Source of the DNA: Tetmemena sp. SeJ-2015
Lineage: Eukaryota > Ciliophora > Spirotrichea > Sporadotrichida > Oxytrichidae
NCBI GenBank assembly: GCA_027382625.1
Contig: JAJKFJ010022091.1
Location: 1 to 64,000 of the forward strand
Reading direction: 5' to 3'
DNA length: 64,000 bases
The notes under the pieces are model-generated. The model did not search any database and was not told the origin of the DNA. It was given only the letters and a program-made list of their open reading frames with translations. The translations under genes were made by a program, and so were the position numbers. Each line of letters begins with the position of its first letter. The first letter of the stretch is position 1. This document shows, piece by piece, positions 1-64,000 of the stretch.

Positions 1-1506
1 ATACTCAGAATTCTAAACCAAATATTCAGATTTAGAGATGAAAAACTATATTTAAGGAAGCAAAAGTTATAATGAATATAATTTAAAATCAATAAAAATT
101 GAGTCTTGACTTCTGAAAGTTAAGTAGCTTTCAAGTTTTAGATATATTGAAGCATTCTAAATTGGTGAATGCAATTTATTTTATTATCATTTCATTCTTA
201 TCATTTCAATACTTACATTCTTTTTATTGACTTTATTTTTTAAAAATTTCTCTTTTTTTATTTTCTTGCTTATTAATTTTTATTTGAAATTTTTCTTTAT
301 TTAATTTAATGTATACTTTTTATTCTACTATTTTAATCTAATTTGATTTTGAAAAGAAATTTTGAAATGAAGAAGATTGATGATAAAGATTGATTTTTGA
401 AGTTTATTGAATTAAAAAGTTGAAAATGATAAATGTTATAGTGAAAAATCTTTGATTCTTCGTTATTCTACTTTATAGAATGAATCTCTTATTCAAGTAT
501 GATTTTAAAGTGAACTACTTTATATTGTGCTTCAAAAAGCTATTCGATAGCTTATTGTATCTGAATCTAATGGTATCCCCCAAAAATTTGTGATTGAATG
601 TAATGAAAGTGTATTTATAACTTTTGTAAGCTAGAGAGTAGCTATCTTAAAAATGAAATGGAAAACTTTATGCTTGAAAGAGATGATTTTTAGCACGCAT
701 AAAAAGTGTAAAATTTTCGGGGAACCAAAAGTGAAAGCACATATGCCTATGCTCATTCGAAAGTCTTGATGCGTAGAGCAAGAATATAACTCATTTCCCG
801 TGAATGATGATGAGTTGCAGTGTGCGCGCATGAATGATTAGAGTGGTTAGAGCGTTGCGAGAGTGGATTTCATATTAGTAGTGATTGATTTATTAATTAA
901 TAATTATTAATTTGAAATTAGATTCGAAAAAGAGGTGAAAAGCATGCGCGCAGGCCAAGCTAGTAAGTGGTCTAACTCGGCGCAGAGAAAACGATAATGG
1001 GGTGCAACCCTAGTGATTCGTGATCTCCGCTCGAGCTCTACAAGATGGTGGAATAATATTGAGGTTTTAAATTTTTTGATTTTCCCGATCATAAGCATTT
1101 TTGGATTGGTGAGATCTGCGTTGTCTTAATTAAGTCTTTTCTGTAATTTTGGGAAAGCGTGTATATCATATATAATGATCATTAATATCAATTCATTAAT
1201 TCACTAAGTATATAGGTTATGGGGTTTATATATATATATATATATATAAGGATCATCAAATTTTAAACCAATCACATATTCTTTAAAAACAAAGTATGAT
1301 AGCAAATAAAATAATCTACAAAGCAATAGACATATAATTTTAATTATTGAGAGCCTCAAATAGCAACAAGATTCATAATATTCCAAATAACAAAGATAAA
1401 TAAAAGGTCTTTAAAAATTTTACTTACCATTTAGAGGTAGATCCTTTAAATGCTTACTGGATTTAAAATGATTACACTTGATGACACTGCTAAAAGTGAA
1501 TTACTA
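1..1506. other. AT-rich non-coding stretch
   Basis: I see no supportable gene here. Short open frames exist on the minus strand, but none resembles a known protein. The segment 640-1100 is less AT-rich than the rest and could hold part of a gene or a germline-limited element. I could not assign it. Confidence 0.5.
1227..1248. repeat. (TA)n microsatellite
   Basis: An uninterrupted alternating TA run of about 22 bases lies in the intergenic AT-rich DNA. Confidence 0.9.
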
Positions 1507-3086
1507 TCAAAGTTGATTCTCATTTGATCTCCTCAAATGCCATAGTTTTATATCAAGTCTTTCTGACAAGATGATAATCACCAAAATATTATTACTATTG
1601 AAATGCAATTTAGTTTAGTAGATTATTCTTGATTACATTAAATTTTTCAAAAAATTCACTAAATACTTTAACTGCCCCTCCTTTTGAGCAGAGTAGTTAA
1701 ACTATACTTCTTTAGTTGAAATGTCTACCATGTCCTTGATTTCAAACTCTTGCAAGTACTTCCCTATAGTCAAATTTTCCTCAGACTTTGCTGCTTAATC
1801 GTTTGAAAGCGATGCGTCTGTTTATTGATCAAGATTCTTTCTCTACGGTATAGAGAGTATGTTTTAAGAGGTTTGTAGAGTCGCATAGTTTTTGTCTTGC
1901 AAAAAGGGCTGTGCAGGAGTTCCCAGGTTAGTCTTTAGTTCCTCATCAAAGTTGATCTTTATAGAACCAACATTTGTAGCTCCTACAAAACTTATAGCGA
2001 AAAGTCCATGGATCCACTCTCCCAACAAGTTCACTCAATTTGTATTCAATAAATACATTTCATATACTCTTTCATTATCTTTCAAAACATCTTTGTGTTT
2101 CATAACATAGGCAGGTAGCACAGGCTCCAAATAGCCAGGAATATGTCTTCTGTAGTTTGCAATAAAGTGCGCTGGAGAATGATATCTATGGTAGTCTCCT
2201 GGTGCTAGGTAAATAACCAGGTACATGATCTTGTTGTTTCTATTGTTTGCTCCTTGAATGATGGCATCTAAGATAGTTGCTTGATGTCTTTTTGATTCTA
2301 TACCTCCCTCCTCATTCCTCTAGGGATCCTTAATTCCAAATAAGAATTCATCCAAGCGGTAGTTGTGACCCTTGATGCAATCTAGAGTTGCGTTTATAGT
2401 GTCTACAGGGCCAAAGGAGAGTACTCTGCCATCGCAAGGTGAGCACAGTGTCTTCAGGTTTGTCTCATTTTCAATTGGTCTCACGTTCTCTTTCAATTCT
2501 CTGGTGAAGAACTAGAATTGGCTTATTACTTTGGAGTTATTTACCTGATTAAAGGTTCTGAAGTTGTTGACATCTTCCACTTTGATTTCGTCAAAGTTGA
2601 CTCCGTAGATCTTACCAAACCCATAGTATATGTACTTTCTCAAATTAAAAAATAAGAAGACCATAAAATAAAGTCAACATAGGAGGCAGAGGAGTGCTCA
2701 TCAGAAAACCTGTGAATTGACTTATCCTTCTGCTTACCGAGAACTAAAGAAAAATAAATATCCCTTCTAATTAGATAAAAGATTCATTAAATCAGAAATA
2801 AAAAACCACTTACTTTATACTTTGTGTTCTAGCTCTGTTAAGCAAAGCTAAAAAAATAGAGGCCGTAGCAAAACATTGAAAAGCCAAGAACTTTTCTAGG
2901 AGTCACAAATCTCATCAAAACATTTTCACCTACATAAAAAAATTTGACTTTTATTATTTCCTGATATAAATTGTTACCTAGATAATTGGCAGTTTCAATT
3001 CTCCCTTGAAGAGAGCCAAGATTTTTCAAACGAGAAAAAGCTGCTCTTATCTTTCCTTATGATTAAGGGTCTTTAACCTTTTTCAT
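1507..3086 (-). CDS. Phosphatidylserine decarboxylase (IES-interrupted)
   Basis: This enzyme would convert phosphatidylserine to phosphatidylethanolamine. The family signature [14 protein letters not shown] is read at about 2160-2210 and is followed by [11 protein letters not shown]. Upstream are FFTREL with TAG as Gln in the preceding residues, and [15 protein letters not shown]. Downstream, [21 protein letters not shown] follows once an IES at 2037-2065 is removed. The N-terminal part (2838-3086) is hydrophobic and may be a membrane anchor. The region 2645-2830 looks like an intron or IES. The C-terminal LGST-type self-cleavage site, where the pyruvoyl group forms, was not found; the stretch 1510-1890 is broken and probably carries more IESs. 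The start (ATG at 3086) and the end (TGA at 1507-1509) are provisional. The family call is secure, the exact structure is not. Confidence 0.85.
2037..2065. other. IES, pointer GAGT
   Basis: A 29-bp AT-rich insert interrupts the phosphatidylserine decarboxylase gene between NERV and NLLGEW. Direct repeats ACTC (GAGT in gene sense) lie at 2033-2036 and 2066-2069. Removing 33 bp also removes an in-frame TGA and restores NERVNLLGEW. A GT-AG intron reading would remove 34 bp and break the frame. Confidence 0.9.
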
Positions 3087-3399
3087 TTTTTAAATTAAAT
3101 TATGCTGAATTATTGAGAAGAATTAAAATTCTTAGAATTCTAAAATAATTTAGTTTCATTAAAATTATAAATTATATATAGGCATTTTTAATGAAATTAT
3201 TTAATGAAAAATGATAATTTTATTGATAGAGTTTAAAATATTATGCCTAATTTTATAAAATGATATTTTGTTTTATTTACTATCCAGTAAATATTGTTTT
3301 GAGGCTTAGATTATTATTTAATTATCTTTTCTGCTGAAGAAATAGGGAAATAAAATAGTGTCTTTAGATAATTAAAAAAAATTAAAATGAGTTAACCAT

Positions 3400-5486
3400 A
3401 TGGAGGGATCTAGAGAACCTACGCAAATCATTCAGCAGTGAGTTGTAACTTCCTATTCAAACCCTCTTCTATCTTTCCGTTTTATATCTTAAACTTCTAG
3501 AGCTTGAGTGGTCTTCCAGGTTCATACAACTACTCACAGGCGCCTTTTAATGGAGGGGCAGATAATGGCTATGGAGGACAGAGCACCAATCAGTTCTATT
3601 CAACTCTTAAAGGAGGCAGAGACAAGCTGAATATCGATGACATTGAAGGAGCAGCCCCAAGAAGATTTGTTGGTGTAAGCATCAGCATTAAGTAAAGTTA
3701 CTCTTTTAGTATACCGGAGCCAGACCAGATGTGTTGCTTCAAAAGGAACAAGCGCAGGTGGAGCAGTAGGAGAAAACTCACAGATTGAGTTTAGGAGCGA
3801 ATTTGACAGCTGTAAGGAAAATCTTTGAGTAAATTATTGAAAAATTGTTTTCGAAAATACTTGAATACACTTCATCTCTTATCCCTCTGCTATATTGTTC
3901 AGAACACGAGCTAATTGCTACCTGCCGGCTACAGACATCTAAATGGTGGGATAACCTTGGCGCCTTAAAACCCTGATCATTTTAAGACCTATGAGCAACG
4001 CCTTCTCAGGACTGATGACATTACAGGTGCGAAGCCTAAGCTCCATGGCATAAGAGTGGATGAATCTAGGTACGCAGGTAACTCTTCTGGAAACACCAAG
4101 ACCTACAAAAACGAGTCTCATGACATCTTAAACTAGCAAATTTAAGACTAGTAGCACCAGAATCAAACACTACCTGTAACTCAAGGCCACATCGCTCCAG
4201 CTGCTCTTCAGCAAAATGACCAAAGTTATTAAGGATTAAGAAGATCTTTGAACACTAGTTCAATGCCAAACTTGTAGCAAAACTATCAGTACTAAACCTC
4301 GTACAAAGCCAATTATTCACCAGCTAGGATGGATTATCAGAAGACTATGAAGCTTGCAAAGCCTATTTAGATTGATACTGAACTCATGCAAAGAGGCCAC
4401 GCTGAGATTATTTTCTACTCTAAGTTTTATAAATTCGATTGGTGGAGGCTTGAGCGGCTATTAAGGAGTGGGAAACTTAACAAGTACTTTTCAAACTAAC
4501 TATTAGAAGAACTTCAGTCCAACTCAGTCGCTTAAGAACATCTAAGATAAGCAACTTATGCAAAAGATATAAGGTCAGTTGGAGAAAGAAGATAGAGAGA
4601 AGGTTTCTGCTTTAATTTAGAAGTATTCTCCCGCTTAGACAAAGAAAATTTAGTTTATGGATTAGCAAGACTAGTAGTAGTAGTAATATCAAAGTGCGAA
4701 AGACAATTCAGAGATAGATAGACTATTTAATGACACTCTTGAAAATGAAATGAGAAAATATGAATCAACAGCCCGAGATAACGGATATTCTAATGCATTG
4801 ATTTAAAGAGAGGGTGAGAATGTAAATCAGAGCCTCAAGCATGATCCTTCAAAGCAAGCATTGATAAGAAATTCACTCCAGTTTAATGCTGAGAACTTAA
4901 TTGAAATATTGATTTTTGAAACATGATACATAACCCAAGTGCTGGTTCTCTCGCTGGTTTGAATACAAATGCAGCGCCTGTTACTACGATTAAGGATCAC
5001 AACTCATATCTCTAGCAACCCCAGAATATTCCCTCTTATCCAGGTTCTTCTTAGGGAGCATTAAGCAGCAGCCAAAAGTTTGATTATATGGCAAGTCAAA
5101 GCACCCAGCCTTATGCTATAAACCACAATGAAGTTACTTAAGTAATGAGATAGCATGCATCTCATGAGAACGATTAGGGAAGAGACTATAACTTAGGCTC
5201 TCATTAGAATGGAAACAACTTTGAGAAAATCTCCGAAAATCATAGCTAAAATCCCATTGACTAGTCAAACAGCAACAATAACAGACAATCACTTTAGAGT
5301 TCCATGGAGAGAACTTACAAAGCACTTAGCATGGCTCCCACGACTGACTAAGGAAGAGGTCATGAGTTTATTGATTTCAATATCTAAAACAGAGAATCCC
5401 TCAAGTATGGAAACAAGAATTCTAATGTTCCTTATGAGGAATTGTTGCCTAAGTTAAACGACATCAACTATCAGTTTTTTAAATGA
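3400..5486 (+). CDS. Q-rich protein with DDIxGAxP repeats, unknown function
   Basis: The open frame starts at ATG 3400 and ends at TGA 5484-5486. I infer three introns: about 3438-3503, one of 35 bp near 3676-3710, and one near 3812-3900. There are also two IESs (4410-4436 and 4897-4919). The N-terminal half carries two copies of a short motif, LNIDDIEGAAPRR and RTDDITGAKPK, each preceded by a glycine/asparagine-rich stretch (SYNYSQAPFNGG; GYRHLNGGI). The C-terminal half is low complexity, rich in Q, N and S, with runs of TAG/TAA glutamine codons. I do not recognise the family. The acidic-glycine repeats suggest a structural or docking role, but that is only a guess. Confidence 0.75.
4410..4436. 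other. IES, pointer GATT
   Basis: A 27-bp insert is flanked by GATT at 4406-4409 and 4437-4440. Removing 31 bp joins GHAEI to GGGLSGYQG in one frame. No GT-AG boundaries are present. Confidence 0.75.
4897..4919. other. IES, pointer AAC
   Basis: A 23-bp AT-rich insert is flanked by AAC at 4894-4896 and 4920-4922. Removing 26 bp takes out an in-frame TGA and joins the Q-rich left part to MIHNPSAGS on the right. Confidence 0.6.
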
Positions 5487-5853
5487 TTAAATACTATTTA
5501 TCATAGAGCTTCTTAAAGAGCGAGATAGACTTTCAACACTATAACTGGAACATACAAGAAACCCCAGTGATTAGATTAAGGATAATCTGAATTACTCTTT
5601 AAATCGACACTTATTTTCAAAAATTTAGAGCAAGATAATACATAATGTTAAATAAAAGATCTTCATTCTTGATTTAAGTCATCCTAGTTTCTTTAATTCT
5701 CCACACCTTAGAATTCCTAATTAGAATCCTCCTAATTTTATTTCTAAGTCTATTCTTACAACTATTTTTCTTCTTCTTTCTTTTTCTTTTTCTCCTCCTC
5801 TTCTAAGAGCTACTCTGGAGTCTTAGGTGGATACTTAAGTTCAAACATTACTC
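5487..5853. other. Intergenic, converging genes
   Basis: AT-rich spacer between the 3' ends of two converging genes. I see no gene and no recognisable element. Confidence 0.5.
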
Positions 5854-8330
5854 TCAATATAATAAATTATTAAGAGCTCTCCTGAGAAAATCTCTGCCAG
5901 CGTATTGTATCAATTCTACAATCATAGCTATGATAAGCTTCTAGCCTTCTTGCGATATTAAAAGAATTATAATAAATTTTAAATATAGAGATAGGTTTGA
6001 AAGACTGATCTTATAAATATTGTCGTAAATTACAGGTATGGTTTTAAGCATGGGCTTACTTATCTGCGAAAAGAACTCGCTCTCGGTAGGCCCCTCCCAA
6101 GAACTATCATCTATCTAGAAGTTAGGCATGGCCATTTTCTCCTCTATACTCATTTCGGCAAACTACTTTATCTTCTCCAAGCAAAATTTAATGTAAAAAA
6201 GCATTTTTCAATAGGGACGAGAGTCTTAATTCTAGGGCAAATCACATACCCTGGCTTGTAGTTTAACTTATAATTTACTTTGGGGCAGGTCACCACCATG
6301 TCACCCAGCTAGTACCACTTCAAAAACGGTCTAAAGCCTTTCTACTTCAGCATTCGCACATATTCAAACTCTCTCACCACAGTTACTACCCCAAGGCTTA
6401 AGAATGAGTAATCTGAATCGTATAGACAATAGCCACTCACAAAAACTTTCTCTAGGATGTCAATTCAAAATTAGCATCATAGATATTAAAAATGCTTTAA
6501 ATTATATTTTGAATGACATTAACTGCCACCAGTTTTCCATCTATTCTGTGATAAATGTGGAAGGTGCCTTTTCCTGGATTCACACCTAAGTCCACATCTT
6601 TGTGTTTCCTAAACTATTCATCGATTTCTTCTGCCTTATATACGCTAATTAAATTAAAAATGTTCTGAAGCTTTCTCTTTGGACTATGTCTAAGTCGAAA
6701 TTTTGATCATAGATTGGGCTATTACAGAGAAAAGTTTTTAAACATTTCTCATCTCTATCTCTCTTATGGACTGCTTTCTCATATTTTTTATACAGCTAAT
6801 AAAGCTCATCAGTAAATAAGGCTCTTCTTATTTCTACTGTATAATTGTGAACTGGTTACTGTGAGTCTGGCAAATCTGGGAAAGGATCATATTCAAGGAA
6901 ATAATTTTTATAGTGATTTGCTTCATACTCTTTTATTAAATACTCTTCTTTATTCTCAGATTACTTCCGGGTTTTCTTTTTATTTGGTTAATTTTATACT
7001 ATTTTAGTCTCTCTTTTCTTTGAAATACTTTTTCCATTCTCTCCTGTTCTGTAAAAATTTATGAATCCGCTTTCAATTTCGGGGAGTAGAGTTATATTCT
7101 CTCTGAAAAAAAGAAGTATTTTTAAAATAAGTCGAAGTTTTTCTCTTAAAGAAAGAATCAGATTCATCCAAAAAATCAATGGACTAATGTTTTTTTAAAA
7201 AAATAATTTTATTCTCACATTAGTTAAGTCATTCTTTAAAAATGATTAAATTGCAACACTCCCATTTTTTATTTATATTTTCATATTGTAATTAGATATT
7301 ACAAGACAATAAGTACACTAAGCAAAAAGGAGAATATGGGATTAATAAAAGATAATTTTAAATCTTTAAAGATACTTGATATCCCAGAAGAAAATTTAAA
7401 ACAACCCTTATTATAGCAGATTGGGTAGATGAATTCTATTTTTATTCCCCCGAAAATTTCGACCTTAAAAGGAAAAATTTATACTAAAGTATTGAGAGTT
7501 TACCTTGATAAAAATCTTTAATTCCGTTGGCAAATTTTCTTCTAATTAGTTATAAATTTCTTGGAATCTTTCTTTTTAAACTCTGATCACAAGCAAAATA
7601 TTGCTAGAAAGACATTTGTGAGTTTTATTTTGCAAAACTTAAAATAAATGAGATTGCATTGTTAAATTAACTTTAGTTAGTTTATTGATGCTTTCAGCCT
7701 TCTCTGGAATTAATTTCATGAGCTCTTCCTTTAGATATTCCTCAATAATTAAAAAAAATCATTATGTTTTAAAAAAAACAATCTACTTAATCTTCACGTT
7801 GTCATTGGGATCAATTAATTTCTTTATCTTTTGACTTTATTTTTTCTCTTCTGGGCTACTCTATTGGTACTTCTCCTCCTCCTATGCTTGTTTTTTAGAC
7901 CAATTTTAAACTATATTCTTCGCTTCTGCTGCAGATGTAGTTCCAAACTAGATATACCGATTAAACTTTTTCACCGCCTTCTTCTAAGCAAGTGAGGGCT
8001 TGAATTAAGCAGCATCAACTCTGTATTAGTAAGTCTCGCAACAAGATTTCTAAAATTTTCTGTGGTAAAAGTAAGTTCCACTTCTCCCGTAGCCAAAACA
8101 AAAATAAAATATTTCACATCCCTAGGAAAGGAGGTATTCATAATCATCAGCTCTCATTTTCAAGCTTGCGAAACCTTGCTTATGTTGTTTCAGATTTTCA
8201 ATCACCTCTCCAGTGTGGATCTTTCTTTTGCCATAGCAGTAAGAGCACTCTGAGCCTGAAGTTGAGTCGTGTGATCTCGTCAGCAATATCGAAGTTCTAT
8301 TTTGAGATATCTTTTAATGCTGGATTAAAC
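5854..8330 (-). CDS. Arginyl-tRNA--protein transferase (ATE1-like)
   Basis: This enzyme would transfer Arg from Arg-tRNA to N-terminal acidic residues, marking proteins for N-degron turnover. The N-terminal cysteine cluster is visible as CSYC (about 8220) and CCETYQYR (about 8010), followed by FKPSLAQKKAVKKFNRY. The C-terminal domain shows GTFHIYHRIDGKLVAVNVI, then LYDSDYSFLSLGV, then VVREFEYVRML, YKPGYVICP and LVPIEKC, in family order. Two IESs (6465-6511 and 6184-6198) must be removed to get this reading. About 450 bp near 7200-7650 do not fit the ATE1 frame and may be a large IES. The start codon is unresolved and may lie in the Q/N-rich segment upstream. TGA stop at 5854-5856. Confidence 0.88.
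6184..6198. other. IES of 15 bp, pointer TGCTT
   Basis: AAGCA (TGCTT in gene sense) occurs at 6179-6183 and 6199-6203. Removing 20 bp restores ATE1 as VPIEKCLEKIKQFAEM. Without removal the frame shifts and soon meets TGA. Confidence 0.88.
6465..6511. other. IES of 47 bp, pointer ATT
   Basis: AAT (ATT in gene sense) occurs at 6462-6464 and 6512-6514. Removal restores LVAVNVIDILEKVFVSGY, the conserved ATE1 segment before LYDSDYSFLSLG. Confidence 0.88.
7336..7640 (+). CDS. Possible small ORF antisense inside the ATE1 locus
   Basis: On the plus strand an ATG opens a frame with protein-like composition (MGLIKDNFKSLKILDIPEE..., then RVYLDKNLQFRWQIFFQLV). It lies in the stretch that ATE1 does not use. 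It stays open far beyond 7640 in the TGA-only code, so its end is not defined. It could be an embedded gene, an inverted MDS of another gene, or chance. Confidence is low. Confidence 0.25.
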
Positions 8331-8798
8331 CTTCTACATTAAGAAGAAAAAAAATATTAAAAGACTATAGTTTGAATGGGAATCTACTTCTCGATCTTCT
8401 CTGTTTGCTTTCTCCTTTGTATTCTGGACTTATGAGTTCTATTTATCCTCCTCTTCCTCATCATAATCATCCTCCTCATCATATCTTGACTCTTATTGAT
8501 TTTCCTCATTAACTTAAGTGATCTTAACATTATAGGAATTATTATGAGTTTAGGAGTTTGTGTCTGTTTGAGATTGATTTGGTTAATGCTTTTTCGAAGG
8601 AGTCGAATAGTTTTCTCTATCTTCTTCACTGTCAGAGTTTTAAGCTGCTTACTTCTGAGCATTTTAAACTTGTTGCTATGCGCTTTGAGATTGTTTAGCT
8701 TGGCTCTCTGACTTTGAGTTTTCATAGTGCTAATGTCCTAGTTGGTTATGGTGTTTATCAATGGAATTAGAAACTAAACTTGGTGATTTGTTTCCCAT
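8279..8798 (-). CDS. Q/N-rich acidic low-complexity protein or ATE1 N-terminal extension
   Basis: The frame begins MGNKSPSLVSNSIDKHHNQLG, where the MG start is compatible with N-myristoylation. It continues with poly-Q/N and S, then an acidic block (EEDDYDEEEEDK). It stops at TGA near 8279. Because it runs straight into the ATE1 locus on the same strand, it may be the 5' part of that gene joined by an intron or IES. I cannot decide. Confidence 0.5.
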
Positions 8799-8929
8799 TT
8801 AAGTTGATTCCATAAAATGCTATGATTTCAAATTCTATTTAAAATGTCAAATTTACCTTAATTTAGCTTAATCATCATGTGTGCTTAATTATAAAAACTT
8901 GCTCCAGGGAGGGTCACTTCAGGAGGAAA

Positions 8930-11900
8930 TTATTTAATCGCATTCTCAGCGTTGTTTGTTGTGTTGCTTAGATCAACTGTGATAAAAATAAATATACATT
9001 GATGGAGGTTATAGAAGAGAGGGCAGTCATGGTCGCAGTGAAATAGTCAGTTGAAGAAGAGGAGTCAATCTTCATCATTAAAAATTATTTATTCAAATTA
9101 AAATGTAATATACTGCAGCAATTACTTGCAACAAGAGAGGTGCTAGAGATAGTCAGCTCAGAGGGTAACAAGGAATTTACTATTGCCTATATTTGGCCAG
9201 TTGAGCTGGTGCCTGATGCTACCAAGTAATTCACGCTTGAAATCTAATAACCAATTCTAACAAATCTTTCCTAAATTAGAGAAGAAAAATATTAATATAT
9301 TTAGTTGGGACCATATTGATATTAGCAAGCTGGAATTATGATTATCCTATTTGTTAAATCTATCGAAAGAGCTTGGATTATAGTTGAGCTGGATGAATAC
9401 TGAAACACACCAGTTCCTGTAATCAGAGTTAACTGCGAATCCAAAGTGAAATCTGCTGGGAAGGTAATCCTCATAAAATAAAAGAAGTGAAGAACAGACA
9501 AGGAAAACTTCATTTGTATGGAGGTGTACGCTTAGACTATAAACATAGCTTATAAAATATTGATTGGGTACTAATGGGGTTGTTAAAACTGCCTATACTC
9601 CACAAATTAATTATTTTATATCTATACTCACTACCATCGAGAGAGAAGAGTCAGCTCCATCTGATAATAATAAATAAATTACTAGTTTTAAATGAAGAGC
9701 GTATCAGCTGCAACTATCCTCACTGTATTCAAAAATAACTGGAAGCTCAAAGTTGTCGTCGCAGATACAACTGAGTTTAAATCATAATTATTAAAATATA
9801 GTTGCTTACTGATATACTTGTGCCAGGAATTGCTCTATACAAAATTTAGCAATTTATTCTTACCTTGTCCGATCACCAGGCTTTGGAATAGATAAATAAG
9901 AATAAGCTAGAGTAGCCTTCTACTCTGAAAACCATTTTTCAAAATAAACCATAAGGTTTTATCTAATTTAAATATGGATGCTTTAAATAAAGTTAATTTT
10001 ATAAAAAGAATTATGCTAAAGTTTACTTTAATTAGGCTGGTGAGATTTAAAATTTTCTCCCATGTTAAATTATAATCCTCTCTCACTCTTAATTTATTGA
10101 AAGTCTATATTTATTTTATTCTAATCCGAACTCTTATATCTCTAAATTTACAATTTTTTGTTGTTGTAAAGCACTAAGTACAAAAATCTGGGTTGTCTTG
10201 ATCACAGAGCATGCAGGGATAGTTACACTCGAGAGTTGGAGTGAGTCCATTATCTATTTTGTTGATTCGGTAAACGAAAGTGCTATCTGTGTAGTACGAA
10301 GAATTATACTCTGAAGATTTGAATTATCCCCTGGATTGTAGGCTTGAAATACGATAGACACTTCTCCTACATAAGCTGAGCCAGTAATTCCTGTAAATGA
10401 AAAATATGAAATATAAAAATGCATTAGTGATCTAGATTATTGACTTAGATATACTGCACACTCCTTAGATGACTGAAGTAAGAGATACATAGCATGTTGT
10501 GGAATCTTGGTTTAAAGTGATGATAGAGGGAGTGTTTACAGTCATGGCAGTTGTAGGAGGCAGGCCATTTACAGTGGTAAATACGCTAATATATATTTAA
10601 TACGATAGAATAGCTAGCTATAACACTTGGATTCTTATTGCTTTAGGTTAATTTCCTATTCCAAATATCTGAAGAGGTTGCTGTAGTCACTATAAGTGTG
10701 CTAGAAACGTATTATGAAATCCCATAGCCCTCCGTTGTATTCATATGATGTTTGAAAAAGCAGATGACGGCTTAGTACTGACAGAATTTCTAACATTCGT
10801 GATGGTAAATTGGAATTATTTTCCAGCTGCAATCGTTGATATGCTTGAGAAGACTTTGAGTTTCATATTTTTTTGAATCAGATGAGAGCTTACTACAGCT
10901 CATTTACAATATTAGAGAGTCATGATATTTTTTTAGAAGAGGGTAAGGTAAAGTTGATAAAGCCATTTTGAGGAACTGAATGCTGAACCACAATGTAGAA
11001 AGTGTAAGTTTGATCGTTGAGGTAAGTGGTTGGAGAAACGATTTTTACATCTGTGGATTTAGTAATAGAACCCCCAGTCGGAATAATTTGGCCAATGTTT
11101 TATCATTGAAATCTAAATGTAAGTTGAGACAGAAAACGTGCCTGCATCTCTCTGACTTGTTGGATTTAGAGCTCTGTAGATTGTGACAGATAGGGAAGTT
11201 GTTCCATCATAAGCTAGAGTAAATGGACTCAATATCTATCTATTAAAGAGATATTTTAATCCTGAAAATGTGCAAGTGGCTGTGCTTGAAAACAAGCTAC
11301 TTCGGGCTGCTATGGTACATCCAGATGTTGGAAGTGAAATCATATTTAGTAAATTCATAATTTAAATCAGGGAGGGAAATGTAATCACAATTACAGAAGT
11401 AGTAGCTGGCAATGCTTGCTAAGGAGTAAATGAAATTGAGTAGTTTGCGTATGTCTGGATGATATTTGACCCAACATTTGAGACAAGAATATTCGATATT
11501 GATCCAGATGTCAAAGATGAGGCTGGTAGGTTGAAACCAGCTGTAACTTGCACTCTAGCTATGTTCACAGATTTTGAAAATTTCCAAAAATATCCTGCTT
11601 AGTTGGGACCATAGCATCAAATCACAATAAATTTAAACCTCATAAAACAGTTCTACGTCACAGGAACAGATTAGAAATTATGCTTGAAATATTTATATCG
11701 TTCATCTGATATCGAATAGACAAAAGAGAGTTATAGTGATGAGCCGCTTTGAATATAATCAAAATGCAGTTATACTCTTTCCAGTCATGGCTCCTGAACA
11801 CTATTCAAGCGAATAGAGATATTCCAGAGCCTTTAAATATAGTGCTAGGAGTGATTGTACAGCTAAGAGTGGCACCTGTTGCTCCGACAATAACACTTGA

Positions 11901-12270
11901 AGATGAAAGAGTTGCAGTCAATCATTAAATGAGAATAATTGATAATACCTTTATTTTTTATCTTTGAATGTAGCTCTCTAAAATTAATTTTTATTTAAGC
12001 TGCTTGGAAATTGGAGAGTGAAGCAGAGAGTGTATAAGCCTTAATGGTTGTGGTGCTTCCACTATTGAGTTGAATTTGAATATTGGAGATAGTTTGCACA
12101 CTCTGAGGGTTGACAAAGTTGGTGATTGAGCCCTGGATCGTCGAGGTGCTTGAACTGGCAGAAAATATCATCCTAGCAGTGGTGCTATTAACTATCGTGC
12201 AGGAAGTTAGAGTCAACCCACTCACTGAGCAAAATAATTAAGAAGACTATTGTCTCTCTATTCAAAGATT
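8930..12270 (-). CDS. Large repetitive extracellular protein
   Basis: This region is read as many short minus-strand frames of similar style, all Thr/Ser/Val/Ile-rich. Recurrent units look like ATLSCTITPSTIFKGSGI, LTLTSCTIVNSTTARM and STTCYVSLTSVIQG, with recurrent phrases such as PQSVQTISNIQIQ. This matches the beta-sandwich-like repeats of big ciliate surface proteins. Cysteines recur once per unit. The frames are broken every 100-300 bp by AT-rich segments, for example 11935-11990, which I take to be IESs or introns. I did not solve the joins. Both ends are approximate. Function is unknown, probably a cell-surface or secreted protein. Confidence 0.6.
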
Positions 12271-12372
12271 CCTCTGAAAATATGTAAGAGTAAGAATTGG
12301 GATAAAATTCGTTCTAGAATTAAACATTTATTCATCTCTATAATTATAATAAGTTTCTAACTAAATTAGGAA

Positions 12373-14277
12373 AATGTTTTCTCCTCCCATCTTAGAGTGT
12401 AAAAATGAAACCACGCAGAATAGTTCTAAGTCGATTGGAGAGCAATAGAACTTACTCAATTCTGCCTCAGCAGAAGTTATATTTGCTGAAGGGATGTAAA
12501 ATCCATACCATAATAAACTAATTAAAATATTTTATGAAGTCATCAGTATCAACTTGAGTAAAATTATAAGCAAAATTATTCATAAATCCAATAACATAGC
12601 ATAGCCTCTTCAATTTCAATGATCTATGTAAATTATATCAGGTATGATTAGTTCATCTTTAATTTTGAGTAAATTAAAATCTTTTTTTTTATATAGATAT
12701 CAGAGATAGCAACTTCCTTCCCTCACTCAAATTATGTAGCTATAATTATTCTTAATTTTGATAAAGGAACAGTCTCCTCTTCGATAGAAATCCCCTCTGT
12801 GCATACCTTATCCTATAAGAATGAGAAATCCCTGGTGAATAAGAGTTTCAATAACGACTCAAGACATTAAATATCCTCCTCTGCTAGTTAATCCTATTAG
12901 TTGATTAAAAGTATTATTACGCTTGCTATAATTATCTGGAGTCTAACTCGAACTAAGAAAATTAACCGAGAGAAGGATCTAACTAACTTAATTGTCCACC
13001 TATTACTTTATAAATTATAAATCCAAGAGTCTGTGAAGAGGATTGATGTGCAAGATAAGATTACTTATAATTCTATAATTTTTATTAATTATTTGAAGCA
13101 TAAATTTGTGTATTATAAACAGAGGATGCTAAAGAAACTTACCTCAGTTGAGGAAATGCTTTTGAAAAATTTACAGGCCACCACCTAACTATAAAAAATA
13201 GCTCAAGTACAGCTAAACATAATCTAGAAGGAGTATAAGGAAAGAAAAATAAATTAAGTTTAGAGAATAAGAACTACCAAAACTTAAATAGCTTGAACTT
13301 TAAAATTTCTAGTGGCTAGACCAATAGACTCTCGGTCCAAGATTAATCAGATAGAAGATTAATAGGAAAGGAGGAGCATACTATCTCACAATCAAATAAT
13401 TCTTAAATAGAAATCTAAAATTAAAGTGAATTTAATAGAAAGGAAGCAGCTAAAAATAAAAAATATACTCTAAATATATTATACAAAAATAATTCATTAA
13501 GGTAAATTATTTATTTATTCAATAGTCGCAGTTAAATTAATTTTAAAATTATTTAAAGCAGTGGTTTTAGCTTCGACTTGATTAAGGTATATTTGCATTT
13601 AACAATATTGATCCTTAATATTCTTTCTTTGTAAAACTATGTTTAGTTTGATCATTTCTGATAATTTTGATTTCCTAATTCAATTTGACTTCTCGTAATT
13701 TAATCAGTATGATTTCTACTGTCAATCTTTTAAAAATCAGGTAAAATTAAAGGTCTGTTTTCTTAGTCATTTTGTTGATTTGTTTGGATTGAATGAATAT
13801 TATGTGTATTTTCCAGCAGTCTGGCTTGAATCTAAGCCCTTTGAATACTTGTATTAAGCTACCTTTGTTTTTCATTTTATAACTGAAAAATATAAGATGA
13901 TCTAATTTATCATCATGACTAGAAGCTGTAGATTTATCCTAACTTTTCTTTTTAATTTGGATGTCTAAGTAGCCTTGAGAGGGATTGAGGATATGCAGTT
14001 CAAGCCAGGAAGTGGAGCAATACTATCTATACATCAGATAGAGACCTCTTCTCTTATTACAAACATAATCTTAGACTATACCAATAAAGTTAAATATTAA
14101 TTTGAGTAATAAGAGCTCTCCTATTTATTTTAGAAAGCAGCTTTCTTAAGTGATACTTAGCATCGGTTATCTAGCAACCAGGTACCAGAAAACTCAACCC
14201 CAGGGTGCAAGGGCAAAAGCAATAACCAATCAGCTGGCAAAAAGTGCAAGGCCACTTGTCCATCAATTCCTCGTTGA
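12373..14277 (+). CDS. Unknown protein with a transmembrane segment
   Basis: The frame starts MFSPPILECKNETTQNSSKS at 12373, divergent from the repetitive gene on the minus strand. It contains a hydrophobic helix (SIITLAIIIWSLTRTKK near 12920) followed by a basic, coiled-coil-like region. The TGA-only frame continues through an IES at 13294-13314 and a putative 24-bp intron near 13503. The tail is Lys/Cys/Ser-rich (CKGKSNNQSAGKKCKATC) and ends at TGA 14275-14277. I recognise no family. A gap near 12630-12690 is unresolved. Confidence 0.55.
13294..13314. other. IES of 21 bp, pointer GCT
   Basis: GCT occurs at 13291-13293 and 13315-13317. Removing 24 bp deletes an in-frame TGA and joins RTTKTQIA to RPIDSRSKINQ. 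Confidence 0.55.
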
Positions 14278-14613
14278 TACTTGACACTATCTTTTGCAGT
14301 TCTTGCTTGCTAATATACTATGCCAATAATCTTTCATCGTATGCAGTCTCGTCGTATTAACTTAAATATAAAATTAAATTATTGAACTTGCTAATCCTGT
14401 GATGAAAGTTTTGCCAGCAGGTGGAATAACGAAAATATTGTCTTTTGATTAAGGGACTAGTTTGTTGAACAGTGGGTCCATTAAAGCGAAGTATATTTCT
14501 TTTAGACTTCTAATAATTTCATAAATCCTTAATGCGCAGTTTTCATGAAAGAAAGAAATTAATTAAATCTTGACATCAATTCAGCTTCTTGTCAGTAAAT
14601 TAAAATCAGTCAC

Positions 14614-15644
14614 TCAGTTTTCTTCTTCTTGGCATTAACAGTCTTTTTGGCTGCTGAAGTCTTAGTCTGCTAAGTTTGAGCTGGTGCAGAGGGAGCTTGA
14701 TTCTTAATCTGGATCTTAGTTGCTCCATTTCCATTTGAAGACTTTGTAAATCAATGATTCAAATAAACAAAGGACTGAGCGGCTCCAGACTTGATTTGGA
14801 TTAAGCTTGAGGCAGTTGATGAGGTGGCCTACTGCTTGATCGGAGAGACTTTCTTAGCAGCGTTAGCAGGTGGCTTGGCACTCTGCTAAATCTTGATCAT
14901 ATTAGACTCTTTGACTTCAGCCTCCTCTTCCTTTCTAGCAGCCTTTTCCTTTCTCTTTGAACCTTGGGCCTCTGTCTATTTGGGAGCCTGAGGGATGTTC
15001 AATGAGATTTTAGAAGGTGTCGGGAGGACCGATGCCTTGTGTTAGTCTAACAAGACAAACATAATATATGTGATTTTAATAATCTCCCTCTTTCAACTAT
15101 TCAATCTTGGATAAAGCCACAGCTGCAGCACTTCTCTTGGACTTTAATACCTTGGTGCTACCCTTTTGCTAGCTAGCGGCAGCAGCGGCTTAAGCTTCCT
15201 AGATTTTCTGCAGCTCTATTAATTGCTACTAGAGCTTCCTCTCTTATTCCTGCTGCTTAATTACTTCGGGTGAGATGACCATGTCAGGGACTTTCTCAAC
15301 AGATCCTCTCAAGAATGCAAATTTCTCATTCTTCTCAATAATTTACTTCCTAACAAAATTGTGAGGGAGAAGGTTTTCTAGCTTACACATGGCAAGGCTG
15401 GATCTTTGAATCAAAGTTGTTGATTGCGGCATCTGCTGCCAACTTAGAAATGTCCTCAATGAAGATCTCAAGAGCTTTCGCAATAAAGAGAGGAGTTGTG
15501 CTCTAGATCTTGCCTATTTCCTTATTTGTCTGCATAATCTTCTTTATTCGGTTCTAAGAAGAAGCAAAGTAAGCATCAATTTTTTTATAAAGAAATTAAA
15601 ATTCTTACCAGAGGGAGTCTTGACTCCTAGTTTCTTCTCTTCAT
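14614..15644 (-). CDS. NC2-alpha / DRAP1 histone-fold repressor
   Basis: Negative cofactor 2 alpha pairs with NC2-beta on TBP-bound promoters to block TFIIA/TFIIB. The N-terminus MKRRNQESRLPL leads into NRIKKIMQTNKEIGKIQSTT, then PLFIAKALEIFIEDISKLAA and KIQPCHVKQIIEKNEKFAFL, the NC2-alpha histone fold, ending VPDM. Introns of about 55 bp (near 15555-15608) and 37 bp (15350-15386, GTAAGC...TTAG) are inferred. The C-terminal half is Q/A- and Lys-rich (AAKKTVNAKKKKTE). An 18-bp IES with pointer TTT near 14743-14763 removes an in-frame TGA, and another IES lies near 15060-15100. Start ATG at 15644, stop TGA at 14614-14616. Confidence 0.85.
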
Positions 15645-15713
15645 TTTCTTTATCTCTTATTTATCAATTTATCCTTTTATCCTATTCATATAGAAGAATA
15701 TTGTATAGCATTT

Positions 15714-16509
15714 AAAAGTCTAGCCGCCTTCTCTTCAGCTTCAGAAATGAATAACCCTTTTTTCATCTCTGTTTTTAACTGATGCAAGATGCGCTGCTTG
15801 CTTTTCAATGAGCTTTCTACGAATTATAATTTGAAACTACTTCTCCTTGAACTTCTACTCCTCCTTATCTCTCCTTAATTTATCCATTTGTTCCTTCTTT
15901 CTCGCATACTCTTTGATTCTCTCCTCTTCGAGCGCTTCCTTTCTTCTGAGCTCTGCATTATAAGCCTGCAACTCATCGTTTGATAAGTTATAATCACTCC
16001 TATTCTTAGCTTGTTTCATCTTTCTTTCAAGCTCCTTTCTCCTCTCATTCTTGTATTCTTCTCTGTAAAAATTAGTTGCTTATCTTGAAATCATAAAGTT
16101 GCTGCTTGATAACTTTGGCCGTATCCATCTTCTTCTTGTGCTGTGCAGCTAGTTTCTCAGCCATCTTCTAGTCATAGTCATCCATCTACATTAACTCAAG
16201 CTCTCTACAGAAATGATGATGATGATGATAAAGATAGGGATTAAGTAATTTAGTTCTCTTTTCTTTTCTTAAGATCCAATTGGGCTTCTCTTTCCTGGAT
16301 TACATCGCAAAGAAGCATCTTAGAATGAAAGGCCTTCACTTTATCTAAAGTGATATAAATAAACACTCCAAGATTCTTTTCTCGAGATTCATCTGATCCT
16401 CTATTTCATCTATTCTTCGTCGCTCCATCTAAAACACATTTATAAATCACATCAAACTTCAAATAAAATCACTAGAAATTTAATCTCTCTTCTTTAGCCT
16501 GGAATAGCT
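15714..16509 (-). CDS. CFAP210 (CCDC173), even-numbered MDS cluster of a scrambled gene
   Basis: CFAP210 is a coiled-coil microtubule inner protein of cilia. This block holds seven MDSs that fit between the odd MDSs at 17123-18520: MDS2 16484-16509, MDS4 16373-16481, MDS6 16253-16341, MDS8 16078-16203, MDS10 16000-16051, MDS12 15762-15982, MDS14 15714-15742. MDS6 encodes the family hallmark KAFHSKMLLCDVIQEREAQ and MDS8 encodes DYDQKMAEKLAAQHKKKMDT. Pointers at the ends, in gene sense, are AGCTATTCC, AAAGAAGAGAGA, AAATTT, GAGAAAAGAAT, AAGTGAA, AAAAGAAAAGAGAAC, GAGCTT, AAGATAAGC, AGAATGAGAG, AGCTAAGAATAG, CAAACG, AGAGATGAA, GAAGCT and GCTAGACTTTT. Read straight through, the block is frame-broken. 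Confidence 0.93.
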
Positions 16510-16570
16510 ATCCTCAAAATAAAGCATAACTAGTGTTTTACAAAAGTTTTATGTTATTGTAATTGAGAAA

Positions 16571-17011
16571 TCAAGATAAAGTTTTCTGGGGAGATAAATA
16601 AGAGTTGAGAATAAGGTTTTCTATCTGATGATAATCACTTAAGTTTGATTTCTTGATAATGACAGTCTTGTGTTCCAGGTATTGAGAGAGTCCTTTCTCT
16701 CTATGAATTTCGTCAAATAAATCCTCCGAATGGAGTGCTTGCATCAGAAAATGAAATATTTTCTCTCTTGATTACCTCCTCAAGAGTTGAGTATCTTGTA
16801 AACCTCTTCCTTTATGATAGTCAACTCACTTTATTTTCCTTGCTCTTAAGCTTAGTCAATGTATCTGAGAATCTTTTTGTCTTATATATTAGAATCAGGA
16901 TCCTGAGGATGTTCCAGTTTTGCATTTAAAATACTTTTCGTGAACATAGACTCTTTGATACCAGATCATATTAAAAGTAGTACCCTAGCCTTGCCGACTG
17001 TGGGGCCATAA
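16571..17011 (-). CDS. Aldehyde dehydrogenase, even-numbered MDS cluster of a scrambled gene
   Basis: Eight small MDSs supply exactly the pieces missing from the main ALDH block: 16987-17011 (GPTVGK), 16934-16958 (VYVHEK), 16891-16912 (HPQDPDS), 16837-16876 (KILRYIDQAQEQG), 16800-16823 (TIIKEEV), 16763-16791 (TLEEVIKR), 16720-16748 (SDASTPFGGF) and 16571-16701 (EKGLSQYLEHKTVIIKK to TGA). Pointers of 4-13 bp at each edge match the main block, among them TTATGGC, TCAAAGAGTCTA, CTCAACTCTT and CATTCGGAGGATT. The block lies between the two halves of the scrambled CFAP210 gene. Alone it encodes nothing. The MDSs are very short, 22-40 bp except the last. Confidence 0.93.
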
Positions 17012-17122
17012 TGAATTAATATTTTAGCCACAAATAGCTTAATTTTTAAATTTAGCCAAATATCAGAAAATTTTGAGCGATAATTCACATTCTAATGATC
17101 ATTTTCGATCCGCAAAGTTCAA

Positions 17123-18520
17123 TCATATCACATTTTTCTTATAATTCTTGAGCTCTAAAATAAGGGGAGTCACATTCTTTCCTAGATCTTGCCACTCCTT
17201 TATGCATCTCTCAGCGTATGAGTAGAATTATTTCTCGTTCTAGTCTAAAAGAGCTCTATGCTTATGAGCTTCTCCAAGCTCTCTCTTGAACTCTTCCTCA
17301 ATTCTCTAAGTTTTAGCATCAGCCTGGCGCTTCTAATAACTTTTCAATTCTGTGTTTCTCTATCTGATCTCCTCTTTCTCCTGCTCTTCCATGACAGCCA
17401 ACTCTTCGTTTCTAATTTTCCAAAACTCGGCAAACTCTTTCTCGTCCTTCATCATTCCATGTCTCTCTACTTGTCTCTTTTCGATTTGATGTTTCCTTGA
17501 TTTTTCAATCTACTACTGCATTTCCAATCTCTTCCTTTCCTTCTCTTCAAAAAGTCTAGCTTAATTTTCTTAAGCTTCGGAAACTTGCTTATTCAAGATT
17601 TCTTCATCTCTTAGAAATAAAGAACTTTCCGAGTGTTAATGAGCTTTTGTCTAACCTCTTACTTCTCTATTATTTTCTATACCGTTTGCTCTTTTGAATT
17701 CTTCTCTATTCTTAGCTCTTTTATTTCTTCTCTCATTCTCCATATTTTCTTCAACCTACTTCTTTATAAGTCGTCCCTCCAATCTGTCGTTCTTTAACTT
17801 TTTTATGTGGCTTATCTTAATTTCAATACTATATCAATCTAAGCTCCTACCACTGTTATTCAATGTTCTTGTCAATGTTCTCTTTTCTTTTTAACTATAG
17901 TGAGTTTCACTTGATCTTATTAGTCGTGCATTTTCTTGTTAGCAGCCTCAATTGCTTGAATTCTTTTCTCCAATAGAACAATATATGTGTACCTATAACT
18001 TCAAATAAGTGTGATTATTAAATTTGAAAAAAACTCAAATTTGGCCAGGTTTAGAGCTTGTTCAAACCTTTATTTCAATGCACTTACTTCTTCATCGTAG
18101 AGTCTTTTGAGTTTTTCCTCTTCCCTCTTTTTACGTTAGGCTTCGATAGTGTTTGGCCAATTTTAAACTCTGGCTTTGGACTTATCTTGCAGCTCTTTTC
18201 GCTGCTTCATGAAAAATTCTTATTCCGACTGTTATGGAACCAGGGCACATTCAATAATCTATAATTATAGAAGAATAAGATTCTACTATTTTTATGATTG
18301 TTCCTTGATCCTTTCAATATCATCGATAGTGACCACAGCCGTGTTTTTGTTACTGATGTCAGAGGGTTTCTCTCTTCTTTCTAACTATTTATATGGGAAT
18401 AGCTGTGCCAACCATTCGCATGCCGCTTTGTGCAAGAGATTTCACCGATTCAGCTCTGTTCATAGGCCTAGAAGAGCCAGCAGACTTGAGTCCTGCTCTC
18501 GATCCACTTCTTAAAGACAT
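17123..18520 (-). CDS. CFAP210 (CCDC173), odd-numbered MDS cluster of a scrambled gene
   Basis: MDS1 18396-18520 starts MSLRSGSRAGLKSAGS. MDS3 18037-18380 encodes VVTIDDIERIKEQS, then RKELQDKSKARVQNWPNTIE; it contains an IES at 18237-18291. The others are MDS5 17906-17970, MDS7 17841-17891, MDS9 17730-17818, MDS11 17683-17717, MDS13 17573-17611 and MDS15 17123-17560. MDS15 encodes FAEFWKIRNEELAVMEEQ and YAERCIKEWQDLGKNVTPL, ending at TGA 17123-17125. Alternating these with the even block and merging pointers gives 517 codons including the stop, an exact multiple of three, after removing one 98-bp intron (starts 18087, ends 16429). Length is close to animal CFAP210 as I remember it. The product is a Lys/Glu-rich coiled coil. 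Confidence 0.93.
18237..18291. other. IES of 55 bp, pointer CATAA, inside MDS3 of CFAP210
   Basis: TTATG (CATAA in gene sense) occurs at 18232-18236 and 18292-18296. Removal joins IKEQSQ to QSEQEFFMKQRKEL. The segment is open in frame, so the evidence is the in-phase repeat, the AT richness and the fit to the family. Confidence 0.7.
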
Positions 18521-18574
18521 TTTAATTTAATACTTATTCTTCTAGTCAGTTGAAGAAAGTCCAATTAATTTTCA

Positions 18575-18595
18575 ACACACACACACACACACACA
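18575..18595. repeat. (AC)n microsatellite
   Basis: About ten AC units lie between the start of the CFAP210 odd block and the end of the ALDH odd block. Confidence 0.9.
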
Positions 18596-18681
18596 TCAAT
18601 TATTACTCCCTGGATTCATTAGATTGTATCACTTGGGGCAGCCCTCTCCTCTCTTGATAAAACGAAATTGAAAGTTTTACC

Positions 18682-20331
18682 TTCTCTCCAAGTTCTCTTC
18701 CAATTCCTGAATCCTTGAATCCTCCGAATGTAAATTCTCAAAGCATCAGAGGTGTCATAGCAGTTGACATAAACTGACCCAGCTCTGACAGAGTTAGCAA
18801 AGGTCATGGCAGTATCAAGACTTCTGGTGATGATACCAGCTCCCAAGCCATACTTTGAGCTGTTTGCTCTCTTTAAGTTTTCAAAGAGTTGAGAACTTCA
18901 GGATTTGCTGAACTGGCCCGAAAACCTCAATTATATGTTGATAGTCATGTCATCTGTGCAATCAGCAATTATAGTGGGCTCAATAAAGAATCCCTTATCT
19001 CCAAGTCTCTTGCCTCCACACAGAAGTTTACCTCCTTGCTAGACAATTATGATCAATCTTTGTGAACTGCTCGTTATCAATAACTGGTCCATACTCAGAA
19101 TCAGAATAATCATTTCTTTCTTAAATGTCCCATCTTTTAGTTCTTAGTGGCTTCGACTGCTCTCTTGACAAATTCATCGTATATCTTTTCGTTAACTTCC
19201 CAACTTATTTGCTTAGACTCTTTGAGCGGCAACACATGATTAGCCTGAATTGGCGAAGGTGGCAAACTGAGAAACCTCGATAGCAAGGCCTGACTCAAGA
19301 TCAGCATCGTCCATGACTACGCAAGGAGATTTACCTCCAAGCTCAAGAGTGATTCTCTTGATGTTGTGCACATGAGAGGACTTCATAATCTCGTATCCAA
19401 CCTCAGTTGAGCCAGTGAAGGCAACTTTGTCCACAAGAGCATGCTGAGCAAGAGCCTTGCAAAATTAAAAGAGCCATAACCAGTTAAGATATTAACAACA
19501 CCAGGAGGGAAACCTGCCTCAACAATCAATTCACCAATTCTAAGAGCTGAAAGTGGAGTCTGCTCAGCTGGCTTCAAAACCACGGTGCAACCAGCAGCAA
19601 GGGCTGGGGCAAGTTTCCAGGCAAGCATCAAAGCTGGGAAGTTCCAAGGGATGATGATTGTTATATCTTAAATACTCCAACTGGCTCTGGTCTGGTGAAG
19701 CACATATAATCTCCATAAATGGGAATAGTTTGACCATGAATCTTCATATAAAATCTAATCACAATAATAAATGCAGATTTTAAGGGATGATGGCTGCAAC
19801 TACTCCATGAAAAGATCTATAAATTTTTAGGCCATGAATCTTGTCTGCCCATCCAGCATAGTATCTGAAAGTCTACACAACACCAGCGAAGTCTAGAGCT
19901 CTGCACATGCTTACAGGCTTTCCGTTATCCATAGACTCCAAAACTACAAGCTCATCTAAGTTTTGCTCAATCAAGTCAGCAAGCTTTAAATTTAGCTCAA
20001 ATTCATTTTATTAGCTCATTTATTGTAAGCTTGTGAAGAAGCTTGCTCTTTTCAAATGCAGGCATGTTTCTCCATTCACCTTCGTCGAATGCTTTTCTTG
20101 CAGCCTATACAGCTAACTCAGCATCCTCGGCACCAGCTTCCTGGACTGAGGCGATGATTTCTTCAGTGCCTGGGTTCACTGTATATTCAAATTAAACTTT
20201 ATTGCGCGATGTGAATTTAGATTAAATTTTAGAATAGTGAAGGTCTTTCCTGACTTTGAGTCAACGAATTCACCATTGATGAGGAGCTTGGTAGCTCTAA
20301 TTGCAACTGCGGGTACTAGCTTGTCAACCAT
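18682..20331 (-). CDS. Aldehyde dehydrogenase, main (odd) MDS cluster of a scrambled gene
   Basis: This NAD(P)-dependent enzyme would oxidise aldehydes to acids. It starts [20 protein letters not shown] at ATG 20331. Seen are [73 protein letters not shown] (catalytic Glu) and [14 protein letters not shown] (catalytic Cys; the Gln codon is TAA at 19240-19242). After P_VNILTGYG the block breaks repeatedly: edges lie at 19473/19460, 19214/19192, 19125/19104, 19055/19040, 18939/18928, 18884/18873, 18743/18730 and 18682. Each gap is filled by a piece from 16571-17011. Conventional IESs lie at 20183-20236 (pointer AC) and 19987-20026, and one small MDS is displaced (19782-19806). The joined gene has 515 codons including the stop, typical for ALDH. 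Confidence 0.95.
19782..19806 (-). other. Displaced 25-bp MDS of the ALDH gene
   Basis: This piece sits inside an 87-bp segment bounded by the 11-bp repeat AAGATTCATGG (19734-19744 and 19832-19842). It belongs about 130 bp further down, between 19673-19678 (pointer GGAGTA) and 19646-19655 (pointer ATCATCCCTT). Inserted there it gives [14 protein letters not shown], the ALDH consensus. Without it the gene reads VFKI and shifts frame. Confidence 0.92.
19987..20026. other. IES of 40 bp, pointer AAGCTT
   Basis: AAGCTT, palindromic here, occurs at 19981-19986 and 20027-20032. Removing 46 bp restores [18 protein letters not shown] and deletes an in-frame TGA. Confidence 0.92.
20183..20236. other. 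IES of 54 bp, pointer AC
   Basis: The dinucleotide GT (AC in gene sense) lies at 20181-20182 and 20237-20238. Removal joins SKSGKTF to TVNPGTEEI. The whole ALDH reading frame is an exact multiple of three only with this removal. Confidence 0.85.
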
Positions 20332-20662
20332 CTTAAAATACCAAATACATATTTTTTATATTTTATCTTGAGTCTCGAGTGATAGAAGATATTTAGGATT
20401 AAGTTTAACTTATAGAAAGATATAAACTTTGATCTTTAAAGTCCATCTAATCCAATCAATCATCATTGCAAGAGGTATAAAACTCCCCACTTTTACTGTG
20501 ATGCATACTGTATTAAGTACGATCTGATACTCAAATCTTTCTTTTAATTGCCTTTTTCTCAACATATTTGCCCTCTATATATTATTGCTAGCAATTAAAA
20601 TTGGTTTGATAATCGTGAGGTTATAATTTAATTTATTAGTTCACACTCCTTCTAGAAAAATC
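20332..20662. other. Intergenic spacer between divergent ALDH and Cpn10 genes
   Basis: About 330 bp of AT-rich DNA separate two start codons on opposite strands. It must hold both 5' regions. I see no clear promoter motif. Confidence 0.5.
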
Positions 20663-20953
20663 ATGTTGGCTTTCAATAAACTCAGACCCCTCTTGAACAG
20701 AGTCCTCGTCAGAAAGGTAGACCCCGTCACCAAGACCAAGAGCGGAATCTTGCTTCCTGAGAACTCAGCTGAGAAGCTGAACTTCGGAACTGTGATCGCA
20801 GTGGGCCCAGGCAGATACATGGACAACGGACAGATCAAGCAAGTCAACGTGAAGGAAGGCGACACCGTGCTCCTACCCGAGTATGGCGGCTCTAAGGTTA
20901 CCCTTGCAGACAACGTTGAGTACTACATCTACAGAGATGATGACATTTACTAA
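20663..20953 (+). CDS. 10-kDa chaperonin (Cpn10/GroES), mitochondrial
   Basis: A complete 96-residue frame, MLAFNKLRPLLNRVLVRK to YYIYRDDDIY, closes in the TGA-only code after one extra in-frame TAA glutamine. Seen are the GroES fold elements VLVRKVDPVTKTKSGILLP (mobile loop with the hydrophobic IL pair), GTVIAVGPG and GDTVLLPEYGG. It is the co-chaperone that caps Hsp60 in the mitochondrial matrix. The coding region is clearly more GC-rich than its surroundings and has no intron, IES or scrambling, so it may be a single MDS. Length is normal for the family. Confidence 0.96.
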   Translation: MLAFNKLRPLLNRVLVRKVDPVTKTKSGILLPENSAEKLNFGTVIAVGPGRYMDNGQIKQVNVKEGDTVLLPEYGGSKVTLADNVEYYIYRDDDIY

Positions 20954-21697
20954 AGAGGGATATTCATCAAAAGTAATTTAAATTTATTACAAATTGTTGG
21001 CACCCTCCACGAACCCTCCAAGTGAGTCTATCAATAACAAAATTAAAAAAAGAAGGTTCTTAAATTAGTAATTTTAGTATTCATTTCGAGATAATTTGAG
21101 TTAAATAAAAGAAAGGACTCAGAGTTTTACTTTAAAAATTAATTGTATTTAGATTAAATATGAGTCTAAGGATGAAGCAGAGCATAATATAAAACAAATT
21201 GTTAGAATTAAGACATATACAAACACTCCTTAGAATTAGATCATCCTTTGCACTAATTCCATAAACATTCTAATAATCATGCTCTCAGTTTATTGTCTCT
21301 TGCCTTGTACGTTGTTATTTAAATTACATAAATATTTTAAACAATTTGTAATGTATAGTCTTAATTTATTTGAAGAATGATTTCTTTATCTTCTTTTTTT
21401 AATTTTTAATTCATTAAAATACTTTGTTTAGATAGTCTAGGCAACAAACAAGTCTTATTTGTTTATTATGGCTGTGTGATTTATCCCAAAATGAGGAATC
21501 TCTGCATCTTTGTTTATATCTTTCTTCATTTGCAATCTAAGTGTTTAAGTTAGTTAAACAGTCGAATTAAATCATCATCTATCATCCAAATAGAGCAAAG
21601 TTAATGTAGCTGATTTTAATGAATGTAATTAGCGCTCAGCTTAAGAGAAGAATTTACAGTATTATAATTTAATAAGTTAATAATTATAATTTCTAAA
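20954..21697. other. AT-rich intergenic DNA
   Basis: No open frame of substance and no recognisable repeat. It probably contains the 3' end of the Cpn10 locus, germline-limited spacer and the 5' flank of the next gene. Confidence 0.5.
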
Positions 21698-22715
21698 ATG
21701 ATAGCAAACAAACTGCAGACCCAAATCTCAAAGCAGGCCTCTCTCCTCCAAAGAGCCTGCAGATCCTTCAGCAATCGTAAGTTTCACTTTCATACCAGAA
21801 CGAACGAAACCTCTAATTATATACACCTACCAGTGATGCTCATCTTCTCCTATTTTAGAAGTTTAATATAAAATATATTTATGAGAAGTTGAAAAGCCAA
21901 AGATCGCTTATTTGGAGGAAGTCAGCAAGCACAGAATGAAGCTGCCTCTCTATGATCTATACCCCAAGACTGAAAATGCATGGATTGCTCCTAATGCCAC
22001 CGTCAGTAAGATTCGATCTCATAAATATTCAATTCTTCAGTCGGAGAGGTTTATCTCAGAAGATGGAGTGCAGTTTGGTATAACGCCGTTGTCAGAGGAG
22101 ACATCAATAGAATAGAGTAAGTTGCCCTTTAAAATTTATCACTCTCTCTTATAATCATGGAATTAATTGAACTCTCCTTATAGAGTGAAAAACTTCTCAT
22201 CAATTGGAGATCACACTGTTGTAGCAACTGCCGCATCCCTTCCAACTGGAATGCCTGCTACTACCAACATTGGATTCAACGTTTCCATCGGCTCCCACTG
22301 TACTCTCTACTCTTGCTATATCGGCGATGACGTTTTCATTGGAGATCGTTGCGTTATAATCATGCACACAAATTTTATTGTTATCCTTGAAGGTGCTAGA
22401 GTTGAGAAGGGCGCTATGCTTGCCCCAGGAACTGTGGTTCCACCAGGCAGACTTATCCCAGCAAAACAACTCTGGGCTGGAAATCCCTGCGAGTTTGTGA
22501 AGGAGCTAAACGTTGGAGAGACCTGGGCTAATTACACCTACTCTTACGTGAATGCCGCTTTGGGAGATGCTCACAGACACGAGTTCACTACCTGGGCAAG
22601 CAACTATCTCCTCAAGGGCTCATCCCACGAAGACGTTGACCCTAATGAAAACGATTTGGCACCTTCATATATCGAAAAGGATATTTTCATTGGAGTAGCC
22701 AAGCACTACGCATGA
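21698..22715 (+). CDS. Mitochondrial gamma-carbonic-anhydrase-like protein
   Basis: A left-handed beta-helix protein, probably of the gamma-CA subunits of respiratory complex I. It starts MIANKLQTQISKQASLLQRA, an Arg/Ser-rich mitochondrial presequence. Introns: one near 21780-21870, 22006-22040 (35 bp) and 22117-22183 (67 bp). Joined, they give NAWIAPNATVIGEVYLRRWS, AVVRGDINRIEVKNFSSIGD and later VSIGSHCTLYSCYIGDDVFI. One IES (22358-22379) must be removed. Of the three metal-binding His, GDHT and GSHC are visible, but the usual third position (LHxC) is Tyr, so catalysis is doubtful, as in plant CA-like subunits. The C-terminal tail is about 90 residues. TGA at 22713-22715. Confidence 0.88.
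22358..22379. other. IES of 22 bp, pointer GTTAT
   Basis: GTTAT occurs at 22353-22357 and 22380-22384. Removing 27 bp deletes nine extra codons and restores GDRCVILEGARVEKGAMLAP. The insert keeps the frame open, so it is invisible to simple ORF calling. Confidence 0.9.
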
Positions 22716-22906
22716 TTCCGCCAAACCGGTTTGCAACATCCTCTTATTGTAGAAGTCAGTTTTTGCAATAAGTTTATTTAAAATAAGAGTTCATCTACTA
22801 TATTTAAATCTCAAACTTAATAAATCAACATTATAACTTATATCGAGACTTAAATCTCTCTTTAAAAGTATTTTAAAAGCTTCTTCAATTGACTGTAGTA
22901 TTTTGT

Positions 22907-23180
22907 TCATTGCTGGTTCTTCTTAATTTTATGAATTCCATCTAGAATTTAAATGATGTGGCCTCTATCTGCGACCTTATTTCCGTTGATCTTGAGAAAC
23001 ATATATTTCTCTCTCATTGAGGAAAGGCCGTTCTGTTTGAGATTTAGGATCTTTAAATTTCTTCTTTGCTCCAGATGTTCATTGTTTTGGGAAGCATACT
23101 GCAAATGTCCTAAAAGAGCAGAGTCTGTCTCTGAATTATGAGTTCTGTATTAGTCTCTATGCATGGACTAATTATTTCCA
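22907..23180 (-). CDS. Short unknown frame, possibly a 3' gene end
   Basis: The frame reads QYRTHNSETDSALLGHLQYA, then QRRNLKILNLKQNGLSSMRE, KYMFLKINGNKVADRGHIIQ and ends KKNQQ at TGA 22907-22909. The composition is protein-like but I recognise no family. It could be the last exon of the large minus-strand gene upstream or a separate small gene. Confidence 0.4.
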
Positions 23181-23189
23181 GCTGAGCTT

Positions 23190-23681
23190 TTAAAATCATA
23201 AGATTTATAAAAGAATTAAAGAATCTATCAGGGACCAAAAAAATCATATAGATTAAAAACATAATTATTAAATATAAAATATCATGATTTCATATCCTTC
23301 ATTCGAAGCCTTTTGATAAAAGGAGATATCTTTATTCGAACATGAAAAATTAAAATTCTTTTCATCTTATTTTAAATTGTGTTTATTTTATTAAAAAATA
23401 ATGAATATACCCTAAGATACCGATCTGCTATGACATTAATATGGCACTAATAAAAATTAAAACAATTAATATTTTTATCCTGTTACTTACTATTAGCTAA
23501 AATTATGCCTTATCAGTGCTCTTAAGTTTTTTCTGGGTGTAGAGAGCCAAATTTTTCTATTGATCATTTTTATAACAAAATATATAAAACAAAAATACAT
23601 CTAAATCTAGAATATAGAAAACACATCGAATTTATTTTAGGCTTAGAGGAAATTTTAAAGACTAAAGTAAAGAAAATTTTA
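23190..23681. other. AT-rich non-coding stretch
   Basis: Very AT-rich DNA between two minus-strand frames. No gene seen. It may be an IES or an intergenic spacer. Confidence 0.45.
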
Positions 23682-26600
23682 TCATTTGCTTACACACAAC
23701 ATCCTGGAGAACTTACTGACTTTCTAATTTATTAATTTCTTTTAAAATCTAAATTCTATTTCATCATCTTTCGACTCCTATATCGTTTTTTAGCTTTAAA
23801 TTTGAGGCAACTCTTCTTGTGACTAAAAGCTTGTTTTAATCTGCTTTCTTTCTCTTGCGTGTTGCTGTTATTTCTCCTCATCTATGTTATATTGTCTATT
23901 CTAAAAGCTGTCACTTACTCTATGAGTATCTTTGATGAATTTGCTTTCAGGAACACTTTGGCTATTTTCTCTGCTGAATATCTTATGCTGTGAAATCGCT
24001 GAACTTTTCAAATGAACACTTTCTTATACTAGGATTCTGGGTAACTTACTGGATCCTCCTGATACTTGAGGACTTAAAAGTGGCTTGCTAAATTGCTTGA
24101 GATACTTCTAAATGCTTTCCTATTCATTTTGAGAATCGTGATGCTTTGGTGAGGTGACTGTGGAGTTTCCATTAGTTTGAATAAGCATCTGACTATTAAG
24201 AATAGACTAAGTGAAGGAGGATTAATTATTTTAAGGTGAGAGGTAGGCCTAAACTGTTGTCTGATTCTAAACCTGCTTTGTAGAGAGAGCCCTATCTTTT
24301 CTATTCTAATTTATAAGTCTCACATATTCCTGAAAATTAATTTGAGTCTACCCCTGTAGAAAAGGAAGAGATTTAGTATCCTTATCTTGACTTAAGATTG
24401 AAGATTTGTAATCATTAGCCACTATTATATAAGTAAAAATTACACTTAAAATTTAAATTTAACATAGAGAAAAGTTCAAATTTTAATTAAATTTATTACA
24501 ATTATGAGAAAATACCATGCTTTTAGAGAATTTTTTTCCTTTTTATATTATGATTGTTTCGAAATTTTTCATCACTTTAAATTTATCTACTTTACCTAAA
24601 TAAAAAAATTACTTGATTGAGTAAATATTAGCATTAAAAGTGTAAAAAAATTTAACTATGCAATATAGAGCTATCTCCAGAATGAAATGCCGAAGTAAAA
24701 TCGTCATTCATCTTTAAGTTATTGGAAGGAAGTAGCTAGCTTAAAGTTTAGTTGAACTTATTTTGCTAATTCTGATTGGCTTTAGAAAAGCTAATTTATT
24801 TTTACTAATGCTTAGTTGAATTAACCTCTGAAGGAGCTAGAGATCCAATTTTATTTTGCAAAACTTCTTGTATGCTTTACCTTATGGCCTTTTAAGAAAT
24901 TAAAGTTGAACTCAGTGAGTTGTAGCTTTTGCTGATTTTCTTAAGCTTCTTTGATTGTCTTGTTATTTAAAGGGGATTGCTCTATCCTCTCTTGGCTCAT
25001 TCCATACTTTGAATTGAACTAATGCTACCTCTACTCTTGCATAACCATCTCTATAGGATATAGCTATTATAGCTGCATTAAAACAGGCTTAATAGGAGAC
25101 TTTCTCCTGCCTTCTTCATTCTATTGAGGCTGATTAGGAGGTTCTTTTGAAACTCTCTAGATTTAAGACTTCCTCTAATCGAGTGTGAGAGTCTTTAAAA
25201 TTCTTTACTACTTGAGCATCTTCTTACTCTTGTATTTTCCATCTTCTAGGTCACCTTACCTATTTATAATCTAGCTAATCTTTGCATCAGCCTGCTCATC
25301 GTTTTCCCATCCAGTTATATTCTTAATACTATCAAATGTCTCATGCAAAGTGGCTCTTTTCTTCTATCTTAACTTTGTGTCCTTGGCATCATTCTCATAG
25401 CTTCCATCTAAAGATTACTTTTCCTACTTAAAACTTTCTTGCTTACCCAGACTGCGTCCCTAACTTAGATTCTAACTCACAGTGGGAGTTATCAAGTCTT
25501 TAATTGTTCTTGAATTCTGCTTTAGTTGCACTGAGGCCATAAATTAAGGTTTCACTTCACCAAGTTAAGATTGCACTCGAGTTATTTGAATCTGGGAATC
25601 CTTATTGTCTTTCTCGGATTAGGGATCAGGCTCTGGATCAGGATCTGATCGAGCCAGAGATACATCATTCTGATATTTTTATAGAACTTCTCTCTGTGTT
25701 TTGCCCTCTATCTCCTCTTCAACCCTTTAAGCGAAGTCGTTGATGTCTGAGCTTTCACTACTCTCAATAAGCGATTCACTCTTTTGTAGGATAAGATTAT
25801 TACCTTAGCTTTTCAAAATTTCTTAAGAGCCAATTTAATGACTGCTCTAAAATTGAAATCCTGTGTTATCTACTTTAAAAGTGCGCGACTTGTAGCTTTG
25901 TTCCTCTTTATTATATCTATCGTTCTCATTTAGTGAGTCTAGTGACTGCCATCTATGATAAGAAGGATATATAATCAGGTCTTCTTTGAGTGAAACTCTT
26001 CTCAGTTATTTGTTCAAGTGCATAAAGAAAAATAAAAATGGGAATGCATTCGGATATGTTAAAACTTATTTGTATTCCTACTAGTTTTCTCTATCACTGG
26101 AAATGAAGTTTTTTTACTGATGTAAAGAGTTACTCGTATTATTCTTTGAAATATTTTAATGAAGACTATTTCTCTAAATTTAGGTAGCTTAGGCATTTTA
26201 GTTAGCTCTCTAGACTTAATAAACCAAGGAGGGCTAGTTGCTGATTTGCTTCTTGAGTAGATAAATGTTGTACTCCCGCATTAAGTCATAAGAAGTTGGC
26301 TAAATAATTCATAAACAATATAGTATAGCTTCGATTCTTATTGTAAAGATGATAATTTTTTATCCTTGGTTGCTATAACTGTTTTAACATGATTATGGTG
26401 ATTTAAGTTTAACCTTCTGCTCTCCTTTTCTATTACAAATTTATCATTCAATCATTTGAGAATAATACTTTCTTGTACAATTTGCTTTGAATCTAAGATT
26501 TTACCAGAGCTCTATCTAGATAGGATATTTGGAGTAGCAAGCTCCTCTATTTTTTCTTCAATACTGCTTTTCATCTTTCTTTGCATACTTTGACTTGCTT

Positions 26601-27161
26601 GGCGAGAGTGAAGTTTGTAAGTTGGCTTGAACTCCCACTATTCCCTGTAAAATTACTTGCTGGAACTTGAGTCTTTAATTTATCTAGGCGCTTTCATCTT
26701 TCTGCTACTAGGATTTTAAGTCGTTGCCATTATTCTTCCTCTGAGAGATAATGCGCTCTGTGAGTTCAATTCGCTAATTAGTCCCAACGAACCGCTTTAC
26801 TTGTTAGTAACTTTTTTCTTACTTAATCAAATGAATATACGCATGTTGTATATCTATTATAAAAGTACTTGGACTGCTTGTATTTGAAAGTGCTATTCTT
26901 TCTTGTTAGATTTTGTCTTAAACTACACTTGCTTCTTAACCATCTTCAGGTATCGATTCACTCAATTATTATTTATAATTGATCGATCTCTGAGAAGAGT
27001 AAAGGTTGGAGGTGATTCGGTCTTAATAGCGATGTGTGGCCCCTTGCAGTCGCCTGTTATTCTGAATGAGATGAGTGTTGCTGTTAACGTGATTACTCAT
27101 TTTGAACATGTTTTAACTTGTCCTCGCCATATAGTCCTCGTAGTTAAAGTTCATAAGACAT
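23682..27161 (-). CDS. Large Q/S-rich protein, unknown function
   Basis: A series of minus-strand frames, open only if TAA/TAG are Gln, runs from MSYELQLRGLYGEDKLKHVQ (27161) to TGA at 23682-23684. Phrases include SLRGRIMATTQNPSSRKMKA, HSRQASQSMQRKMKSSIEEK and RSDPDPEPDPQSEKDNKDSQ. The composition is Ser/Gln/Lys-rich with few hydrophobic blocks, so the protein is probably disordered. Frames shift at about 26960, 26830, 26450 and 24430-24660, where short AT-rich segments look like IESs. I did not solve the joins and cannot exclude two genes. Both ends are approximate. Confidence 0.45.
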
Positions 27162-27640
27162 ATTGAATTATATTTCAATTCAACTATTCAATGCATAAAG
27201 TTCTCGTAGAATTTATAACTTGGGTTGGAATTTTGATTTAGGAGGATCTTTTGATTTTAATTCGAGGAGTAGATATCTTGCAGGCTCTATCTTAACTGGT
27301 TCCGAGCTGGCTAAGATATATTGTTAGAAGACATTGAAAACAGGCTGCAGAAGTGCTGTATTATTATATCCTGATTTACGTTTATAAATAAATTACTTTT
27401 TTAAAAATGCTTACATCTCAATTTAATAACATTAAACAACAACATTATTCTTAAAAGAAGATATGGAATTTAAGATTAAATATGCTTTTTAAAAATTTTA
27501 AAAGGCTTTTTACCACCATTTGATAATCAGCTAGTAAGATACTTTTCTATTTCCTGTCTTTGCTTAATGTCTAGTTGCTCAAATAAACTTAGAGATAAAA
27601 TAAAATTAACTCAAGTGGCAATAGCACTAGCATAAATAAC
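27162..27640. other. Intergenic spacer
   Basis: No convincing gene. A less AT-rich part near 27230-27350 has a short plus-strand frame without recognisable features. Confidence 0.4.
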
Positions 27641-28928
27641 AAACAATGATAAAAATTAATAAATAAATGCATGTTTTGAATATTAAGTACTCCTTATTTG
27701 GCTTTGCGATAGCCGATTGTACATATTATAATTGTCAAGAGCACAGTCACTCCCAAATAAATAGAGGTAGTGAGCACGAACGTGAATTTCATCTCCACGA
27801 AAGTAGTCTTGTCCTGCTGCCATTATAGACCTTTGTATGTATTTAAATGCATCCTCCAAGTAGTAAATCAAATATTTTTATTTATTTAGAGATAAATGAA
27901 TTATAAACCACTAAGTCAGATAGATTATAACTCTAGGGTTAGTTAAGTAAACCGAGAAGATAGTCTTTAGAGTTTGAAACTGGAGCATCAAGTTTCAGAT
28001 TCATTTGCTGGATATAGCCTATCAAGTAGTACATCACATTTGCAAATCCCTTATTCAACACTCCTCCTAGTACGCTATTGCAATTCGAAATCATGTCTGC
28101 AAACAAGTATTCAAAGAGGAAAATTTAAAACTCTCTAATCTATTGAATAGAAGAAATTGCATGATACTTTTTGCCCTCTTGATAAAGCTAATTTTAATTG
28201 AGACTGGAACCTGCTGATTTAAATTCACTAAATATAACAATGCGTTGTTTAATATGAAGTAAGTAGGTTATCAGGATCTGGAGATGAGTAGACCATTTCG
28301 CACAGCTGAGAGGATTCAGCCCGCTACAGAGTTGAGAACGAGTCTTTGAGGTATGGAGGGAGAGACCCTCTCAAGTTGAGAAGTTGAATCTCGTTTTAGT
28401 AGCACTGATTTGTGAAGTAACTAACAGTTAGATTTTAAAGTGCTTCTAATAAAATTTAGATACTTAAAAATTAACAGTTGACTAAGTCTGGTGCTCAGTT
28501 GAGGAGGTATATACTTCAAAGGGCAGCGTTCTATTTTGAATAAGCTTCTCTCTCATAAAGATCAGAAGATTGTAAGCGCACTCTTCTCTGAAATAGTATC
28601 TGGAAGTTTAAACAGCGCTATCTTTATCATTCATAAATACTTGCTAGCTCAGGTAGAATGAAATCAGCAAAGAGATAAATGAAGATATTCTAATTTAGAG
28701 TTTGAATAGTTTTTAAGAGGCATTGAGATATAGAACTAAGCCAACTAGAAGAACCAGAATTTTAAATCGCTTCTTCAAGGACATCATGCTCAAGGATCGC
28801 TTTAAGCTTTTCCATTTATTTTGCTCCTCAAGTTAAGATGCAGTTTAATTTTCACTCACATTCTGTTTAGAGAAGAAGTATGTATTCTTCTTGCTTCTCT
28901 TATTTCTATCTACAATATTATGCCTCAT
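27640..28928 (-). CDS. Putative membrane protein
   Basis: The frame starts MRHNIVDRNKRSKKNTYFFS, basic and probably cytoplasmic. A hydrophobic segment FKILVLLVGLVLYLNAS follows near 28720, then a hydrophilic region with EECAYNLLIFMREKL and later VLGGVLNKGFANVMYYLIGY. It ends after HYLYLFGSDCALDNYNMYN. One or two transmembrane helices are likely. The frame breaks near 28400-28440, 28250 and 28110-28160, presumably at IESs or introns. I recognise no family. Confidence 0.45.
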
Positions 28929-29837
28929 TACTTTATGGATCGTCGAAATATATTTAAATAAAATATAATTTACCAGTAAGGGTTGAATTATTTTACTTAA
29001 AATTATATCCAATTAATCCATTATGAAATTATAAGATCTGGCTGAACTTTAAAGCTTTAGAAAGCAATAAGTCGTTTAGAATTGAATTATAAGCAATCCT
29101 CAAAATCTAAATTTTTAAAAAATACTCGTGTGGTTCATACCTACTTATATATTGTAAAGCGCTATTGCAGATATTTAAATGAATAAACTTTAAGCAAAAT
29201 ATTTTATAACACGATATAAGCTCTGATTCTATTAAATTCTGTTCTATATTAAATCTATGATAAAATATTCTATCCTTTCGATGTCTCTATATCTATTAAT
29301 GATTAGATAATTAAATTTTGTCTGTGTTTAGATTTGCCCTAATTTTTCTCTTCGTCAGAATCTTACTCCTTGCTAATTTTCTCCCTCTGAATTTGAATTC
29401 TCTTTGTTGTCTTCCTCTGCCTTTACGCTTTGTTTTTATTTTTTGTTCTTGTCTTTTTCTTAATTTTTCTTTTTGTCTTTGTTTTCGATATCATACTTAC
29501 AAACTATAGAGATGAGGATATATAAGATTTCATGATCATCTAAATTGAAGACGCCTTTAAGTTATAAGAAGTTAAATAAATTATTTTTATATAGTTGAGT
29601 CTTAAGTGTACGATCATTTTTCTATTTAGCTTGGTAGAATTTGGAGGTTATATTCACAAAATAAATATATAAGTCAATAATGATTATATTCATAATGTAA
29701 TTAAGAAAGAATGCCCATAATTTATAAAGCTATTAGTTTCTTATCACTTAAAAATGCTATAAATAAGAAAAATATATTTATTTTGTAAGCATCTATCAAA
29801 TCGTATCATTTTTCTCAATATAAATCTCCTAATTCAC
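28929..29837. other. Mostly AT-rich DNA with one Lys/Glu-rich fragment
   Basis: The segment 29318-29509, read on the minus strand, encodes a low-complexity charged stretch (ENKDKKKNQEKDKNKKQKQS) ending at TGA. It may be an isolated exon or MDS of an unidentified gene. The rest is AT-rich with no visible gene. Confidence 0.35.
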
Positions 29838-30770
29838 CTATAATTTTTTGTAAAAAGTTCTAAAAATGTTTAGAATTATATTATATAAACTTAATTAATT
29901 AAAAATTAGAGTATATTAGGATCTTTCTTTTTGGCTTTATAAGAGTCTCCCAGATTGATGTCTGAACTAGATTGAGCTACCTCAGGAACTACTCCTGGTA
30001 ACTGCTGCTTTAGATCTGGGTTTTAATTTTGCAGCATTTGATTCTCTTCTAGAGCTTGCTACACTTATCCTATTACTTGTCTTAATAAGAGATAAAATAT
30101 ATTAACTTCTTTTTATATTAATTTATCTGTTGATCTCTTGATTGATGTTGTCTTGCTTTTTATCATCGAGGGATCCGATGACCTTAAGTAGCCTGAGTTG
30201 AAAGGCAAAGAACTTATTCATCATGGAGTCAATGCGGGTGACATCAATGAAGTTGAAGAACCTTATTATGTCATATTGCCTCTCTATCACTCTCGACAGC
30301 AGTGGATAAATAATTCGCACTCACTTAATCTAATATGATTATGAGATAAATGATCACGCCAATGAGAGAGATTAGGGCGATCGAAACATAGGTTGAGATG
30401 TTCAGGATTTTAATACCGTCGTTCGTTTACTCTCTGCTCACCTCCTGCAACTTTAAACTCTCTATCTATCCCAGTTAACCCCAATTAAATAAAGATTCTT
30501 TAATCAAAGTTAGAGCAGCTTGAATAGCCCATTCTAGAAAATGAAGAACAAGTTCTCCTTCAGAAGAGTTACAGACTTGATTATAAATTAATACAATATT
30601 TTATATTCTAGGTCAGGATTAATGAACATGAGGAGTAATAAAATTATTGATTTGACTGGGTTGTAGATAGGATAATTTAGCTTTATTTAGCTCAATTAGC
30701 AATACCTATTTCCAAAGCGGAATTTAACTACTTATAATTAAACTCTATAGAACATTCTAACTTCCTACTT
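29838..30770 (-). CDS. Putative membrane protein, unknown
   Basis: Minus-strand frames include LNKAKLSYLQPSQINNFITP, LHFLEWAIQAALTLIKESLF, a hydrophobic helix VSIALISLIGVIIYLIIILD, then FFAFQLRLLKVIGSL and a Gln-rich tail ending DSYKAKKKDPN. Small frame changes near 30310 and 30070-30120 are probably IESs. The protein has at least one transmembrane helix. I see no diagnostic motif. Confidence 0.4.
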
Positions 30771-31001
30771 GGAAATTTATTCAAGTTCTTCAAGCTTAAC
30801 TTATTTATTCGAAATCGATATAATATTTACAAATTAGGAAAATAAAATCATTTTCTTCTTCGTTTTTAAAAATCGAAAAATGCGCAGAGAGTTTTTAAAA
30901 ATAATGAATCTTAAAGAATAGTAAAATATATTTATATTTAATAAATTATTGAACATAAATGAACATAATACTAAAACTGATTTATTTATTGAAGCTAAAG
31001 A

Positions 31002-34000
31002 ATGTTAAGAACCATGAATTAGGACGCAGATGAATGGTAAGGAGCTGGGTAGGGCTCAGACTATAATGAAAATTTTGAGAGAAAAAGTACGACTACTAGT
31101 ATTTTACAATCTGCTAACAATAAACTCTACAAATATTGAATGTTGTGAAATATTTGGCATATTGCTTTAATATGCGTTTTATAGATCGCTTTGTAGACAA
31201 GCTTTCTCTTATCACCCTTTCAATATACTTCAACAACGTCCAAGGCAGGGTTTCCTTTTGCGTTATGACACTCATCGAACATGCGTAATCATAATTTAGC
31301 GAATTAAATGAATGAAAATAAGAAACTGAGTTTATTCGGAGCAGTGATCGTCATCCAAAGTTCACCTAATCCTAATCAATTTGACTCTGTCAGCATCAAA
31401 CTCAACGCTCTCTACTCTTGCAAAGTTCATAATTTATTAAAAATTTACTTTAAACTCTATGAACAGCTCAGCAGAGATTATAGTCTCGATTTACTCAGCT
31501 TACCTCCTTATAATTTAAATACAACCTACTTTAAAAAGTCAAATTCAAATGACCTTTTTGAATTGAATGATGGTGCCATTAATAATATTCTTTCGGCTTT
31601 TAAACAGTACCAAAAATCATCTCGAAGCCAAAAAAAAGGCCATAACCAAATTCTTACTCTCAGGTTTTGTAGCTGCACAACGCTCTCTTCTGATCCTATT
31701 CTAAGCCTTACTTTTTATTTGGGGGATCCAAATAATGAGTAGTTTGGATTTTCAAAATACTTGGTATTTTTATTTTGCTGCCATAGCCACAGCATTATAA
31801 AAATTCAAGAATTAATTAAAAGTTGAAGAGCAGCTAATCTTTTCATCTCTATTTCCATGACATTTTTATCCTTCATCGTGATCAGATTGAAGATCAAAAC
31901 AATAATATAATTTATTTAATTTTAAAAACGAAAGGGTTTCTTTGGAACTCTATTAACACCAATAGTCTTCTGCAATTTAGGATATAGAGTTAAATTTATT
32001 TATGTGCTTCTATTAGCAGAAGTGTTAAAGAGCTTAGTGATGATACAGGGAGCCTATATAGAACAATTGAAGGAAGTAAAGGCGCTCGTAATAATCTATT
32101 ACTTGCTTATTTTCTCGGTTTATTTCTATCTCACGGTTAATAGAGCCATTTATTATGACGCTACTGTGGATCTTATCAATAGTATGAAAACTATATCATT
32201 TTTATTATCAATAAATACTGCAAGAGAGCTGTTTTAGCTTTAGGAATTATAAGTTGCTTCCGCCTGTTCTAAAACAAATATATATTATATTCTTTGACTT
32301 CAACTTCCTTGAATTACTATTGTATTCTCCACTAGTGATAAACTTAAACTATAAATTATATGATAATGGGCGTTGCATTTGTGGTTGATGCCTATGAAAA
32401 ACAAAAGATGCTTGCGGTGGTGAATATGATGCAGCATCCTCACAGATTGAGCAGCTCTTAAACTCAAATCCTCATTTGCCACATCAATTAAATGCTTCAA
32501 CGCTAAAATAAGGCAGATCTTGCTCAGCTCAAGTCCATTTACTACAGGCACATTTTATAAATGAAAGCCCATTTTTGTCTTTTAAAAATTTTGGATTGCT
32601 ATGAAGAGAGATGTGTCTGTTAGGAGTATGAGGACCTCGTCATTATTTTTAAAATGCTTAAATGATGTCATCAATAATTTTAAAGATGTGGTTTTAAAAG
32701 AAGAGCAAGAGAGACTGGTTGAGATTCAATCTGAAGGAGATTTTGATAAAACTATGAATGGCTCCTAATATCAACAAGAGCCACCTTTTACTCCAGCTAT
32801 AGAAGTTTTGAGGTTGTCTAGATCTCTAAAGTAGATGTAAAATGACATTTAAGTTCAGCAGCTTACATTAGAATAATCATATTTAAGTTTTAGCTGGCAG
32901 AAAGAGCTTAGAGTTAGTAGGACCTAGACCTGCCACAAATAGAGATAGATGTAGCTAATAACGAGGTTACTATTATTCAATTAATCTTTTTCTTAAAACT
33001 TTGAGGATCTCCAAGCTTCTAAAGCACACAGCACTAAGCATTCGACACAAGAGAGAAAAGAAATGACTGGAGAAGCAATGAGCAACCATTCATAGAAAAG
33101 AAGAGTCACTAACAACTTAAGGTCCTATCTTTTTCTCTATACCTTCCATTTTATCTCATTTTATCTTTCGATGGAAGAGATAGGCTAAGAAAAGAAGAGA
33201 ACCAGATAACTGAGCAACCTTAATGAAGGTGGTGATCCTACTCAGGCAGTCTTGAATTAGGACTTGTATTAGGATAATGAGATATTAGTAAATTCAACTG
33301 ACTCAGAGAAGCAAAATGCTCAAAACATTTAAAGGAACAAGCAATAGATAATTCTGCAAGAGAAATTAGATAACATTACTGAGATCCACGAGGATGAGGA
33401 GAGAACTGTCAAACCTTCTGACTAAGATTCCTCTATTGGAGAATGGATGAAAAATGGACTGCTAAACTTAGCACAACAAGTCAAAGATAGATTCAAGAGG
33501 CCAAATTTCTTAGGGGAAAATATTGAAGAGGAAAGTACTCTCAACCCTCACGCTTTATCTTTTATTACATTCATATATTTTCTTCATCGGTTAAAACAAG
33601 CGGACAATTATTTTCGTTTAGTGCTCAACCTCCGTAGCAAATCTAAATTACTTATTCCGATATAATGTTAATCTAGTTCTAAAAGGAGTTGCTTTTAAGA
33701 TATGAATATATGTTAGGCTACTTCTTTTTATTTGCTTGAATCAAGACGATCCACAGTTATGAGAAACGGAGAAGACCAGTAGAGAATAATGGACATGATG
33801 ACTCAAAAGTACTACGAGTTGGAAAGCTTTTCCTAAAAATTTTCAAAAGTGCTAGACTTTAATTACCTCTCTATGTTCAGAGATGAGACAGAGCTAGAAC
33901 GTCTTTCTAAGAAATTGGTGACCAGAGAGGAGAAATCTTTTAATCATGGAAGAGTAAGAGGATATAACTAGAATGAAGGCTATTAGGAAAGCACCGAGCA

Positions 34001-37000
34001 AAACTAGGAAGAATCTTACTACAGATAGAACTAGCATTCGGGTAGACAGTTCTTAAATTAGAAGGAAGATTCAATTAGATTTATTTGAAATTATCTTAAA
34101 TCTTTAATAAAGGAAGCTAGGACTTTTATATTTGAGCAGCTGATTGAGTCTATCTTCAAAGCATAGTTCGATGATTAGTCACATCTCAGTTCGGTGAGAG
34201 ACATCAATTTTGAGTTGCTGTATATAAATTTCACTAACTAAAATCTTCAAAGGCATTCAATGCTTTAAATGAAATGCAATATATTTTTAATGCCATTTTC
34301 CGACTCCTCAAGATTAATCAGTACATTTTCCATTTTAACAAATTATGCTTTTACATAGGCAGTTTAAGATTCTTTGATAGATTGACTTTCATCACAGGAG
34401 AAAGACTGATCCTGGATGAGGCAATGGGAAGTTTCCAAATTTTTTATTTCTTTATTTTTAAAGCTTGGGCAATTTGACAGGAGGTTTCGACTATTCTCTT
34501 TTTGTGGATGGGAATTAAACTCAGCTGCGATTAGACAGGATGTATGAGAAAACTACAACGGATATCATAAGCTTTTGGAGTCAGATAAGGTCGCAAGAGG
34601 AAGAAGCTAGTAGAGTTCAAAGCATTATAGACCTAGGCTCTCGCATTTCGAGAAATGTTAGAGAAATTAGAATAGTCACAAAGCACCTTGAAGAGTCTTA
34701 TGCTGCCCGCAAGGATCTTGCAAAGTAAGGCAAACTAAATATAAAATTAAAGTTCATGATAGTTAATTAAAAATTTTACCAGACCTATGCTTTCTTTCAT
34801 TTAGACATGCTCAACGATCCACAAACCTTCTCTTAAATGGTTGCCTACCTCAAGACTTCAACTCTCTTTAAGTCCAAAAGAATCACCTTCCTAAAATAAA
34901 TCTTCTTATCAGTAATTCTTTGAATGTTTGGAGTAAGCAAAGAAGACTAAGATTCTTCAATTCAACAGCAGCAATCAATGCTAGATGAAGTAGGACTGTG
35001 CATCACCAAAGCTTGGAACGGCTCGAACTAGCCTCTAAAATTCATATATGGAAACAAAGTTTTCTGTGGAATATTTGACGTCAAAGATAATCAATTACCA
35101 GGCAAGAGTATCTCATTTGAATATTTTATAATAAATATTCTTATCAACAACATACTGCCTAAAGAAATAGCCAAAAATCATGCTTGGTACGTTGAAAATT
35201 TCTTCAAGAGGAAAACTTAGAAATCAAAAATTGGAAAGCTGAGAGTGTAGTTTATACGTTATTTATCTTTGAACTAAGTTTGCATAGACCTTCAAAGGGA
35301 ATCTAATACCCATTAAACTGCGGATAAGTTTATACTACCACCCAGTCTTTCAGTACTGCTTTTTCGTGTAGGTTGCAAAAATTAAGAGCATTAACATGTT
35401 TGAGGATGACAGGAATAAAATAGCAACTCAAGATAAGAATTTATAATATTTTATGATGAGATTATTTTTTTGATGTGCTTTTCTTCACTACAGACAACAA
35501 TTTAAACATACAAGAGTATTCAGAGAACGTTTTAGAGACCACTCAAATTGATCATGACTAGATAATGCAAATCTTTGAAAACTCAGGCGACATGCTTGGA
35601 CTGGAGTTGTTTTTAAAAGTAGTGATGAATTTGTTCTTTGTTTATCAAGGACATTCCTCAGATACTAATGAGAGAGTTTGGAAGTACAATTCTGCCAGAG
35701 AGTTAGAATACAGCCCTTCTTAATAAAATGGTGCAGATCAAGCGATACAACAAGGATAGAGACGGCATTGACAGCTCAACCACCAGCCAATGTGTTCTCA
35801 CCTATTTTTAGCAGAGGCTGCCTCACTCCACAGACTATGTCACACTCAATGTGTTCATGGTGCTCCCTCTTTTTATATAAACTCATGATTATAAATTCTC
35901 TTAGTAAGCATCCAGACTATGAGGGTATTCTCTCATCAAATGCCAAGACCAATTTTATTCTAAATTCATGCTAATTCATTTAATCTCACTCTTGGAAGAT
36001 AGATGAAGTCAATGATGGCAACTGATCTTGCTTCCCTTGAAAAATAATTAGCCACTAAACTTTTTTTATTTTAAAATGAAAACACTGAAGAGCGCTTCGA
36101 GAAAAATAATGAAGGCTTATTAGGCTTACTAGATTAAGAGTAAAGAGACTCCTCCAAATTCTTCAACTCCTTCTCAGTTTAAAAATTAAAGATAAATTAT
36201 AATGAAGTTAGTGCTACTTCATCCACCACTAGTTCTAATTCAACCACCTCATCAAACTTTGTAAAGAACTAGCTTTTCTTGGACAAGTCTCCTAGAGTTA
36301 TCAAAATAAACCTTGCCTTGATTCTCGGTATGATTCTTGCCTTCATTCAATACAAATAAATCTTCAATTTTTATTAAGTGAGCTCTTTTATAAATCTTTT
36401 TTGTTCTTTTATTGAGATATTGCATTTTATATATAATTAGAAAATCAAATATTGTATTTTAATTGAGTGATTGTGATAAGCATCTACAATGTGAGTATCT
36501 TCGTAAGCAAGCACTCTCTGATAAGTGCCCGCTTCTCTGCTTTTGCAAAATAAGCGAGCGCAACAACCTCCTTAGAGAGGCTTAGCTTTCTCTAAAGATC
36601 TTGCACTCCCTTTCCCAAGACCTCTCAAGCTTGGACTTGAATACCACATCTGGAAAGAGAGGAGCTTCAGCTTCCAACGTCCTCCCAGATACTGTAAGTA
36701 GAGTTCAATACTAAAATTATAAGCAAAATAAAAAATATTATATTGCTATTCAAGTTTACACCCAGAATATGCTAGAGAGCATTGCTAAGGCACAAGAAAA
36801 CGCTGAGATTTTCAACTAACCATACAATTTAAATAATGGATCAAACTCATTTATTATTGTAGTTTAGTTCATAATGAACAACAAAGAGTTGTACAACTTC
36901 AATATAGATTTCGAGGACATGCATTTCTAACTGATTAAGGGATTGTCTATAATAAACATTCATAATTAATTTTTAAACTCAGGAAAAATATTTTGAAGGA

Positions 37001-37160
37001 TTTGGTTTTTAATTGTCGTTGAGCCATGCAATAAATCTGTTTGGAACTTATGTGGAGAGTGTGAACATTACTTAGCTATTGATTGAAAAGCCACCTCTTA
37101 ATGTCTCAAACTATCCCTACAATAATACGTTTCCAATCAACAATCAAACTTTCAAGTCTG
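31002..37160 (+). CDS. Large TmcB-like membrane protein with PAS-like region
   Basis: Plus-strand frames from MLRTMNQDADEWQGAGQGSD (31002) onward resemble the large Tmc/PAS membrane proteins expanded in ciliates. Supporting pieces are DKLSLITLSIYFNNVQGRVS (N-terminal), the helix VKALVIIYYLLIFSVYFYLT near 32080, EKTTTDIISFWSQIRSQEEE near 34550, a PAS-like stretch near 34960-35110 (CITKAWNGSNQPLKFIYGNK), INILINNILPKEIAKNHAWY near 35140, and a late helix VIKINLALILGMILAFIQY near 36310. Order and spacing fit the family in outline. Frames are interrupted many times by probable IESs and introns (one near 34726-34804). The 3' end is uncertain and two genes are possible. A sensory or membrane-scaffold role is only inferred. 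Confidence 0.5.
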
Positions 37161-37239
37161 TAATTAAAAAAAAAAAAATAATCTTTTAAGATTAATTAAG
37201 TAAAAAAAAAGATTTAACTTGATAAACAATATGAATAAA

Positions 37240-40102
37240 AGATCACTCACTTGAAATTAGAATTCATAAATATTTCTACTTCTTCTTATTAGTTAGTTAA
37301 TATATTCACTACTTCTTTCTTCTGTCGAATACGTGGAGAATGTTGCCCAATATATTTGATTAGTGCGAGCCTTAATTATTATTGCTTCCAGCTGCTAGAT
37401 TGTTCTGCAACTGGTTGCGAGGAGAATTTCCTATTCGTAACTGATTGCTTCTTTATTCTCTTTATTTTAATCACCTTCATCATTCACAATCAATAATTTA
37501 TTAAATTTGATGATAATGAATATAAAATCGTATAAAGAGTTGAATGATGTTGCTTTGCTTGATTCTTTCTTTGCTGTTCTAATGAGACTTGTTTCCAAAG
37601 AAGCCACCTCCTAAGTTGTGAGATTAGTTTGAGTTAGCTTGAATGATAGCTGCGTTCAGATTGCTATTAGGGATCAGTCCACTCACTCCTGAACTAATAT
37701 AATGAAAAATAAATATATGTCTAAGTAATAAAGATATTGTTGTTGGTTTGATAACCCTGGTTGGATATAAAATTGAGATGGGGCTAATTCTTGATATCTG
37801 AGCTGCTCCTTTACACTTGACTAGCTTTAAGTATCTTGGGATCAGCCAGAATACTCGACTTGTTTAATCCAGACCTTTCAATGGGTTGAAGTTAATTCTT
37901 AGTGGAGGATTAGTTTTAGCCAATCATGTTTGAAGATGCAACCGATCCAGGCTGGGGTGTCACGTAGTACCTTTTGAATTGCTCTTGCAGCTGTTGATTC
38001 TACTATTTTTGCTTTGTTATGTCTTCACTTTCTTCTCTTAGCATAATGATTTACTACTCTGGGATGGGCAGAGTTTCCTGGCTTTGTTTGTTACGAGAAG
38101 CTTACTGGTTCATAAACTGCTATTAGAGCTTTTGATTTTTTATTGAGGAACATTCTTTAGGAGCTTAGCCACCAATCTTTGGCATATGCTAATTGAATGT
38201 GGGTGTCTAATTGGACCCTACTTTATTCTGATTTGCTTGGGCAATGTTTGAGCTGTTGTTAGGATCAAGGAAGGTTTAGGCTGGATTGAGTATCTAACTG
38301 AGTCCTTCTTAGACTGACTGAATAATGTTTGTCATAGGATGATTTCCACTGAGTGTGCTATTGCTATTTTGATGCTGTTGATTATGAGGTTGTAGAGACT
38401 TATTGCTATTTCTTTGCTTCTTAACGTATTTACTGGAGTCTTTGATAATTTTGGGTTTGCCCCCATAAGTATCTACATTATCTCCAACGTTGATCCCTGA
38501 TCCAACAGCACTGATGTTATCATCAGAGTGAGAATCAATTATTGCACTGCTGCTGCCATACTCATTTATCATATCCTGAAGTTCTTAACTTGAGAACACT
38601 TTTTAGCTCCCTCTTTGCATAATGAGGTTATTCTTGCTACCCTCACCTCCTGTGAAACTTTGGTTCCCTTTTTACGAACCTTAAGTTTCATAATGGTGGC
38701 CAGCGGGAGAGTCCCTCCTTTCGTTACCTGCTGCTCCTCCCTATTTTTTAAACTACCCTTCGTGTTGTGAAAGCTGTTATTGATCATAGAGGAAGCATCG
38801 AAACTCACATTGACTTTGTCATAGGTCATTGTAAATTGGCTCATTCCAGCCATGCTCATCTCAACCATATTATGGCAAAATTAGCAGACTTTGCCTCCGT
38901 TTTCCTTTGCCTTTTCTACCTTGTCTTTCCAATTCTATTTCATTTCCTTCATCTTAGCTTTCAGTTCTTTGAGGCCTGATTCAATTTTTCATTTAGCTCA
39001 TACAACTTTGTATTGTTGGGAGCAATCTTATGATATTTTAACAGAATCTTATCCCTCTCATCTTCGAGTAAGACTATACGCTGGTTAAGCACTTTAATTG
39101 AATCTTCCAGTTTCTTGGAATAAGCCATCCAATCCTACTCTTGCAGTTCCTTTATTTGCTTAAAGTCTAGCTTGGGCACTGAGGGAGAACGGTCTCTAGA
39201 TTTATTATGCTTGCTCTGAATCTTATTTGTGATCAAATCGATTGAAGTGTTCATTAGATCATCAAACTTGAGCACATTGTTATTTTAGTGAGCTATGTCA
39301 AATGGATTTATTCATCCCTGAGGCCATACTGCTGTTCTTATTATTGCCTAAAGTATCTCTTTCCTTGTCCTCAAGGAGGCTTTTCAATTTATCTAGTTCC
39401 TTCTTCTTGCGTTTGATTTCATCGTCCTTCTTTATACACTAGCTCTCTTTGTCGGCAAGTTGCTTTTAGTAGTGAGTTATTTACTCACGCATTATTGTCA
39501 AGTCCTCACCACCACTGCTGCTACCACCCTGACCACCAGAAACTATCCCACTCTCATTTAATAGCTAAGACTGATTGTGAACCTTAAAACTAGCTCTACA
39601 GGTCTCTTATCTGACGCATTAAGGTCCTCTGCCTGCTATTGAGCAAAGGTGTGGAGTGTTTCCTTTTCAGAGGAGAGAGAAGAGAGCTGGTCCTATAATG
39701 AGTTGTTCTTAACATTGAGGTCCTTGATCATTTGCAGCAGAGTCTCATTCGCATCTGCATTGGAAAGAAGTCTGTTCACTATTTCTTTATTGAGCACCAG
39801 GTTCTACTGCAGATCCTTAACCTGAGCTTGAGCTTCTTAACTAGGGTGTTATTGTGGCCTGCCTCAAAGTTTTGGAAGGTCTCTTACTCGCCAGTCACAG
39901 ACTGGTTGAGAGTCTGGTTTTAGAAGCTAGTCGTAAGTTGAGAGGGCATACCTAGTCCTAGATTGGCTCCGATTCCTCCCATTCTTTCTCTAGTTTGATG
40001 GTACTTTGCAAAGTTACCCAAAGCTGAACTGTTGTCGAAGGAGTGAGAGTGGGTGTGCTGTGAGAGGATAGCCTTCATCTAACTTTGGTTGCTCTAGCTC
40101 AT
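37240..40102 (-). CDS. Coiled-coil protein with Q/N/S-rich tail
   Basis: The frame starts MSQSNQSQMKAILSQHTHSH at 40102. Heptad-rich segments follow: VKDLQQNLVLNKEIVNRLLS, LQDQLSSLSSEKETLHTFAQ and KLEDSIKVLNQRIVLLEDER. The C-terminal part (37240-38870) is basic and Q/N/S-rich (LKVRKKGTKVSQEVRVARIT; KKQRNSNKSLQPHNQQHQNS). Frame changes near 39830, 39560, 38570 and 37690 imply IESs or introns. I recognise no family beyond coiled coil. A cytoskeletal role is possible. Confidence 0.5.
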
Positions 40103-40368
40103 CACTCCCCAATTTAGGTTTTAAAAAATTGAAATAATAATTTGAGTTCATGAATTTCTTAATTAAATGCTGAGAGATCTTATTAGACATTAAAAGGCCT
40201 TCTGCTTTCTTTCATTTATTTATGATGAATTAAATAAAATATTTCAAATCATCCCTTCATCCAATTACATAATAATCTCTCACTTTTAACTCTTAGAGAT
40301 TTAACTACTTTAATAAATGCAGCTACACAACAGTGCTTAAATCAAAATTGAATGAGCAGAATTTATTA

Positions 40369-43300
40369 TCATTCTTAATTTCTATCCTGAATATAAGATA
40401 ATCTCTCCCAACAATTCTTACTCCTTTGCTATGATGAAAGCTATAAAATTAATTGCAATTAAGCTAGTTCACTCAGTTCTCTGCCATGTTAGACTTGGAA
40501 AATAGTAGTTTGAATATAAGATTGCGCGATTGGAAGTAGAGTTGTTTCCAGTGCTATAGTTGAGTCAAAATTGTAGTTAGATGTAGTTAAAGTATAGGGG
40601 GGTTCAGTTGGCTTGCTCGGTATCAGTCATTGCTCCAGGCTGCTTGTCCTTTATTCTCTCGCTCCTTCTAATTATCCCTTCGAGATCATGCTTCTTGTAA
40701 GCTGCGGTGAAAGCTCTGTCCTTCTCTGCCGCCTTGGCTGCTCTCTTCTTCTTGCTGCACTCAAGGTGACTTGCATTCAGGAGGCCTCCCCTGAAAATTG
40801 TTCCCTCTTCGTCGGCACTTTCAAGGATGAAGGGCTGAGGAGCAGGGAAATACTGCTGCTTGGGCAAGCTCATGCTGCCTCCTCTCTGGTGGTTACTATG
40901 ATTGGGGTTAAGATGGCGGTTCTCCTTGGCGTTGAGTTCTCCTCCCAGCTTACTTTCATGAATGAATCCCTCCATCTCATGGAAAAGTAATACTTATAGT
41001 GATTTATGGTCTGTGGTGATTTTCCTTCGCTTGTTGTTTGCTTGGCGGATGATATTTGCCTCTAAGCTCGTTCCCAAATAATCTTTCCTTATCTGAAAGA
41101 ATTGCCGAAGTCTGCACATCTTTCAAACTCTCACTTGAGAGCAAGAACAAACTCTCAATCATATAAAATGCGACTGTCTATTATATCTAAGACCTATTTA
41201 AAACCGAATTGAATGAGTCTGCTAGCATCTGCCTTGAACTCTCTGTTGCTGATAGCATGCTTCACCTCTTCTAGCAACCCTTCTATGGCTTTAATCTGCT
41301 TTTGATTGTGCTCTATTATCTTAGGGTCACTGCACTTTGCGATTGAGTCTCTCAGTAACTTCACGAGTGACCTCAAGTGCTTGTCAACTTGTCCGAAGAA
41401 CCTCAAGAAAGACTCGATGTCATTCTACCAACCAAAAATAATTGATTTATTCTACAGCATAGTCACTTCCTTCTCTTTGCCAGCTAGCTCTTGTCCTTTC
41501 TGAGCCAACACCTGCAGCTCCTATGACAAGATCTCGATCTAGTGGTGTCTCTTGGATAGCTCCTCTGCCTTCTTCTTGTTGTCCATACGGGCAGAGTACA
41601 GTTCATCAATCAGCTTGTCATGCTCTTGCTTTAAGCTAGAAATGGCCATCTCGTTATCAAGCTTTGCTTAGATCAACTCCTGCAGCTAGCCCTTGAGTTC
41701 TGAGTTCTCAGTGAGGACTGTGAAGTACTTCATCTTCATCTACTCGTAGTCAGCCACTATGTCCTTAGCAGTTTTCTCAGCCTTCTTGTACTCACTGAGT
41801 TTGCCCATGAGCACTTGGTTGTCAAATCTCATCTTCTTGACTAGGTCGCTCTCGCTCATAGTCCTGGTCTCTCTCACTTACTGAAGTTGCTTCTCTATCT
41901 CCTCTTACTTCTGCAGTCTCTCCTCAATTTGATACTTTAGAGATTCAATCTCAGCATCCTTCTACTAAAGTTGTCTCATCTCCAACAAAGAGCATTCAAT
42001 TACAACAGTTTCTTAAAATTCAATATTAATTTTGCAAATTTATTGCCCTTCAAAGTTAGCAGTCTCAGCTCTGGGAGTTTAAAGGTAGACTACTGATGGA
42101 GGTGGCATTAAAGCTGTGAGAGATTCTCTGCCCATCTCTGTAGATGAGCACTGCATGATAGTGTTCTGTTTTTGAGGGGTAAGGGAAGCCTGGTGCTGGG
42201 CTAAGGAGGACTTCGTGGGAGTAGAGGTGAGATTGAACTAGGCCATCTGAGCTATGCCTCCACCGATTACTGGGGTTCTCTTTGGGTTGGCACTCATTTA
42301 CTATCCCTTGAGGGATAGTTTCTTGTAGTGATCAAGATCCTAAGCCATTCTATCGCTGGTAGTGCGCATGATTTCAATTGTCTTTCTTTACTTCTCGTTC
42401 TGCTTGCGCATCAGACTGATTTCATTGTTCATGTTTTCAATTTGGTTCTTCAGCAGCTCCACGTTATACTCACTGGCTCTTGAGTTGTACTCTAGCTCTG
42501 TCTTGATATTCTCTTGTCTCAGCTTTTCAAGCTCCAGATTCTTAATTTCCTCTTTTAGCTTAGCGATTGTAGACTTTAGTACACTATTCTCGTTTTATAG
42601 AAGGGTTGACTTATCTCTAGAAAGGTTCATTAGATATTATCACTCAAATAAAACTCAAACACAAGTCAAATTGTAATGGCATAAGAGTGATAACAAATCT
42701 AAAGTTACATTTAGGTCTCATAGGAAATAATTACGCTGGCGTTTTCATTATCCGACGACATCGCCTTCTCAACGTCGTTCAGCTTTCCCAGCAGCTCGTT
42801 GTGCTGCTTTTTGTAGAACAAAAGCTAAGAACCATTTTACAAAAATAAGATAATTACCTCGTCTGAAACGGAGTCACAGTGACGCTAGTACTTGCTGACA
42901 TCCTCTTCTTTAATAACTATCTCTTCCTTCAGCATTTCAAATTCCTCCTTAAGAGCGATATAGTTTCTATAATATGTTAAAGAATAGTAAAAAGTTACTT
43001 ACCTCTCTCTACGAAATTAGCTTTTCTGTCTCTTTCCAAGTCTTCAAGCTATTGAAGGAGGCCTTCATTCTCTCGCTTTTGCTTCTCAAGTTCCTGCCAC
43101 ATCTTGAGTTGCTCATTCATCTCAGCAGCTCCAGCAGGAAGACTGTTACCGATTGTAGGATCCTGACCGTTCAATTATCTCACCAATTTCTCTACGTTGC
43201 CTAGGGACATTCAACTAATTTAAATACATTCTGAGGAAGTCACTATCTCCGTTCAAGGAAGACATAGAATTGTTATCAAGGTCAAAGCATTGAATGCCGT

Positions 43301-45227
43301 CCTCCTCAAGTGACTGATTTGTCTTGCTTTCCTTGAGGAGTTTTGAATCCCTCATTTGCCTTTGCTGCTCCCATAAGCAGTTTGGGAACTATACTAGGTC
43401 TTGTCTTTTGCAACTGCTAAGCTGATAAAGTAAGCTGCTAATTTTACTGAGTGATGTGGTTAATACGCTCTTGCATTTGGAAGTTTTCCAACTCCAAGTT
43501 TTCAAAGTTTCTCTAATACTCTCGTTTCTCATGTTCAAGCTTTTGGATATAGCTTTTCTTTGTCTTCTAACTCTTATGAAGCTTTCTTAACTTTCTCAGT
43601 CAAAAACTTTAGCTGATCTTTGAGGAAGACTACAGTGAATTCTGAAGAGCCGTCCTTCAATTGTGCCAATGAACATATCCCAGAGCTTGAGCTCATGCTA
43701 TTATCCAGAAGATTACCTCTTAACTCATGGCCAGATGAAGTTTGATCGATCTGCATTAACATCTAGGATAGGTTGTTCTAAACTTAATAAAGCGTCAACA
43801 CCTTTAACAAGAATTATATCAAGATATAGTTGCCCGCATTTTCAATCTTTGAGATGCTCGCACTCTACATTTCAATTATCTTAGTTTCATACTCCTTCAG
43901 TTTCCCCTTAAGCTCACAAATCTCCTTTTGAGCTTTTTCCATTTCAGGTCCGAATTGCCCATAGCCTGATATTTAAGATATTTCATTCACGTTTACTGTG
44001 GTCTTTACATGCTTTGCTTTTTGGCCGAAGTGCAGCGTGTTAAGAGTCTCTTGGTAGTTTTGAATAGTCTGAGTCATTGTGCAAATGATGGCAGTCTTGG
44101 AGTTTCCTCCAAGGGCTGGCTGTAATATACGAGTCAGCTTGGAGTCTCTGTAGTTTATGAAAGCCTTGCCTGAGTTAGCTTATGAGAGGCGATTGATTAC
44201 GTTGGACAGAGCCAACAAGGATCTATTGATGTTTGATCCCTCTCTTAAACGGATGCCTTGAGTTTCAGTTCTTGAGGCACCCTCACTACCTGCCAAGTCC
44301 ACCAAGTTCAACTGTGAAAGTCTAATTTAAAATTCAAAAGAGCTACTTTACAATATTTGCCTATAGTCTAAACTTGCTATCATGTGAAATAGAAGATAAA
44401 GAATTTAATGGTATTATCATCTCCAATAGGCTTTGACTGGATGTTGATTCTGAAGACGGTGTGAGATCTGCTGGATTGCTCGTTTAGCTTGGTCTCAGCA
44501 ATCATCCTAGACTGCTCTCCCTGTTCCATGTAGGCGAGGATCTCCTCCTTGGTTTTTACATCACACTCCTTGAGCCGGTTGATGTAGATACCCTTAGATA
44601 TGCTCTCTCTGATTTCTAAGTTCTTGTTGTTGCTGTCAATGAGGTCGTTCAGAGTCTCGTTATAAATCTAGAAGATAGGTAAGGACAGAGAAAGGAATAA
44701 GAGTGGGAATATTTTTGCGGCTATAAAGCCACTGATCAGAAGCCTTAAAGTTTAACAGTCAAATCCGTTAATTGCTTACCTCCAAATAGGAGACAGTGAT
44801 CTGGTACTCCCTGTGGTCCCTGTCTGCCTCCATTTTGTCAAACACCTGCCTTATACTGAGAGGGATAAGTCCAGGAGCCTTTTCAGTGCCCCTCATGGTG
44901 TGAGTCTTGCCGGAAGAAGTTTGTCCGTAGGCAAAAACTGTCACGTTCATGCCTTCCATGGCAGTGGTAACGAGCTCCAGCACTTGCTGATCGAATATGT
45001 CCTGAGTCGTAACTCCATCTCCGAAAACGTTCAAATAGATCGACAAAGAGTAATACACACTCAGTTTATTATAGCATTTGATTGTCAAAACTGAACATTT
45101 CCTTGGTGCGAGTATTGAAAACGGTGTTATCTCCAATCTGCTGCCACACCACGTTTTTCCCTTCTTGAGATCTTTCGCTCTCGTTCAAGGGCTTTATTCT
45201 CACTGTCACGTTAATCTTACTCTCCAT
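40369..45227 (-). CDS. Kinesin-7-like motor (CENP-E-type) with long coiled-coil tail
   Basis: The N-terminal motor starts [20 protein letters not shown]. It shows [14 protein letters not shown] (P-loop), NEQSSRSH (switch I), [15 protein letters not shown] (switch II) and [26 protein letters not shown] contains a TAA glutamine. One intron of 112 bp (44668-44779) and two IESs (44327-44405; 45032-45081) must be removed; the motor is otherwise collinear and clean. The neck and tail (40369-43980) are Glu/Lys/Leu coiled coil with breaks near 42700-43000. A possible globular tail near 40600-40980 contains [20 protein letters not shown]. Order and motor sequence suggest kinesin-7, but the subfamily is not certain. 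The gene may end earlier than given. Confidence 0.85.
44327..44405. other. IES of 79 bp, pointer ATTA, in kinesin motor
   Basis: TAAT (ATTA in gene sense) occurs at 44323-44326 and 44406-44409. Removal joins PIGDDNTI to [14 protein letters not shown]. No GT lies before the in-frame TGA, so an intron cannot explain it. Confidence 0.85.
45032..45081. other. IES of 50 bp, pointer AA, in kinesin motor
   Basis: TT (AA in gene sense) lies at 45030-45031 and 45082-45083. Removal restores [20 protein letters not shown] competing 5-bp repeat (TTTGA) gives the wrong frame. Confidence 0.8.
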
Positions 45228-45481
45228 TCAAAATTTAAATCCTTCTTTAAACAATCACACATTTAATTAATTCTTTGCGGTTATTTGTAATTGCAATTTA
45301 TTGTTAGAGGGTGCTTGTTAGTAGCGAGCACTTATAAATGTAATATTATAATAAACACCAACACCCTCCTCTTTTAAATTCAAATCTAACAGTCTAACTC
45401 CTAAATCTTCACTCCACTTGATAAACTGGATGTTAATTTCTGAAATGATAGAGGAGGTAATTACAAATTATAATCAAATTA

Positions 45482-46263
45482 ATGTCGACGATGCAGTCAG
45501 CAGCTCCTCAACAACAGCAACAACAAGCTCCTAACTCAAAACCCTTCACACTGGTTCTTTACTATGTGCCTGAGGACAAGGACGATATAAGCATGCCAAA
45601 TGCATACGCTATTCCTAAGAATGTGACTGATATCACACTTGCAGATATTGAAAGTCTGTTTCCACTGGGAATGGGAGAGAGCGGAAACGATTTCCACTTC
45701 AGATTCAAGTACAAGTACAATAATCAGGCAGTATGGCTAGACCTCAATAACAAATAGTGCAAGGTGCCAAAGTTTGATAACAAGATCATTACTTAAAATT
45801 TAAAACACTTACTTCTCTTTTATCATAATGAAAGTAACTAGGAAGACAGCTAAAGATCGTAAGTTAAAGTTGTCATTATAATTATTGCTTAGTAAACGAG
45901 GAGACTACATCTCCATCGAGAGTTCACGAGGAGGCTAAGATGAGCAGTAACCACTCTAGCTAGGGCAATTAATCTAGAGCCCCATCAGTATCGACAGCTA
46001 CTGCTTTCTCTCAGCCAACCAATTACACAGGCCAATTTCACTAAAACTAAAATGCGAAAATGTCACAGCCCGCCTACCCTCCTCACCACACTTACCAACA
46101 ATAAAATAGCCAGCAGCCAACTCCAAGCTCTAACTTCGATAATGTAATATATCCTTCACTTTTCTATGGTTAAATAACATATTATTTTAAGAATTAAATT
46201 AAAAATATCACTAACCCTTTCAATTGTTTAAAAAAGTTAAATACTAGTTCTCTATCAAAGTGA
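45482..46263 (+). CDS. DIX-domain protein
   Basis: The start is MSTMQSAAPQQQQQQAPNSK, followed by FTLVLYYVPEDKDDISMPNA, VTDITLADIESLFPLG, then FHFRFKYKYNNQAVWLDLNN and VPKFDNKII. This pattern matches the DIX fold of Dishevelled/Axin: a beta strand with a YYV core, IPxNVTDITLADIE, FRFKxK, and a WLDL acidic strand. DIX domains polymerise head to tail. After the domain comes an S/Q/P-rich tail (QPTNYTGQFHQNQNAKMSQP). A 34-bp GTAAG...TAG intron near 45859-45893 fits the splice pattern, but the frame after it needs one more correction, perhaps an IES. It lies divergent to the kinesin. Confidence 0.7.
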
Positions 46264-46718
46264 TTATATTATCTATGGGATATTTTTTAAAATTCTGGCA
46301 AAATTATTTTTAAATAATGCCATTCTTTGTAAGTAAAGAGAGTGATCAAAAAATGATTTAACTGAGGCATTAATTTTTAAATTGTCAAAAAAATGTAAGG
46401 TTATCCCTCAAAAATTAAAGCTGTATCAATAATGACGAATATAGTTGCTTAACTTTTGAACAGAGTTCATAAATTGTAAATCAGTAGGAATATTGTTTAG
46501 CTCCTCCTCCTAATAAAGTTGTACTTATAAGCAGAAATTCTTACCTTAAATGTATTCTGTTATTCTTTTTTTCATCCCTCATTGAATACATAAGCTCAAA
46601 AGAGAAAAATATAAAGCACAAATATAAGGGATAGCATAAGAGATGCTCTACTACTTCATTTAATCAATTACAATGCTACAAAGTTAGGAGCCGTTTCTCT
46701 ACCAGATTGTAGAGCAAC
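46264..46718. other. Intergenic, converging genes
   Basis: AT-rich spacer between the 3' ends of the DIX gene and the kinesin-13 gene. No further feature seen. Confidence 0.5.
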
Positions 46719-50125
<3,407 letters not shown>

Positions 50126-50344
50126 AGCTGGAGTTCAAAAGAAAAACATAAAATTAAAACTAGTTGTACTGGTCGTATACTATTGCTTCTTTATCATTTA
50201 TTATTCAAAATTTTAAATAATTAGAACAAATTTATTTAAATGGGTATGTTAAAAGCAATTAAAATACAATTTTAAATGGAACCAAACTCCACCCCTTATA
50301 TTGATGAACGCTCACAGACCTTAGAGCAATTTATTATTACTTAT

Positions 50345-52598
50345 CTCAATTGAGTATACCTCGAGTGTCTCTCAAAATTAAGATAAACAATATAATTAAA
50401 AGAATCATTAAAAGAATGTAGGGCTCATAAATCAAATCCTTGAGACTTATTTAGAAAGGCCTCTTTAATCCTCTTTCTTGCTTTTTAATCAAGAGATAAG
50501 TAGCTGAGTTAGAAATTAAACTTCCTGCTGAGTAAGTCATCTTTAAACTACTTCTTTTGCTGCATTGTTTTAATTAGAGAATACTTGGATACGAGATCTT
50601 TGAAACACTTTTGCTCCATTTCCTTCAGCCTTTTATTGATTAGTCGCTCCATCTACTGTCTTTCTTCAAGCACATTAGGCTTTTTCCCAGTTTTTAACAT
50701 ATTCTTTAACTTGAAGTCTAAAAATAAAGTTATTTTAAGTTATAGTCTTCCATTTGTTGAAGTTCCTTGCTGAAAGAGTCTTACCTCATTAGAAAATTAA
50801 TAACCTTCTCTCTCTTCTATCTTATCACAAGGTTCTTAAAAGCAATTTTGGAGTTTCTAAGCACCTCGCCTTCATTGTTTAGGCTTTATTAAGAATTTGC
50901 AGCAACCTATTGCAAGTTCTCCCTTGATATATCAGGTTCTAGAACACCAGAAACTGACTCGTTAGTTTGTTGATTGGGTGAAATTGGCGCATTTTTATCT
51001 TCTTTGGTAAAAATTGGCTTCTAGTTGAATAGCTCATAGTCCTTTTCATCTAGCTCTATCAATTCGTTTTCAATTGAATTATCTCCCACGAACAGCTATG
51101 AGTCTTTAGAGATATCGAGTGAGTTTTAGGAAGGCTTTCTATAATTCTTGGGTTTGTAACGATCGACCATGTTGATGAAATTTATTCTCTCAAAGCTGCT
51201 TTCATGAATGTCCAATCTATCTCTAAAATCTTGGACTGCATCTGAGTCTTCGCTAGACTAATAGCGGGAGACTTAAATTTTTTCATCTATTTATCCTCCG
51301 TGGATTGAAATTTCGAGATACTCTTTTGGCTTCTAAGGCTTCTTTTTCTTCTACCTGTAGGGAATCAAGTCTCCTTCTTTAAACTAAGCAGCGGAGGAAT
51401 TGCCAGCCACTCCTTCACCTACCGAATTTCTGTCTCTTTAACCTGCTTTTGCTTGTTTTCCAAAGTTGTAAAGATTATCATAAGGGTAAGATCTCTCATT
51501 CTTCTCTTAGAAAAGATTGAATCGCTCATGAAGTTTAAGATCATACTTTTTCTAGAGGTCCTTAGGAACCTAGAAGTACTTGGGATTCAGGAAGTCATCG
51601 AGTACGTTTTATTAGGATACGCTTCTCTAAATTTGACTTGTCGAAGGTTTACTAGTCATACTCACTCCACCTTAATTGGGTTTAATATTTGCCTCATAGC
51701 TCATCTTCCTTGTATCAAAGTCTGCAAAAATCTTTTCCCTGTCTTTATTCAGAACTTTGGGACTAAAAATTCCGCCTTTAACAAAAGCGTTTCTACTCTC
51801 CTATAGTTTGGGCAGTTATTGCTCTTAGGTATAGCGATTCTGAAGGATAATTTTATTGTCGAAGATACTCTTCTGATCGCTGTCGGATTAATTGATAGAC
51901 CCTTTTAAGTTTGCTAATACCTTAGATTGTTGAGGGAATTAGATAGAGTCCTAAAGTAATGAAGCCTTAGAAGATGCATGATTATTGTTATAAATGGTGC
52001 TGTTAAAGTGCTAACTCGTTTGCTAATTGGCGTTTTAAGGCTAACTGAAAAGCTTTCGAGGCAAAGAAATTGCCTTAAAATTGTTCGAGTAATCGGGCTT
52101 ATTAAATCTGAGCATAGTTGACTTGAAGATCTTTTTCTACCTCTCGTCTTTGATATCAATAAGAACCTCTCTCTCATTTTTCTTATCTGTAAGAGGAATC
52201 GGTTCTTTAAATGCGACTATGGTTTCCTCATTTTTGGTATTCACCAGTTACTGGGTTTCTGGAAGTTTAATGTCCTTGAGACTTCTCATGTGTACTTGAA
52301 ACTTAAGATCAAAGATGGAGGTCTTGCTAGGGTTTCTAGAGCTAAATGTATTCTAACTAGTTGTACTTCCTCGCTTCATCAAAAAAGGAATGTTGCTGTT
52401 TGAAGAAGTTGAGTTAATCTGATGCTCTTGATAGTTTTAGATCTAGTTCGTATTGTTGGGCATCTAGTTAGCTTGTTTAGAAGTTGTTCTCCAAATAAAA
52501 AAATATCTCCATTAGAGATTAGAGGCTGAGCTCAAATGGTTTAGAAAAGGAGAGGATGAGCTGTTAGTTATTTGAAATTGCGGCTCTTGTTGCTTCAT
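50345..52598 (-). CDS. Unknown Ser/Lys-rich protein
   Basis: The frame starts MKQQEPQFQITNSSSSPFLN at 52598. Readable blocks include NIPFLMKRGSTTS, FDLKFQVHMRSLKDIKLPET, FINMVDRYKPKNYRKPSQNS, SLDISKDSQLFVGDNSIENE and LIELDEKDYELFNQKPIFTK. The composition is polar, and TAA/TAG glutamines are frequent. No domain is recognised. Frame changes near 52500, 51990-52080 and 51530-51640 suggest IESs. The 3' end is approximate. Confidence 0.45.
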
Positions 52599-52789
52599 TT
52601 ACCTCATTTATGTAGCTTTATTTGTATCCTAACATCATAAACCTCAAATTCAAACTTACTTGCTTTAGCTTTATCCCTTTCATACTTTATTGACCTTAAT
52701 TTATTTGCAACTATATTTGCACAAATATTAAATTTCAACATTTCGTTATCTAGCAAAGCCATTACAATTTATATAGAATTTTATTCTTA

Positions 52790-54383
52790 ATGAAAGCCAA
52801 AATTATTTTATAGATAATCTCATTATCTCTTTTGCTATTCTCTTTTGTTTAAGCTGCAGATGAGCTGATAAGCTTTGTGGTTGTAACCACAAATGGAGAT
52901 AGTTCAACATTAACTCATCATCTGTCAGATGCAGGTTCAAGATTAGAAAACACTAGACTATGATTATTTTTTTGTTTAGATAAATGGAGAATTTGGGGTA
53001 GTATCTGAGATTCAAGTATATCACAAAATAAGATGAGTCTTCCAAAAATAAAGCGAATTTCCTAAGTGATATTTATAACCCATATGAGTTTAGAGTGTTC
53101 ACTGCTAATCATTCATTCACTATTGAGAGTGGCAAATCTCTATTGGATGGGCTTTATCCTATTTCGGAAAATCGAGCACCTAAAACGATAAAGTAAAATT
53201 AAGCCAAGATAGCAATTCCTCCCGTCAAAATAGAAGAATAAATTAAATTAAATTAGTTTTAGGATAAATTTAAATATTTCCCATTATAATAGTTATTTAT
53301 TTTATCGAAGACTACTAAACTTCAAATGGGTTGAATTCGTTGGGTGACGAACCATTACCAACTTAAGTTTTTGTAACATAGGGAGAGAAGGGAGGTTTCT
53401 TGACTAGACATTTAGATTGCGCAAAGGCCTAAATCATTTAAAATGATATTGATAAATAGATAATGGACATTTACTATAAAGAATGGGGAAAATTGAGCAA
53501 TCAGAAATTGAAGGATGTACTCATTGACTAGAGGTTCAAATAATTCTAAGAGTTGATTACTTTTTCGCAAGAGCTTAGAAGTCAATATCTCAACGATAGT
53601 TTGCAAGAGACTTATAAGAATGGAGTTTATTAAGAGATTTAATCTGTGATCTCAAATTTGAATAGCTTGAAGAAAGACCTTTAGGGTTAGGAGCTTTACG
53701 ATGAGATTATAGTTACTGCTCTTCTAAAAAAGCTACAAGACTTTTTCATAGATTAAATATCAGATAACGAGGATAACTCCCATGATTAATTCAAAGAAAA
53801 GGCTTTGGCCCTCGTGTCTGAGGAGGTTATTGTAGAAGCTCTGCTTAGAGTTTTCCAAAAAGGACTTGAAAATTAGAGAATTTACAATCTATCCACTGTA
53901 CCACAGTTCTTCTAGTTTGAGCTTTATGAGTCCGACCTCTCAGTGAGATAACTAGTAGAGAATAGTTTAGAGCATTAAACTTTATCTAGCTACCCCACGA
54001 GTCAGATAGACTAAAACGATATTTTGAATGAGAATAAGAAAGAGAGTATGATCAATCGGAAAGAAAGAAGACTCAAGTTAGAGAAAGGAGATGTGATTGA
54101 CCTGGGCTCCTTAAGCTAAGAAGATATAGAAAAAGATAATGAGGATAATGAGTCAGATGATGATGAAGACGAAGATGACGAAGAGGATTCAGAAAATGAT
54201 TCAAGTTATTACGTGGTAGTGAAATTCAACGGAAAGAAGCTTAGATTACAATCTCTTGAAAAGACCAAAGAGAAAGAAACTATAAGTACACAGTAGGAAG
54301 ATAAGTTGTATTTCGAAGACTTTCTAGATTTTATTGAGGAGAGAGTTTTAGATGACTTTGATTACAAAGATTATTGCTCTTGA
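52790..54383 (+). CDS. Histidine-acid-phosphatase-like secreted protein, active site degenerate
   Basis: An N-terminal signal peptide is clear (MKAKIILQIISLSLLLFSFV, then QAADE). The first beta strand reads FVVVTTNGDSSTL where active members have RHGxRxP, so the catalytic Arg-His are absent. Later, FRVFTANHSFTIESGKSLLD and GLYPI occupy the STDxxRT...LxGLxPP position, and KIAIPPVKI matches the following strand. Downstream SYYVVVKFNGKKLRLQ and an acidic stretch (EDNESDDDEDEDDEEDS) lead to TGA at 54381-54383. Frame breaks near 52960-53030 and 53280-53400 are probable IESs. I infer a secreted or vesicular pseudophosphatase; the family assignment rests on pattern, not on catalytic residues. Confidence 0.55.
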
Positions 54384-54559
54384 GACGATTTAAGAATCTT
54401 AAGCAAAGTTTCTTCAAAAGAAGACTATAAATTAATTTAAGAGAAGAAATCAACTTCTTTGAATCGATTTCTCATGAATAAAGTAAATATGAGAATGAGA
54501 GAGAAAAATTTAAATAATTTAAGAATATTGACAAAAAAGAAAATTGCAAATTAGAAAAG

Positions 54560-57500
54560 ATGAGTTAACTTTCAAACCTAGACCTGAGAGATTAAAACTA
54601 CGATGATGATGGCCAGCTTTCTTAAGATATACCTCTATCAGCTAAAAACTTTTAGAGACCCCTCACATCTGCTTAATAACTCTAATAGATCAAAGAAAAG
54701 GTAGAGGGAGTAAATAATCAATAAGTAGGTGTTGGAGGAGCCGTTGCAGTGGCTGGAGTTTCAAATAGAAGAGCCACTAGCCCAGACTAAAAATTCAATC
54801 TCAATCAAGTTGAGTAAGAGAGACTTTTCAAAATTAGGAGGAGTTTCCAGTAAGCACTCAATAAACTTTCAAATAATGACACGAAGGAAGTGGTAAGATA
54901 TTTCAAGGTTTTAATTATAATTAGGGACTGAATGAATGCAAGAAAGTGATAGAGTCAAATGTGGATCAGCCTAGCCTCAGAGTTTATCTATCTCTGCTTT
55001 GTGAGAAGCATAAGAATTCTACAACTTCCAACAAGGAACTCTAAGTACTGCTTTTTGGACATCTGGCTAAAATCTACAGATAAGATTTGCTCGATCCATT
55101 AGATAAGCCACCCAATCTTTTGAAAACGGTTGTTCGGGTTTGCGAAAATATCCACTCTTTCCTCAAGGAGAACTCAACTCTGATTCACTTAGCATGTGCG
55201 AACAGCTTAATTGACATCTTAGACAACTGCTTTGTCCTAAAAGAGGATAAACTTTCTCTATCTCTAATCTTTTACGAGCCTTTAGCTGCAATTATTTCTG
55301 GCGGGTATGATAAGATGGGTTAAATGGCTGCTTCAGTTTGCTTGCTGAAACTTATTGAGTATTTGATTGAAAAGAGACTGGACGCTTTTTATGACTTCCT
55401 CTGTCCCAAATTCATTCAACTTTTTATTGTAACTCTCGGTTTATAAAGTTCATTTTATTTTAGAAAAGTAAATGCGATAATCCTGATTTTCTGGCGTGTC
55501 TCCATGTCATAATTTAGAACTCATCCTTGAAATATGTGACTCAATTCGTCTGGGAAATCATTCAAAGACTCATCAAAATCTGACTTATATTTATTTTTAT
55601 AGATTTTTATTATAATCGTTGAGAGTACAGATACACAGTAGTACCTCAAAAAGATAGAAGCATGTCAGTTACTAAGGACAATTGCTATTCAACTTAAAGA
55701 TGTAGCAGACCTCATCTTGGGTTTCATGCACAGACAAGTTATTAAGGCTCTAGAAACTGGCTAGTGTGATAGAGTCTTGAAAGTGAGGTAGGCTGCTATT
55801 CAAGCAAAGCAATAATGGCAGCAAGTTAAGTTTATCAACAAAGAAATTGAAGAGAAGAAGAAAAATTAGGAGTTGAGGGGACTAAGCCCTGATGAACTCA
55901 TCTAAGCAAGGACTGGGTGTCAACTCACTAATTAGCATAGGTTTTATATCTAATATGGGTATGGGAACATAAACGATGTTAGAAAATAAGCACTCCAAGA
56001 GGCAGAGGAGGATTTGAACTAGAAACAAAAGCCAAGACTGATTTTAATTTATAATGATTATTTTCAGACCTCAAACTGCAGTTGTGAGGGATAGCTAAAT
56101 GAGACCAGGATCTTCGACAAAGAAATTCAAAATGCTGAAAGAACTTGCCCGCTTGAATTAGGAGCTCAGGGTTCAAAAGCCTTATTCACCCACGGCTTAA
56201 GAGAAAAAGATCTTAGCTTAAGACCAGAACTGGAGTGCAGCTACTAGAGCTAATAATTTTCTGAAGAGGGGATTAGGAACTGGAGGAGGGAACATACCAG
56301 GAGAGTCAACATCTTTAGAAAGAGGACTAGCTAGTAGGATTGGATCTCACCTTATCATCTTATAATATTTTAAACCTCATGTAGAGATAAAGCATAAAGG
56401 ATTTGATTTTACAGAACATGAGAGACAAGGGTATGACAGAAAAGGAGCTAGAAGGATATATTAAGAACAATAGTGAGCAATTCTAAGACTTAATATATAT
56501 TTACTCATTTCATCTTATTTTAAGTTACTTCTTGAGGGTGCAATATGAAGAGGAGATGAAACAGTTTGAGCATAATTAGGATCCTGAGTACCAAGCGATT
56601 GCAGGAAGGACTGACTTAGCTAGAAAGCAAATAGCTTTGAACTAAGACATTGGTAGCCACCGTCCAGACTCTCAGATCTTTAACAAAAACGATTCATAAA
56701 AAGTAGCTCCCAATTCAGGGAAAAGTCCTTTAAAATAATTTAACTTAGTCTTTTCCTTCTTAGCAAAAATACAATTCAAGTGTGGCAAACGGATAGGATG
56801 ATTTTGAGTTTGAAGAAGCAAATGTGGGTGGGGGAGACCAGTCGATGCCCAACTACTTCAAAGATGATAGTGAGGGAGGCAGATTATTATAAAATATAAC
56901 TTATGTTTAGATAAAGAGTTGCTTTTGAGGATCAATATAAGATCCCCAGCTATACAAAGCCTCAGCACTCAAGCTAAATGCCAATCAACCAAGAAAATGG
57001 ATCCAAGATTCTCATAAATGAAAATGATTCGAGATCTATTCAAGATTCGAGCTTTTATAAAAATTTTAAATTATTTAGCTTGATTCATCCTTCCCAAAAT
57101 GTCATGAATCATATATACTTTTAATATATCCCTTATTTAAAGGTTTAGAATAGAAATGGGTCAATCCAGATTGGGGATGAGAAAATAGATTTATCTGGAA
57201 TAGTGGCTCCTACAGGAGGAATAGGTCTAAGAAACTGAGTTAAGGTGATCACGACAGCGTTATGAATGAAGTTTTAGGGTTAGGCGGCTAGACTTCTTTA
57301 TACACAAATACATTTTTATATAATCTTACCAGAAATAAGGTATGAATCCAGCCTAGTAAGAAATTTTTAAGCATCTTTAATCTGGAAAGAATGTTGATGA
57401 ATTGGATCCTTCAGAAATAAAGAAACTGAGCGATAAGATTATCAAACAAGCCATGAATGAAGACCCCTCCCTCGATTAATCAGAAGAAGTGCAAGAGATC

Positions 57501-57890
57501 AAACTCTCCTAGCCTCATAATATTTCTAGCTCTATCGCTGAGAGACAATCCAATATGCTTTAAAACCCTCATGCAAATGGAGTAGGATCTATACTTCAAA
57601 GAGACAACAATAGCTTGGTTAGTCTTGGAAAGGGTTCAGCTACTGAAGGACCTATTCATCTAAAATCATCTCCCAAGTTTGGCTAAAATTCAACTGAATA
57701 GAATGAGTTTGGAGATGAGGGAGACTTATTTGAAGAGTAGGCTGTTTCTAATGGTGACTAAGCCTTTAATCCATTTCTTTAAAATTCTTCAAATAATGTA
57801 AAGGCCTCTTCAAATCTTATACCTTAAAAAGATAAAAGTATCAGCAGGAGAGAATAAAGGTAGAATGGAAGGTGGTGGTAGAAATGAAAC
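54560..57890 (+). CDS. TOG/HEAT-repeat microtubule protein (SPIRAL2/CLASP-like)
   Basis: The frame starts MSQLSNLDLRDQNYDDDGQL at 54560. After a disordered segment comes an ARM/HEAT-type region: QALNKLSNNDTKEV, then (after a 33-bp GTAAG...TAG intron near 54894-54926) SNVDQPSLRVYLSLLCEKHK, TVVRVCENIHSFLKENSTLI, LAAIISGGYDKMGQMAASVC and, after an IES (55581-55613), RVLKVRQAAIQAKQQWQQV. This resembles the N-terminal TOG-like domain of TORTIFOLIA1/SPIRAL2 proteins, which bind microtubules. The remainder (55850-57890) is polar and disordered, with breaks near 56370, 56500 and 57310. The 3' boundary with the repeat protein downstream is uncertain, and they could be one gene. Confidence 0.65.
55581..55613. 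other. IES of 33 bp, pointer AATC
   Basis: AATC occurs at 55577-55580 and 55614-55617. Removing 37 bp deletes an in-frame TGA and restores EIIQRLIKIVESTDTQQYLK in the HEAT-repeat region. Confidence 0.85.
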
Positions 57891-57899
57891 CATAGAAAT

Positions 57900-60325
57900 C
57901 TATCCTGAAGATTAAACAACTTTGCAGGCTGCCGGAGTTCCTAGTCTTAACAACTTAAACAAGCAACTTAATAAAAGCCGAATGAAACTAAGTTGGAATA
58001 TGAACAAAGAGTTCATATCATTTTTAATAGACAAATATATTTTTTTCAAGACATGTAAAAACAGATTATCAAACAAAAGGCACCGCAGCTTATTTAGAAA
58101 ATTTAAGTTCCTTCAAGCAGCAATTAACATCGTTCCTAGATATAAGATCTAGCTAATCCAAGTGATCAAGGATTAAGCAAGTTATTATAAAAGAATGAGG
58201 CAGAACTGAAGGCAAGATATGATGTTCCCACAAAGAAAGAGTTGTAAGCTGTTTATAAAGCCTACTCTCATGAAACCCCTCAGCAGTATGATTAGAGAAT
58301 ATAGAAGTACTAGTTATTTTATTCTTTACTAGACAGATATCCTAAGTAGCGCAGCACCATTCTTAATTTTTTTATTTTTACCTGAGGTGTTAGATAAACT
58401 TAAAAAGGCTTCTAAAGCAGAAGAAGTAGGAAATTAGCTTATAGAAAATCCATTTTAAAGTGACCCAGATTAATTTAAAATGCCCTCCTATCACAGTAAA
58501 TTTTAGAACTCTTCATCAAAGATTTAATAAAGCCAATAGGATGCTCTCGTTGATTTAATATCTGAGAAGGAGGAATTTCTTAAATAGCAGTATCAGGTAC
58601 CAACTTAGTAAGATCTGAAAAAGGTATTCCCTTAAAAGGTTGGAGAGAGTTAAATAGAGTACAAATAGCGTCTTGTCTAAAAACAACTAGATATTGCTGA
58701 AGCTTAGGCACCCCATGCTGTGAAGCAACTCAAGTAATAAGCTGAAGTTATTGCAGCAACTAGGTAGATTAAAACGACTCAAGTGAGTTATAGAAATCTA
58801 GAGTTTAAGAAATTTTATAAGACAAATAAGAGCTATTGAAAGCAAAGTATCAAATCCCGACTAAAAGCGATCTTATGGTCATCTTTCCTAAGTAGAGAGA
58901 GGAAAGAATAGAGGAATACGAAGCCAGGATTGCTGAAAAGTAAATGAAAATTGCAAAAGAGATAGCTCCATAGTTAATGCAACAGATCTAACAGTAGGCT
59001 TAATCTGAGATTGAAAGTTAGATAGTAGCATCTAAATCCGAGATTTAAGAATAGGAATCAATGTCATAGCTAATGAATGAAAATGAGTAGGCTTTGAAGA
59101 CTCAGTACTAAGTGCCAACAAAAGAAGAACTTAAGATCATCTTTCCAAAGCAAAGTGGTGAAACCTAGTCTCAATATTAAGCAAGACTTGGTGAAAAATA
59201 ATTAGAAATAGCTGAATAAAGAGCACCACAAGTCATTTAAAATATGAAGAAAGAAGCCATTAAACGAAGCAATATTTCTAGATTATAAAAGCAAGCCTTA
59301 AAGAGCAAAGGTGTGCATTAATCGTAGCACCCATCTATAGATGGAAATGATTCAAGCAACTCAAGATTGCTAGATTCTATCAGAGAAGAGGAAAAATAAG
59401 CTCAGGTAGAGAAATTGATATCTGAAAATGAGGAGTTCCTTAAGTCTTAGTTTGATGTTCCCACAATGTAGGAACTCTAGCTAATTTATAAGCCAAAGTT
59501 TAATGAGGATAAGCAAAGCTACTAAAAGAGCTAATTATTTATTCAATTTAATTAATTTAAGAGGATAAGAGAAATTTAAAAAGCTCTAGTAAAAGAGTAA
59601 GCTCCGAATGTGGAAAAAGAGCTTCAGAAAATTGCATCTGAGTAATTAATTCAAAATCAAAGATAAGAAAGAGACAGATTCAATCAATAAAGCAACCAAG
59701 GAGTTAATTATGCTGGGGAAAATTATTTATTTTGTTTTAAATATAAATAAATAATTTTGTTAGAACAAATATTAATTTAATTTTATCACAATAATTTTAC
59801 AATGCTGGAGTAAATAAAGAAAGCTTTTAAAATCTTCCAACTCTATAAAATTAGCAAAACTTATAACATCCTTCTAACTTTCATTAAGATTAGAACCAAA
59901 CACAACAATTCCCTTAGCATTTTAGCAACCCTACTAGTAATGGAAGATTACTTCCCTAGATTAGCACAGGATATGGAAAGTACAATTCTCAGATACCAAC
60001 TTCTCCCACCCACTAGCCTCCTACTTTTGGTCCATCTCCTTCAAATGCAACTCAGCCAGGGTTTTAAGGATTTTAGAAAACTTATGTTCCCACTTCTTCA
60101 GCCCTTGCTTCTAATGAGTGGCCATATGAGATTTTGAGTCAGCTCAGAACAGTAGAGTCCTTCATGCAAAATTCATTCCAGAATATTGACCACAGGCTAA
60201 TGAATATAAACCATAAAATTGGAGACACAAAGACTAATCTAGCAAAGGCCTAAGGCTAGCAAAAGATATTACAAGCTCATCAATATCAAACTTAAAATCA
60301 GTATAGAATGAAGAAAAGGCTCTGA
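57900..60325 (+). CDS. Tandem-repeat protein with VPTxxEL..IFPKQ units
   Basis: At least four diverged units share one pattern: (Y/F)xVPTxxEL, a short spacer, IFPKQ or VFPQK, YxxRLxEKQLxIAExxAPxx. Copies are seen near 58220 (RYDVPTKKELQAVYKAYSHE), 58590 (YQVPTQQDLKKVFPQKVGES), 58850 (YQIPTKSDLMVIFPK), 59110 (YQVPTKEELKIIFPKQSGET) and 59450 (FDVPTMQELQLIYKPKFNED). Between units lie Gln/Ser-rich linkers. A C-terminal segment (59870-60325) is Pro/Ser/Gln-rich, then helical (ESFMQNSFQNIDHRLMNINH), ending at TGA 60323-60325. AT-rich breaks near 58320, 58800, 59520 and 59720-59860 are probable IESs. I know no named family with this repeat. It may join the TOG gene upstream. Confidence 0.55.
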
Positions 60326-60406
60326 AATTTTATTTTTTGATATTTTCATAATTTTACTCTTTGCGTCTCATATTTTCTGTAAATTTATCGAAATTAGCGA
60401 AAATAA

Positions 60407-62545
60407 TCAGTGAACATAATGCTATAGGAATTTTCCTTGTTTCCACATAAAAAAGTCTTCGTGAAGAGAAATGTAATCGAAAACGTTGGGATCAATAGCA
60501 GAGAACGCCACTATTCTCTTAGACATAGGGTCGAATACCACATCTTTCTTCTCATAAGAGCTCACATCTGAATTTGCTTTATCATAATGAAGTTCAGCCA
60601 CTCTTCCCTCATCTCCATTAAGGTAAACTACTATAATATCTGGGAGAAGATGAATGAATTAGAATATCATTATAATTATTTTTAAGATCAGAGACTGAAC
60701 CGTACTAGTAGAGTATAATTTTGTCGTCTAGGTCATTAAAAGAGAGTTTTCTATTTACTGAACAGCTAATGGAGGCATATAAAATTTACCCTCAACCATC
60801 ATACAGAAGTGTAATCTATTACCTCTGAATTCAACGGGTATTTGGACGTTCAGTTTTTTCCAATCCATAGTGGCTGTGATAAGCATTTCAACTTCTTTAT
60901 TAGCTTCCTTACCATCAGGTACTCCTCCAAATACATAGACTATTTTAGAGTTGAAAGAAGCGCAGAGCTTCGGATTAATTCTATTATGACGGCTTGCAGG
61001 TAAACCTTGCCAACTTTTGGAGACTATGTTAAATCTCTCAGCTCTTCCTGTTGAGTACTCTTTGGCTGTAACTCCTCCAACTACATATACCTCATCTTCA
61101 AGCAAGCACATACCATGAGAATGCCTTCCATGAAGCATTTCACTTACTATAATCAATTGCCCTCTTTCAACATCGAAGATTGCAGCAAAGCCTGCTGGCT
61201 CTGCTCTCCTCTTCGGATCTGGAATATTCTATTTGACTATACCGCCACAAATGAAGAGCTAAGTAGCTGAAATCTATATTGAAGTTGGATTGATCACTGG
61301 AAGACCAGGAATTGCGAATTTCTCTATCACATCGTTATACAGATCATATCTCACAACTATCTCCTTAATTAGACAGAAATAAAGCAAAATTTAAGAATCC
61401 TTGAACTAATCTGTATAGAGATAGAGGTAGTAATGAGAAAATCTATGATTAATTGCATGCCTGGCAGCAGGTAGAAGTACTCCATCATTTGGTTTTGGCA
61501 AATGCCATCTTATCTCCCCTTGCTTTAAATGTGTTCTTCTTGAATCAATCACAGGAACTTTACTGAAAGGCGTATTTTGAGCTAGATTATGGCTCCCTCT
61601 TTGATCTGGTACATTAAGATCATATTGAAGAAGCTTAATTTCAAAGGGATCGTGGGAATGAAGAGTGGACATAGAAGCATTAGTTCGTAACTATTAGCCT
61701 AGCTATTAACTGGTGACGATTGGATCTTACCAGTGCATAAGATCCTTCCCTGATCCTATATTGCTCTAGTCATATTTATTGTAAACCCAATCGTACTGAT
61801 TGTTCTTTTAAAAGGATGGATGAAGGTTATACTATCGCTCAGGCTCATCATATTCTTTGCCATTTCTATATTTAAACCTCTGAAAAGGATCTTAGTAGAC
61901 ATCATCTTTGGAGTTCTTGTCAAAAGTCTTTGGAGTCATAGGATTAGCAAGACTACTCATACTCTAACTTGTTGGCATTAATCTTGCTAGCTGGTCATTT
62001 CTTAAAGTAGTAGTGGTGGGAACTTAGGAAGGAGTTGTCGATTAGTTATAAACCCCTCCGTTCGTTATATTAGGGAATGGATTCTAGAATACAGAGTAAC
62101 TTGTAGGCTTAACCTTCTCCTTGGGGTTATTGTATCTGACTGACCCATAATAGTCGTAGCGCTTATGCTCCGCTTTTCCAGGCCCTAGAGAAAAGTCTGC
62201 TCCTCTACTCAAAACTTTAAGAGACTAAATCTACTACTCCTTTGTCAAGTAGACTTAAGTTCCTGCTCCTATTTTATCATGCATGAGAGAAGTTGCTGAG
62301 AAGTCTGAGAATTCAAACCCACTTTTAGTCCCAGGCTTTTCCTCTTTCAAAGTGCCTGGACGGTAACTTAATCCTAGCTTATCAGTTTTCCCAGTTCCTG
62401 GGCCTGTCGAAGCTTAGCTGACGTTCTTTGGATAGCCACTTTTAAAGCTATGAGTGGAGCCTATGTTCCTATCTGTAGCTTCATCTCCTCCCACAATTTT
62501 TCCATCAGTCTGAGTTATAATGTCATTACTTACTACCAGGCCCAT
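60407..62545 (-). CDS. Kelch-repeat protein with unique N-terminus
   Basis: The C-terminal half (60407-61672) shows Kelch blades: GRHSHGMCLLEDEVYVVGGV, RAERFNIVSKSWQGLP, KLCASFNSKIVYVFGGV and VVVYLNGDEGRVAEL, with the GG doublets and W/Y positions of the fold. The N-terminal half (61700-62545) begins MGLVVSNDIITQTDGKIVGG and contains YRPGTLKEEKPGTKSGFEFS and QDPFQRFKYRNGKEYDEPER. A GTAAGATCC...TAG intron near 61712-61740 would connect the halves. A break near 60650-60770 is an unresolved IES or intron. TGA at 60407-60409. Kelch proteins are usually adaptors; no partner can be named. The halves could be two genes. Confidence 0.65.
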
Positions 62546-62559
62546 CTTCTTCCTCGCTA

Positions 62560-63656
62560 ATATAAAGCAATAATTAAGAGAGCTATTTCATCTAATTCTT
62601 CCAAGTCTTCATCTCTGGTATCTTTTTTCAATGGAGCTCCAAATAGCTCTTGGACTTTTCTAAAGAAAATTATAATAAATAGTGGAAGGATTAAAAGCAA
62701 CTAATTTTAATTAAATTTGGACTACTATTAATTTTAAGAAATATAGCTATAAGTTGATACTCCTTGTAAGTTTAAGGAATAGCAGTTCTTAGATTAGCAG
62801 CTGCAAGCGTTCTAGGGTTAACAGCCTTTGCATTATGATACATTACAGGATCATCATCTGGGGGAGCATTCAAATTAGGAACTTTAATGGGACCGTATGG
62901 CCTACTTGCAAGAGTAAATTTCATACTGATTCAAATAATTAATAAATTGGTATTGAGCGTCATTATAAGAATTGAACTGCTTATTGCTGTAGAAGTGTCG
63001 GTTATTCATGTCATCCTCATAGTCCCATTCCCTATCACCTCTCTCATTATTCTAGAGACCTTTGATAGTAGCTTCTCCGAGGTTAGGAATCTGGAAATTA
63101 TTTATACCTCTTACATCAACCCAGTTGAGCATTCTGTTATTGTCTTTCTCCTTCTTTGCCATCTCTAACATTTTCTTTCTCAAAGCTTTATCAGGTGGCA
63201 GTCTCGACCATCCCTTGAACTTCTTACCCTCTTTGTTACTAGTATGAACGGAGAGGATCTTTTCATGCTTCTATTCTTCAGGAGTGGGCACTCGGGGTGG
63301 CGAAGGTATGACTGGAGACCCGGGAGATGGAGGAGTATTTGGTGGTGGGGTTTCAACTTCAATATACTTGTCTCCGTACTTTGACGGCTACAATGAGACA
63401 AATTGATTATTAATTAAGGAAATGAGACTTTTCCAAGTTCAATATCTGGTTTGCTGGGTGGTTTGAGAGAAACTGTCTTGATAGTTGGGGAGTAAATAGG
63501 CTCATCATTGATGGTAACTCTTTTTCAGCTACTTCCCTTATTAAGACGTGAGGATGGAGGTCTGTTCTGGTACTTGAATGAACTCTAAGAAGAATAGTTC
63601 TGTTCATTAGCAGTCGACTTCATCGACATATCGAATTGCTTCAGAATGTTATTCAT
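62560..63656 (-). CDS. Proline-rich unknown protein
   Basis: The frame starts MNNILKQFDMSMKSTANEQN at 63656. Then come RVTINDEPIYSPTIKTVSLK, a Pro-rich run (ETPPPNTPPSPGSPVIPSPP), KGWSRLPPDKALRKKMLEMA, NWVDVRGINNFQIPNLGEAT and NLNAPPDDDPVMYHNAKAVN, ending with an acidic tail (KKDTRDEDLEELDEI). One TGA near 63523 is in frame, and removing a 7-bp segment with pointer AG would fix it. Breaks near 63390-63420, 62900 and 62660-62760 remain. I do not recognise the family. Confidence 0.5.
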
Positions 63657-63691
63657 GTTTTATGTTATATTTATAATTTCACTGTTTAAAG

Positions 63692-64000
63692 ATGATTATT
63701 CAAAAGATTAAGAAAAATACAAAATTAAGACTTCTTTACATTGCTATACTTTTTCTTGTTTTGTCACACTTATTCCAGCTTTCCTTATCTAATTAGGTGC
63801 TCTACCTCGCTCCTTCTGAGTAGAAGAGTGATATTCTTTTATAGATTGACCATTCCACTCTCTGGGAGCATGATCTGCCCGTAGTCATCTGTGCTCCTCA
63901 CTTCAATGAATAGTTCCTTTGGAGGTGCTAAGTCCACAGTAAGATCAATATTGCAGTCAAGGGAAATTGATTTATTGTAGGTGTCGATACTAGACAGATA
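63692..64000 (+). CDS. N-terminal part of a secreted or membrane protein (cut by window end)
   Basis: The frame starts MIIQKIKKNTKLRLLYIAIL, with a basic start followed by a hydrophobic signal or anchor helix (FLVLSHLFQLSLS). Then NQVLYLAPSEQKSDILLQID and ICAPHFNEQFLW. A TGA near 63970 may be an IES break or the end of a short frame. It is divergent from the proline-rich gene. No family recognised. Confidence 0.4.

Follow-up and report, generated by a model that had tools for sequence, protein, structure and literature searches.

Two genes, ALDH and CFAP210, lie in pieces on the minus strand of the window, i.e. the 64,000-nucleotide stretch of Tetmemena sp. SeJ-2015 DNA analysed here, and the question is whether they are two scrambled loci that became braided or a single one. 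According to the original prediction each gene is split into an even and an odd block on the same strand, each locus lies within the span of the other, and the braid could have arisen when a duplicated scrambled block of one gene inserted into the duplication of the other. The joined pieces bear out the split, and the blocks follow each other along the plus coordinate in the expected order (CFAP210-even, ALDH-even, CFAP210-odd, ALDH-odd). The mutual enclosure was also recovered, the even pieces of each gene lying beyond the odd pieces of the other, and the alternation, the pointers and the intactness of both genes once joined agree with the proposed ciliate-type germline locus with odd-even scrambling. 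The notion of two separate loci braided by block insertion is not supported: one partition and one repeat word of 32 pointers serve both genes.

Layout of the locus

The locus consists of 39 short MDSs, all on the minus strand, which are dealt between two blocks and cover ALDH and CFAP210 (Table 1). They are joined by 38 pointers of 2-13 bp, found at 38/38 junctions, to a sequence of 3,270 bp in which both frames are open with TAA and TAG read as Gln (table 6). TGA is then the sole remaining stop and Stylonychia the closest relative with a name, which suggests a hypotrich-like ciliate. The density is 11.9 MDSs per kb (39 MDSs in 3.27 kb). Pointers at the scrambled junctions (n=35) measure 4-13 bp with a mean of 8.7 and are longer than those at the three nonscrambled junctions (2, 6 and 3 bp). 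Pointers had been predicted at every scrambled edge, which is what we find; the range given was 4-15 bp.

Alternation between the blocks is unbroken from MDS6 to MDS39 if MDS24/25 is counted as one, and it crosses the gene boundary: MDS20 is odd, MDS21 even, MDS22 (ALDH end, 108 bp and CFAP210 start) odd and MDS23 even. The outer pieces of ALDH and CFAP210 are located in the same block, and a single block boundary is common to both genes. The pointer word resolves without remainder into two repeat words: 32 pointers (6-23, 25-38) make up the one that spans both genes, three (3, 4, 5) the other. Locally, the order within the odd block is MDS3-5-4-6, a small separate odd-even scramble nested in the main locus. 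The predicted division into even and odd blocks thus holds, but the odd block is not purely odd since MDS5 precedes MDS4, and CFAP210 additionally carries a nonscrambled IES of 48 bp.

Table 1. Positions in the window of the blocks, MDSs and intron parts of the ALDH-CFAP210 locus
Feature	Gene, block	Positions	Strand	Pointer	Remarks
Odd block		17123..20331	-		23/39 MDSs, 5'-3': 1,2,3,5,4,6,8,10,12,14,16,18,20,22,24,25,27,29,31,33,35,37,39
Even block		15714..17011	-		16/39 MDSs, 5'-3': 7,9,11,13,15,17,19,21,23,26,28,30,32,34,36,38
MDS1	ALDH, odd	20235..20331	-	TA (to MDS2)	start codon at 20331
MDS2	ALDH, odd	20027..20183	-	AAGCTT	
MDS3	ALDH, odd	19832..19986	-	AAGATTCATGG	
MDS4	ALDH, odd	19673..19744	-	TGGAGTA	locally permuted, after MDS5
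MDS5	ALDH, odd	19782..19807	-	ATCATCCCTT	26 bp, before MDS4
MDS6	ALDH, odd	19473..19655	-	TTATGGC	
MDS7	ALDH, even	16987..17011	-	CAAGGCT	
MDS8	ALDH, odd	19214..19459	-	CAAAGAGTCTA	
MDS9	ALDH, even	16934..16957	-	ACGAAAAG	
MDS10	ALDH, odd	19125..19192	-	ACAT	4 bp, shortest scrambled pointer
MDS11	ALDH, even	16891..16912	-	CTGATTCT	sole gap unfilled in gap-filling test
MDS12	ALDH, odd	19055..19104	-	AAAGATT	
MDS13	ALDH, even	16837..16876	-	AGCAAGGA	
MDS14	ALDH, odd	18939..19040	-	TGACTATCA	
MDS15	ALDH, even	16800..16823	-	GAGGTTT	
MDS16	ALDH, odd	18884..18928	-	CTCAACTCTT	
MDS17	ALDH, even	16763..16791	-	AAGAGAG	
MDS18	ALDH, odd	18743..18873	-	TCTGATGC	
MDS19	ALDH, even	16720..16748	-	CATTCGGAGGATT	
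MDS20	ALDH, odd	18682..18730	-	GAGAGAA	
MDS21	ALDH, even	16651..16701	-	TTATCAAGA	
MDS22	ALDH/CFAP210, odd	18396..18660	-	AGCTATTCC (to MDS23)	ALDH C-terminus and stop (to 18629)
MDS22, inner parts	ties ALDH to CFAP210	18628-18521; 18520	-		108-bp spacer; CFAP210 start codon
MDS23	CFAP210, even	16484..16509	-	AAGAAGAGAGA	
MDS24	CFAP210, odd	18297..18379	-	AAT	followed by nonscrambled 48-bp IES (MDS24/25)
MDS25	CFAP210, odd	17997..18251	-	TTATTTGAAGTT	pointer within intron
Predicted intron, 5' part (GTAAGT...)	CFAP210, odd	17997..18087	-		
MDS26	CFAP210, even	16373..16466	-	GAGAAAAGAAT	
Predicted intron, 3' part (...TTTTAG)	CFAP210, even	16429..16466	-		
MDS27	CFAP210, odd	17906..17970	-	AAGTGAA	
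MDS28	CFAP210, even	16253..16341	-	AAGAAAAGAGAAC	
MDS29	CFAP210, odd	17841..17889	-	GAGCTT	
MDS30	CFAP210, even	16078..16203	-	AAGATAAGC	
MDS31	CFAP210, odd	17730..17818	-	GAATGAGAG	
MDS32	CFAP210, even	16000..16050	-	GCTAAGAATAG	
MDS33	CFAP210, odd	17683..17716	-	CAAACG	
MDS34	CFAP210, even	15838..15982	-	GAGAAGTA	
MDS35	CFAP210, odd	17638..17667	-	AAAGCTCATT	
MDS36	CFAP210, even	15762..15816	-	AGAGATGAA	
MDS37	CFAP210, odd	17573..17611	-	GAAGCT	
MDS38	CFAP210, even	15714..15742	-	GCTAGACTTTT	29 bp, optional
MDS39	CFAP210, odd	17123..17560	-		runs to TGA stop

The joined genes

Joined ALDH encodes 496 amino acids plus stop and covers the Pfam Aldedh profile in full (1-461/461). The part encoded by MDS1-16 aligns without gaps to the 399-amino-acid protein P0033 from a 1,568-bp contig, with agreement at 29/31 even-block and 352/368 odd-block residues. 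At its end the gene returns to the odd block via the 9-bp pointer TTATCAAGA, giving the C-terminus ..VIIKRGEGCPK; this pointer is preferred because the homologs end a few residues past VIIK (..VIIKRPAI and ..VIMKKKLK). For the same reason two other ends were dropped, namely a first version with the 7-bp pointer AAGTGAT (..SDTIQ) and the read-on in the even block that underlies the predicted 515 codons; the predicted open frame of ALDH stands, its length does not.

Joined CFAP210 encodes 517 amino acids plus stop (the prediction had counted the stop among 517 codons), matches the TPH profile and aligns without gaps to two relatives of 517 amino acids (P0001, P0002). An initial join of 557 amino acids used wrong pointers at three places and was replaced after alignment with P0001-P0003; because the joins were corrected with the homologs already in view, the gap-free fit is partly by construction. 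The exact frame claimed for this gene is found, with the correction that a predicted GT..AG intron of 117 nt has to be removed. When a direct DNA join was tried instead, no frame-keeping shared repeat was found by eye and the stretch ran into TGA, which is why the intron is preferred. A 12-bp pointer cuts the predicted intron, the halves of which sit in different blocks, so that it must be assembled from both. For MDS38 there is an alternative, as a 29-bp odd-block stretch in the same slot is also open; using MDS38 lifts the identity from 406 to 409/517 with P0001 and from 367 to 370/517 with P0002.

Scrambling versus chance and decay

Gap filling was scored with fixed rules: a piece had to carry pointers of at least 5 bp at both ends, have the exact length, contain no stop and be at least 50% identical to a homolog. 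Junction positions were those of the present assembly, in the controls as in the real stretch. The even block fills 15/16 gaps, the miss being MDS11 with its 4-bp pointer. Seventy-four control stretches of the same window gave 20 fillings in total (mean 0.27, maximum 2), and the reversed even block and its opposite strand gave one each. As judged from the protein alignments, conservation is the same for residues from the even and from the odd block in both genes: CFAP210 is identical to P0001 at 123/159 even-block and 283/358 odd-block residues, ALDH to P0032 at 50/57 and 359/435.

A DNA search of the 146-Mb assembly with bases 1-1,974 of the 3,270-bp joined sequence, a query that takes in ALDH and at most the first third of CFAP210, returned 12 matches in four candidates, and no near-identical intact copy elsewhere. 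Near-identical matches to this query were confined to the contig of the window; paralogs of ALDH and CFAP210 occur on C3515 and C3241. The Stylonychia lemnae ALDH gave 38 matches in the same genome, those outside the locus being 23-77% identical, and viral contigs scanned with P0002 gave no match.

That the locus is a pair of pseudogenes left by decay of a tandem duplicate, or an artefact of the assembly, is made extremely improbable by the filled gaps, the equal conservation, the pointers at all junctions with frames open throughout and the result of the 1,974-nt copy search.

One two-gene chromosome or two

The germline sequence suggests that the locus is probably one ordinary odd-even scrambled two-gene nanochromosome, with ALDH followed by CFAP210. 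During development of the somatic nucleus, the 39 pieces alternating between the odd (23) and the even block (16) would be joined; pointer pairs would recombine as in Oxytricha, each IES being swapped for the MDS that corresponds to it in the other block. MDS22, with the ALDH stop, the spacer and the CFAP210 start, would stay whole, so that both genes would leave as one chromosome.

For both of the closest S. lemnae homologs, those of CFAP210 (P0002, 517 amino acids) and ALDH (P0034, 499 amino acids), the longest contig listed measures 3,485 bp, a coincidence that does not prove them to share one contig. Coding sequence for both genes with stops takes 3,054 bp and leaves 431. For comparison, the S. 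lemnae ortholog of the next gene in the window, HSP10, has a contig of 3,065 bp, and a second ALDH of this species one of 1,862 bp. In S. lemnae 2,364 two-gene contigs were reported (PMC4122937), and 36% of its two-gene nanochromosomes are described as carrying both genes on one strand (PMC10901763). A single scrambled two-gene unit, as suggested by the one partition, the unbroken alternation, the single repeat word and the 3,485-bp contigs, would explain the 'braid' without an insertion; the braid is likely one odd-even locus with its two genes drawn in two colours.

It is less probable that the same 39 pieces yield two nanochromosomes, which would be interleaved as defined by Braun 2018, by breakage and telomere addition in or near the 108-bp spacer; this reading includes the variant in which both a long and short isoforms are made. 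Such source numbers run consecutively within one record, and those of the Oxytricha-like homologs, 403349712 (CFAP210) and 403359289 (ALDH), are far apart, so that the two genes may sit on different contigs in that species; the window resembles both of these proteins more than it does the Stylonychia ones. Other CFAP210 relatives are found on contigs of ca. 1.5-1.8 kb, too short for both genes, which may be transcripts. Reports on Oxytricha also lend weight to two chromosomes, in that 48% of multigene nanochromosomes undergo alternative fragmentation, with a preference for sites between genes (PMC3558436), and 434 of 15,811 contigs (387 + 47) are interleaved (PMC5940158). Against it stand the shared 3,485-bp listing in S. 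lemnae and the spacer, which is short for two chromosome ends: 108 bp is small compared to the means reported for single-gene Oxytricha nanochromosomes, 210 bp downstream of the stop and 266 bp upstream of the start, with minima of 10 and 35 (PMC3558436). The interleaving criterion itself, an MDS of each chromosome within an IES of the other, is true if there are two chromosomes and void if there is one.

With similarly low probability, one odd-even weave would serve two somatic chromosomes, the pair being descrambled as a single unit, including the spacer and the intron put together from both blocks, and cut in the spacer later or alternatively. If so, the unit of scrambling would be the germline segment and not the chromosome or gene, and the interleaved pairs of other loci would be what is left of ancestral chromosomes with two genes.

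Origin of the scramble

According to the duplication-and-decay model (Gao et al. 2015, as cited in PMC9797194), the locus may have arisen when the gene pair was duplicated once in tandem and the two copies then decayed in a complementary way, which would make a second insertion unnecessary. Similarity between an IES and the MDS exchanged for it exceeded shuffles at p<0.05 in 0/29 slot pairs. Lengths of IES and MDS correlate only weakly over these pairs (rho 0.39, p 0.036, n=29), and in neither half significantly, with rho 0.40, p 0.14 (even, n=15) and rho 0.27, p 0.34 (odd, n=14). Slot 38, which is outside the 29 pairs, has equal lengths (29 and 29) and 6/12 interior bases alike. Block-to-block blastn gave one match over slots 36-38 (E 3.8e-4), mostly pointers, the rest being 0.007 or worse. 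Because of this weak trace and the 0/29 slots, the duplication is kept as the simplest history only, not as shown. That each gene was duplicated and scrambled by itself, one duplicated block then landing within the duplication of the other gene, is compatible with the final block order but very improbable: two duplications and an insertion would have to retain orientation, block order and odd-even phase across the 108-bp spacer, whereas one event accounts for everything.

Comparison with known systems

The locus is likely a further example of known odd-even scrambling, here running through two genes. Odd-even scrambled germline genes were described in Oxytricha (Mitcham 1992, as cited in PMC5940158), where odd-even operations account for 96% of the scrambled chromosomes (Braun; PMC5940158). 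As in the genes described there, alternate MDSs lie in two clusters with a pointer at each junction and the pointer list is a repeat word; unlike in those genes, a single repeat word passes through two genes. Braun's Table 3 (PMC5940158) already includes scrambled chromosomes that carry two or three genes. The locus is dense as well, with its 39 pieces in 3.27 kb (11.9 MDSs per kb) against 6.4 per kb given for scrambled Oxytricha chromosomes (PMC10901763).

The locus resembles interleaved or 'Russian doll' loci (PMC5940158; PMC9797194) in that one gene has pieces located between those of another. Those loci are defined for two somatic chromosomes, whereas the present genes most likely share one, and neither ALDH nor CFAP210 is whole inside an IES of the other. 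The apparent topological oddity thus becomes a simple rule for calling two scrambled genes interlaced: first check for a single alternating series of pieces and a common somatic chromosome. Should the same apply to the 434 contigs that are interleaved in Oxytricha (PMC5940158), some of these could descend from two-gene chromosomes that were split.

Stylonychia and Oxytricha have two-gene nanochromosomes (PMC4122937, PMC3558436, PMC10901763) with which the locus, described here from germline sequence, shares the common strand, the short spacer and a size of ca. 3.3-3.5 kb. A literature search for the ALDH-CFAP210 pair with Stylonychia and nanochromosome found none, and a published two-gene odd-even weave may exist.

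Coincidence of introns and IESs has been reported with 174 potential cases in three species (PMC9797194). As in those cases, a rearrangement junction meets an intron in CFAP210; unlike in the cases described there, the 12-bp pointer is inside the intron, which is built from two blocks. The predicted CFAP210 intron would exist only after DNA rearrangement, which makes the locus a compact example of how introns and IESs are related.

Joining of the scrambled pieces

The genes for ALDH and CFAP210 lie in pieces across positions 20331-15714 of the minus strand, and in the reconstruction 39 macronuclear-destined segments (MDSs) and 38 pointers give a sequence of 3,270 bp, which begins at the ALDH start codon and ends with the stop of CFAP210. 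The joins were anchored by hand first and then adjusted by alignment to relatives. The scrambled junctions (n=35) have pointers of 4-13 bp, with a mean of 8.7, and the three nonscrambled ones have pointers of 2, 6 and 3 bp; a run of at least 6 bp common to two random positions of the region occurs at a frequency of 0.0033. Odd-even scrambling as such was predicted correctly, the alternation being unbroken and the pointers forming repeat words, but the odd block is not purely odd, since MDS5 precedes MDS4 within it. MDS3-5-4-6 (19986-19473) thereby make up a further, smaller odd-even scramble nested in the odd block of ALDH. CFAP210 additionally contains a nonscrambled 48-bp intervening sequence (IES), and an (ATC)n run is present in an even-block IES at about 16230-16210.

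Coordinates of the two blocks, the predicted CFAP210 intron and the flanking genes
Feature	Position	Strand	Remarks
Odd block	20331-17123	minus	5'-3' MDS 1, 2, 3, 5, 4, 6, 8, 10, 12, 14, 16, 18, 20, 22, 24, 25, 27, 29, 31, 33, 35, 37, 39
Even block	17011-15714	minus	5'-3' MDS 7, 9, 11, 13, 15, 17, 19, 21, 23, 26, 28, 30, 32, 34, 36, 38
Predicted CFAP210 intron, 5' part (donor)	18087-17997	minus	odd block
Predicted CFAP210 intron, 3' part (acceptor)	16466-16429	minus	even block
HSP10/GroES gene (Cpn10)	20663-21025, or about 20663-20953	plus	flanking gene
Histone-fold (CBF/NF-Y type) gene	15640-15338	minus	flanking gene

Cleaner evidence than the homolog fit of the joins comes from a controlled gap-filling test, in which the even block filled 15 of the 16 gaps. 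The controls gave 20 fillings in total in 74 stretches (mean 0.27, maximum 2), and the reversed even block and its opposite strand gave one each. The original prediction that pieces of both genes are scrambled between two blocks is confirmed and refined.

The joined genes

The joined ALDH has 496 amino acids and matches the Pfam Aldedh profile over its full length (1-461 of 461); the draft matched solved ALDH structures across residues 6-488. Alignment to the relatives P0032, P0033 and P0034 (the last from S. lemnae) is gap-free, two of the three being short by 1 or 2 residues. Most ALDH joins were fixed before homologs were in view. Identity to P0032 is alike in both blocks (50/57 residues in the even, 359/435 in the odd block), and in the truncated P0033 (399 amino acids, 95% identical) pieces 1-16 follow one another as in the joined gene. 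In a correction of the original reading, the end of ALDH is placed outside the even block: MDS21, the last even piece of the gene, shares TTATCAAGA with the odd block, which leads back there to VIIKRGEGCPK and a stop at 18629.

The joined CFAP210 of 517 amino acids aligns without gaps to P0001 and the S. lemnae protein P0002 (517 amino acids each), a fit that is partly by construction because the joins were corrected with the same homologs in view; the remoter relatives P0035 and P0003 show two gaps each. Identity to P0001 is 123/159 residues in the even and 283/358 in the odd block, and a search with a draft hit CFAP210/FAP210 chains in solved structures (8g2z, E 8.3e-54). MDS38, the last even piece, is optional, as the 29 bp of the odd block whose place it would take are also open; its use lifts identity to P0001 from 406 to 409/517 and to P0002 from 367 to 370/517. 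The frame crosses a predicted GT..AG intron of 117 nt, which has a 12-bp pointer within it and so would exist only once the DNA is joined.

Paralogs and possible origin of the scramble

The assembly searched comprises 146,216,379 bases in 5,213 contigs. A DNA search of it with the first 1,974 joined bases gave near-identical matches only within the contig of the window, and ALDH matches elsewhere are paralogs. One of these (L025, G000:C3515:93000-101000, 5133-3209 minus) is scrambled in a different pattern, its 10 matched stretches following along the strand as residues 12-84, 82-251, 375-395, 402-451, 467-492, 177-215, 221-242, 248-373, 393-403 and 452-495; an ALDH gene has therefore been hit by scrambling at least twice in this genome. 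A CFAP210 paralog (L026, G000:C3241:6000-14000, 3815-5447 plus; 44-60% identical) is unscrambled and runs collinearly over 1.6 kb. As the 8 kb of L025 hold no CFAP210 match and the 8 kb of L026 no ALDH match, the pairing belongs to the window locus. At the site of the window intron L026 carries an interruption of ca. 36-40 bp which, with GAAGAA repeats on both sides and no GT..AG form, looks like an IES. Beyond this insert the paralog has one in-frame TGA.

The most economical account of the scramble is that the gene pair was duplicated once in tandem and the two copies then decayed in a complementary way, as in the model favoured by PMC9797194. The traces that this account predicts are weak or absent. 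In none of the 29 slots was the IES/MDS pair more alike than shuffles; IES and MDS lengths correlate over all 29 (rho 0.39, p 0.036), with neither half significant. These results are compatible with an old scramble, since weak similarity is reported in PMC9797194 for loci scrambled long ago. They fit equally well the model of MDS/IES recombination that the paper cites from Chang and Landweber.

A probable single scrambled unit

The original prediction described two separately scrambled loci, each inside the other's span. Most likely they are one odd-even unit. The decisive element is MDS22 (18660-18396), which carries the ALDH end, a 108-bp spacer and the CFAP210 start, and the alternation continues across it, MDS20 and MDS22 lying in the odd block and MDS21 and MDS23 in the even block. 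Once the nonscrambled pointers are taken out, the pointer list of the whole locus consists of 345345 and then a single repeat word of 32 pointers (6-23, 25-38), without remainder. Independently scrambled genes would not need common block borders and phase. A (TG)n run lies in the spacer at about 18600-18575.

Other hypotrichs give indications in both directions on whether the product is one chromosome. Against it, the source numbers of the Oxytricha-like CFAP210 and ALDH homologs are far apart, which suggests different contigs. Also, two genes that share a chromosome in one hypotrich may have separate ones in another species, as stated in PMC9797194. For the nearest S. lemnae CFAP210 and the nearest ALDH, however, the longest contig listed is 3,485 bp in each case; the two coding regions including stops sum to 3,054 bp, and the contig of the HSP10 neighbour is 3,065 bp. 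By a rough, uncomputed estimate, chance agreement to the base would be rare, given the mean nanochromosome length of 2,760 bp and the assembly of ca. 20,000 contigs reported for S. lemnae in PMC4122937. Two chromosome ends would hardly fit into the 108-bp spacer, as Oxytricha single-gene nanochromosomes have on average 266 bp 5' of the start codon and 210 bp 3' of the stop (minima 35 and 10), according to PMC3558436.

In Oxytricha, the old somatic nucleus supplies RNA templates that guide pointer recombination (summarized in PMC5940158). By analogy, paired pointers would allow each odd-block IES to be swapped for the matching even MDS, the even block would be consumed during the exchange, and a single ALDH-CFAP210 chromosome would result, with some copies perhaps also cut in the spacer. 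What looks like a braid is thus most likely a single two-gene nanochromosome with ordinary odd-even scrambling, a tidy and instructive case of the known odd-even kind whose architecture itself is not new.
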